Source: Aquificota bacterium (GTDB lineage Bacteria; Aquificota; Aquificia; Aquificales; Aquificaceae). Taken from it: 40,350 nt of DNA. Shown piece by piece: positions 1 through 40,350 of this stretch. The stretch is taken from the NCBI GenBank assembly GCA_013154375.1, contig JAADCR010000003.1, positions 1-40,350 on the forward strand, written 5' to 3'. Under the pieces are notes generated by a model. It was not told the DNA's origin, ran no database searches, and saw nothing but the letters and a program-made list of their open reading frames with translations. How positions within the stretch are numbered: the stretch's first letter is position 1; each line of letters starts with the position of its first letter. The translations under genes were made by a program, and so were the position numbers.

Positions 1-464
1 CGGTGGCGGTAGTTTCGATGCTGGTGGCTTTAGGCGGCATATGGCTTGCTTGGGCGGTGTACGTAAAAAGGCTCGTCGACTACGAGCAGCTTTACCAGCG
101 CTTTAAGCCCCTTCACACCCTCTTTAAAGAGCAGTTCTTTACCGAAAAGCTTTACCACAAAGTTTTAGCCAGAGGCTACCTCGAGCTTTCGAGGCTGCTC
201 TACAGGGCCGTGGACCGCGAGGTTATCGACGGGTTTATAAACTTCTTGTACGAGAAGTTTTTCGTGTTCGTAAAGGCGCTCTGGAAAAGCCTCGACATTA
301 AGGTTATAGACATACTCATACACGAAGTGGTTATAACGGCCGTAAGGGTAGGCAGGTCTGCCCGTCAGCTCCAGACGGGTCTGCTTAACCACTACGTACT
401 CTTTATGGTGCTCGGGACGGTGCTCGTTTTAGGCGTTATGCTCTTCGTGCTGGACCGTATGTAA
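1..464 (+). CDS. nuoL: NADH-quinone oxidoreductase subunit L, C-terminal part (5' truncated by window)
   Basis: This is the last ~150 residues of a complex I antiporter-like membrane subunit; the gene enters from outside the window, so its start is not visible. The piece has a hydrophobic segment at its beginning, a long amphipathic stretch rich in Phe, Lys and Tyr, and a final hydrophobic helix (about residues 130-150 of the visible part). That layout matches the lateral helix and terminal transmembrane helix typical of NuoL. The assignment also rests on position: nuoM, nuoN and nuoA follow directly. The stop is separated from the nuoM start by 12 bases. In complex I, NuoL is the distal proton-pumping subunit of the membrane arm. 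Confidence is good because of context; the sequence of this tail alone is weakly diagnostic. Confidence 0.85.
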   Translation, partial: VAVVSMLVALGGIWLAWAVYVKRLVDYEQLYQRFKPLHTLFKEQFFTEKLYHKVLARGYLELSRLLYRAVDREVIDGFINFLYEKFFVFVKALWKSLDIKVIDILIHEVVITAVRVGRSARQLQTGLLNHYVLFMVLGTVLVLGVMLFVLDRM

Positions 465-476
465 GGGGTGGTTAAG

Positions 477-1973
477 ATGGAGAGGGTAGAAGCGGCCTTC
501 CCGTTTATCTCGTTAAGCATGCTCTTTCCCGTCGTTTTCGCTTTAGCGGTGGGTCTTGCCCGGGAGCTCTACGCGCGCTATCTGGCGCTCGTAGGTACGG
601 CTCTTACCTTTCTGCTCTCGCTGGTGGCCGTAGCACACTTCGACTTCTCTAAGGCGGACGCGGTCCAGCTGTACGAGGAGTACGCCGTACTGCCCGAGCT
701 GGGCGTTAAGCTCGCCTTGGGCGCCGACGGGCTGTCGCTGCTTATGTACTTCCTTACCACGCTTATCTCGCTCGTGGCGGTCGTATGGTCCGTGGGCGAC
801 GAGAAGGTCAGCTACCGGCTTAAAGAGTACTTTATAGCCTTTCTCCTTACCGAGACCTTCGTTATAGGCGTCTTTACGGCCTTCGACCTTATCGTCTTTT
901 ACGTCTTTTACGAGCTTACGCTGCTGCCGATGCTTTTCGTTATAGGCATATGGGGCTACAAGCTTAGGCTTTACTCGGCTTACAAGTTCTTTATATACAT
1001 ATTCGTCTCGTCTCTCTTTCTTCTTCTCGGGATAGCGTCCCTTGCGGTCTACCACTACAAAACGAAAGGCTACTTTACCTTTAGCTACTTTGAGCTTTTA
1101 GGCCTACAGATGCCTTTAAGCTTCGAGCTGTTTACGTTTCTGCTGTTCTTTATAGCCTTCGCAGTAAAGACGCCCATAGTGCCGTTTCACACGTGGCTGC
1201 CCGACGCGCACGGCGAGGCCCCCACGGCCGGCTCAGTGGTTCTGGCGGCCGTACTACTTAAGATGGGCACTTACGCGCTGCTTAGGTTTAACGTAGGCCT
1301 GTTTCCCGAGGCTACCAAGCTGCTCGCTCCCTATCTGGTAGCTTTAGGCATCTTCTCCATAGTTATGGCCTCGTGGATGACCATATCCCAGACGAACGTT
1401 AAGCGTTTCGTCGCTTACTCTTCCGTATCTCACATGGGCTTCGTGGTTACGGCTATGTTCCTGCTTAACATGGAAGGGTTAAGGGCTTCCGTTATAGAGA
1501 TGTTTGCGCACGGGCTTACGAGTGCGGGCCTGTTTATGGTAGCCGGCTTTATATACAACCGGCTACACACTTTTAACTTCCGCAGTCTAAAAGGCGCCAT
1601 AAAGTTTATGCCCCTCTTTGCTACCGTCACGGCCGTTATAGCTTTCTCCGCTATGGGGCTGCCCGGCGGCTCTTCCTTCTGGGGCAAGTTCCTAACCGTT
1701 CTGTCGGCACGCGAGCACTCTACGCTCCTTGCCTTTGCCGTGGTAGCCGCCGCCTTCTTCAGCGGCGCTTACGTTCTTTACTTTTTAAAAACGCTCTACT
1801 TAGACACGAAAGAAGAGAGCGTGCTGGTCCACTTCCGAGACTTAGAGGGTGCACCTCTGGTGGCCTTCGCCATGATTCTCCTGCCCGTAATTGCGGTAGG
1901 TCTTTTCCCCTTCGTCTTTTTCGCCTTCTTCGAGGCGAGCCTAAAGCTACTCTTAAAATTAATAGGGCACTGA
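477..1973 (+). CDS. nuoM: NADH-quinone oxidoreductase subunit M
   Basis: Proton-pumping membrane subunit of respiratory complex I (NADH or ferredoxin to quinone). The 498-residue product is almost entirely transmembrane helices and carries the family signature around residues 225-245 (KTPIVPFHTWLPDAHGEAP) with the conserved Lys, His and Asp of the proton path; a second conserved stretch, NVKRFVAYSSVSHMGF, follows. Length matches the family. I chose ATG at 477, which has a GGGGTGG Shine-Dalgarno about 7 bases upstream; a GTG at 468 lies inside that Shine-Dalgarno and would add three residues. It is co-transcribed with nuoL before it and nuoN 10 bases after it. Confidence 0.95.
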   Translation: MERVEAAFPFISLSMLFPVVFALAVGLARELYARYLALVGTALTFLLSLVAVAHFDFSKADAVQLYEEYAVLPELGVKLALGADGLSLLMYFLTTLISLVAVVWSVGDEKVSYRLKEYFIAFLLTETFVIGVFTAFDLIVFYVFYELTLLPMLFVIGIWGYKLRLYSAYKFFIYIFVSSLFLLLGIASLAVYHYKTKGYFTFSYFELLGLQMPLSFELFTFLLFFIAFAVKTPIVPFHTWLPDAHGEAPTAGSVVLAAVLLKMGTYALLRFNVGLFPEATKLLAPYLVALGIFSIVMASWMTISQTNVKRFVAYSSVSHMGFVVTAMFLLNMEGLRASVIEMFAHGLTSAGLFMVAGFIYNRLHTFNFRSLKGAIKFMPLFATVTAVIAFSAMGLPGGSSFWGKFLTVLSAREHSTLLAFAVVAAAFFSGAYVLYFLKTLYLDTKEESVLVHFRDLEGAPLVAFAMILLPVIAVGLFPFVFFAFFEASLKLLLKLIGH

Positions 1974-1983
1974 GGGAGAGAGA

Positions 1984-3450
1984 ATGAGCTTAGAGCAGCT
2001 TGTAGGTACGGTGGAGCTGCCCGACCTTAGGAAGTTCTTACCCGAGTTTATACTTCTCGTTCTTGCCTTTACGCTCTTTACGCTCGAGCTGACGTTTAAA
2101 GGAGAGAAGAAGCGGAGACTTCTTTTAACGGTAAGCTACGCGGGCTACGCGCTCGTTCTTCTCTCTCTCTTCGTGCCTTGGCGGCACCCGGGAGACACTT
2201 TTTACGCCAGCTTTACCAACGACGCGCTCGCCGTTACGGTAAAGCTCTTCGCCACGCTTCTAACCATGGCCGTGCTTGCGTTTGTGAACGCCTACTACCG
2301 GCACTTCCGCTCCTTTTACGGTGAGTTTTACTACCTTTTGGCCTTCACGCTCTTAGGCGTCTTTATACTGGCTTCGTCTTACAACCTCGTGATACTTTAC
2401 GTAGCCCTCGAGCTCGTCTCGGTAGGCTTTTACGTCCTTACGGCCCTTTTTAGAGGCTCCACGGCCTCAAAAGAAGGCGCGTTTAAGTATCTGGTTCTCG
2501 GCGGTCTGTCGATAGCCTTAGCTTCTTACGGCGCTGCTTTTATGTACGTTTACGCCGGCAGCCTCGACCTTAGGGAAATCTTGTCTTACGAAGGGCAAGA
2601 CCTCCACTACCTCATTTTAGGTTTGGTGTTTTTTCTAATAGGCTTTGCCGTAAAGATAGGGGCGGTGCCGTTTCACTTCTGGCTGCCCGACGCGTATCAA
2701 GGTGCACCTACGCCCGTTACCGCCCTTATGGCTTCCGTGGGTAAGCTCGCCTTCTTTATACCGCTGCTGCGCGTAATGCCTCTGGTTCAAGAAAAGTTCT
2801 CCGTCGTCTGGACCGTAACCGTAGGCGTTATAGCCGCACTTACCATGCTCTTCGGTAACTTCGTTGCGTTGGTACAGAAAGACGTTAAAAGGATGCTCGC
2901 TTACTCGTCCATAGCCCACTCGGGCTATCTCCTTGCAGCAGCGGCGGTAGCCAAAGAGCTCGGCATGAAAGCCCTACTTTACTTCTTACTCGTTTACGGC
3001 GTTATGGCCGCGGGCTCTTTCTTGGTTCTGGCGCTTCTCGAGAGGGGCAGAGGCTGGAGGAATGAGCTCGAGTACTTCTCCGGTTTAAGGTTTACGCTGC
3101 CGGCCGTGGCGTTTGCCTTCTTTATATACCTCATAGCCCTCTTAGGCGTGCCGCCCACGGCGGGCTTTGCCGGGAAGGCGTTAGTTTTTATGGCCCTGTC
3201 GTTTGACGAGCTCTGGTGGCTGGCCTTCGTTATGATTCTCTCCACGGCCGTCTCGACGGGTTACTACGTAAGGCTCGTCGTTTTAATGTTTATGAAAGAG
3301 CCCGTCGTAGAGACGGGCCGGCCCGTAAGTGCGGCCGCCGAGAGGCTTTCTTTAGCCCTTACCGCTTTAGCGAGCGTGCTGCTCGGCGCCCTGCCCGGGC
3401 TAATATGGTTCTTAATAGAGGCCTCCGTGGCCAGCATACTCGGGAGGTAG
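1984..3450 (+). CDS. nuoN: NADH-quinone oxidoreductase subunit N
   Basis: Third antiporter-like membrane subunit of complex I, 488 residues, about 14 transmembrane helices. The family hallmark is at roughly residues 220-245 (KIGAVPFHFWLPDAYQGAP) and is followed by QKDVKRMLAYSSIAHSGY. Compared with nuoM it has the shorter NuoN-type layout. A GAGGGAGAGA Shine-Dalgarno lies just before the ATG. It follows nuoM by 10 bases and precedes nuoA by 3 bases, so the four genes form one transcript. No truncation or missing signature is visible. Confidence 0.95.
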   Translation: MSLEQLVGTVELPDLRKFLPEFILLVLAFTLFTLELTFKGEKKRRLLLTVSYAGYALVLLSLFVPWRHPGDTFYASFTNDALAVTVKLFATLLTMAVLAFVNAYYRHFRSFYGEFYYLLAFTLLGVFILASSYNLVILYVALELVSVGFYVLTALFRGSTASKEGAFKYLVLGGLSIALASYGAAFMYVYAGSLDLREILSYEGQDLHYLILGLVFFLIGFAVKIGAVPFHFWLPDAYQGAPTPVTALMASVGKLAFFIPLLRVMPLVQEKFSVVWTVTVGVIAALTMLFGNFVALVQKDVKRMLAYSSIAHSGYLLAAAAVAKELGMKALLYFLLVYGVMAAGSFLVLALLERGRGWRNELEYFSGLRFTLPAVAFAFFIYLIALLGVPPTAGFAGKALVFMALSFDELWWLAFVMILSTAVSTGYYVRLVVLMFMKEPVVETGRPVSAAAERLSLALTALASVLLGALPGLIWFLIEASVASILGR

Positions 3451-3453
3451 ACG

Positions 3454-3825
3454 ATGGGCTACTTCTGGATACTCGTTTTTGCTTTTATACTGGTTCTACT
3501 CGGTCTGGTGCTCATATCGCTTAACTCGCTCTTAGGCCCCCGTCAGCCCCAGATATACGAAGACTACCCTTACGAGTGCGGCGTCCCGCTGTACGACAAA
3601 GACGCCCAGTCTACCTTCCACCAAGGTTACTACCTTCTGGGTCTGCTGCTTCTGCTTTTCGACATAGAAGCGGCCTTTCTCTTCCCTTGGACCGTCGTCT
3701 ACCGCTACTTGGGGGTTTTCGGCTTTATAGAGATGTTTATCTTTATCTTCATCCTGACCTACGGTCTTCTCTTTGCGTGGGTAAAGGGAGCTCTCAACTG
3801 GCAGTTTGAGATTGAAGAGATTTAA
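3454..3825 (+). CDS. nuoA: NADH-quinone oxidoreductase subunit A
   Basis: Small membrane subunit of complex I lying near the quinone site, 123 residues with three transmembrane helices. The central loop has the NuoA signature YECGVP at about residues 41-46, where the conserved Cys lies, followed by the GYYLLGLLLLLFDIEAAFLFPW segment (acidic D and E within helix 2) typical of the family. Placement after nuoN is unusual, since nuoA normally opens the nuo operon; this cluster is therefore rearranged, and the hydrophilic-arm genes are not in the visible part. Its stop codon lies in an 18-base palindrome, and its last 20 bases overlap the next reading frame. Confidence 0.95.
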   Translation: MGYFWILVFAFILVLLGLVLISLNSLLGPRQPQIYEDYPYECGVPLYDKDAQSTFHQGYYLLGLLLLLFDIEAAFLFPWTVVYRYLGVFGFIEMFIFIFILTYGLLFAWVKGALNWQFEIEEI

Positions 3826-4561
3826 CGAGGTTAACCTCGTTCTTTCGGGCGGGGCGGCGCGCGGGATAGCTCACCTTGGCGTCCTACAGGCGCTTAAAGA
3901 AAAAGGTATAAAGGTCAAGCGCGTAAGCGGCGTAAGCGCGGGTGCCATCGTGGCCGTGCTGCTGGGTGCCGGCTACGAGCCGCTCGAGATTCTGAAACTC
4001 GTAAAGGAAGTTAGGTGGTTAAACCTCTTTAAGTTTAAGCCGCCCGGCTTAGGGTTTATCGGCTGGGAGAAAGCCCGTAGTTTTTTTAACGAGCTCGTAG
4101 CTGCGAAGAGGCTCGAGGAGCTGAGTCTGCCCGTAAACCTCTGCGCGGTGGACCTACTTGAAGGGAAGCCTCTTTACTTCTCGGAAGGCCCTCTTCCGGA
4201 GCTTCTTTTTGCCAGCTGTGCCATACCGGGCGTGTTCGAGCCCGTCCGCTACCGGAGGCGTCTCTTGGTCGACGGCGGCCTTATGAACAACTTACCCGTA
4301 GAGCCTCTGGAAGGCTATCCCGAGCCCGTCCTGTGCGTCGACGTTCTGCCCGTCTCTAAAGAGAAGCGCGTAAACAACTACTTCCAGCTGATTATAAGGA
4401 GCTTCTTTCTCGCCGTCAGGGCTAACTCGGAGAAAAGAAGACGCTACTGCGACTTTCTCGTCGAGCCGCCCGTGCTCAGCTTCTCACCGCTCGACGTTAG
4501 AAAGGCCGACGAGCTTTTTAAGGTAGGTTACGAGGCGGCTTTAAAAGCCCTCCCGGACTAA
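3806..4561 (+). CDS. Patatin-like phospholipase / serine hydrolase (RssA-type)
   Basis: Predicted cytoplasmic or membrane-associated lipid acyl hydrolase of the patatin family, 251 residues. All catalytic landmarks are visible: the Gly-rich oxyanion loop SGGAARG (residues 14-20), the nucleophile elbow GVSAG with Ser44, and the DGG motif with Asp156 forming the Ser-Asp dyad. Length is typical of small bacterial RssA/YchK-like members. The start is TTG at 3806, overlapping nuoA by 20 bases; another TTG at 3812 is possible. No strong Shine-Dalgarno precedes it, so translation probably depends on coupling to nuoA. Its 3' end overlaps the convergent aldolase gene by 21 bases. Substrate is unknown; a role in lipid turnover is inference from family. 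Confidence 0.85.
   Translation: MRLKRFNEVNLVLSGGAARGIAHLGVLQALKEKGIKVKRVSGVSAGAIVAVLLGAGYEPLEILKLVKEVRWLNLFKFKPPGLGFIGWEKARSFFNELVAAKRLEELSLPVNLCAVDLLEGKPLYFSEGPLPELLFASCAIPGVFEPVRYRRRLLVDGGLMNNLPVEPLEGYPEPVLCVDVLPVSKEKRVNNYFQLIIRSFFLAVRANSEKRRRYCDFLVEPPVLSFSPLDVRKADELFKVGYEAALKALPD
3824..3841 (+). repeat. 18-bp perfect palindrome at the nuoA stop codon
   Basis: AACGAGGTT is followed directly by its reverse complement AACCTCGTT. In RNA it could fold as a 7-bp stem with a TTAA loop, followed by CTTTC. It spans the nuoA stop codon and the first codons of the patatin-like gene. It may act as a weak attenuator or 3'-end stabiliser for the nuo transcript; with no real T-run, a classical terminator is unlikely. 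Confidence 0.5.
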
Positions 4562-5467
4562 AGAGGCTTTCCCGGAGCTGCCGTAAAGGCGGATGCGCCG
4601 CTTTACCATCTCTTTAACCCGCTCGGTAGCTTCGCGGAGAAACTCCCTCGGGTCTACGGTTTTTCTCTTCTCGTTTAGAGCCTTCCTTAGGCCGGCGCTC
4701 CAAGCCAGCCGGAGGTCTACGTCCGTGTTTACCTTGTTTATCCCCAGCTCTACGGCCTTTTTAAGCTCCTCGTCGGGTAGACCTTTGGTTTTCGTAAGCT
4801 CGCCGCCGTAAGCGTTTACCTCCTCCACGAGCTCCTCGTAAACGCCGCTCGCGCCGTGCAGAACCAGCGCAACCCCCGTAAGCCTTTTTACCTCTTTAAG
4901 ACGCTGGTAGTCGACGGCGTGCTCTCCGCGGAACTTAAATATCCCGTGTGCCGTACCTATGGCCGGTGCCAGCGCGTCCACGCCCGTCTGCTCAACGAAC
5001 TCCTTAGCCTGCAGCGGCTCGACCAGCAGACAGCCCTCCTTTTTACCGGCCTCCACGCGCCCCAGCTCGGCCTCCACCGCCACGCCCAGCGGTGCACAGA
5101 GCGAGACGACCTCACGCGTCACGCGCAGGTTCTCCTCAAAAGGCCTGTCCGAGAGGTCTATCATCACCGAGGTGTAGCCGTACCTGAGAGCCAGCTTCAC
5201 CGCATCTAAGCTCTTACCGTGGTCCAGATGTAAGGCAAAGGGGATAGAGTACTTCTTCTCCACCTCTTTAACCATGCCGGCCAGATAGTCTATGCCTGCG
5301 TACCTTAAGGCGTTCTCGCTCGTCTGTAGAAATACGGGAGCCTCTTCCTCTTGAGCCGCTTCGAGGATAGCCTTCAGAAACTCCATGTTGTTGAAGTTAA
5401 AAGCACCGACGGCAAAGCCGTAGTAGTTAGCCGCCTCGAAGAGAAGCTTACCGCTTACCAGAGGCAT
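4541..5467 (-). CDS. fba: Class II fructose-bisphosphate aldolase
   Basis: Zinc-dependent aldolase interconverting fructose 1,6-bisphosphate with dihydroxyacetone phosphate and glyceraldehyde 3-phosphate, working in glycolysis and gluconeogenesis. The 308-residue TIM barrel shows the HLDHG motif with Asp82 and zinc ligand His83, zinc ligand His174 in GTAHG, and His204 in LHGASG; the phosphate-binding NTD segment is near residue 245. Length fits short bacterial class II enzymes, and a tagatose-bisphosphate aldolase cannot be excluded. The ATG has no Shine-Dalgarno; a TAAACT hexamer ends 7 bases before it, suggesting a leaderless transcript. It is divergent from the dehydrogenase starting at 5495, with 27 bases between. 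Confidence 0.9.
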   Translation of the reverse strand: MPLVSGKLLFEAANYYGFAVGAFNFNNMEFLKAILEAAQEEEAPVFLQTSENALRYAGIDYLAGMVKEVEKKYSIPFALHLDHGKSLDAVKLALRYGYTSVMIDLSDRPFEENLRVTREVVSLCAPLGVAVEAELGRVEAGKKEGCLLVEPLQAKEFVEQTGVDALAPAIGTAHGIFKFRGEHAVDYQRLKEVKRLTGVALVLHGASGVYEELVEEVNAYGGELTKTKGLPDEELKKAVELGINKVNTDVDLRLAWSAGLRKALNEKRKTVDPREFLREATERVKEMVKRRIRLYGSSGKASLVREGF

Positions 5468-5494
5468 AGAAAGAAGTTTACTAAAATTACTGGT
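5468..5494. promoter_or_regulatory. Divergent leaderless-type promoter pair (fba / dehydrogenase)
   Basis: In 27 bases there are two -10-like hexamers facing outward. TAAACT on the minus strand (5475-5480) ends 7 bases before the fba ATG, and TAAAAT on the plus strand (5482-5487) ends 7 bases before the ATG at 5495. That spacing puts both predicted transcription starts on or next to the start codon. No Shine-Dalgarno is present on either side. No clear -35 box was found. Confidence 0.6.
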
Positions 5495-6367
5495 ATGAAA
5501 GTAGGCTTCGCGGGGTTAGGAAACTTAGGCAGGGCTATAGCCGAGCGGTTAGCCTCCCAAGGCGTAGAGCTCGTTCTATGGAACAGAACCTTAGACAAAG
5601 CTAAGGAGCTGGCGCGCCAGCTCAACTGCGAGTGGGTGAAAAAGCCCAGACAGCTACCCGAGAAGGCGGACCGCATAATCGTTATAGTCTTCGACTCGAA
5701 GGCATCCGAAGAGGTTATCTTCGGTACCGACGGGATAGCCGAAGGGCCCATAGAAGACAAAACCGTCTTGGACCTCACGACAAACCACTTCGAGTACGTG
5801 CGGGAGGCCTTCAGAGCTCTAAAAGAAAAAAAAGCCCACTACTTAGACGCTCCCGTTCTCGGGAGCGTAGTACCCGCCTCTAAGGGCGAGCTTACCTCGC
5901 TGGTGGCCGGCGAGGAAGAGGTCTTTAAAGCCAACGAGGCTCTTATACGCCTCTACTCTAAAGCCGTCTACTTCTTAGGGGAAGCGGGCAAAGCTACCGA
6001 GGCTAAGCTTATTAACAACGTCGTTCTGGGCGGCTTTATGGACCTGCTGGCCGAAGCGCTGGCTCTGGCCCAGAAAGCCGGCATAGGTAAAGAGACGATG
6101 CTCCGCATTCTCGAAGACGGTGCGGGCAGGTCTTACGTTCTCGAAGCCAAAAAGCAGAAGCTGCTGAGCGAAGACTTCTCACCCCACTTCTCGGTCGACC
6201 TTATATACAAAGACCTCGGTTACGCGCTTGACCTTCTTGCAAAGCTTAAGAGCTTCTCTTTTAGCACCGCCGCCCTTAGGGAAACTTACGGTCTTGCCCG
6301 GAGTAAGGGTCTGGGTAAGCTCGACTTCTCGGTACTCTACGCGCTCTTTACAGAAGACCTTTCGTAG
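5495..6367 (+). CDS. Beta-hydroxyacid dehydrogenase family oxidoreductase (3-hydroxyisobutyrate / glyoxylate-semialdehyde reductase type)
   Basis: NAD(P)-dependent reductase or dehydrogenase of the 6-phosphogluconate-dehydrogenase-like superfamily, 290 residues. The Rossmann loop GLGNLG is at residues 8-12 region, and NRT at 30-32 ends strand 2, where Arg suggests NADPH. The substrate loop DAPVLGS (118-124) and the catalytic Lys171 with Asn175 in KLINN follow. The ATG at 5495 was chosen because the Rossmann strand begins at once and a TAAAAT hexamer lies 7 bases upstream; the reading frame stays open upstream only through the opposite fba gene. The 3' end overlaps hisB by 20 bases. Substrate cannot be read from sequence; glyoxylate or succinic semialdehyde are plausible. 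Confidence 0.85.
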
Positions 6368-6926
6368 AGGGGAGCTCGTCCCCCTCTACCTTTACCGCCT
6401 CCCTTAAGGCGAGGGCGAAGGCCTTAAAGCAGGCCTCGGCCACGTGGTGGAGCAGCTTACCTTCTAAAACTTTAAGGTGGAGCGTGGTACCGCTCTCAAG
6501 GGCGAAACCTTTAAAGAACTCCCATATAAGCTCGAAGTCGAACTCCGTAATCTTCCCTCTTAAGTTTTTATCGTCGTAAAAAAAGAGGGGTCTGCCCGAG
6601 AGGTCGAGCGCGCACATAACGAGCGCTTCGTCCATGGGCACGACGGACCAGCCGTAACGCTTTATCCCCCTCTTGTCGCCCAAGGCCTGCCTAACGGCCT
6701 GCCCGAAAACTATACCGCAGTCTTCCACCGTGTGATGGTGCGAGACGTGCACGTCGCCTTCGGCTTTAAGCTCGAGGTCGAGCTTAGCGTGGCGGGCGAG
6801 CGTCTCGAGCATGTGGTTAAGAAAACCTACGGGCGTAGAGACGCGGTAGCTACCTCTCCCGTCGAGGTTTAGGTAAAGCTCTATACTCGTCTCGCGCGTC
6901 TCACGCTTAACGCGTGCCTCCCTCAT
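6348..6926 (-). CDS. hisB: Imidazoleglycerol-phosphate dehydratase
   Basis: Manganese enzyme of histidine biosynthesis that converts imidazole-glycerol phosphate to imidazole-acetol phosphate. The 192-residue length equals the monofunctional enzyme; the phosphatase domain of E. coli HisB is absent. Visible signatures are HHHTVEDCG (about residues 62-70) and [12 protein letters not shown] near residue 160, the two metal-binding His/Glu motifs of the duplicated fold, plus DLSGRP at about 113. It lies downstream of the CBS-domain gene with an 11-base gap that lacks a good Shine-Dalgarno. No other his gene is nearby, so histidine genes are scattered, as is common in Aquificota. Confidence 0.95.
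6364..6389 (+). terminator. Probable terminator hairpin after the dehydrogenase gene
   Basis: GTAGAGGGG (6364-6372) pairs perfectly with CCCCTCTAC (6381-6389) around an 8-base loop, beginning at the stop codon of the dehydrogenase. A short CTTTACC follows, so the T-run is weak. The hairpin lies inside the 3' end of the opposing hisB gene and also codes for its C-terminal residues. Confidence 0.5.
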
Positions 6927-6937
6927 GGACTGTTATG

Positions 6938-8200
6938 TTACCCCATCTCTTTAACGAGCTTGTGTATCTCGCGGAAGTTTATGTCGCCGGCCAGCACGTA
7001 CCGCTTACCCTCGTACTCAAACCTTTTGGCGACGGTTATGCAGAAGTCGTCCGTCGCTTTTGACAGGTATATGTCCGACACGTAGGCGCCCTTCTGCATC
7101 GTCTCGGTAAAGTACGGCCGGTCGCTCCTGTCCGCCCCTTTCTTTCCTTGAGCCACGAAGTAGTTTACGGAAGGGTTTACGACGTTGTTAGAGACCTGAA
7201 GCCCGCGCGCACTTATTACGTAAAACAGCTCAAAGTACGGGAAGCGTTTAAACATGTCGTAGAGCGTAAGCTCCCACAGGTCCTGAGGCGTCCGCTCTAT
7301 CTCGCTTACTATGCGGCTAAAGTCGTTAAGAATCTTCTCCTTTATGTTGTGCATAAGCGTCCGTTTAGGGTCGTGCAGCGCGAGCTTAAGCTGCTGCTTC
7401 ATAAGCACGAAGGCGGGACTGTTTATCTTAAACACGCGCTCCTTGAGCTCCTTTATTTTTTTGTACAGGCTCTCTTGAGAAGAGAATGGCTTTAAGCTGA
7501 CGGCTATGCCGTAGAGGCTAAGCGGCGGTCCGCTCTCGATAAACAGCTCGAGCTCTTTAAAAAACTCGTCAAACAGCTCTTTTACTTTTTCTTCGGAAGG
7601 CTCGTCCGCCGAGAGCAGCCAGACCTCCTCCTCGTGCTTCTCCAGCTCTCCCTTAAACAGCTCCTGCGCGTCCTCGGCCAGTACCTCTAAAAGTGCGCGC
7701 GCCTTCTCCCAGCCCAAGAGCTCCTTAAGCTGCTTCAGGTTCTTTATCCCGAAAAGGTAGAGGAAGCTCTCCGTGCCAAGCCGTTCCCTGAGCTGCTCTA
7801 CGAAGGGAACGAGCTTGTCTTTAAACTTGGTAAGGTAGTGAAGGAGCACCTCGTACGTCAGAACGCCGAGGTACTTACCCTTTTTGTCGACCACGATAAC
7901 GGGCTCTTTTATTACGGGCAGCAGCTCTATTATCCCTATAAGGCCTTCGCGCTCCGAGTCGAAGTTTTTAAGCCTTATGACCACCTTCCCGAAGTCACCG
8001 GCGATTAAGTCGTCGCGGCGGGCGGCGTAGACGTCGCGTTTAAAGACGAGCCCTATGGGCTTGCCTTCCTTTACGAGCGTTAGGTACTCGTAGACGCCGA
8101 GCTCGCGGAAGACGGTTTTTAGCTCTCTTAGCGTAAGGTCGTACGAGACGGTCGGCACTTGCGTGCAGACGTCCCTAAGGCTGAAGCTCCTCCTCTCCAT
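6938..8200 (-). CDS. CBS-domain protein with C-terminal PDC/Cache-like sensor domain
   Basis: A 420-residue soluble protein with no signal peptide or transmembrane helix. Residues ~10-125 look like a pair of CBS modules, a nucleotide-binding regulatory unit; GKPIGLVFKRDVY and KGKYLGVLTYEVL are the two repeat ends. Residues ~130-300 are helical and charged. Residues ~310-420 resemble a PDC/Cache-like ligand domain of the type at the C-terminus of YkuI-like EAL proteins (SDRPYF, GAYVSDIYLSKATDDFCIT). No intact GGDEF, EAL, HD, kinase or methyl-accepting motif is visible, so any output must be by binding a partner or through the unassigned middle region. It overlaps yraN by 26 bases and is followed by hisB. 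Domain calls are by eye; function unknown. Confidence 0.65.
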   Translation of the reverse strand: MERRSFSLRDVCTQVPTVSYDLTLRELKTVFRELGVYEYLTLVKEGKPIGLVFKRDVYAARRDDLIAGDFGKVVIRLKNFDSEREGLIGIIELLPVIKEPVIVVDKKGKYLGVLTYEVLLHYLTKFKDKLVPFVEQLRERLGTESFLYLFGIKNLKQLKELLGWEKARALLEVLAEDAQELFKGELEKHEEEVWLLSADEPSEEKVKELFDEFFKELELFIESGPPLSLYGIAVSLKPFSSQESLYKKIKELKERVFKINSPAFVLMKQQLKLALHDPKRTLMHNIKEKILNDFSRIVSEIERTPQDLWELTLYDMFKRFPYFELFYVISARGLQVSNNVVNPSVNYFVAQGKKGADRSDRPYFTETMQKGAYVSDIYLSKATDDFCITVAKRFEYEGKRYVLAGDINFREIHKLVKEMG

Positions 8201-8498
8201 ACTCGTACCCTACGTTTTTAAAGTGGTGTACTTTGCCCTTATCTACCACCACGAGGTCCACGCGGAAAGGCTCGTCTAACAGCGCGTAAGCGCTCCTTAC
8301 GACCTTTAAAAACTTTCTCTTGTCAAAGCGCTCCAGCCCCAGTCTACCGCCTTTAACCTCAACTACCACGAGCTCGTCACCGTCTTTTAATAGCAGGTCA
8401 ATCTCTCCGTAAGGCGTCCGGAGGTTACGGCCTAAGAGGGTGTAGCCGACGGAAAGCAGATAGCTAAGGGCAAGCTCCTCGTAGTACCTTCCTCGCAT
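8175..8498 (-). CDS. UPF0102 / YraN family endonuclease-like protein
   Basis: Small 107-residue protein of the YraN family, which has a restriction-endonuclease-like fold and unclear function. The GEID motif (residues 31-34) and VVEVKGG (45-51) give the Asp/Glu-x-Lys metal-site pattern of that fold; the N-terminal GRYYEELALSYLLSVGY and the RNLRTPYGEID stretch are characteristic. It starts only 10 bases after the petC terminator stem and overlaps the following CBS gene by 26 bases, so the two are translationally linked. Role in DNA repair or recombination is only an inference from fold. Confidence 0.85.
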   Translation of the reverse strand: MRGRYYEELALSYLLSVGYTLLGRNLRTPYGEIDLLLKDGDELVVVEVKGGRLGLERFDKRKFLKVVRSAYALLDEPFRVDLVVVDKGKVHHFKNVGYEYGEEELQP

Positions 8499-8504
8499 AA
8501 AAGT

Positions 8505-8526
8505 AGAGGGGCCGGGGAGGCCCCGG
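8505..8526 (-). terminator. Rho-independent terminator of the petABC operon
   Basis: On the minus strand GGGGCC (8519-8524) pairs with GGCCCC (8508-8513) across a 5-base loop, just after the petC stop, followed by TCTACTTTT. The U-tract runs into the yraN start codon region, so yraN has almost no room for its own leader and may rely on read-through. Confidence 0.75.
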
Positions 8527-8533
8527 AAGGGGT

Positions 8534-9253
8534 TTAGTGATAGCCGAGGCGCCTGAGGACGACTTCCCTGTAGCGCCAGAAGAGAGCGCCGAAGATAACG
8601 AAGTAGAGGATAACGGCAACGCCCATTATGGCGCGTTTGGTCTGCTCTTGGGGCGGAGGCGTGTTTACGGACTTAAGGTAAGCCACTACCTTAGCCGTCT
8701 CTTCTTTAGCCGAAGGCCCGGCAAAGACGGGGGGCATGGAGGTGCCCGGGAGTATCTCGTTGGGGTTTAGGATGAAGCGGTACAGGTAGCCCTCGCCGCG
8801 GGCTAAGTATATCGTCGAGAGGTCGGGCGGGACCTGGCCGAAGGAAGACTTAAAGCTCTCGAGCACCTCGTGAGCGAAAGCTTCGTAGACGTCGCGCGGA
8901 ACGAAAAAGCGGTCCTTGTAGAGAACGCCGAAGCGGTAGACGGGCCGTCCGGCCGCCTGCTCTACTTTCTTCCAGCGCGGGTCTGCCTGCACGGGAGCGA
9001 CGTATATCCCGTCGTACCTAAGCGAGTGGCAGCCGGCGCAGCGTTGGATAAACAGCTCCCTTCCCTCGTCGGCTATGGTCTTGCCCGACTTTTCGTCAAC
9101 CTTCTTCCAAGGGTTCTCGATAATCTCCTTGACCTCTTCGTCCACCTCGTAGTGCTCGACGTGCTTAAAGGGGTTGTAGAACCAAAGGATGAAGAAGAAG
9201 ACGAGGGTCGAGCCCCCGAAAATTATCGTCTTTATTACGCCCCACGGCGTCAT
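8534..9253 (-). CDS. petC: Cytochrome c1 subunit of the bc1 complex
   Basis: Membrane-anchored c-type cytochrome that takes electrons from the Rieske protein and passes them to a soluble cytochrome c. The 239-residue product has an N-terminal hydrophobic segment (about 9-26), one heme site CAGCH (Cys72, Cys75, His76), a probable axial Met173 in GTSMPP, and a C-terminal transmembrane anchor (about 208-226) with a basic cytoplasmic tail. Its ATG overlaps the cytochrome b stop by 4 bases. It is short relative to proteobacterial c1, as expected for Aquificota and epsilon-type complexes. It is the last gene of the operon. Confidence 0.93.
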   Translation of the reverse strand: MTPWGVIKTIIFGGSTLVFFFILWFYNPFKHVEHYEVDEEVKEIIENPWKKVDEKSGKTIADEGRELFIQRCAGCHSLRYDGIYVAPVQADPRWKKVEQAAGRPVYRFGVLYKDRFFVPRDVYEAFAHEVLESFKSSFGQVPPDLSTIYLARGEGYLYRFILNPNEILPGTSMPPVFAGPSAKEETAKVVAYLKSVNTPPPQEQTKRAIMGVAVILYFVIFGALFWRYREVVLRRLGYH

Positions 9254-10482
9254 TGCTCCTTACCTCCCTTAGCTTTATACCAGCCGTACTCAATGAACGA
9301 GATAATAGGCAGCGACAGGAAGAAGCCGAACACCACCGCGCCGAAAATCATACCCAGCTTAGCGTTAAGCGGGGTCGGCTCCATGCTGCCGAGAATGGTA
9401 AGCGCCATAGAGCCGTACATAAACGCCAAGAAGGCTACGAAGAAGAGCGGCCTCCTTCTGGCGCTCTTAAGCGGCGACCAGTCGAGGACGGGCAGTATGA
9501 GCAGGAACAGCAGGAGTGCGCTGAAGGCTACGAAGCCCCAGAACTTGGAGGGGATAGACCTGAAGACTTCGTAGAAAGCAAGCAGGTACCACTCGGGTGC
9601 GATGTGAGCGGGCGTCTTTAGGGGGTTAGCAGGCTCGAAGTTGTCGGGCGGGAGGAAGTGGCTTATGTGGAAGAAAACGAAGAAGAAGAAGATGGCTAAG
9701 TACCACATGGTGTAAGCGCCTTCTTTAAGCGTCATGTAGGGGTGGAAGGGTACGAACTTGTCCGGATGCTTTTTCTTGTCGTACTCTATGCCGTCGGGGT
9801 TGGATATGCCGGCGGCCCTAACGAGGTAGAGGTGTACGCCTACGAGGGCGAGCAGAAGTAAGGGGTATATGAGCACGTGCGAGCCGAAGACTCTACCTAA
9901 AGTGATGTCCGTAACCACGTAGCCGCCTTTCATCCAGAGAACTATCGTCTCGGCTATGGCCTTGAAGAAGTCTTTAAAGATAGGAGCGTCTGCAAGCGAG
10001 CCGGGTATCTCGGTGGTAACGATAAAGCCCCAGTACGAGAGCTGGCCCCAAGGTAGGAGGTAGCCCGAGAGGGCGGTAAGTATGAGAACGAGGTATATAA
10101 GCCAGCCTACTATCCAGACGAGCTCGCGGGGTTTTTTGTAGGCGTTGTAGTAAATGCCGGTAAACATGTGAAGGTAGATAATGGCCATAAAGAAGTTTGC
10201 GCCCGTGGCGTGGATGTGCCTAAACAGCCACCCGAAGGGTATCTCGCCCATTATGGTGTAGGTGGCGCTGTCGAACGCGTCGGCTATAGAGGGTTTGTAG
10301 TACAGAAGCAGTACCATGCCCGAGACTATCTGGATGACGAAGGTCACCAGAGCGAAAACGCCGAAAACGTAAGGGAAGGTGAGGTTCTTGGGCACCTTGT
10401 AGTCAATCATGAGGGACTTGTAAAGCTCCCTCACGTGTGCCCGTTCGTCTATCCAGTCGATGATGCGCTGGATGAGCCCCAT
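9250..10482 (-). CDS. petB: Cytochrome b of the bc1 complex
   Basis: Core membrane subunit that oxidises quinol at the Qo site and passes electrons across the membrane through two b hemes. The 410-residue protein is full length, with the b6-like and subunit-IV-like halves fused. Heme ligands are seen as H-X13-H in helix B (HATGANFF...YLH) and H-X14-H in helix D (HVLIYP...GVH); the PEWY Qo motif is near residue 293. The X14 spacing in helix D resembles cytochrome b6 rather than mitochondrial-type b. It lies 12 bases after petA and overlaps petC by 4 bases. Confidence 0.95.
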   Translation of the reverse strand: MGLIQRIIDWIDERAHVRELYKSLMIDYKVPKNLTFPYVFGVFALVTFVIQIVSGMVLLLYYKPSIADAFDSATYTIMGEIPFGWLFRHIHATGANFFMAIIYLHMFTGIYYNAYKKPRELVWIVGWLIYLVLILTALSGYLLPWGQLSYWGFIVTTEIPGSLADAPIFKDFFKAIAETIVLWMKGGYVVTDITLGRVFGSHVLIYPLLLLALVGVHLYLVRAAGISNPDGIEYDKKKHPDKFVPFHPYMTLKEGAYTMWYLAIFFFFVFFHISHFLPPDNFEPANPLKTPAHIAPEWYLLAFYEVFRSIPSKFWGFVAFSALLLFLLILPVLDWSPLKSARRRPLFFVAFLAFMYGSMALTILGSMEPTPLNAKLGMIFGAVVFGFFLSLPIISFIEYGWYKAKGGKEQ

Positions 10483-10494
10483 GACCTAACCTCC

Positions 10495-11043
10495 TTATAT
10501 GAGTTCTTGTACGAAACCTTTCTCGCCTATTATGAGCTTGTTACCCTCGAGCTTCTGCGGGGGTATAAACAGGGGTCTGGGTGGGGGTCCTGCGATAACG
10601 TCGCCGTAGGGCGTGTAGTAACCGCCGTGACAGGGACAGTGGAAGGTAGGCTTACCGCCGGAGGCTTCCTCGCCTTGAGGCTTCCAGAGGGGTATGCAGC
10701 CGAGGTGCGTACATATGCCCACGAGCGCGAAGACGGGATGACCTTTGAGAATCTCGTAGTTAGTCGTGCCTTTGCTGTTAAGCGCACCTTCTTTGAGCTT
10801 GTAGTCGTCGGCTTTAAAATCCTCGGGCAGGCGGATGACGAAGGTCGTCTTACCCTTCCACGAGGTGACCCTGACCTGCATGGGCTGGAGGTTGGATATG
10901 TCGACCTCTACCACCGCGCCTAAGGCGGCTATCTTGCTCGGCTCGAGCATGGCACGCACGAGCGGGTACAGCGCCGCTACGCCGCCCGCCGCGCCGAGAA
11001 GCCCGATGCCGAGGCTTATAAAGTCCCTCCTCGACGCTTCCAT
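10495..11043 (-). CDS. petA: Rieske iron-sulfur protein of the bc1 complex
   Basis: Carries the [2Fe-2S] cluster that accepts the first electron from quinol. The N-terminus has a twin-arginine motif SRRDFIS followed by a hydrophobic helix (about 10-28), consistent with Tat export and an uncleaved anchor. Cluster ligands are Cys111 and His113 in CTHLGC and Cys136 and His139 in CPCHGG, with Cys116 and Cys138 placed for the usual disulfide. PPPRPL follows as in the family. It is the first pet gene and has a strong GGAGGTGG Shine-Dalgarno. Length 182 is normal. Confidence 0.95.
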   Translation of the reverse strand: MEASRRDFISLGIGLLGAAGGVAALYPLVRAMLEPSKIAALGAVVEVDISNLQPMQVRVTSWKGKTTFVIRLPEDFKADDYKLKEGALNSKGTTNYEILKGHPVFALVGICTHLGCIPLWKPQGEEASGGKPTFHCPCHGGYYTPYGDVIAGPPPRPLFIPPQKLEGNKLIIGEKGFVQELI

Positions 11044-11085
11044 TGAACCACCTCCGCTGAGAAAGTCTCCCTTTATTTTAGCACG
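11044..11085 (-). promoter_or_regulatory. petA: petABC leader with -10-like box and strong Shine-Dalgarno
   Basis: On the minus strand TAAAAT (11075-11080) lies about 31 bases before the petA ATG, with GGAGGTGG close to the start. A clear -35 was not found. No terminator hairpin was seen between mnmG and petA, so read-through from mnmG is also possible. This is a leadered start, unlike the leaderless pairs elsewhere. Confidence 0.45.
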
Positions 11086-11113
11086 CGTATATTACCCTTT
11101 AGTCCGAAATTTC

Positions 11114-12961
11114 TTAGTCGAGTTTACCTAAGTAAGCTAGAAGGGCCGTAACCGCGGCGGGCGTTATGCCGTCTATGCGCGCGGCCTGTCCCACCGTAAG
11201 GGGACGGAACCTCTTAAGCTTCTCCCGCGCCTCGCGCGTAAGACCGGGCACCTCGTCGTAGTTTATGTCCGGCGGTAGAGGCGTGTCCTCGAGCTTTTTA
11301 AGCTTCTCGTTGAGCTTGCGCTCGCGCTCCACGTACGGCTCGTACTTAAGCTCTATCTCGACCTCTTCTTTAACGTACGGGTGCTCGGGCACGGGCAGAC
11401 CGAACTCCTCTTTTACCTTGTCAAGGTCGTAGTGCATGGTCATAAGCGTGGCTACGGTGTAGCTCCTTTTTTCTCCGCCTATAGAGACGGTAACTTTCTC
11501 CTTTTTGTAGCGCTCTTTCCAGCTCTCGATTTCTTTAGCAAGCTCTTGAACGAGTCTGTACTGCTCGTCGGTGATAAGGCCAAGCTCGTGGCCGAGCTTG
11601 GATAGTCTCAGTATGGCGTTGTCCTGCCTTAGGTAGAGGCGGTACTCGGAGCGGGAGGTAAAGAGCCGGTACGGCTCGGTGACGCCCTTGGTGGTAAGGT
11701 CGTCTACCATAACGCCTATGTAGCTCTCGTCGCGCCGGAGGTATATAGGCTCTTTACCGAAGGCCCTGAGGGCGGCGTTTATGCCCGCTAAGATACCCTG
11801 TCCGGCCGCCTCTTCGTACCCGGTGGTGCCGTTAAAGTTACCCGCGTGGAAGAGGCCCCGTATCTTTTTCGTCTCGAGCGTGGGAAACAGCTCGGTCGGC
11901 GGTACCACGTCGTACTCTATGGCGTAGGCGGGCCGTATAAGCTCGACCTTCTCGAGCCCGGGGATGGAGCGGTACATCTCCCACTGGACCTCCTCGGGCA
12001 GGGAGGTAGAAAGCCCGTTAGGATAGACCTCTACCGTGTCGAGCCCTTCGGGCTCTAAGAATATCTGGTGACGCTCCTTGTCGGGAAACTTTACGACTTT
12101 GTCCTCGATAGACGGGCAGTACCTCGGGCCAATCCCCTTTATAAGTCCGCCGTATAGGGCGGTCCGGTGGAGGTTCTTCCTTATTATCTCGTGGGTCTTG
12201 GGTGTGGTGTAGGTGATGAAGCAGTCTACCTGAGGCTTGCCTTTCTCAAACCAGTAGCTGCCTACGGGCTCGGTCCAGAAGGAGAACTTGGGCGGCGGGT
12301 CGTCGCCGGGTGCCCGTTCGAGGTTAGAGTAGTCTATAGTCCGGCCGTCGAGACGGGCGGGCGTGCCGGTTTTAAACCTCAGAAGCGGGAAGCCGTGGCG
12401 CTTGTAAAACTCCGCCAGACCCTCGCTCCGGGGCTCGCCCATCCGTCCGCCTTTTATGACCTTGTCGCCTACGTATATAACGCCGTTTAAAAAGGTGCCC
12501 GTGGTTACCACGACGGCTTTGGTTTTGTACTCTACGCCTAAAGAGGTCTTTACGGCCGCTACGCGGCCGTCTTTAACCACTACGTCTACTACCTCTTCTT
12601 GCCGGATGTGAAGGTTCTCTTGGTTCTCGCAGACGCGCTTCATGTAGTCGCGGTAGCGCTTCTTGTCGGCCTGCGCCCTCGGGGACCAGACGGCTTTGCC
12701 TTTACGCGTGTTTAACATCTTAAACTGGATGCCCGCGTGGTCTATGGCCTTACCCATCTCGCCGCCGAGGGCGTCTATCTCGCGCACTACTATGCCCTTG
12801 GCTATACCTCCGATGGCGGGGTTACACGACATCTGGCCTATGGTGTCGGCGTTTAAAACGAACATGGCCGTCTTTGCGCCCATCCGTGCGGCGGCCAGCG
12901 CCGCCTCTATGCCCGCGTGCCCGCCTCCTATAACCACGACGTCAAACTCGTCCACCAGCAT
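11114..12961 (-). CDS. mnmG: tRNA uridine-5-carboxymethylaminomethyl modification enzyme MnmG
   Basis: FAD-dependent enzyme that, with the GTPase MnmE, modifies wobble uridine 34 in several tRNAs. The 615-residue protein begins with the dinucleotide-binding motif VVIGGGHAGIEAA (residues 9-21) and keeps the family blocks SCNPAIGG, the insert around TYTTPKTHEII and IEYDVVPPTELFPTLETK, GTTGYEEAAGQG, and the C-terminal helical MnmE-binding domain ending in DGITPAAVTALLAYL. It is full length. It faces away from the prefoldin operon; its start has no Shine-Dalgarno and an AT-rich TATAAA 5 bases upstream. No mnmE is in the window. Confidence 0.97.
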   Translation of the reverse strand: MLVDEFDVVVIGGGHAGIEAALAAARMGAKTAMFVLNADTIGQMSCNPAIGGIAKGIVVREIDALGGEMGKAIDHAGIQFKMLNTRKGKAVWSPRAQADKKRYRDYMKRVCENQENLHIRQEEVVDVVVKDGRVAAVKTSLGVEYKTKAVVVTTGTFLNGVIYVGDKVIKGGRMGEPRSEGLAEFYKRHGFPLLRFKTGTPARLDGRTIDYSNLERAPGDDPPPKFSFWTEPVGSYWFEKGKPQVDCFITYTTPKTHEIIRKNLHRTALYGGLIKGIGPRYCPSIEDKVVKFPDKERHQIFLEPEGLDTVEVYPNGLSTSLPEEVQWEMYRSIPGLEKVELIRPAYAIEYDVVPPTELFPTLETKKIRGLFHAGNFNGTTGYEEAAGQGILAGINAALRAFGKEPIYLRRDESYIGVMVDDLTTKGVTEPYRLFTSRSEYRLYLRQDNAILRLSKLGHELGLITDEQYRLVQELAKEIESWKERYKKEKVTVSIGGEKRSYTVATLMTMHYDLDKVKEEFGLPVPEHPYVKEEVEIELKYEPYVERERKLNEKLKKLEDTPLPPDINYDEVPGLTREAREKLKRFRPLTVGQAARIDGITPAAVTALLAYLGKLD

Positions 12962-12990
12962 GGCAATTTATAGAATTTATGCCTATAAGT
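12962..12990 (-). promoter_or_regulatory. mnmG: mnmG promoter, probably leaderless or near-leaderless
   Basis: On the minus strand TTACTA is followed after 18 bases by TATAAA (12967-12972), which ends 5 bases before the mnmG ATG. No Shine-Dalgarno is present. The rest of the 130-base divergent region (12962-13091) holds this promoter and that of the prefoldin operon. Confidence 0.4.
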
Positions 12991-13025
12991 TAGTAAGGGG
13001 CCTTCAGAGAAACTGATAAAGCTCG

Positions 13026-13085
13026 TTGAAGATTTTCTAAACTCGGTTATATTAAATTTTTAGTTAAAACTTTAATAGGAGGTGG
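13026..13085 (+). promoter_or_regulatory. Promoter and Shine-Dalgarno of the prefoldin operon
   Basis: TTGAAG (13026-13031), a 16-base spacer and TATATT (13048-13053) form a good housekeeping promoter in an AT-rich region. The leader is about 32 bases and carries TAGGAGGTGG (13076-13085), near-perfect to anti-Shine-Dalgarno, 9 bases before the ATG. This predicts strong expression of the first gene. Confidence 0.7.
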
Positions 13086-13091
13086 GTAGCC

Positions 13092-13544
13092 ATGGCCGAA
13101 GAGAAGAAGGAGCTTAAAAAGAGCCCTGAAGAGCGGATGGAAGAGCTTAACCGTCAGCTCCGCGGCTACATGGCCCAGATTGAGGCCCTCAGGGCCGAGA
13201 TAGCGGCCATTAACCAAGCCATAGCGGACCTCAGGCTCGCGGAAGCCACGCTCAGGGCCCTTAAGGAGCTGGGTAAAGGTAAAGAGATTCTCCTTCCCGT
13301 GGGTGCCACGGCGCAGGTAAAGGCCAAGATAGAGGGCGTAGACGAGGTCATTATGAGCATAGGGACGGGCATATCGGCCGTCATGTCCTACGACGAGGCC
13401 ATAGAGAAGATAAGGAGGGAGATTACGGCGCTCGAGGCCCTCAGAAGGACGCTCGAGGAGGCCATAGCCGAGCTTTACAACCAGATTGAGGAGCTGCTCG
13501 AGCGCGTCAGGGAAGTCGGTAAAGAGGAGGCTCAGGCTCAATGA
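13092..13544 (+). CDS. Prefoldin alpha-subunit family protein
   Basis: A 150-residue protein built as a long N-terminal coiled coil (about residues 10-62), a beta-hairpin core (64-96) and a C-terminal coiled coil (98-145), the architecture of prefoldin alpha. The core EILLPVGATAQVKAKIEG followed by DEVIMSIGTG closely matches the archaeal alpha-subunit consensus (L-V-P-V-G-A, then VIMSVGAG). Prefoldin is a jellyfish-shaped hexamer that holds unfolded proteins and is mostly archaeal and eukaryotic. It is first in a seven-gene operon with the strongest ribosome-binding site there. A prefoldin-beta-like candidate lies at 15960. Horizontal origin from archaea is possible; no group II chaperonin gene is in the window. 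Its clients are unknown. Confidence 0.85.
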   Translation: MAEEKKELKKSPEERMEELNRQLRGYMAQIEALRAEIAAINQAIADLRLAEATLRALKELGKGKEILLPVGATAQVKAKIEGVDEVIMSIGTGISAVMSYDEAIEKIRREITALEALRRTLEEAIAELYNQIEELLERVREVGKEEAQAQ

Positions 13545-14032
13545 GGTACTTTCTGATATCCGCGCTGATAGCCTTGGCAGGCCTTATGGTAGGAGGCGGT
13601 ACCGCCTCCTACCTTACTTACAACAAGCTAATAAGGCAGTTCCAGAACATACCCGGCTCGCCCATAATCCTGACGGCCGTTTACGACAAAGAGAAGCACA
13701 TCCTGCTCTACACGATAACCAACCCCGGTACTACGCCCCTGACCATCGTCGAGAAAGCCCTCGTCTTTACGCCCGGTAAAGAGAGCAAAGAGCAGGCTTA
13801 CATCCTGTCTAACATACCCGCCAACGTCGTGCTGCCGCCCCTCAGCACGGTGGTGGTGGAGCTAAAGCTGAAGGCCGAGACGGAGGAGCTCAAGCCGGGC
13901 GACGTGGTGGTGGCCACCTTTACCTACCAGCACCCGCTCTCGGACGACCTGTATACGGTAGTACACACCTTCGAGCACGGGCCTAAAGAGCAGAAGACCG
14001 AGCAGCAGGGGCAGAAGGAGGAGGCTAAATGA
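13541..14032 (+). CDS. Membrane-anchored protein with extracytoplasmic beta-rich domain, unknown
   Basis: I do not recognise this 163-residue protein. Residues ~4-28 form one hydrophobic helix with a GLMVGGG stretch, either an anchor or uncleaved signal. Residues ~40-145 look like a beta-sandwich: alternating hydrophobic strands (IILTAVY, ILLYTITN, VVVELKLKA, VVVATFTY) with a NPGTTPL turn resembling immunoglobulin-like accessory domains. The C-terminal ~20 residues are Gln/Lys/Glu-rich and probably disordered. It overlaps the prefoldin stop by 4 bases (ATGA) and the next gene by 4 bases. A 26-base perfect palindrome lies inside its transmembrane-coding region. It may present a binding surface outside the cytoplasm for the operon's membrane partner. 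Confidence 0.6.
   Translation: MRYFLISALIALAGLMVGGGTASYLTYNKLIRQFQNIPGSPIILTAVYDKEKHILLYTITNPGTTPLTIVEKALVFTPGKESKEQAYILSNIPANVVLPPLSTVVVELKLKAETEELKPGDVVVATFTYQHPLSDDLYTVVHTFEHGPKEQKTEQQGQKEEAK
13588..13613 (+). repeat. 26-bp perfect palindrome inside the second gene of the prefoldin operon
   Basis: GGTAGGAGGCGGT is immediately followed by its exact reverse complement, centred between 13600 and 13601 and about 45 bases after the prefoldin stop. As RNA it would fold to a very stable GC-rich hairpin of about 11 base pairs that also hides an AGGAGG. No T-run follows, so it is not a standard terminator. Confidence 0.75.
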
Positions 14033-14568
14033 GGCTCCAGAGCATTTTCCAGTGGGGGCTTATAGCCCTTCTGGGCGCCCTCCTTATTTTCGCCTTTACG
14101 GGCATACTGGTAAGCGCGCTGGTGGCCTTCCTCTCGCCCGAAGGGCTGGCCTTCCTGCTGGGCTTTATCGGTGCGTGGGTGTTTGCCAACCGTCTGCTGT
14201 TCGGCTACGGGAGCTTTCTGCTCGCGGCCGAGGCTTATCTGGCTAAAGACGAGGTGAACTTAGAAGAGCTTAAAGAGAAGACGGGCGAGCCTAAGGAGCG
14301 GCTTGAGAACCTCTCGCCCGTAGCCCTCTTTGCCCTCTGGCTCCAGCACTTAGAGTACTTCCGTTACGCCTACTACGGTCTTTTTACGCTGCTTCTTATC
14401 CTTATGCTCCTGTCGAAGTTTAACCTTTTAGGTGCTTTAGCTTTAGGGAACTACCTCGAGGGGGCCTTCTGGGGCGCGGCGGTTATAACGCTTTTCGTCT
14501 TTGCCTTTGAGATTACGGCGGGCTACCTTATGGACCGCATAAGGAGCGAGAAGGGAGCGGCCCTATGA
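14029..14568 (+). CDS. Four-helix membrane protein, unknown
   Basis: Unrecognised 179-residue integral membrane protein. Four hydrophobic segments are visible at about 8-35, 39-65, 113-133 and 145-167. A soluble loop of about 45 residues (68-112) between helices 2 and 3 is charged and helical (NLEELKEKTGEPKERL). The C-terminus is short and basic-acidic, probably cytoplasmic. Both ends overlap neighbours by 4 bases. Together with the preceding single-span protein it suggests that this operon works at the inner membrane. No transporter, protease or kinase motif is visible. Confidence 0.6.
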   Translation: MRLQSIFQWGLIALLGALLIFAFTGILVSALVAFLSPEGLAFLLGFIGAWVFANRLLFGYGSFLLAAEAYLAKDEVNLEELKEKTGEPKERLENLSPVALFALWLQHLEYFRYAYYGLFTLLLILMLLSKFNLLGALALGNYLEGAFWGAAVITLFVFAFEITAGYLMDRIRSEKGAAL

Positions 14569-15248
14569 GGGAGCTGCCCCTCGAGGTGGCCCTCCGTACA
14601 TTAGTTTTCGAGACGCTCGGCCGGCCGGAGAAGGAGCGGGAGTTTACCGTCGAGGACCTCCGGCGGTGGGGCTTTGACCTGCTGTATGGGAAGGTTAACG
14701 GTAGGCCGGCCTTTTTCGTCGGTAAGCTCGGCACCGAGGTAGGGGACGCGTGGGAGGAAGAGGGTAAGGCCTACGAAGTGGAGGAGGTGCTTTTAGAGCT
14801 CCCGCCTAAAAAGAGGCTGCTCGCGCGCGTGTTTACGCGTAACGGGACGGCCTTTTTAAGCGCTTACCTGCGGGAAGGCGAGCAGGACGAGGAGATTCTC
14901 CGTCTGCCCGCGGCCGAGCTGCTCTACGCGTTTTTCGTTAAGCACCACCTTCACCACCTTATAAACGCGCTAAAGAGCGTGGGGATAGTTACGGAGTTTT
15001 TCAAGCAGCGGGGGAGCGAGACGGTACCGCTGCCTTACGAGAAGCTCCCGCTCGTGGCGCGTGACTTTCTCGAGCGGGCTAAGCGCGTGGAGAAGATGGC
15101 CGGCTACGGGCGGGTGGCCCTCGCTTACTTCGGTAAGACGCGGGACAAAGACAACCGGTTCCGCGTCTCGTGGCTCCTGCCCACGGTGGCGCTTTTCGAC
15201 TTAGAAGTTTCGGAGAAGGCCAACACCGCGCTGGGGGAGTTTAAGTGA
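14565..15248 (+). CDS. Soluble protein of unknown function in the prefoldin/RAMP operon
   Basis: Unrecognised 227-residue protein without signal or transmembrane segment. The N-terminal ~120 residues read as mixed alpha/beta (FEFTVEDLRRWGF-like helix, then strands such as AYEVEEVLLELP and RLLARVFTRNG). The middle is helical with a His cluster FFVKHHLHHLINAL at about residues 123-136. The C-terminal part ends in a strand-rich SWLLPTVALFDLEVSEKAN. It overlaps its neighbours by 4 bases on both sides, so its amount is tied to the membrane protein before and the RAMP-like protein after. The His cluster might bind metal, but that is a guess. Confidence 0.5.
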   Translation: MRELPLEVALRTLVFETLGRPEKEREFTVEDLRRWGFDLLYGKVNGRPAFFVGKLGTEVGDAWEEEGKAYEVEEVLLELPPKKRLLARVFTRNGTAFLSAYLREGEQDEEILRLPAAELLYAFFVKHHLHHLINALKSVGIVTEFFKQRGSETVPLPYEKLPLVARDFLERAKRVEKMAGYGRVALAYFGKTRDKDNRFRVSWLLPTVALFDLEVSEKANTALGEFK

Positions 15249-15967
15249 GGCTGCTCGCGTGGAGCCCGGTCCTGCCCGAGGGCGGGCGGTTCCCGCGCCG
15301 CGAAGGCCGCCCGTTTCTGCCGGGCAGCGTGCTTAAGGAGGCCTTTAAGGACGCGCTCGTTTACTACGCGCTTAAAAAAGACGCGGCGCTGGCGCGCTCG
15401 CTGGCGCGCTTTTTAAAGACGCACAGGAAGACGAGCCTCTCGGCGCTTATAAAGACGGTGGAGCGGTCGGTGCTTGAGCGTTACGGCGGGCTGCTTGGCG
15501 GGCTTAAGCTGCCCGAGCGCGTGGAGCTGCCGCCGGAGGCGGTTGTTGAGCGGACCGTCGAGGTTTACGACCTTAGAAAGAAAGACTTTAAGGAGGTCTT
15601 CCGGAGTGAGGTCTTTTTAGGGGCGGCGGAGCTCGAGGGGGAGCTGCCGGAGGAGCTTAAGAGCGCCTGTCACTCGTACTGCGAGGCCCTGCTGCACGCC
15701 GAGCTTACCTTTCTCCGGGACCACCCGTTAGGCGAGCTTTTCCACCGTCAGCTCTCGAGCGAGATAAAGCGGTGGGAGTACCCGCTCAGGCTCGGCTTCT
15801 GGACTACGGCCCCCTTCGGGGGCCGTCTTTTCTGGTTCTGGAGTAACAAAGAGGTTAGAAACCGCGTCCGCAGGCTTTACGGGATAGACATCAGACCTTT
15901 TAGGGTAATATATCTACCGCGGGAAAAGCAGACCGCGGGATGGTCGGAGGTAAAGCAGGATGCTTGA
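15245..15967 (+). CDS. RAMP-superfamily protein resembling Csm5 (orphan)
   Basis: A 240-residue protein with features of the RAMP (Cas7-like RRM) proteins, closest by eye to Csm5 of type III-A CRISPR complexes. Seen: an N-terminal strand LLAWSPVLPEGG, a RAMP-like RPFLPGSVLKEAFKDALVYYAL (residues 22-43; compare the I-P-G-S-S-L-K-G-A-hr-ta-l of Csm5), a late RLGFWTTAPFGG resembling the Gly-rich loop, and a C-terminal YLPREKQTAGWSEVK resembling the Csm5 ending (R-x-L then L-G-W-v-k). It is shorter than usual Csm5. No cas10, csm2-4 or repeat array is in the window, so it is not part of a normal CRISPR locus here. The GTG start overlaps the previous stop (GTGA). RNA binding is an inference from family; confidence moderate. 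Confidence 0.45.
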   Translation: MRLLAWSPVLPEGGRFPRREGRPFLPGSVLKEAFKDALVYYALKKDAALARSLARFLKTHRKTSLSALIKTVERSVLERYGGLLGGLKLPERVELPPEAVVERTVEVYDLRKKDFKEVFRSEVFLGAAELEGELPEELKSACHSYCEALLHAELTFLRDHPLGELFHRQLSSEIKRWEYPLRLGFWTTAPFGGRLFWFWSNKEVRNRVRRLYGIDIRPFRVIYLPREKQTAGWSEVKQDA

Positions 15968-16256
15968 GCGGCTCAGGAAAGTTACCGAGGTGCTTAAAAA
16001 GGCTCTTGAGTTTAAGGGCGAGGAGAAGGCAAAGCTGCGCGAGGAGAAGGTGGAAGAGGCGCTTAAGCTCCTCGAGGAGCTCGAGCGGGATATAATGGAG
16101 AAGGAGCTTAAACTCGCCCTTGCCGTTATCGACGAGCTTAAAGGCGAGCGTAAGCTCTACTACCTTCTTGGCAAGCTCTACGTAGAGGTCTCTAAGGAAG
16201 AGGCTAAGGAGCTTATAAAGAAGGAGCTCGAGCTCTTTAAAGGAGGAGAGGAATGA
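15960..16256 (+). CDS. Small helical protein, possible divergent prefoldin-beta-like subunit
   Basis: A 98-residue, highly charged Lys/Glu/Leu helical protein. Residues 1-65 form a long coiled-coil-like helix; ERKLYYLLGKLYVEVSKEEAKELI at 67-90 resembles the hairpin segment of prefoldin beta (VYK-x-v-G-nllvkv-kee). The C-terminal helix is only about 18 residues, against 40 or more in real beta subunits, so it is either truncated or a different fold. The alternative is a generic helical adaptor. It overlaps the RAMP-like gene by 8 bases with GGAGG 9 bases before its ATG, and overlaps the next gene by 4 bases. Confidence 0.4.
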   Translation: MLERLRKVTEVLKKALEFKGEEKAKLREEKVEEALKLLEELERDIMEKELKLALAVIDELKGERKLYYLLGKLYVEVSKEEAKELIKKELELFKGGEE

Positions 16257-18205
16257 TTATAATGCGCGAGCACGCTATAGCCCTCCTCGCGGTAAAGGAG
16301 GCTCTCGAGCGCGGCGAGCCGACTTACAAAGTAAGAGAGAAAACGCGCGAAGAAGAGGTCTTTTTAGAGCTCGAGTTTCAGAACCTCGTAAGACTTAAAA
16401 ACCCCCTCGAGTACGTGCTTACCTACTGGGGTGAGGCGCTCGTTAACCTCATGCGCGACATGATAGAGAAGGGTTTTATCCCTCACCCCGAGCAGTGGGA
16501 GGAGGACTTCCGCTGGGTAGGCTCCGAGATAATAAACATGATTCACTCCACGCTCTTAAACGACGGCCGGCCCGGTAAGAAGATAGAGCACGCACTGGCC
16601 GACCGGGGCTTTTTAGGCGAGGTGGAGCTGCCTAAGAAGGGCAAGGTAAAGACGGTAAACGAGTACGCAAAGCGCGTCTACGAGATATACCAAGAGATTA
16701 CTCCGCGTCTCGAGGTGTCGCGCGAGCTGGCGCAGTACATAAAGAGCATGCCCCCCGGCCCGGCCGAGAAGGGTATGCTGCCCGAAGGGAAGCACTTCCC
16801 GCTGCTCATGGAGTCGATGAGGCTTATCGCTTTCTCCGTACCCAACTCCGACGTTTACACGCTTACGGCCCTCGGTCAGGCCGTCCGGGAGGCGCTTAAA
16901 GAGATTCCCCCCTCTTTAGAGACGCTTATATCCGAAGACATACTTGAGGACTTTATCCTCGCCCTCGACGAAGGGATAGACAAGCTGCCCGACGCGGGTA
17001 AAGAGGTCCTTTACGCTCTCGCCCTTTTCGACGCGGAGGGTAACCTCCTGCCTGCGGGGGAGAAGCTCCTAGAGGTCTACCGCATATGGAAAAAGAAGGA
17101 GCTAAAGCCGCCCAAGACCTTTAACCTCGAGGTCTTTGAAGAGGAGCTGCTTTTAACCATCGACAAGCTCCTTAAAAAGCACGAGGAGCTCGCCGGTCCT
17201 TTGCCGACTAAAGAGGAGCTCGTCAGGGAGCTGCTGCTGAGGCCTTTAAAAGAGTACAAGCACCTCGTGGAGTTTTACGGCCGCCGGATAAACCAAGACT
17301 TTAACTACAAGAAAAAAGAAGAGATAAAGAAGAAGTTCCAAGAGCTTAAAACCGTTGAGGAGCTGTTTAAGCACTTCTACGAGCAGGGCGGGAAGTGGTA
17401 CAAGAAGATGATGGACCTCGTGAGCGAGGCCCTCTACTCGCTCGAGTCGTTCGACCTTATAACCACCGACCTGACGGAGAAAGGTGAGCTCTACTACAAG
17501 CCCACCGAGTACGGTAAGAAAGTTATAGAGGACCTAAACAGCCACGGCGTGCGCGACGTAACCGCCACGGGCGTAAAGGCCATAACCGTAAGCAAGGGTG
17601 AGTTTACGGCTCCTAACTACGAGTGGTACCGGCAGGCCCTCGAGGAGGTGCTCGTAAGAAGCGGCTCGCCCACCGACAGCGGCAGGCTGTACGCAAACCT
17701 CGCTTACGAGATAAAGAGAAAGCCCCACCTTACGCGCTTCGAGCTTATCGTTCTGCACAAGATACCCAAGGCGGGTATGTTCTTAGACGAGCTGTACGCG
17801 GAGTTCGACGAGACGATGAGAGAAGAGGTACACCTCGCGGTGGAGAAGCTCCAAGCCCGCGGTTACCTCGACGTTCTGCCCAACGACGGGCTCGTGCTCA
17901 CGCGCGCGGGCGAGCTTATAAAGGAAGCCGTCTCTTCCGTACCCGAAGGTCTGGGTAACCCCGTAAACCCCTTTATGTTCCGGATAATCAAGGCCATATA
18001 CGAGGTGGGCAGCCTCTACGTAAAAGAGGAGAAGGTACGGATACTGCCCAAGCAGTTTGAGGAGGTAGAGAAGAAGACGGGTCTCGACCACGAGACGTTC
18101 GTCAACGAGCTTGCGCTTCTGCGTCTTCTGGGCATCCTCGGACAGAACTCGCTGCACAAGTCCGGGCTGGCCCTCCTTAAGGCGGTAGAAGAGCTGGAGG
18201 GCTGA
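16253..18205 (+). CDS. DUF505-like tandem winged-helix protein
   Basis: A 650-residue soluble protein, all-helical with short strands, that I take to be a DUF505-type protein, a family of unknown function seen mainly in archaea and thermophiles. A winged-helix-end pattern (LT-x-x-G-x-x-L/V-x-E/A) recurs about six times: near residues 54-66, 202-216, 262-276, 414-427, 546-559 and 633-645. This implies a chain of winged-helix modules, which bind nucleic acids or proteins. The N-terminal REHAIALLAVKEALERGE and following LVRLKN are helical. ATG at 16253 is preceded by AGGAGGAGAGG and overlaps the previous stop by 4 bases. It is the last gene before a terminator. No catalytic motif is visible. Confidence 0.55.
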   Translation: MIIMREHAIALLAVKEALERGEPTYKVREKTREEEVFLELEFQNLVRLKNPLEYVLTYWGEALVNLMRDMIEKGFIPHPEQWEEDFRWVGSEIINMIHSTLLNDGRPGKKIEHALADRGFLGEVELPKKGKVKTVNEYAKRVYEIYQEITPRLEVSRELAQYIKSMPPGPAEKGMLPEGKHFPLLMESMRLIAFSVPNSDVYTLTALGQAVREALKEIPPSLETLISEDILEDFILALDEGIDKLPDAGKEVLYALALFDAEGNLLPAGEKLLEVYRIWKKKELKPPKTFNLEVFEEELLLTIDKLLKKHEELAGPLPTKEELVRELLLRPLKEYKHLVEFYGRRINQDFNYKKKEEIKKKFQELKTVEELFKHFYEQGGKWYKKMMDLVSEALYSLESFDLITTDLTEKGELYYKPTEYGKKVIEDLNSHGVRDVTATGVKAITVSKGEFTAPNYEWYRQALEEVLVRSGSPTDSGRLYANLAYEIKRKPHLTRFELIVLHKIPKAGMFLDELYAEFDETMREEVHLAVEKLQARGYLDVLPNDGLVLTRAGELIKEAVSSVPEGLGNPVNPFMFRIIKAIYEVGSLYVKEEKVRILPKQFEEVEKKTGLDHETFVNELALLRLLGILGQNSLHKSGLALLKAVEELEG

Positions 18206-18214
18206 GCCCTCTTT
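18197..18214 (+). terminator. Terminator of the prefoldin operon
   Basis: GAGGGC (18197-18202) pairs with GCCCTC (18206-18211) with the stop codon TGA of the last gene as the loop, followed by TTTCCCTT. It separates the operon from pgi/pmi. Confidence 0.65.
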
Positions 18215-18233
18215 CCCTTAAAATGTCTTTTCT
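18215..18233 (+). promoter_or_regulatory. Short leaderless-type promoter of the pgi/pmi gene
   Basis: TAAAAT (18219-18224) ends 9 bases before the ATG at 18234 and no Shine-Dalgarno is present. The -35 region would fall in the preceding terminator hairpin. Confidence 0.45.
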
Positions 18234-19196
18234 ATGAAAGCAGAAAAACTCGTGGAGGGGTTCTGGCAGCAGCTGCTGCCGGAGGGGGGGATACCGAGAA
18301 TACCGCTTAGCGAGCTAAAAGGGCTCGTTCTCTGCGGCATGGGCGGCTCGGGCATCGTCGGGAGCGTGGCCCGGACGCTTCTTCTTAAGCGCGGCTACGA
18401 GAAGCCCGTCGTTACCGTAAAAGACTACGACCTGCCGCCTTTCGTAAAAGACGGCTACGGCGTCGTCTGCGTTAGCTACAGCGGCAACACCGAAGAGACG
18501 CTTCACAACTTCCGGCAAGCCCTCGAGCGGGGCCTTCCCGTCTGGTGCGTCACCTCCGGCGGTAAGCTCGAGAAGCTCGCCCGCGAGCACGGACTGCCCG
18601 TCGCCTTGGTCCCTAAAGGGCTCCAGCCGCGTTTTGCCTTCGGCTACATGTTCTCCCGGCTTCTCCTTATGCTCGGCTTTACCGAGAAAGAGCTAAAAGA
18701 CGGGGCCGAGTTTTTAAGGGCCGAACAAGACGGGCTTAAAAAGCTTGCGCTTAATCTGGCCGAGCGGCTTTACGGCTTCGTCCCGGCTCTGTACGCCACG
18801 CCCCTCACCGCGCCGGCCGCCCACCGGTGGAAGGCCCAGCTAAACGAGAACGCCAAAACCCCTTCTCACGACGCCGTTCTGCCCGAGCTGCACCACAACG
18901 AGCTTATGGGCTGGAGCAACTTCCTCCTGCGCGACAAGTTCGTCTACTTACTCTTTAAAGACCCCGAAGACCACGAGCGGAACCTTCTCCGTGCCGAGCT
19001 TACCGAAGAGTTACTTAAGGAGCTCGGCCACAACCCCGTAGTTTTAGAAGGAAAGGGCGAGACGCTTCTTAAGCGGACGCTCTGGCTTATTAACCTCGGC
19101 GACTGGGTGAGCGTGCTTCTGGCCGGCCTGTACGGCTACGACCCGCTCTCTATACCCCTTATAAAACAAGTAAAAGAGCGTCTCGAGCATGCCTAA
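18234..19196 (+). CDS. Bifunctional phosphoglucose/phosphomannose isomerase
   Basis: Cytoplasmic isomerase of fructose 6-phosphate with glucose 6-phosphate and mannose 6-phosphate, linking gluconeogenesis to sugar nucleotides. The 320-residue length matches the short archaeal-type PGI/PMI known also from Aquifex. Tandem SIS domains are visible: GMGGSG (residues 35-40), SYSGNTEET (81-89) for sugar-phosphate binding, LNENAK at about 203, and LPELHHNEL near 217-225 with the catalytic Glu/His. It overlaps truA by 8 bases. Confidence 0.92.
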   Translation: MKAEKLVEGFWQQLLPEGGIPRIPLSELKGLVLCGMGGSGIVGSVARTLLLKRGYEKPVVTVKDYDLPPFVKDGYGVVCVSYSGNTEETLHNFRQALERGLPVWCVTSGGKLEKLAREHGLPVALVPKGLQPRFAFGYMFSRLLLMLGFTEKELKDGAEFLRAEQDGLKKLALNLAERLYGFVPALYATPLTAPAAHRWKAQLNENAKTPSHDAVLPELHHNELMGWSNFLLRDKFVYLLFKDPEDHERNLLRAELTEELLKELGHNPVVLEGKGETLLKRTLWLINLGDWVSVLLAGLYGYDPLSIPLIKQVKERLEHA

Positions 19197-20040
19197 CTAC
19201 CTTATAAGACTTGCCTTCGTAGGGACGAACTTCCACGGCTGGCAGGTCCAGCCGGGCCTTAGAACCGTTCAGGGTGAGCTTCTGCGCGCCCTCAGCACCG
19301 TCTTTAAAAAGCCCGTAAAGGTGGTAGGCTGCTGCAGAACCGACGCCGGCGTCCACGCCCTCGACTACGTCGCCAATGCCGTAACCCCCTCCTTTTTAGA
19401 GCCCGACAAGCTCCTTAAAGCCCTAAACGCCTTACTTCCTAAGGACGTCGGCGTTAAAGAGGTAAAACCCGTAGAGCCTTCTTTTAACGCCCGTTACGCC
19501 CCCGAAGCAAAGGTCTACCTCTACAAGCTCTGGCTCGCTCCTTACCGCGACCCTTTTTACCACCCCTTCGTCTGGCCCGTCAGACGGCTAAACGAGGAGC
19601 TGCTGAGAAAGCTGGCGAAAAAGCTCGAGGGCGAGCGCGACTTTGCCCCCTTTGCCAAGATAGAAGAGAGGGACGCGCTTACGCGCGTAAAGCTCGAGAG
19701 CGTCTCGGTAGAGAGAAAGGGCGAGCTTTTGGAGCTCAGGTTCAAGGCAAAGAGCTTTTTAAGGTACATGGTGAGGCGGATGGTCGGTCTGCTCGTAGGC
19801 GTGGCGACGGGCAGGTTCCCCGAGGAGCTCTTTTACGAAGTTTTAGAAGGGAAGAAGAAAGCTCCCTACACGGCCCCGCCTCAAGGGCTCCACTTAGAGA
19901 AAGTGCTACTGCCGCCCGACGCTGAGAAGCACGGCCCCGAGCACGATGAGCACCGTACCGAGAAGCTTAAGCCCGCTGAAGCTCTCACCGAGCAGCACCA
20001 CCGAGAGGAAGAACGAGAAGAGGGGAGAGGTCGAGGCTAA
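19189..20040 (+). CDS. truA: tRNA pseudouridine synthase A with unusual C-terminal tail
   Basis: Makes pseudouridine at positions 38-40 of tRNA. The catalytic Asp52 lies in CRTDAGVHAL (49-58), and NFHGWQVQPGLRTVQGEL (14-31) is the N-terminal signature; SFLRYMVRRMVG and the closing APPQGLHLEKV are normal. Family members usually end near residue 243. Here the frame continues for about 40 residues of charged Glu/His/Arg sequence that is read from the strand opposite eamA, producing a 135-base antisense overlap. The tail probably arose by loss of the original stop. The ATG overlaps the pgi/pmi gene by 8 bases. Confidence 0.95.
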   Translation: MPNYLIRLAFVGTNFHGWQVQPGLRTVQGELLRALSTVFKKPVKVVGCCRTDAGVHALDYVANAVTPSFLEPDKLLKALNALLPKDVGVKEVKPVEPSFNARYAPEAKVYLYKLWLAPYRDPFYHPFVWPVRRLNEELLRKLAKKLEGERDFAPFAKIEERDALTRVKLESVSVERKGELLELRFKAKSFLRYMVRRMVGLLVGVATGRFPEELFYEVLEGKKKAPYTAPPQGLHLEKVLLPPDAEKHGPEHDEHRTEKLKPAEALTEQHHREEEREEGRGRG

Positions 20041-20334
20041 GGGCGCCACCACGGACACCTCCCCCTCTTTAACCGCCTTGTAGTAAGCCAGAAGCCCTGC
20101 CACGCCCGAGAGCACGCCCCCCAGAGCCACCGCCAGCAGCTCCCTTACCGAGTAGCTAAACGGGTTCTCTTTGTATAGGAAAAGCAGGAAAGCCGAGAAG
20201 AGGGCCGCCGCGGCGTTGTGGACGAATACGCCCGCCAGAGGCGAAAGCTCGCCCTTAAGCCCGAGCTTAAACAGCACGGGTGCGCTGCCCCATATCAGGG
20301 CGCTAAGTAAGGCAAACAAGACGGCCTTGTCCAT
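19906..20334 (-). CDS. Single-domain EamA/DMT-family membrane protein
   Basis: A 142-residue membrane protein with five hydrophobic segments, equal to one EamA repeat. Usual EamA transporters have two repeats (about 280 residues, ten helices). Visible features include the N-terminal LSALIWGSAPVLFKLGL, the central KAVKEGEVSVVAPLASTSPLFS typical of the EamA motif, and the ending GLKLLGTVLIVLGAVLLS. Half-size members are thought to work as dimers. The ATG has no Shine-Dalgarno; TAAACT ends 7 bases upstream. Its 3' third is also read as the truA tail. Substrate unknown. Confidence 0.8.
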   Translation of the reverse strand: MDKAVLFALLSALIWGSAPVLFKLGLKGELSPLAGVFVHNAAAALFSAFLLFLYKENPFSYSVRELLAVALGGVLSGVAGLLAYYKAVKEGEVSVVAPLASTSPLFSFFLSVVLLGESFSGLKLLGTVLIVLGAVLLSVGRQ

Positions 20335-20367
20335 GACAGATAGTTTAACGCTAAAATAGTAGCCGCC
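20335..20367. promoter_or_regulatory. Divergent promoters for eamA and the MATE gene
   Basis: On the minus strand TAAACT (20342-20347) ends 7 bases before the eamA ATG. On the plus strand TAAAAT (20352-20357) lies 10 bases before the TTG start at 20368. There is no Shine-Dalgarno on either side. Confidence 0.5.
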
Positions 20368-21738
20368 TTGAGACGCATCCTCGTAAGCCCCGACGAGCCG
20401 TTTAGCTCCGTGCTTAAAAAGATTGCCTCCCTTGCCGCGCCCGTCGTCGTGGTAAACCTCCTCTACACGGTAGAGAACACCGTCTCGCTCCTGCTCGTCT
20501 CTTCCCTCTCGGCCAGCGCCGTGGCCGCGGTAGGCTTCTCGCTCTCGCTCCTCTGGTTCGTCTACGCCCTTATGGCCCTCTCGTACGCAGGCACTAACGT
20601 GCTCGTAGCCCAGCGCGTGGGCGCCGGTAAAGACCCCGGCCCCGTTCTTGCGGCCGGTCTTACCCTCTCGTTCCTCCTCTCGCTGCCGCTCTTTTTTAAA
20701 GGCCGGGAGCTGTTACTTACGCTTATGGAGCTCTTAGGAGCCAGCGAGACGGTAAGAAGCTTGGCAAGCGCCTACCTAAAGCCCGTCTTCTGGTTTATCC
20801 CCTTAGGCTTTTTAACCAACACCTTTTACGGTGCTTACAACGGCGCGGGCGACACCAAGACGCCCATGAAGGTGGCCGTCCTTATGAACGCGGTTCACGT
20901 TCTTACGGCCTACGCACTTATAAACGGCGTCTGGGGCCTGCCGAGGCTCGGCGTAGAAGGCGCGGGCTGGGGCGTAGCCTTGTCGGAAGCTACGGGCTTT
21001 ACGGCCTACCTGCTGCTACAGCTACTTCTAAAGAAGCCTTTCCCCGTAAAGCCGGGGCTTGAGAAAGAGGTGCTCTTAAGGATGCTCCGCGTCGGTAGCC
21101 CTACGGCCCTCGAGAGGGCTGTCACCACCCTCTCGTTTAACCTATTTGTGGGCTTCCTTGCCCGTCTGGGCGACGAGGTGCTCGCCGCTCACCAGATAGG
21201 TCTGAGGGTCGAGAGCTTCTCTTTCATGCTCGGCTTCGGCGTCATGGTGGCCACTACGACCCTCGTGGGCCAGAACTACGGAGCTAAGAACTACGCCGGC
21301 GCGGTAAGGGCCGTCCGCGTCTCGCTGCTCTCGGGCCTCTTGGTTATGAGCCTCGGCGGTCTTTTACTCTTCCTCTTCCCCGAGCCCGTGGTAAAGCTCT
21401 TTACGCGCGAGCCGCGCGTCGTCGAGCTGGCCTCGCTGTACCTGCGCGTCGTGGCCCTCTCTCAGCCGGCCATGGCTTTAGCTTCTATTTACGCGGGCGC
21501 CCTAAAAGGTCTGGGCAAGACGCAGATACCCCTCTTCGTTAACACTTTCTCCTTCTGGAGCTTCCGGATACTGCCCAGCTGGCTGCTTCTAAAGCTCTAT
21601 CCGAGCCCGCTCGTCCCTTGGGGAGCTATGAGCGTCGAGACGTGGCTCCGCGGACTTACCTACGCCTACTTCTTTAAAAGAGAAGCGCGGAAGCTCCTCG
21701 CACCAACAGGTAAAGACCCGAAGCAAGAACGCCCGTAG
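20368..21738 (+). CDS. MATE family efflux transporter
   Basis: Inner-membrane multidrug/metabolite exporter of the MATE family driven by Na+ or H+, 456 residues with about 12 hydrophobic helices. Two homologous halves are visible: LAAPVVVVNLLYTVENTVSLLLV opens the first and PTALERAVTTLSFNLFVGFLARLGDEVLAAHQIGLRVESF carries the second-half signature; GAYNGAGDTKTPM is a typical loop. The TTG start was chosen as the only one preceding the first helix, close behind TAAAAT. The last 65 bases overlap the convergent TauE/SafE gene. Confidence 0.9.
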   Translation: MRRILVSPDEPFSSVLKKIASLAAPVVVVNLLYTVENTVSLLLVSSLSASAVAAVGFSLSLLWFVYALMALSYAGTNVLVAQRVGAGKDPGPVLAAGLTLSFLLSLPLFFKGRELLLTLMELLGASETVRSLASAYLKPVFWFIPLGFLTNTFYGAYNGAGDTKTPMKVAVLMNAVHVLTAYALINGVWGLPRLGVEGAGWGVALSEATGFTAYLLLQLLLKKPFPVKPGLEKEVLLRMLRVGSPTALERAVTTLSFNLFVGFLARLGDEVLAAHQIGLRVESFSFMLGFGVMVATTTLVGQNYGAKNYAGAVRAVRVSLLSGLLVMSLGGLLLFLFPEPVVKLFTREPRVVELASLYLRVVALSQPAMALASIYAGALKGLGKTQIPLFVNTFSFWSFRILPSWLLLKLYPSPLVPWGAMSVETWLRGLTYAYFFKREARKLLAPTGKDPKQERP

Positions 21739-22399
21739 AGACGAGGCGCCTTACCGCCCGCTCGCTCCGGTACAGCGGCAGACGCGACGCGGCCAGAGCG
21801 CCCAGCACGGCTCCTAAAGAGCCCGAGAGGGCAAAGCCCGCGTCAAACCACCGCCAGCTGCCCCAGAGACCGTAAAAGAGGAGCCTCACCGAGAGGTTAA
21901 ACAGAAAGTAGACGGCCAAGCTGGCGCGGTAGACCTCGGGTCTCGGCTCGACGCGTTTTAAAAACAGAGCCGGCGGAGGCCCTCCCGTACCCACCAGACC
22001 TGCAAAAAAGCCGCCCAGAAAGCCGCTAAGAAGCGCCCCTCCGCGGTCCGGGCTAAAGGCCGCCCCGCGCTGCTCCCGTAGCGCGAGGCTAAGCACGAAA
22101 AGCCCCACCGCCAGCTCCGCGAAAGCCCGGCTCGAGACGCTTAGAACCAGCGTGCCCAGCGTAAGGCCGAAAAACGAGCCTAAGAGCAAGTACCTTAAAA
22201 AGGGGCTCAGCTTAAAGCCGGAGAGCCTTAAGACCGCGAGGTTACCCGCGAGGTTAACCGGGGCGGAGGAGACTATAACGACGCGGGCGTCGTAAAACGG
22301 GCTGCAGATGGAGACTATAAAAACGCCCGCACCGAAGCCCGCGGTGCCCTGAAACAGCCAGCCGAGGAAGGCCGCCAGAAAAGGCAGCGGCTCAAGCAC
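21674..22399 (-). CDS. TauE/SafE family membrane transporter
   Basis: Predicted anion exporter or importer of the TauE/SafE (DUF81) family, 241 residues and about eight hydrophobic helices. The duplicated family motif appears as GWLFQGTAGFGAG near the N-terminus and GFFAGLVGTGGPP at about residues 130-142. Family members move sulfite, sulfonates or related anions; the substrate here is not readable. GTG start; it overlaps the upstream helical gene by 8 bases and the MATE gene's end by 65 bases. Confidence 0.88.
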   Translation of the reverse strand: MLEPLPFLAAFLGWLFQGTAGFGAGVFIVSICSPFYDARVVIVSSAPVNLAGNLAVLRLSGFKLSPFLRYLLLGSFFGLTLGTLVLSVSSRAFAELAVGLFVLSLALREQRGAAFSPDRGGALLSGFLGGFFAGLVGTGGPPPALFLKRVEPRPEVYRASLAVYFLFNLSVRLLFYGLWGSWRWFDAGFALSGSLGAVLGALAASRLPLYRSERAVRRLVSTGVLASGLYLLVRGASALLF

Positions 22400-22835
22400 C
22401 GAAAAGAAAGCCCCTAAGCCGCCGCAGCAGCCCTCCCTTCTGTTCCCTGAGCTCGAGGTTTATCCTCTCCACGAGCTCCGACAGGTAAGCGGCCAGACGC
22501 GAGAGCGCGTGGCGGTCCCCTATCCCGTCGTCGGCCAGAAAGTCTTTAAGCGTCCCGTTTATCCCCTCTAAAAACAGCGCCTGACGGCGCAGCTGCTCGG
22601 GCTCTCCGCGGCCTAAGCTCTCCTCGAGCTCCTTAAGCGCCTCTTCTAAACCTTCGAGCAGCTGTGCCATGAGCTGCTCCTTAACCGCCTCGTCGGGAGA
22701 GAAGCTGAGAACGCGTACCACGCGTGCCTTTAGCGCCAGACGGAACTTCAGCAGCTCCCCCTCGAAGGCCTCCTTCTCGCCCAGAGACCGGCCGAAGTTA
22801 AGCACGAACTCCTTCAGCTCGCTCTTAACGCCCAT
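22392..22835 (-). CDS. Helical protein of unknown function
   Basis: Unrecognised 147-residue soluble protein, almost entirely helical and rich in Leu, Glu and Arg. Helices of about 30 residues are broken at SPDEAV, RGEPEQ and DGIGDRHA, suggesting a helical bundle. No signal or transmembrane segment. It is placed between a DUF4149-like membrane protein and TauE/SafE with overlaps of 1 and 8 bases, so it is translated as part of the ffh-rpsP operon. No functional inference. Confidence 0.6.
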   Translation of the reverse strand: MGVKSELKEFVLNFGRSLGEKEAFEGELLKFRLALKARVVRVLSFSPDEAVKEQLMAQLLEGLEEALKELEESLGRGEPEQLRRQALFLEGINGTLKDFLADDGIGDRHALSRLAAYLSELVERINLELREQKGGLLRRLRGFLFGA

Positions 22836-23233
22836 TACTCCTCTCCCTTTAAAACCAAGTAAGCGGCGGCCGTAAAGGCGGCGGCCATAGCCGCCAGATT
22901 AAGCGCCGCCGACAGACCGTGATACTTTAAAAATAGCTCGTAGTTCTCGAGCTTAAGACGGCTCATAAGCGGCTCGAGGTAGAAGGCCTCCGCCGACATG
23001 ACGGCAAACAGAACGAACGAGCAGAAGCGGGCAAGCTTGCTGCGGCTAAGCAGAAAGGCTAAAAGACCCGTAAGCGCACCCAGACCGAAGTAGACGGGGA
23101 AGATGCGGGCCACGACTTTACCGGCGGTCTCCGTGCCGAGGAGTTTAAAGAGGGCCGGCGTAACTAAAAAGGTGTAGAAAACTTGGATGCCCAGATAAAA
23201 GGAGAGGAGGGCCAGCGCTAAACGCGCCCTCAC
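22835..23233 (-). CDS. DUF4149-like membrane protein
   Basis: A 132-residue membrane protein with four hydrophobic helices. The first part, [19 protein letters not shown], then [11 protein letters not shown], resembles the DUF4149/TMEM205-type pattern (G-x-Q-v-f, t-P-x-l-F, then the second F-P). Function of the family is unknown. The start overlaps the khpA stop by 4 bases. Confidence 0.6.
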
Positions 23234-23469
23234 TCGAGTATCTCTAAAACTACTCTTTTGCCTATCTTACGGCCTATGGCCGTCAGTATGGTCCTAAGGG
23301 CGCGGGCTATGCGGCCCTGCTTACCTATGACCTTACCGAGCTCGGAGGGGTCTACCCTGAGCTCGATGACGACCGTCTTCTCGCCCTCAATCTCGGTAAC
23401 CTTAACCTTGTCCTTGTTGTCTACGAGCTCCTTAGCCGTGAGCTCGACTATCTCCTTCAGTGCGCTCAT
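23230..23469 (-). CDS. khpA: KH-domain RNA-binding protein KhpA
   Basis: Small 79-residue KH-domain protein (formerly UPF0109/YlqC) that binds RNA, in other bacteria usually with KhpB. The GxxG loop is visible as [17 protein letters not shown] at about residues 47-63. As in many bacteria it sits directly after rpsP; its ATG overlaps the rpsP stop by 4 bases. Length and sequence are typical. Confidence 0.92.
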
Positions 23470-23795
23470 CCTTCACCTCCTTTTTTCCTTTCCCGCTTCT
23501 CAAAGACGAAGTAGTCGCCTACGCGCTTAAGCTCGTAATCCTCCGGAACGACCTCTTTTAATATACCATGGTTCCACAAAATGGCCTTGGCGCGGTGCGA
23601 CATCTCCGTACCCTTAAGCACCCACTCTTTCACCTTCTCGGGGTAAACCTGTAGGAGCTCTTTCCGCTTCGGGTCGTAAGTGCCTAAAATGTCGAGGTAC
23701 TTCCCTTCCCGCGGGGAACGGGCGTCCATGACCACTATCCTGTATATCGGGTGCTTCTTTCTACCGAACTTGGCAAGCCTTATCCTTACCGCCAC
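23466..23795 (-). CDS. rpsP: Small ribosomal subunit protein bS16
   Basis: 30S ribosomal protein of 109 residues. The N-terminus [30 protein letters not shown], described here by its key pieces [15 protein letters not shown] and SPR-GK, and LGTYDP are diagnostic. The start is GTG with GGAGG about 10 bases upstream. The C-terminal extension (about residues 80-109) is charged, as in thermophiles. It lies between ffh (38-base gap) and khpA, an order common in bacteria. Confidence 0.96.
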
Positions 23796-23833
23796 CGCTG
23801 TCCGACCTCCGTGTCAGCGAGTCATATTTTACC

Positions 23834-25156
23834 TCAAAACGGTCTGAAGGGAAAGCGCGGGAGCTTCGGCACCTGAGGCACGCCGCCCGCCCGCTGGAGC
23901 TTTCTCATGAGCTTCTTCATCTCCTCGTAACGCTTTAGAACCTTGTTCACCTCCGAGACGGTGGTGCCGCTTCCGCGGGCAATCCGCTTTTTCCTGCTCA
24001 GGTTTATTATCTTAGGATTCCTACGCTCCTCGGGCGTCATGGAGTTGATGATGGCCTCTATCCGCTTAAACTGCTTCTCGTCCACCTTAACGTTTTTAAG
24101 CTGTGCGCCTACGCCCGGTATCATGGCCAGCAGCTTGTCCAGCGGGCCCATCTTCTGAATCATCCTAAGCATCTCCCTAAGGTCCTCTAAGTCGAACTCG
24201 CCGGTTAGCACCTTCGTGGCCATAACCTGCGCTTGGTCTTCTGGGATGACCTCTTGGGCCTTCTCGGCCAAGCTCTGCACGTCGCCCAGACCTAAAATCC
24301 GCTGCGCCACGCGGTCCGGGTAGAACGGCTCGAGGTCCTCTATCCGCTCGCCCACGCCCACGAACTTAACCGGGACGCCCAGAACCTTTCTTACCGACAG
24401 AGCCACGCCCCCGCGCGCGTCGCCGTCCATCTTCGTAAGCACCACGCCCGTAAGACCGAGCCGCTCGTGAAACGCCCGGGCCGTCTCGAGCGCCGTCTGG
24501 CCTTGCATCGCGTCCGCTACGTAAAGCACCTCTTCGGGCTCTACGGCCCGCTTAATCTCCTCGAGCTCTCTCATAAGCTCCTCGTCCACGTGCAGACGGC
24601 CCGCCGTGTCGAGAAGCAGGTACTCCACGCCCTCTTCTCCGGCCCGCTTTACGGCCTTACGGGCAATCTCGGTAGGCTCCTTCTCGTCAAACTCGTAAAA
24701 CGGGACGCCCACCTGCTGGGCGAGCTTCTTAAGCTGGAGTACCGCCGCGGGACGGCGGAGGTCCGTCGAGGCCACGGCCACCTTTTTACCCTGCTTGTTT
24801 AGCAGGTAGGCCAGCTTACCCACCGTCGTGGTCTTACCCGTACCCTGAAGGCCCACCAGCAGCGTGGTACCCTTTTTTAGCTCCTCCCGCTCGCCCCCGA
24901 GCGTCTCTTTAAGCTCGTCGTAGACGGTCTTTATAACGAACTCGGCCGGCGTTAAGTTAGGCGGCGGCTTGGCGCCCACCACCTTCTGCCGTACGCTCTT
25001 TATAAACTCCTTAACCACGTCGTAGTCGACGTCGGCCTCCAGAAGCGCCAGCCTTATCTCCCTAAGAGCTTGGTTAACGGCCCGGTCGGTAAGTTTGCGC
25101 GTCTTCGTCAGCTTGTCCAGCGCGGAGCTGAACTTCTCGGTTAAAAGCTCCAGCAT
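23834..25156 (-). CDS. ffh: Signal recognition particle protein Ffh (SRP54)
   Basis: GTPase that binds signal sequences on ribosomes together with 4.5S RNA and docks at FtsY. The 440-residue protein has the N domain (1-90), G domain with P-loop GLQGTGKTTT (about 106-115), DTAGRLHVDEE and TKMDGDARGG, and the Met-containing M domain (about 320-440) with RGSGTTVSEVNKVLKRY. Length is normal. The start has no Shine-Dalgarno; TATCTT ends 7 bases before ATG. It is divergent from secY, so two parts of the export route share a 41-base promoter region. Confidence 0.97.
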   Translation of the reverse strand: MLELLTEKFSSALDKLTKTRKLTDRAVNQALREIRLALLEADVDYDVVKEFIKSVRQKVVGAKPPPNLTPAEFVIKTVYDELKETLGGEREELKKGTTLLVGLQGTGKTTTVGKLAYLLNKQGKKVAVASTDLRRPAAVLQLKKLAQQVGVPFYEFDEKEPTEIARKAVKRAGEEGVEYLLLDTAGRLHVDEELMRELEEIKRAVEPEEVLYVADAMQGQTALETARAFHERLGLTGVVLTKMDGDARGGVALSVRKVLGVPVKFVGVGERIEDLEPFYPDRVAQRILGLGDVQSLAEKAQEVIPEDQAQVMATKVLTGEFDLEDLREMLRMIQKMGPLDKLLAMIPGVGAQLKNVKVDEKQFKRIEAIINSMTPEERRNPKIINLSRKKRIARGSGTTVSEVNKVLKRYEEMKKLMRKLQRAGGVPQVPKLPRFPFRPF

Positions 25157-25197
25157 ACAGATAAAGATAGCGGAAAAATACTATACAATCCATTAAC
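25157..25197. promoter_or_regulatory. Divergent leaderless-type promoters of ffh and secY
   Basis: TATCTT on the minus strand (25164-25169) ends 7 bases before the ffh ATG. TACAAT on the plus strand (25184-25189) ends 8 bases before the secY ATG. Neither gene has a Shine-Dalgarno. Clear -35 boxes were not found. Confidence 0.55.
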
Positions 25198-26487
25198 ATG
25201 CTGGAGTACTTAAAAGCCATCTTCGAGCTAAAAGAGCTCCGACAGCGCTTCCTCTTTACGCTCCTTATGTTCGCCATCTACCGCTTCGGCAGCCACGTCC
25301 CCATCCCCGGCATAAACCCCGAGGCTCTGCGCGACTTTCTTACCTCTTTACAGGGCAGCATTTTTGCCCTTTACGACATATTCTCCGGCGGTAACCTCAA
25401 CCGGATGACCGTCTTCGCCCTCGGCGTTATGCCCTACATCTCGGCCTCCATCATGATGCAGCTGCTTACCGTGGCCATACCCTCGCTCCAGCGTCTGGCC
25501 AAAGAGGAAGGTGACTACGGCCGCTACAAGATAAACGAGTACACGCGTTACCTCACGCTTCTGGTGGCGCTGGTCCAGTCTACGGGCATAGCCCTCTGGC
25601 TCCGCGGACAGGTCTCGCCCAAAGGCCTGCCCGTCGTCCAAGAGCCCGGTCTGCTGTTCGTCTTTACCACCGTCGTCACGCTCGTGGCCGGTACCATGTT
25701 CCTCGTCTGGATAGCCGACCAGATAACCGAGAAAGGTATAGGTAACGGCGCCTCGCTTATCATCTTCGCCGGGATAGTCGCAAGCTTCCCCAACGCTCTC
25801 ATCGAGTTTATAAACAAAGTAAGAACCGGCGACGTAGGCCCCCTCACGGTTCTGCTCGTCGTAGCCTTAATCGTCGGCATCATCGTTGCCATCGTCTACG
25901 TCCAAGAGGCCGAGAGAAGAATCCCCATCCAGTACCCCGGCAGACAGGTCGGCCGCCAGCTCTACGCCGGCCGGCGGACCTACCTCCCTATAAAGCTAAA
26001 CCCCGCCGGCGTCATCCCCATCATATTCGCCCAAGCCCTCCTGCTCATCCCCTCCACCGTCTTAACCTTCGTCGAACACCCCTTCTTAAAGGCCTTAGCC
26101 CAAGCCTTCACGCCCGGCTCGCTTCTTTACAACTTCCTCTACGTCACGCTAATCGTCTTCTTTACCTACTTCTACACGGCCGTACTCATAAACCCCGTTG
26201 AGCTTGCCGAGAACTTACACAAACAAGGCGCCTTCATCCCCGGCGTCAGGCCCGGTCAGGACACGGTTAAGTACCTCGAGAAGGTCATAAACCGGCTCGT
26301 CTTCTTCGGCGCCCTCTTTTTAGCCGTTATAGCCCTTATACCTATACTGGTTAGCGTCTTTCTAAACGTGCCCTTCTACTTCGGCGGGACTACGGCGCTT
26401 ATAGTGGTGGGCGTGGCGCTCGACACCTTCCGTCGGATAGAGACCTACCTGCTTCAGAAAAAGTACATGAGCTTTATAAAGAGGTAA
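25198..26487 (+). CDS. secY: Protein translocase subunit SecY
   Basis: Channel-forming subunit of the Sec translocon in the inner membrane, 429 residues and ten transmembrane helices. The N-terminal RFLFTLLMFAIYRFGSHVPIPGIN block (key pieces FRFGSHVP-like and PIPGI), the plug region IFSGGNLNRMTVFALGVMPYISASI and EADQITEKGIGNG-type loop are diagnostic. Unusually it is not preceded by rplO but by divergent ffh, and is cut off from adk by the carbonic anhydrase gene. Its middle part uses ATC for Ile more often than neighbouring genes, where ATA dominates. No Shine-Dalgarno. Confidence 0.97.
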   Translation: MLEYLKAIFELKELRQRFLFTLLMFAIYRFGSHVPIPGINPEALRDFLTSLQGSIFALYDIFSGGNLNRMTVFALGVMPYISASIMMQLLTVAIPSLQRLAKEEGDYGRYKINEYTRYLTLLVALVQSTGIALWLRGQVSPKGLPVVQEPGLLFVFTTVVTLVAGTMFLVWIADQITEKGIGNGASLIIFAGIVASFPNALIEFINKVRTGDVGPLTVLLVVALIVGIIVAIVYVQEAERRIPIQYPGRQVGRQLYAGRRTYLPIKLNPAGVIPIIFAQALLLIPSTVLTFVEHPFLKALAQAFTPGSLLYNFLYVTLIVFFTYFYTAVLINPVELAENLHKQGAFIPGVRPGQDTVKYLEKVINRLVFFGALFLAVIALIPILVSVFLNVPFYFGGTTALIVVGVALDTFRRIETYLLQKKYMSFIKR

Positions 26488-26522
26488 AAGACGGGGCCCT
26501 ACGGGCCCCGTAAAGACTTTTA
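26484..26522. terminator. Bidirectional terminator between secY and carbonic anhydrase
   Basis: ACGGGGCCC (26491-26499) and GGGCCCCGT (26503-26511) form a 9-bp GC stem with a 3-base loop. Outer arms GTAAAAG (26484-26490) and CTTTTAC (26516-26522) extend the inverted repeat and supply a short T-run on each strand. It serves the convergent ends of both genes. Confidence 0.85.
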
Positions 26523-27251
26523 CTTAAGAATCTTACGGGCGTTAATGGGCTGGACGGGACGGTTGTTCTTACCCATAAGCTCTTGGAAGCGCGCGAGCTG
26601 CTCCTGAGATAGCTCTAAAGGCTCTCTCATGACGAACCACCTTACGCCCTCGGAGCAGGGGGGCGTGGTGAGCGAGCCGCTGTAGCGGTAAAAGCTCTTG
26701 TCTTCGGGCAGCAGGTCGTAAGGGTTAACGGGCTCGGCCAGAGCGTTCTTCTTACCCGGCTGCTCGGGAGCGGCGCTTAGGACGCGCTCGAGCGTGGCGT
26801 TCTGCTTGCCGACTTTAAAGAACACGCCTATTACCGCGAGGTTACCCTCCTCGTCGGCGTGAACGAGGTGCATCTCCATGGGGTAGTACTTACCGTTTAC
26901 CGTGTGCTCGGAAGGCGTGTGGAAGTGGAACTGCTTTAAGTAAAACTTCTTCCCGTCGACGACGACGTAGCTCTTACCCTCGGCAAGCGCCTTTATAGAG
27001 TAGCCCGTGTTCTTAACGGCTTTAACGTCAGCCGAGTAGTGGAACTCTATGGGCTTTACGCAGGCCTTTACGGTGTAGCGCTCGTTAAGGTCTACGGGCG
27101 ACTGGTTTTTACCGAGCTTACACATAATAAACTCGGGGCTGAGGTCGCCCCAGTGCTCGGGCCCCGTCTCACCCTCGTAGCTCCACTTAGCGCCGCCTCC
27201 CGCCAGAGCGAGCGTCACGCTAACGGCGTAAATAGCTAAGGCTTTTCTCAT
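26520..27251 (-). CDS. Alpha-class carbonic anhydrase, exported
   Basis: Zinc enzyme for CO2 hydration, predicted periplasmic; 243 residues with an N-terminal signal peptide (about 1-18, MRKALAIYAVSVTLALAGG). Zinc ligands are His109 and His111 in FHFHTPSEH and His128 in MEMHLVH; LTTPPCSEGVRW is the substrate-pocket signature. Cys44, Cys64 and the Cys of TTPPC allow a disulfide, as in other thermophilic alpha-carbonic anhydrases. ATG at 27251 follows GGGAGG by 8 bases; a GTG at 27260 lies in the Shine-Dalgarno region. It lies on the opposite strand within the secY-adk cluster. It likely supplies bicarbonate or CO2 for autotrophy or pH control. Confidence 0.95.
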   Translation of the reverse strand: MRKALAIYAVSVTLALAGGGAKWSYEGETGPEHWGDLSPEFIMCKLGKNQSPVDLNERYTVKACVKPIEFHYSADVKAVKNTGYSIKALAEGKSYVVVDGKKFYLKQFHFHTPSEHTVNGKYYPMEMHLVHADEEGNLAVIGVFFKVGKQNATLERVLSAAPEQPGKKNALAEPVNPYDLLPEDKSFYRYSGSLTTPPCSEGVRWFVMREPLELSQEQLARFQELMGKNNRPVQPINARKILK

Positions 27252-27260
27252 GCTCTTCAC

Positions 27261-28700
<1,440 letters not shown>

Positions 28701-28702
28701 AG

Positions 28703-28942
28703 ATGGGGAAGAAGAAAAAGCAGCAGCACGAGAAAGAGAAAGGGATAGTTTTAGAAGGCGAGGTGGTAGAAGCCCTGCCCAACGGGATGTTCCGCGTCAA
28801 GCTCGACACCGGCCAAGAGATTCTCGCCCACATCGCGGGCAAGCTCCGCGTTAACTTCATCCGCGTCCTGCCGGGCGACCGCGTCCGCGTAGAGCTCTCA
28901 CCTTACGACCTTACGCGCGGACGGATAGTGTACCGCCTGTAA
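28703..28942 (+). CDS. infA: Translation initiation factor IF-1
   Basis: S1-fold (OB) factor that binds the ribosomal A site during initiation. Core [22 protein letters not shown], then [36 protein letters not shown], is the IF-1 pattern (shown by its key blocks [12 protein letters not shown] and SPYDL-RGRI). At 79 residues it is about 7 longer than usual, due to a Lys/Gln-rich N-terminal extension [12 protein letters not shown]. It sits between map and rpmJ, as in many bacteria. Confidence 0.96.
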
Positions 28943-28946
28943 ACGC

Positions 28947-28975
28947 TTGAAGTTAAGAAAAGTCCGCTTTATAAT
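28947..28975 (+). promoter_or_regulatory. Strong promoter before rpmJ and the alpha operon
   Basis: TTGAAG (28947-28952), exactly 17 bases, and TATAAT (28970-28975), a near-consensus housekeeping promoter just after infA. The leader is about 29 bases with GCGGAGG before the rpmJ ATG. It should boost rpmJ, rpsM, rpsK, rpsD, rpoA and rplQ over the upstream genes. Confidence 0.8.
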
Positions 28976-29010
28976 AAAAGTTTCCTGCGGTTACGAGCGG
29001 AGGTCTCAGT

Positions 29011-29124
29011 ATGAAAGTTAGAGCGTCCGTAAAGAAGCGCTGCGCCAAGTGCAAAATTATAAGGCGGAAAGGCCGCGTAATGATTATATGCGAGATACCC
29101 AGCCACAAGCAGCGTCAGGGCTGA
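29011..29124 (+). CDS. rpmJ: Large ribosomal subunit protein bL36
   Basis: 37-residue zinc ribbon protein of the 50S subunit. Starts [15 protein letters not shown] and ends IPSHKQRQG; ligands Cys11, Cys14, Cys27 and His32 are all present, so this is the zinc-binding form. ATG at 29011 follows a GGAGG. It lies between infA and rpsM, the usual place. Confidence 0.97.
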
Positions 29125-29137
29125 GCGGAGGTAAGTT

Positions 29138-29521
29138 ATGGCTAGGATAGCGGGCGTAGACCTGCCGAGCCACAAAAAGCTCGAGGTAGCCCTTACTTAC
29201 ATATACGGGATAGGCTGGTCGCGTGCACGCGAGATATGCCAGAAGACGGGCATACCCTGCACCAAGCGCGTGGGCGAGCTTACGCCCGACGAGCTGAACC
29301 TCCTGAGGAAGTTCATAGACGAGAACTACAAGGTAGAGGGTGACCTCAGGCGCGAGGTACAGCTGAACATAAAGAAGCTGAAAGACATGGGCTGCTACCG
29401 CGGGATAAGGCACGCCCGCGGTCTGCCCGTTAGGGGCCAGCAGACGCGCACGAACGCCCGTACGCGTAAAGGTAAGCGGAAGACCGTGGGCGGCACCACG
29501 CGTAAAGGTAAGTCTAAGTAA
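29138..29521 (+). CDS. rpsM: Small ribosomal subunit protein uS13
   Basis: 30S head protein of 127 residues. [26 protein letters not shown]-type opening (key pieces ARIAGVDLP and LTYIYGIG), [17 protein letters not shown] and the basic tail [17 protein letters not shown] are diagnostic. A GGAGGTAAGTT lies before the ATG. It begins the conserved rpsM-rpsK-rpsD-rpoA-rplQ block. Confidence 0.97.
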
Positions 29522-29532
29522 GGAGGGCGGCC

Positions 29533-29907
29533 ATGGCTAAGAAGAAAAAGCAGAAGCGTCAGGTCACTAAAGGCATCGTTCACATACACACCACCTTTAA
29601 CAACACCATAGTTAACATCACGGACATGCAGGGCAACACCATAGCGTGGGCCAGCGGCGGGACCGTAGGCTTTAAAGGCACGCGTAAGTCCACGCCCTAC
29701 GCGGCCCAGCTGGCGGCTCAGAAGGCCCTAAAGCAGGCTAAGGAGGCCGGCCTGCAGGAAGTGGAGATATGGGTAAAGGGCCCGGGTGCCGGCCGCGAGT
29801 CGGCCGTCAGGGCCGTCTTCGCCTCGGGACTTAAAGTTACGGCCATAAGGGACGTAACGCCCATACCCCACAACGGCTGCAGGCCTCCCGCGAGGAGGAG
29901 GGTCTGA
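29533..29907 (+). CDS. rpsK: Small ribosomal subunit protein uS11
   Basis: 30S platform protein, 124 residues, with a Lys/Gln-rich start ([10 protein letters not shown]). [39 protein letters not shown] and [18 protein letters not shown] blocks identify it. GGAGGGCGG precedes the ATG. Its stop overlaps the rpsD start (TGATG). Confidence 0.97.
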
Positions 29908-30542
29908 TGGGTAGGTACATAGGGCCTTGGGTTAAGCTGGACCGGCGCTTCGGCGTCGTCGTCTCGGGTAAAAAGTCGGCTTCTAAGATACTACAGCGTA
30001 AAAACTACCCTCCCGGGCAGCACGGCCGTAAGTACGGCAGACGCAAAAAACTCACCGAGTACGGCCTCCGTCTTATGGAGAAGCAGAAGCTTAAGTTTCT
30101 CTACGGCGGGCTCCGCGAGAGCCAGTTTAAGCGCTACTTCGACATGGCCTCTAAGTCTAAAGAGAACACGGGCGAGATGCTCCTGCAGTACCTCGAGCGG
30201 AGGCTCGACAACGTGGTCTACCGCTTAGGCTTTGCTTCCACGCGGAGGCAGGCCCGTCAGCTCGTAGCCCACGGCCACGTGCTCGTTAACGGTAAAAAGG
30301 TAAACATCCCCTCTTACCTCGTCGAGCCGGGCGACGTTATAGAGATAAAGGAGAAGTCGCGCGACATACCCTTTATAAAGGAGAACCTCGAGAACGTGGA
30401 CCCGCGTTCCATACCCGACTGGCTCGAGCTGGACAAAGACAACTTCCGCGGGCGCGTCATAAGGCTGCCTCAGAACGTCCGCGAGTACTTAGAGATTCCC
30501 ATTAACCTGCAGTACATTATCGAGTTCTACTCGAAGGTCTGA
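29907..30542 (+). CDS. rpsD: Small ribosomal subunit protein uS4
   Basis: 30S assembly protein, 211 residues. [14 protein letters not shown] opens it; the S4 RNA-binding domain is at about residues 98-160 (RRLDNVVYRLGF, ARQLVAHGHVLVNGKKVNIPSY in pieces). No zinc Cys cluster is present in the N-terminus, so this is the C-minus form. ATG overlaps the rpsK stop by one base. Confidence 0.97.
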   Translation: MGRYIGPWVKLDRRFGVVVSGKKSASKILQRKNYPPGQHGRKYGRRKKLTEYGLRLMEKQKLKFLYGGLRESQFKRYFDMASKSKENTGEMLLQYLERRLDNVVYRLGFASTRRQARQLVAHGHVLVNGKKVNIPSYLVEPGDVIEIKEKSRDIPFIKENLENVDPRSIPDWLELDKDNFRGRVIRLPQNVREYLEIPINLQYIIEFYSKV

Positions 30543-30554
30543 CGGAGGGCGTTT

Positions 30555-31508
30555 ATGCTGAACGAGTTCGTTTACCCTAACAAGATATTCTGGGAAGAGA
30601 AGGGCGACACCTACGGTAGGTTCGTCGTCGAGCCCCTCGAGCGGGGCTTCGGCACCACCGTGGGCAACTCCTTAAGACGCGTTCTCCTCTCGTCTATCTC
30701 GGGCACCGCGGTCACGGGCGTTAAGATTGAGGGCGTACTCCACGAGTTTACGCCCATAGAGGGCGTCCTCGAAGACGCCATAGAGCTTATAGCTAACCTA
30801 AAAAAGGTTAAGTTCGTCATAAAGGACGACAAAGACGTGGAGATTCTTTACCTCGAGAAGAAGGGCGAAGGCGAGGTGAGAGCTTCGGACATAAAAACGC
30901 CCGCTAACGTTGAGATACTCAACCCCGACCAGTACATAGCCACCATAACAGACCCCGAGAAAGAGCTCAAGATGGAGATTAGAATTGAGCGCGGTCGCGG
31001 CTACGTCCCGGTAGAGGAGATGGAGACGATAGGCGAGACGGGCTGGATACTCGTGGACGCCGACTTCTCGCCCGTTAAAAAGGTAGCCTTTAACGTAGAG
31101 AACACGCGCGTAGGCAAAAAGTCTACTTACGAGAAGCTTACGGTGGAAGTCTTTACCAACGGTATAAAGACGCCCGAAGAGGCGTTAAAAGAGGCGCTCT
31201 CTATCTTAAGAAAGCACTACGAGCTTCTCGAGAACATCTCGTACGAGCGGCCCGTCCTCGAGGAGAAGGTCTCCGTGGACGAGCTTGCCGAGAAGCTAAC
31301 GCTCTCTATAGAAGAGCTCGACATCTCCCAGCGGGCGTTAAACTCGCTTAAGCGGATGGGCATAAACACGATAGGCGACCTCGTTAAGATGACCGAAGAG
31401 GAGCTTAAAAACACGAAAAACATAGGCCGTAAGGCTCTCTCGGAGATAAAGGAGGCCTTAGCTAAGCTAGGTCTCGAGCTGGGCATGAACATAGAGATGC
31501 AGAGGTAA
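30555..31508 (+). CDS. rpoA: RNA polymerase alpha subunit
   Basis: Assembly and regulatory subunit of RNA polymerase, 317 residues. The N-terminal dimerisation domain has [25 protein letters not shown] in the usual place (about residues 35-60); a flexible linker lies near 230-245; the C-terminal DNA-contacting domain (about 250-310) has [18 protein letters not shown] and [14 protein letters not shown]. Complete and typical. It follows rpsD by 12 bases and precedes rplQ by 5. Confidence 0.98.
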
Positions 31509-31513
31509 GCGTC

Positions 31514-31903
31514 ATGAGGCACAGGGTAAAGAAGAAGCACTTCGACAGGACTAAAGAGCAGAGGCTTGCTCTCTACCGCGCTTTAGCGCGCGCGCTTATA
31601 CTCGAAGAACGGATAGAGACGACGCTTGCCAAGGCTAAAGCCTTAAGGAGCTTTATAGAGCCGCTCGTGGAGCTCGGTAAGGAAGGGACGCTCGCGGCCC
31701 GCCGTCAGGCCTTAAGCCGTCTGCCCGACGAGCAGGCGGTAAGGAAGCTCTTTGAAGAGATTGCGCCCCGTTACGAGGACCGTAACGGCGGGTACGTGAG
31801 GATATACAAGCTTCCTTTCCGTCGTAGGGGCGACGGGGCCGAGATGGCCATTATAGAGTGGGTTACCGAGGGTGCCGGCGAAGCTTCTGAGTCTGCTTCT
31901 TGA
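31514..31903 (+). CDS. rplQ: Large ribosomal subunit protein bL17
   Basis: 50S protein next to the exit tunnel, 129 residues. [42 protein letters not shown] (key pieces [28 protein letters not shown]) marks it; RVYIK-like [23 protein letters not shown] follows. The last 32 bases overlap yggT. The C-terminal tail is Ala/Ser/Glu-rich. Confidence 0.97.
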
Positions 31904-32108
31904 GCTGCTTTCCGTCCTTCTCTTTATTTACGCCCTCGGCTCGTGGTTTCCTTCCTTTAGAAGGAGTAAGTTTTACGCTCTACTGGAGCAGCTCTTCGAG
32001 CCCCTCCTCGAGCCTATACGGCGCGTAGTAAGGCCCGTAAACGGCGTAGACTTCTCGCCGCTCGTGCTGCTAATTATCCTCGTGCTCGTTAAGAGGGCTT
32101 TAGGATGA
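31872..32108 (+). CDS. YggT family membrane protein
   Basis: Small 78-residue membrane protein with two hydrophobic helices (about 4-24 and 59-76). The central block [24 protein letters not shown] matches the YggT pattern (P-x-L-x-P-i-R-r-i-P, then G-D-fSPiv). GTG start inside rplQ; it overlaps the next gene by 4 bases (ATGA). YggT proteins are linked to osmotic tolerance and cell-envelope processes; exact role unknown. Confidence 0.8.
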
Positions 32109-32614
32109 AAAAGCCCGTTATGCTTATAGACCTCTCGCGGTGCATAGGCTGCCTCTCGTGCGAGGTAGCCTGCGTGCAGGAGAAGGGCTTAGAGAGCCCC
32201 TTTATCCGCCCCATGAGGGTGTTAAGGCTCGAAGGGCTAAACGGCTCTCCCGAGGCGCTCTACTGGCCTACGAACTGCTACCACTGCGAGCCGGCGCCCT
32301 GCGTTCTGGCCTGCCCCACCGCGGCCATGAGGAAGGGCCGCGACGGGGTGGTGTTCGTCGAGAAGGAGCGGTGCATAGGCTGTAAGGCCTGTATAGTGGC
32401 CTGTCCTTACGGCGCCATAACCTTTAACCCCGAGACGATGAAAGTGGAGAAGTGCGACTACTGCCGTCACCGCCTCGAGCAGGACCTGCTGCCCTCGTGC
32501 GTGGAGAAGTGTACCACCAACTGCCTTTACTTCGTGCGGCTCGACGAGCGGCCCAAGGAGCGCCACCTTAAAGGCAGGCTCGAGCTTAAGCTCTTCGACG
32601 AGCTTTTTAGCTGA
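32105..32614 (+). CDS. Four-cluster 4Fe-4S ferredoxin-type electron transfer protein (NrfC/DmsB-like)
   Basis: A 169-residue iron-sulfur protein like the electron-transfer subunits of molybdopterin and related oxidoreductases. Cys groups: CIGCLSCEVAC (13-23), CYHCEPAPCVLACP near 58-71, CIGCKACIVACP near 92-103, and CDYC with a later CVEKCTTNC, enough for four clusters. No signal peptide, so cytoplasmic. It is not next to any catalytic or membrane-anchor subunit; instead it follows yggT in the ribosomal operon by a 4-base overlap. The partner is unknown. Its 3' end overlaps the convergent antiporter gene by 8 bases. Confidence 0.88.
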   Translation: MKKPVMLIDLSRCIGCLSCEVACVQEKGLESPFIRPMRVLRLEGLNGSPEALYWPTNCYHCEPAPCVLACPTAAMRKGRDGVVFVEKERCIGCKACIVACPYGAITFNPETMKVEKCDYCRHRLEQDLLPSCVEKCTTNCLYFVRLDERPKERHLKGRLELKLFDELFS

Positions 32615-33575
32615 GCTCCCAGAGCCACGAGAGCACGGCGTACGTAAAGTAGGTAAGGACGAAAAAGGCGCCCTCGAGACGGTCTATCGTGTAGCGGCGT
32701 CTGCCGGCGAGCGAGCTTATAAGCAGAAGAAGCGTGGCGAAAAAGAGGACCGTAAGGTCCACGTTAGCCCGTTCGGGTACGGGCACGCTCCTTATCACCG
32801 CGCTCGTGCCGAGAACGAGCGTGAGGTTAAATATGTTCGAGCCGGCCACGTTACCGAGGGCTATGTCCGGGTGGCCGCGGTAGGCCGAGACCACGGAGGC
32901 CGACAGCTCGGGCAGGGAGGTGCCCACGGCTACCATAAACAGACCTATAAGCGCCTCGCTTACGCCGAAGGCCTTGGCCAGACCCACCGCCCCGTCGACG
33001 GTCCAGTCGGCGCCCAGCACTAAGCCCGTAAGCCCGAGCAGGGTAAAAAGCAGCGCTTTGGGCAGCGGGAGCAGCTCCTTCAGCTCCTCCGCCGCGGGGG
33101 CCTCGCGCTGTAGGTAAGCTACTAAAAAGTACATGTAGCCTACGAAGGTAACCATAAGTACCAGACCGTCCGTACGGCTTATAAACGAGGCGGCCGCCCC
33201 GTCGAGGAGTGCGTCGTTGGCCATAGCTATAACCGTCAGCGTCAGGAAGAAGTTAACGGGAATCTCTTTCTTTACGAAAGTAAGGTTTACGGTTATGGGT
33301 CTTACTAACGCGGCAAGGCCGAGAATGAGCAGGATGTTGGCCACGTTGGAGCCCACGACGTTTCCTAAGGATATGTCCGAGGCGCCCTTCAGGGCGGCGG
33401 CGGTGTTAACCGTAAACTCGGGTAGGGAAGTGCCGAAGGCTACGAGCGTAAGGCCTATAACGAAGTCGGGTATACCGAAGCGCTTGGCTACGCTCGACGA
33501 GCCCTCTATAAGGAGGTCCGCTCCTTTAACGAGCAGTACGAGGCCCGCGGTAAAGAGCCCCAGCTCTTTCAGCAT
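32607..33575 (-). CDS. CaCA family sodium/calcium-type antiporter
   Basis: Inner-membrane Ca2+/Na+ (or K+, H+) exchanger, 322 residues with about ten hydrophobic helices. The two inverted alpha repeats are clear: LVAFGTSLPEFTVNTAAA with GNVVGSNVANI in the first half, and MVAVGTSLPELSASVVSA with GNVAGSNIFN in the second. I use ATG at 33575 (MLKELGLF), just before the first helix; the frame extends to another ATG at 33599 that overlaps the moeB-like start. Divergent with the E1-like gene, with a 22-base AT-rich gap. Confidence 0.92.
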   Translation of the reverse strand: MLKELGLFTAGLVLLVKGADLLIEGSSSVAKRFGIPDFVIGLTLVAFGTSLPEFTVNTAAALKGASDISLGNVVGSNVANILLILGLAALVRPITVNLTFVKKEIPVNFFLTLTVIAMANDALLDGAAASFISRTDGLVLMVTFVGYMYFLVAYLQREAPAAEELKELLPLPKALLFTLLGLTGLVLGADWTVDGAVGLAKAFGVSEALIGLFMVAVGTSLPELSASVVSAYRGHPDIALGNVAGSNIFNLTLVLGTSAVIRSVPVPERANVDLTVLFFATLLLLISSLAGRRRYTIDRLEGAFFVLTYFTYAVLSWLWELS

Positions 33576-33597
33576 AAGATTTATTATTTTATTTATC
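33576..33597. promoter_or_regulatory. Divergent leaderless-type promoters of the antiporter and E1-like genes
   Basis: A 22-base, nearly pure A/T interval. TATTTT (33585-33590) ends exactly 7 bases before the ATG at 33598. On the minus strand AATAAT-like boxes lie about 7 bases before the ATG at 33575. No Shine-Dalgarno exists on either side. Confidence 0.5.
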
Positions 33598-34413
33598 ATG
33601 CCTAGGTTTACCGAGGAGCAGATTAAGCGTTACGCCCGCCACATCGTCCTACCCGAAGTGGGCGGCAGAGGGCAGGAGAAGCTGTTAAACTCTAAGGTGC
33701 TCGTCGTGGGAGCGGGCGGTCTCGGCTCGCCCGCCCTTTACTACTTAGCCGCAGCAGGCGTGGGCACCATAGGCGTGGTCGACTACGACGCGGTGGACCT
33801 GTCTAACCTCCAGCGCCAGATTCTGCACGACACCTCCCGCGTAGGCACGCCTAAGGTCGAGAGCGCAAAAAAGACGCTCGAGGCCCTAAACCCCGACGTG
33901 AAGGTGATTACTTACAACGCTAAGCTCAGTAAAGACAACGTGATGGACATTATTAAAGACTACGACGTGGTGCTCGACGGGACGGACAACTTCCCGACGC
34001 GCTTTTTAATAAACGACGCGTGCTACTTTGCCGGTAAGCCCCTCGTCTCGGCGGCCATGCTGAGGTTCGAGGGGCAGTGTACGGTCTTTGACTTCCGCGA
34101 CAAGGAAAAGTCCCCTTGTTACCGCTGCCTCTTTCCCGAGCCCCCTCCGCCGGGGACGGTGCCTTCGTGTCAAGAGGCGGGCATCCTCGGCTCGGTGGGC
34201 GGCATTATGGGCAGCATACAGGCCACGGAGGCGTTAAAGCTCCTGTTAGGCATCGGCGAGCCGTTGGTGGGCAAGCTCCTTATAATGGACGCCCTCTCTA
34301 TGGACTTTAGGAAGGTCAAGCTCCGGAAAGACCCCGACTGCCCCTTGTGCGGCAGAAATCCCAAAATTAAGGAGCTTATAGAGTACGACCACAGCTGTGA
34401 GGTGAGGTTCTGA
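33598..34413 (+). CDS. MoeB/ThiF/HesA-family adenylyltransferase (E1-like)
   Basis: ATP-dependent enzyme that adenylates the C-terminal Gly-Gly of a sulfur carrier such as MoaD or ThiS, 271 residues. Seen: RYARHIVLPEVGG, the nucleotide site VLVVGAGGLGSPAL (residues 34-47), DYDAVDLSNLQRQILH with DxxxxSNLxRQ, and the zinc ligands CYRC and CPLC. PSCQEAGILG is the adenylate region. MoeB and ThiF cannot be told apart here as no carrier gene lies nearby; there is no rhodanese domain. The ATG at 33598 has a -10-like hexamer 7 bases upstream and no Shine-Dalgarno. Its stop overlaps the next gene by 4 bases. Confidence 0.9.
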   Translation: MPRFTEEQIKRYARHIVLPEVGGRGQEKLLNSKVLVVGAGGLGSPALYYLAAAGVGTIGVVDYDAVDLSNLQRQILHDTSRVGTPKVESAKKTLEALNPDVKVITYNAKLSKDNVMDIIKDYDVVLDGTDNFPTRFLINDACYFAGKPLVSAAMLRFEGQCTVFDFRDKEKSPCYRCLFPEPPPPGTVPSCQEAGILGSVGGIMGSIQATEALKLLLGIGEPLVGKLLIMDALSMDFRKVKLRKDPDCPLCGRNPKIKELIEYDHSCEVRF

Positions 34414-35633
34414 TAGGGCGGCTTTTTACGCTCGAGAACCTTACGCTCCTTGCTTTAGCCGCCGGCGTCCTTTTCGGTCTAAAGCTGCCCGAGGCGGCCC
34501 AGCAGCTTAAGCCCGTCGGCGAGCTGTTTTTAAGGCTTCTGAAGATGGTCATAGTCCCTCTGGTGTTCGTCTCGGTAACGGGGGCGGTGCTGGGCCTCGG
34601 CAGCGCGGAGCGGTTTAAAGACCTCGGGATTAAGGCCCTCCTTTACTACTTTCTAACCACGGCGTTAGCCGTCTTTACGGGTCTTCTGCTCGTGCTTATT
34701 ATAAAGCCGGGTAGAGGGGTTAGCCTGCCCGAGCTCGAGAGCCCGCCGAGCGTAGAGGTGAGACCCTTCTCGTTCTGGGAGTTCGTGCTAAACCTCGTGC
34801 CCGAGAACCCGTTTAAAGCCTTCGCGGAGGCGAGCGTACTACAGGTCATCGTCTTTAGCGTCCTGTTAGGATTAGCTCTTTTAGGTATAGACGCCTTCCG
34901 GCGTGAGATTTTAAAAAACGCCTTTGAAGGATTAAACGAAGCGTTTATAAGGCTTACGCGCTGGATAGTAAAGCTTACGCCGTTAGGCGTCTTCGCTTTA
35001 GTCTCTTACATGACGGCTAAGGCGGGGCTGGAGCTGCTGCTGGCGCTCTGGGAGTACGCGCTTACGGTGGTTCTCGGCCTTTTTATCCACGCTTTCGTAA
35101 ACCTCCCGCTTATAGCTTTCCTGCTGGGCAGGTACAACCCTTACAAGTACTTTCTACAAGTTAGGGAGGCGCTCCTGCTGGCCTTCTCTACGGCCTCGAG
35201 CGCGGCTACGCTGCCCGTCTCTATGGAGGCGGCGCAGCATAAAGGCGGCGTAAGAAAGGAGGTGGCGGGCTTCGTGCTGCCGCTGGGTGCTACTATAAAC
35301 ATGGACGGAACGGCGCTTTACGAGTCGGTGGCGGCGGTGTTTATAGCCAACGTTTACGGCGTGGAGCTCTCGCTGCCCGAGCTGCTTACGATTTTCCTGA
35401 CGGCTACGCTCGCGTCGGTGGGAGCGGCGGCCATACCCGGGGCGGGGCTGGTGATGCTGACGCTGGTTTTAAGCTCGGTGGGTTTACCTTTGGAGGGCGT
35501 GGCGCTGGTGGTGGCGGTGGACCGCCTTCTGGACATGCTCCGTACGGCGGTAAACGTCTGGGGAGACCTTAACGGCGCTAAAATTTTAAACAGGCTCACG
35601 GGGGAGGGAAGCCGTGAGGGTGCTGGTATTTGA
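34410..35633 (+). CDS. Dicarboxylate/amino acid:cation symporter (DAACS family), probable CTG start
   Basis: Inner-membrane Na+- or H+-coupled uptake of dicarboxylates or glutamate/aspartate, GltP/DctA-like, 407 residues. Family blocks: LKPVGELFLRLLKMVIVPLVFVS near residues 36-58, the TASSAATLPVSM helical hairpin near 265, GATINMDGTALYE near 297, and GLPLEGVALVVAVDRLLDMLRTAVNVWGD. The normal N-terminus lies upstream of the first ATG (34545). The frame opens after a TGA at 34398 and has no ATG, GTG or TTG before the first helix. CTG at 34410 overlaps the previous stop as CTGA, with AGGTGAGG upstream; ATA at 34413 is the alternative. It overlaps the exonuclease gene by 20 bases. Confidence 0.85.
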   Translation: MIGRLFTLENLTLLALAAGVLFGLKLPEAAQQLKPVGELFLRLLKMVIVPLVFVSVTGAVLGLGSAERFKDLGIKALLYYFLTTALAVFTGLLLVLIIKPGRGVSLPELESPPSVEVRPFSFWEFVLNLVPENPFKAFAEASVLQVIVFSVLLGLALLGIDAFRREILKNAFEGLNEAFIRLTRWIVKLTPLGVFALVSYMTAKAGLELLLALWEYALTVVLGLFIHAFVNLPLIAFLLGRYNPYKYFLQVREALLLAFSTASSAATLPVSMEAAQHKGGVRKEVAGFVLPLGATINMDGTALYESVAAVFIANVYGVELSLPELLTIFLTATLASVGAAAIPGAGLVMLTLVLSSVGLPLEGVALVVAVDRLLDMLRTAVNVWGDLNGAKILNRLTGEGSREGAGI

Positions 35634-36486
35634 CGTCGAGACGGTGGCGGCGGAGGAAGAGCTCAGCTACAGGGACTTCTCTTACCTTAAAGGGCGCGAG
35701 CCGCAGAAAACCGACCGGGAGCTGCTCGACGAGCTGTCGCTAAACCCGTTTCTCTCGAGCGTGGTGGCTCTGGCCTTCGTGCTCGAAGAAGAGAAGCCGC
35801 TGCTTACGGTGCTCTACCTTACCGACCGGGAAGAGGAAGCCGGGGAGGGCGCCCTCCGGTACATGGGTAAAGACTACCCGGCCCGCTTCTACCCGTTTCA
35901 CTTTAAAGAGCTGTGGGGAGACGACTTTTACCAAGCCGAGAAAGAGCTTATAAAGCGCTTCTGGGCCGTGCTCGAGCTTGCCAGCCCGAGGCTCGTCTCG
36001 TTTAACGGTAAGCGCTTCGACGTGCCGTTCTTAAGAATAAGGAGCTTCCGCTACGACCTGCCCGTTCCGCAGCCGTTTGAGAACGGCGAGCACTTAGACG
36101 TGCTGGAGTTTCTCTTTAAAGGAAAGAACTTCTCCCACTCGAGCTACTCGCTCGACTTCGTGGCGCGTCACTTCGGCCTTAAGTCGCCCAAGCAGCGCGT
36201 CGACGGCTCGGCGGTAAGGCGCCTCTTTTTAGAGGGTAAGTACGAGGAGGTGGCCAAGTACTGCGCCCTCGACGCGTTAACGCTGTACGAGCTTTACAAA
36301 AAGCTCGAGAGGCTCGTAGACGACCGTGAGCCGCCCACGGAGAACCAGCTGCGTTACCTTACGGACCTGTTTACCAAACTCCCTACCGAAGAGGCGGACT
36401 TAGAGTGGCGTCTGGCGCGGAAGCTCACCAAATCGTCGGCCAGCACGCTTATAGAGCTGCTTAAGCAGCTCGTGTATAATACATAA
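35614..36486 (+). CDS. Predicted 3'-5' exonuclease, PolB-like DEDD family
   Basis: A 290-residue nuclease with the DnaQ-like fold. Exo I is FDVETV (Asp7, Glu9), Exo II is VSFNGKRFDVPFL with Asp, and Exo III is YCALDALTLYELY with the final Asp. These match the stand-alone PolB-like exonuclease domain. The C-terminal ~50 residues (about 240-290, opening PPTENQLRYLTDLF) look like a separate small helical module. GTG start with GGGGAGGG upstream; overlaps the symporter gene by 20 bases. A role in DNA repair or RNA processing is inference. The rpsT promoter lies in its 3' end. Confidence 0.8.
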   Translation: MRVLVFDVETVAAEEELSYRDFSYLKGREPQKTDRELLDELSLNPFLSSVVALAFVLEEEKPLLTVLYLTDREEEAGEGALRYMGKDYPARFYPFHFKELWGDDFYQAEKELIKRFWAVLELASPRLVSFNGKRFDVPFLRIRSFRYDLPVPQPFENGEHLDVLEFLFKGKNFSHSSYSLDFVARHFGLKSPKQRVDGSAVRRLFLEGKYEEVAKYCALDALTLYELYKKLERLVDDREPPTENQLRYLTDLFTKLPTEEADLEWRLARKLTKSSASTLIELLKQLVYNT

Positions 36487-36507
36487 TCCGCACCGAGGAG
36501 GTAAGCC
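36475..36507 (+). promoter_or_regulatory. rpsT: rpsT promoter -10 box and Shine-Dalgarno
   Basis: TATAAT (36475-36480) at the end of the exonuclease gene and GAGGAGG (36495-36501 region) before the rpsT ATG give rpsT its own leadered start. A convincing -35 was not found. Confidence 0.5.
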
Positions 36508-36795
36508 ATGCCTAACACGAGACAGGCTAAAAAGCGGATGAGAAGGGACGCAAGGCGGAGGCTGAGAAACCGTTACCACCTTTCGAGGATGAGAACTTAC
36601 ATCCGTAACTTCCGGCGGATGCTCGAGCGCGGAGAGCTCGAGCGGGCTAAAGAGTACATAAACGAGGTCGTAAGCGTTATACAGCACACGGCCTCTAAGG
36701 GCGTCATCCACAAGCGCGAGGCGGCCCGTAGGGTCTCGAGGCTTTACCACCACCTAAACAAGGCCCTCCAGCAGCAGGCCGGCTCTCAGGCCTGA
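36508..36795 (+). CDS. rpsT: Small ribosomal subunit protein bS20
   Basis: 30S protein of 95 residues, three-helix bundle. MPNTRQAKKRMRRDARRRLRNR and KGVIHKREAARRVSRL, given by key blocks AKKR-R, K-GVIHKN/K-AARR-SRL, are diagnostic. Strong GAGGAGG upstream. It is followed by rnhC through a TGATG overlap. Confidence 0.96.
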   Translation: MPNTRQAKKRMRRDARRRLRNRYHLSRMRTYIRNFRRMLERGELERAKEYINEVVSVIQHTASKGVIHKREAARRVSRLYHHLNKALQQQAGSQA

Positions 36796-37583
36796 TGCCC
36801 TTCTTCCGGCTCTCGCCCGAGGAGGGCGAGCGCTTAAAAGAGCACTTCCGGAAAAAAGGCCTAAAAGAGGTCGAGCACCAGCACGCCTTGTGGGCCTTTG
36901 ACGACGAAGGCACGCGCGTATTTTTCTACGCCACGGGCACGCTCGGCATAACGGGAAAGAAAGAGAGAGCGCTAGCTAAAGAGGTGACGCGCCTACTTAA
37001 AGGCAGGCGCGTAGCCGGGTGCGACGAGGCGGGTAAAGGCGACCTTTTCGGCCCGCTCGTCGTCTGCTGCGCCTGCATAACCGAAGAGGCTTACGCCCGC
37101 GCCGCCGCCCTAAACCCCCGAGACACGAAGCGCCTCTCCGACGCGCGCGTCTTTAGGCTATACGAGGCGTTAAAGCCCTTGGTTAAGGTCTTCTGCAAGG
37201 TCGTAAGCCCGGAGGAGTACAACCGCCGCGTAAAGACCCTAAGCGTAAATAAGCTGTTAGACGAGGTTTACCGCGAGCTGGTGGAGCGCGTCTTAAACGA
37301 GTGCCGGCCGGAGGAGCTCGTCGTCGACGCGTACGCGAGAAAGAGCCCCTTTAACGACGAACGCGTAAGGTTCGAGCCTAAAGCCGAGCGGCATCTGGCC
37401 GTCAGCGTAGCCAGCGTGTTCGCCCGGGCCCTCTTTTTAAAGGAGCTCGAGAAGCTCTCTAAAGAGCTCGGGATTAAACTGCCTAAGGGAGCCTCGGAAG
37501 AGGCCCAGCGGCTCGCCCGTACTATTAAAGAGAAGGAGCGGTACGTAAAGACGAACTTCAGTCTAAAAGCTTTCCCGGATTAA
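36795..37583 (+). CDS. rnhC: Ribonuclease HIII
   Basis: Removes RNA from RNA-DNA hybrids. The 262-residue protein has a TBP-like N-terminal substrate-binding domain (about 1-65) followed by the type 2 RNase H fold with GCDEAGKGDLFGPLV (Asp77, Glu78), DTKRLSDARV and VVDAYARK. The N-terminal domain and GKGD distinguish it from RNase HII; RNase HIII is known from Aquifex. ATG overlaps the rpsT stop. The 3' end overlaps the glcD-like gene by 26 bases. Confidence 0.92.
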   Translation: MPFFRLSPEEGERLKEHFRKKGLKEVEHQHALWAFDDEGTRVFFYATGTLGITGKKERALAKEVTRLLKGRRVAGCDEAGKGDLFGPLVVCCACITEEAYARAAALNPRDTKRLSDARVFRLYEALKPLVKVFCKVVSPEEYNRRVKTLSVNKLLDEVYRELVERVLNECRPEELVVDAYARKSPFNDERVRFEPKAERHLAVSVASVFARALFLKELEKLSKELGIKLPKGASEEAQRLARTIKEKERYVKTNFSLKAFPD

Positions 37584-38928
37584 AGAGGTTCTTAGGGTCG
37601 AAGAGCCGTTTTACGCCCTTTAAAAGGGCCAGCCCCTCGGGCCCGAGCTGTCTACCTAAAAAGGCTTTCTTGGTAAGGCCCACGCCGTGCTCGCCCGTAA
37701 TAGAGCCGTTAAACGAGAGGGCTATCTCGAACACCTCGTTTACCGCCTCCTCGGCCCGCCTCTCCTGCTCGGGGTCTTCTTTCTCGTAGAGGAGGTTAAC
37801 GTGGAGGTTACCGTCGCCCACGTGGCCGAAGACCACCACCTCCAGACCGTACTTTCTACCCACCTCTTTAAAAAGCGGGAGGGCCTCGGCTATGGCGCTG
37901 CGGGGCAGAACCACGTCCTCGTTAATCTTACCGCTCTTTATCCGGCCTAAGGCGGGCCCGAGGCTCTTCCGGGCAAGCCAGAGCTCCTCGCTCTCTTTCG
38001 CGTTTGAGGCCCTTCTTACGCGGGCCCCTTCCTCTTTTAGCAGTTTCTCGGCAAGCAGCGCCTCCTGTTTAAGCGCCGCCGGCCACCCGTCGAGCTCGAC
38101 GAGCAGAAGCGCCTCCACCTCCGGCAGCTCTAAAGGCTTAAACTGCTTAACGGCCCTTATAGCGTCGCGGTCCATAAACTCCAGCGCCGAGGGGAACACG
38201 CCCCCGCTTAAGAGCCGCGTTACGGCCTTTCCCATAGAAGCAAGGTCGTCAAAGAGGGCCAGAAGCGTAAGCCGGGCGGGGGGCTTGGGGATGAGTTTTA
38301 CCGTTATCCGCGTAAAGAGCCCGAGCGTACCTTCCGAGCCTACGAGCAGGCGCGTAAGGTCGTAGCCCGCCACGTCCTTAATTACGGGCCCGCCCGTCTT
38401 AAGCAGCTCCCCTTCCTTTATAACCGTCTCGAGCTCGAGCACGTAGTCGCGCGTGGTGCCGTACTTAAGACAGCGCGGCCCGCCCGCGTTCTCGGCCACG
38501 TTCCCGCCTAAGGTCGAGTACTTGTAAGAAGACGGGTCGGGCGGGTAAAAGAGCCCGTAGCGCTCGGCCTCCTTCTGCAGCTTCTCGGTAATAACGCCCG
38601 GCTCGGCCACGGCCAGACCGTCCTCGGGCCTTACGGTAAGGCCCGTCATCCGCTCGAACGAGACGACCACGCCCCGCCCGTCGGTGGGTACCGCACCGCC
38701 CGTAAGACCCGTCCCCGCCCCGCGCGGGAAGAGGGGAATCTCTTCCTCGTAACAGACCTCCACGAGCTTTTTAACCTCTTGCGCACTCTCGGGAAAGACC
38801 ACGGCCGCGGGCAGCTCGCGTTTTATAGGTATGGGCGTAGCGTCGTAGGCGTAAAGGTAACGCTCGGCGGGCCTCTCGTAAACCCTGCCCGGGAGGGCTT
38901 TCTTTAAAAGCTCGAGCTTCTTCTCCAT
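37558..38928 (-). CDS. glcD: FAD-linked oxidase, GlcD/D-lactate dehydrogenase type
   Basis: Flavoprotein oxidising a 2-hydroxy acid such as glycolate or D-lactate, 456 residues. The PCMH-type FAD domain is at about 35-210, with FPRGAGTGLTGGAVP, DPSSYKYSTLGGNVAENAGG, GPVIKDVAGYDLTRL and LVGSEGTLGLF; the C-terminal cap has HVGDGNLHVN and GEHGVGLTK. No glcE or glcF partner or Fe-S domain is adjacent, so electron transfer partners are elsewhere. The start follows the leuS beta stop by 16 bases; a shared transcript is likely. Exact substrate is uncertain. Confidence 0.88.
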   Translation of the reverse strand: MEKKLELLKKALPGRVYERPAERYLYAYDATPIPIKRELPAAVVFPESAQEVKKLVEVCYEEEIPLFPRGAGTGLTGGAVPTDGRGVVVSFERMTGLTVRPEDGLAVAEPGVITEKLQKEAERYGLFYPPDPSSYKYSTLGGNVAENAGGPRCLKYGTTRDYVLELETVIKEGELLKTGGPVIKDVAGYDLTRLLVGSEGTLGLFTRITVKLIPKPPARLTLLALFDDLASMGKAVTRLLSGGVFPSALEFMDRDAIRAVKQFKPLELPEVEALLLVELDGWPAALKQEALLAEKLLKEEGARVRRASNAKESEELWLARKSLGPALGRIKSGKINEDVVLPRSAIAEALPLFKEVGRKYGLEVVVFGHVGDGNLHVNLLYEKEDPEQERRAEEAVNEVFEIALSFNGSITGEHGVGLTKKAFLGRQLGPEGLALLKGVKRLFDPKNLFNPGKLLD

Positions 38929-38944
38929 CGGGTTAAATATACCC

Positions 38945-39811
38945 TCAGCCTACGACGAAGTTTATGAGCTTCCCCTTAACGAAGATAACTTTTTTAACTT
39001 CCTTACCTTCTAAAAACTTCTTTACTTTCTCCGACGCGAGGGCCGCCCGTTCGGCCTCCTCCTGACCCGCGTCGGCGGGCAGCCTTATCCGGTCGCGCAC
39101 CTTACCGTTTACCTGAACCACAAGCTCCACCTCTTCCTCTTTTAGAGCCTCCTCGTCCGGCTCGGGCAGGGGCGTTACCGAGACGAAGCCCTCCTTACCC
39201 ATCTGCTCCCAGACCTCTTCCGCCACGTGCGGCGTTATGGGAGAGAGCATCAGCGTAAGAAGCTCAAGCGTCTCGCCGGCTACCTTTCTCTCTTCCTCCG
39301 TCTTAGGCTCGAACCGCTGGAGGGCGTTAAGAAGCTTCATAACCTCCGCCACGGCCGTGTTAAACTGCCACCGTCTAAAGTCCTCGAGATACTCCTTTAA
39401 GGCCCTGTGGGCCTCCCTCCTTAACTCCCGAGCCTTCCCGCTTACCTTCCTGAGCTCCTCTCGGCTCCAGCTGAGGCCCTTTATTAAGGGGATGAGCCGC
39501 TGCGCCGTCTGCCAGTAGCGGTTTAGAAACCTGTAAGCGCCCTGTATCCCTTCCTCCGTCCACTCGAAGTCCTGCTCGGGAGGCGCGGCAAAGAGCACGT
39601 ACAGCCTTACCGTGTCGGCTCCGTAACGCTTAACCGCCTCCTCCGGGTCTACCACGTTACCCTTAGACTTAGACATCTTCGCCGCTTCGCCTACCTTACT
39701 CTCTAAAAACGTAAGCAGCTTCCCGTCGAGAAGACCGAGCTTCTCCAAAAGCAGGGCCGCGTTGTCGCCGACGGATATCTGATGCTCCTTTAAAAACTCC
39801 TTAATTTTCAT
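38945..39811 (-). CDS. leuS: Leucyl-tRNA synthetase beta subunit (split LeuRS)
   Basis: This 288-residue gene encodes only the C-terminal part of LeuRS. It has the KMSKS catalytic loop at residues 45-49 (AAKMSKSKGNVVDPEEA), then the anticodon-binding helical domain and the C-terminal domain (VVQVNGKVRDRI). The HIGH-motif half is missing and not upstream: the next gene is divergent. The first 44 residues precede KMSKS without an ordinary LeuRS join, and the start is a clean ATG. This equals the beta subunit of the two-gene LeuRS of Aquifex, whose alpha is encoded elsewhere. A TAAAAT ends 7 bases before the ATG, so it is likely leaderless. Confidence 0.92.
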   Translation of the reverse strand: MKIKEFLKEHQISVGDNAALLLEKLGLLDGKLLTFLESKVGEAAKMSKSKGNVVDPEEAVKRYGADTVRLYVLFAAPPEQDFEWTEEGIQGAYRFLNRYWQTAQRLIPLIKGLSWSREELRKVSGKARELRREAHRALKEYLEDFRRWQFNTAVAEVMKLLNALQRFEPKTEEERKVAGETLELLTLMLSPITPHVAEEVWEQMGKEGFVSVTPLPEPDEEALKEEEVELVVQVNGKVRDRIRLPADAGQEEAERAALASEKVKKFLEGKEVKKVIFVKGKLINFVVG

Positions 39812-39827
39812 CGATAATATTTTAACC
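39812..39827. promoter_or_regulatory. Overlapping divergent -10 boxes of leuS beta and ppx/gppA
   Basis: Only 16 bases separate the two start codons. Minus-strand TAAAAT (39819-39824) ends 7 bases before the leuS ATG; plus-strand TAATAT (39815-39820) ends 7 bases before the GTG at 39828. The two boxes share two bases and the rest of each promoter must lie in the other gene. Both transcripts should be leaderless and compete. Confidence 0.6.
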
Positions 39828-40350
39828 GTGCGTGCGGCTGCTATAGACGTAGGCTCTTACTCGGTACGCCTCTCGGTGGGCGAGCTTCAAGACGGACGGC
39901 TCACTATCCTTCACGAAGAGGGGACCATAACCGCCCTCGGGAGCGGCGTTAAAGAGACGGGCCTTTTAAGAGAAGACAGAGTAGAAGAGACGCTCCGCGT
40001 ACTTAAGCGGTTTGCCGATAAGGCCCGTCGTCTGGGCGCCGGGAGGATAGAGGCCGTGGCCACGGAGGCGCTCCGTCGGGCCCGTAACGCTCCCGAGTTT
40101 TTAAGGCGCGCGGAAGAAGAGACGGGTATAAAAGTCCGCGTTATATCGCCCGAAGAGGAGGGCTTTTTAGCCTACCGGGGAGCCGTCTACGAGCTGCCGG
40201 TTAAAGGTAAAGTGCTGGCCGTGGACCAAGGCGGTGGCTCTACGGAGCTCGTAACCGGCGTGGAGAGAGAGCCCCGAAGGGTCCGTTCGCTACCGTTCGG
40301 TATAGTGAGCCTTACGGAGGGATTTTTAAAGAGCGACCCGCCGACGGAGA
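39828..40350 (+). CDS. Ppx/GppA phosphatase family protein, N-terminal part (3' truncated by window)
   Basis: Start of an exopolyphosphatase or guanosine pentaphosphatase of the ASKHA fold; 174 residues are visible and the frame runs off the window. N-terminal AAIDVGSYSVRLSVGE (phosphate-1 loop), VATEALRRARNAPEFL near 75-90, ISPEEEGFLAYRGA, and AVDQGGGSTELV (phosphate-2 loop) then RSLPFGIVSLTE are the family motifs in order. GTG start at 39828 with the conserved AAID strand following directly. Whether it acts on polyphosphate or pppGpp cannot be told. Confidence 0.9.
   Translation, partial: MRAAAIDVGSYSVRLSVGELQDGRLTILHEEGTITALGSGVKETGLLREDRVEETLRVLKRFADKARRLGAGRIEAVATEALRRARNAPEFLRRAEEETGIKVRVISPEEEGFLAYRGAVYELPVKGKVLAVDQGGGSTELVTGVEREPRRVRSLPFGIVSLTEGFLKSDPPTE

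Follow-up and report, generated by a model that had tools for sequence, protein, structure and literature searches.

Introduction

In the tLST island, or locus of heat resistance, YfdX1, YfdX2 and HdeD form an envelope-stress module, and E. coli needs every one of them to resist heat (PMC8290217). This island, the archaeal prefoldin (GimC) alpha/beta hexamer and Csm5 of type III-A CRISPR-Cas are the described systems closest to the locus reported here, a seven-gene operon of an Aquificaceae bacterium. Our literature search found no paper that describes this gene set, a "bacterial prefoldin", or a prefoldin together with YfdX or with Csm5, and our analysis suggests that no described system performs envelope protein protection with these parts.

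Results

Seven overlapping genes and their flanking signals

The window is the whole stretch of DNA analyzed, 40,350 nucleotides (GCA_013154375.1, contig JAADCR010000003.1, positions 1-40,350 of the forward strand), and the operon region occupies 13026-18214. Its features are as follows.

13026..13053, + strand: promoter-like site TTGAAG-16-TATATT (consensus scan, 9/12 match)
13092..13544, + strand: ORF1, prefoldin alpha, 150 aa (PF02996, E 1.9e-27; TIGR00293)
13541..14032, + strand: ORF2, "memB", 163 aa, one N-terminal hydrophobic segment and a conserved domain (hydropathy, family)
14029..14568, + strand: ORF3, "mem4", 179 aa, predicted multi-spanning membrane protein (hydropathy, conserved family)
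14565..15248, + strand: ORF4, UPF0128 / TIGR00703, 227 aa (PF03673, E 3.1e-89; TIGR00703, 309.6 bits)
15245..15967, + strand: ORF5, compact stand-alone Csm5-family RAMP, 240 aa, GTG start (AlphaFold2, Foldseek, hhalign)
15960..16256, + strand: ORF6, shortened prefoldin beta, 98 aa (Prefoldin_2, E 4.1e-4; family profile)
16253..18205, + strand: ORF7, DUF505, 650 aa (PF04458, E 7.5e-242)
18196..18212, + strand: hairpin GGAGGGC-TGA-GCCCTCT, whose loop contains the last stop codon (stem seen in the 18180-18240 fold)

A preliminary description of this DNA had claimed seven genes joined by six overlaps, and on rechecking we found an exact match: the overlaps are 4, 4, 4, 4, 8 and 4 bases long and read, in order, ATGA, ATGA, ATGA, GTGA, ATGCTTGA and ATGA. 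The proposed promoter did not hold up, as the consensus scan found 2 such sites in the region versus 1.1 expected by chance, which is not significant. The hairpin enclosing the final stop codon was real, but its role as a terminator was unsupported: a proper T tail was absent, the terminator scan gave no call, and the region folded no better than its shuffles (z -0.59). We observed the identical seven-gene order, with similar overlaps, in two more genomes of the genus, and the exact order was confined to Aquifex. Relatives break the set into two subsets, one of prefoldin alpha, UPF0128, RAMP and prefoldin beta and the other of memB, mem4 and DUF505. A fixed stoichiometry, as previously proposed, does not follow from the overlaps, and a single seven-protein complex is unsupported since the two subsets separate in relatives.

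Families of the seven proteins

ORF1 scored above the curated prefoldin alpha cut-offs of both TIGR00293 (99.2 bits versus 53.9) and PF02996 (96 versus 23.2), in agreement with the earlier prefoldin alpha-like call, and these profiles identify it as a true prefoldin alpha. A beta partner, ORF6, is encoded in the same genome. The ORF6 family profile matched prefoldin beta 2zdi (E 3.1e-7), and 15/15 family members matched PF01920, so the beta-like call was also upheld. ORF6 itself fell under the curated prefoldin beta cut-off (20.7 bits versus 27.6) and did not show full-length coiled-coil arms; the protein is 98 aa long and most relatives 55-71 aa, compared with 117 aa for 2zdi.

With the AlphaFold2 model of ORF5 (pLDDT 92.8), all ten Foldseek matches at E ≤ 0.001 were Csm5 (best E 3.4e-7), and hhalign against 12 Csm5 gave a probability of 97.0 and an E of 1.2e-10. 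These matches bear out the suggestion of a Csm5-like RAMP, and on fold and profile ORF5 is a compact homologue of Csm5, falling in that branch of the RAMP proteins. It scored under the curated Csm5 cut-off of TIGR01899 (12 bits versus 38.3), a profile matched at E ≤ 0.01 by 4/19 relatives (best 1.7e-6). The G-S-x-x-K-G-x-x-R motif of Csm5 was not kept in the family-level RAMP alignment, in which only the R-x-G turn remains. No csm genes were recognized beside it in the neighborhoods examined, and the window's own genome gave no Csm5 match. Among 136 Aquificota genomes, RAMP presence was independent of Csm5 carriage (p = 0.35); we therefore rejected the idea that the RAMP substitutes for Csm5 in the genome's own CRISPR complex.

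The fourth gene, formerly described as unknown, is now placed in UPF0128/TIGR00703, well above the curated cut-offs (PF03673, 298.7 bits versus 21; TIGR00703, 309.6 versus 155.4). Its confident AlphaFold2 model (pLDDT 94.2) matched no PDB fold at E 0.001, and our literature search found no paper on UPF0128 or TIGR00703. A weak sequence match to MJ1213 (E 0.08) was set aside as chance. The DUF505-like call for ORF7 was confirmed along the full length of PF04458 (804.6 bits versus 28.7, profile 1-622/622). The accompanying multi-winged-helix proposal survives to the extent that matches of winged-helix type exist (HemN_C, 0.0013, and others), all of them weak and below their cut-offs. A literature match for "DUF505" was false, being really DUF5059, and the remaining matches were judged by title.

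Hydropathy agreed with the two membrane proteins described earlier, with one N-terminal hydrophobic segment in memB and several segments in mem4; neither could be matched to a family, and the beta-rich nature of the conserved memB domain is inferred. The memB family, conserved in 24 sequences, had no Pfam or PDB relative, so that its membership of a known family was rejected. The sequence family of mem4 is likewise conserved and matched no Pfam family, and hhalign ruled out a relationship to HdeD (probability 0.1).

UPF0128 and RAMP are a tightly linked pair

Among the 136 Aquificota genomes, UPF0128, RAMP and prefoldin alpha were nearly all-or-none, as 44 of the 51 genomes with any of them carried all three. 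UPF0128 and RAMP were adjacent in 39/44 Aquificota genomes, and DUF505 was missing from just 2 of the 44 three-gene genomes; about 20 other Aquificota genomes had it without the rest. The Campylobacterota sample (298 genomes) had UPF0128 in 10 genomes and RAMP in precisely these 10, with gaps of 2-15 bp, and all 10 fell within the 19 DUF505 carriers (p 7.7e-19 for UPF0128/RAMP and 7.1e-14 with DUF505, before allowing for phylogeny). The UPF0128 and RAMP trees correlated with an r of 0.67, compared with a permutation maximum of 0.25 (n = 2000). UPF0128 and RAMP are thus a tightly linked pair. Prefoldin alpha was absent from the Campylobacterota with this pair, which shows that the pair does not need prefoldin and rules out an obligate requirement.

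Outside Aquificota, DUF505 was found in 37/40 UPF0128 genomes. One Archaeoglobaceae MAG encodes prefoldin alpha, prefoldin beta and DUF505 in a row, with overlaps of 4 and 10 bp; in a second, UPF0128 and DUF505 are separated by 1 bp, and in an Aquificota outgroup DUF505 adjoins prefoldin alpha. Contigs are short in many of the MAGs, and some could be misbinned. In Hydrogenothermaceae and a Kapaibacterium MAG, we also observed YfdX (PF10938) downstream of UPF0128-RAMP(-prefoldin); Deltaproteobacteria have a divergent YfdX-HdeD beside UPF0128, and Campylobacterota an operon-like YfdX-DUF1931-HdeD-DUF505-peroxiredoxin run. The partners therefore do not vary freely, but rearrange and recur jointly across many phyla. 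The RAMP and prefoldin calls, for their part, became firmer in profile searches, so the proposal of a functional set survives both checks.

Discussion

We favor, at somewhat below an even chance, a protein- and envelope-quality-control module of marine-vent thermophiles that acts in thermal or oxidative stress, a function read from association. The preliminary description had offered defence or quality control; the latter is the better half of that guess, since the recurrent extra partners are YfdX, HdeD and archaeal prefoldin. Aquifex would have interleaved two submodules into one operon. Prefoldin alpha and the shortened beta may form a small holdase for unfolded chains, which memB and mem4 would tether with the rest of the module at the inner membrane, perhaps filling the place that other lineages give to YfdX and HdeD. 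UPF0128 and the Csm5-type RAMP could be an obligate heteromer that serves as the specificity or docking part and perhaps binds RNA or ribosomes, with catalysis not indicated. DUF505 would be an ancient partner that archaea also have and can encode in one operon with prefoldin; its probable role is that of a regulator or scaffold that binds nucleic acid. An RNA-binding step in the module is possible.

Several observations weigh against quality control. YfdX and HdeD appear tied to the set by association in relatives, the core pair exists without prefoldin in Campylobacterota, and UPF0128, DUF505, memB and mem4 are uncharacterized families with no solved relative, DUF505 also occurring without the rest in Aquificota. 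QueE-QueD adjoin UPF0128-RAMP in Nautiliaceae and a DEAD-box helicase-DUF6781-BON run adjoins in Nitratiruptor-type loci, and these neighbors could point to RNA work. Together with the Csm5 homology and the winged-helix matches of DUF505, they are what speaks for an RNA-handling module, in which UPF0128 and the RAMP bind or mature cellular RNA (tRNA, rRNA or small RNA), with DUF505 as a nucleic-acid binder and with prefoldin and the two membrane proteins as helpers in assembly. We consider this somewhat unlikely: the RNA-type neighbors are limited to single lineages, the family-level RAMP alignment has lost the G-S-x-x-K-G-x-x-R motif, and prefoldin, YfdX and HdeD are non-RNA proteins. The Csm5 homology, with a patchy distribution that crosses phyla, might suggest anti-phage defence or a CRISPR ancillary system. 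The near-fixed adjacency and correlated trees are at odds with rapid turnover, as is the independence from genuine Csm5 with a link to CRISPR. In PADLOC, ORF2, 3, 4, 6 and 7 had no match, ORF1 drew coiled-coil noise, and ORF5 matched Csm5/Csm3 at E 0.009 or worse; PADLOC and PHROG searches of the core proteins gave coiled-coil noise and weak Csm matches only, and plasmid and viral searches returned no relatives. With nothing useful from any of these searches, we rejected the defence reading, which is extremely improbable.

A holdase encoded with two membrane proteins, in a set that some genera carry and their sister genera lack entirely, would also suit an assembly factor devoted to a single envelope or respiratory complex of vent thermophiles, with no general stress role. 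This is quite improbable, as relatives show no fixed respiratory or secretion neighbor, and the cytochrome bc genes near the operon in the window lie on the opposite strand and are not conserved neighbors across phyla. Small, streamlined Aquificota genomes, in which gene order rearranges beyond the core pair, might bring unrelated thermophile housekeeping genes into one operon by chance. Such a coincidence is very unlikely given that the same partners recur, differently arranged, in several phyla and archaea and that co-occurrence is nearly perfect even for unlinked genes; for UPF0128-RAMP it is already contradicted.

If the quality-control module is real, an archaeal-type chaperone would be working in bacteria, together with a CRISPR-family protein outside CRISPR, in a system for stress or proteostasis. 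UPF0128, DUF505, memB and mem4, all uncharacterized families, would be placed in one shared context with partners that can be tested, and YfdX and HdeD, poorly understood heat-resistance proteins of the E. coli tLST, would be tied to vent-thermophile genes. In a more elaborate version, unlikely as it stands, a Csm5-derived RAMP was recruited from CRISPR and joined with UPF0128; the two would act as an RNA-binding sensor or as a ribosome adaptor and guide a mini-prefoldin holdase to proteins at the membrane that are still nascent or have been damaged, making an RNA-linked protein-quality-control machine of thermophiles with archaeal roots.

Among the known systems, ORF5 resembles Csm5 in fold and profile and keeps the C-terminal R-x-G turn and GW end; it differs in its length (240 aa versus about 350-400), in the missing G-S-x-x-K-G-x-x-R, in scoring below the TIGR01899 cut-off, and in its independent carriage away from CRISPR neighbors. 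The tLST is alike in that the YfdX and HdeD families recur beside UPF0128, RAMP and DUF505 in other phyla. However, the window's seven-gene operon has neither YfdX nor HdeD; neither ClpK nor FtsH nor any small heat-shock protein was recognized in the neighborhoods examined, and the operon's core proteins are missing from the tLST gene lists of PMC8290217. Unlike archaeal prefoldin, the present set is bacterial, has a shortened beta and is encoded beside membrane proteins, UPF0128 and RAMP; like it, the set has an alpha subunit above the equivalog cut-off and a beta that matches beta structures by profile, and in an archaeon DUF505 shares one operon with the prefoldin genes.

A coupled operon of two interleaved submodules

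The preliminary description had proposed seven genes coupled by short overlaps, and we confirmed this arrangement in the window:

13092-18205, + strand: seven ORFs with consecutive overlaps of 4, 4, 4, 4, 8 and 4 bases

The promoter and terminator described with it were indistinguishable from chance. The strongest terminator-like site of the region, a G+C-rich hairpin of 9 pairs with CTTTTCT after it, lay within the RAMP coding sequence (15806-15826). As previously called, ORF1 is a prefoldin alpha, far above the curated cut-offs, and ORF7 matched DUF505 across its full length. ORF4 is UPF0128/TIGR00703. ORF2 (memB) and ORF3 (mem4) are membrane proteins whose families had no Pfam match, and a search for a PDB relative of memB found none. 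As a single sequence, ORF6 gave a weak Prefoldin_2 match; its prefoldin-beta-like assignment was borne out by the family profile, which matched prefoldin beta 2zdi at 3.1e-7, and by PF01920, matched by 15/15 relatives. These relatives are mostly 55-71 residues long, with the central hairpin region kept and the helices short.

The exact seven-gene order recurred in two genomes of the same genus (G001 and G004). In a third, G005, the set was divided over two contigs, one with prefoldin alpha-UPF0128-RAMP-prefoldin beta and the other with memB-mem4-DUF505. A scar still resembling part of UPF0128 (GREVGERW-EGG-) separates mem4 from DUF505 in G005 as well as in G006:

L061 4904-5000 and L062 4921-5203 (loci of Aquifex-genus relatives): UPF0128-like scar in the mem4-DUF505 interval

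Reading as a piece of UPF0128, the scar shows the excision of the prefoldin-UPF0128-RAMP submodule from an ancestral operon resembling that of the window. Given the split and the scar, the operon is therefore composed of two interleaved submodules, one of them lost as a unit.

Across Aquificota, UPF0128, RAMP and prefoldin alpha were nearly all-or-none (all three in 44 genomes, any in 51), with UPF0128 and RAMP adjacent in 39/44; the genomes with DUF505 formed a near-superset. Several genomes had a second, divergent UPF0128 paralogue, unlinked to the first (L070 and L071, family f2 of Aquificota).

ORF5 is a Csm5 homologue but not a Csm5

A single-sequence search with ORF5 gave mere hints of Csm5. 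Its AlphaFold2 model (pLDDT 92.8) matched ten PDB chains with E <= 0.001, every one a Csm5; the best reached E 3.4e-7, with a TM-score of 0.63 relative to the query. An alignment of 19 RAMP relatives picked up genuine Csm5 in other Aquificota, the best at 1.6e-8, TIGR01899 matched the G001 relative at 1.2e-6, and profile-profile comparison with 12 genuine Csm5 sequences gave a probability of 97.0 (E 1.2e-10), upholding the Csm5-like call. However, ORF5 is compact, with 240 residues against roughly 350-400 in Csm5, and the Csm5 motif G-S-x-x-K-G-x-x-R is unconserved across 53 family members, which instead conserve E153, R182, G184, W199, K202 and R205. ORF5 thus lies in the Csm5 branch of RAMP proteins, yet is not a Csm5.

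A place for the RAMP in a CRISPR complex was rejected: of 136 Aquificota genomes, 48 carried RAMP and 49 genuine Csm5, the two being distributed independently (p = 0.35), and a search of the window's genome for Csm5 gave no match. The defence role suggested earlier is not supported.

UPF0128 and RAMP co-occur in other phyla

In Campylobacterota, UPF0128 and RAMP occurred in the identical 10/298 genomes, adjacent in every case with gaps of 2-15 bp, and all 10 fell within the 19 carrying DUF505. The co-occurrence p-values overstate the evidence because they take no account of phylogeny; the pattern was replicated in two phyla. The UPF0128 and RAMP trees, compared over 49 loci after excluding one divergent paralogue, correlated more strongly than permuted ones (r 0.67). 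Of 40 further UPF0128 genomes, which span WOR-3 through Archaeoglobaceae and Methanocaldococcus, DUF505 was present in 37 and a strong RAMP match in 22. In another 40 genomes, most of them shared with this set, prefoldin alpha was confined to archaea and to WOR-3 MAGs holding the complete cluster. MAG contigs account for many of the relatives, and single cases may be misbinned, although the WOR-3 copies form a separate lineage in the RAMP tree. The gene after UPF0128 in Methanococci (L133, L134, L135, L146 and L150) encodes a small, conserved 81-85-aa protein lacking a Pfam family.

Neighboring genes point to possible quality control

YfdX was the commonest additional family around UPF0128-RAMP (22 loci), lying downstream of UPF0128-RAMP-prefoldin in Hydrogenothermaceae. 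It likewise follows UPF0128-RAMP in one Kapaibacterium MAG, whereas in Deltaproteobacteria it occurs together with HdeD, divergent to UPF0128. The DUF505 surroundings in Campylobacterota comprise, in the same direction, a Crp-type regulator, YfdX, DUF1931, an HdeD-type DUF308 protein, DUF505 and a peroxiredoxin; at L191, L192 and L197 this operon-like run is a candidate stress operon by itself. In one Archaeoglobaceae MAG, prefoldin alpha, prefoldin beta and DUF505 overlap in one operon, and in a second, 1 bp separates UPF0128 from DUF505. UPF0128-RAMP is preceded by QueE/QueD-like genes (7-deazaguanine, queuosine-type synthesis; named by sequence motifs alone) in Nautiliaceae (L127, L131, L136, L137, L143 and L149), and by genes for a DEAD-box-type helicase, a DUF6781 coiled-coil protein and a BON-domain protein at L113, L130, L132, L139, L140 and L148.

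Of the RNA or nascent-protein handling or quality control envisaged earlier, these neighbors appear to point to quality control, because the partners are YfdX, HdeD and archaeal prefoldin. RNA binding by RAMP is possible from its ancestry, and motif conservation lends it no support. From the gene identities, linkage and co-occurrence observed for the operon, we infer that the small prefoldin would serve as a holdase and memB and mem4 would provide membrane anchoring, with UPF0128-RAMP as a putative obligate heteromer and targeting part and DUF505 as a presumed regulator or scaffold common to archaea. A literature search reaching a minority of subscription journals found no paper on UPF0128 or this gene combination.

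In the tLST heat-resistance island, the envelope-stress module consists of YfdX1, YfdX2 and HdeD, each needed for E. coli heat resistance, and the island is thought to originate from an extreme-habitat bacterium (PMC8290217). The genes of the window's operon may represent the thermophile counterpart of this module.
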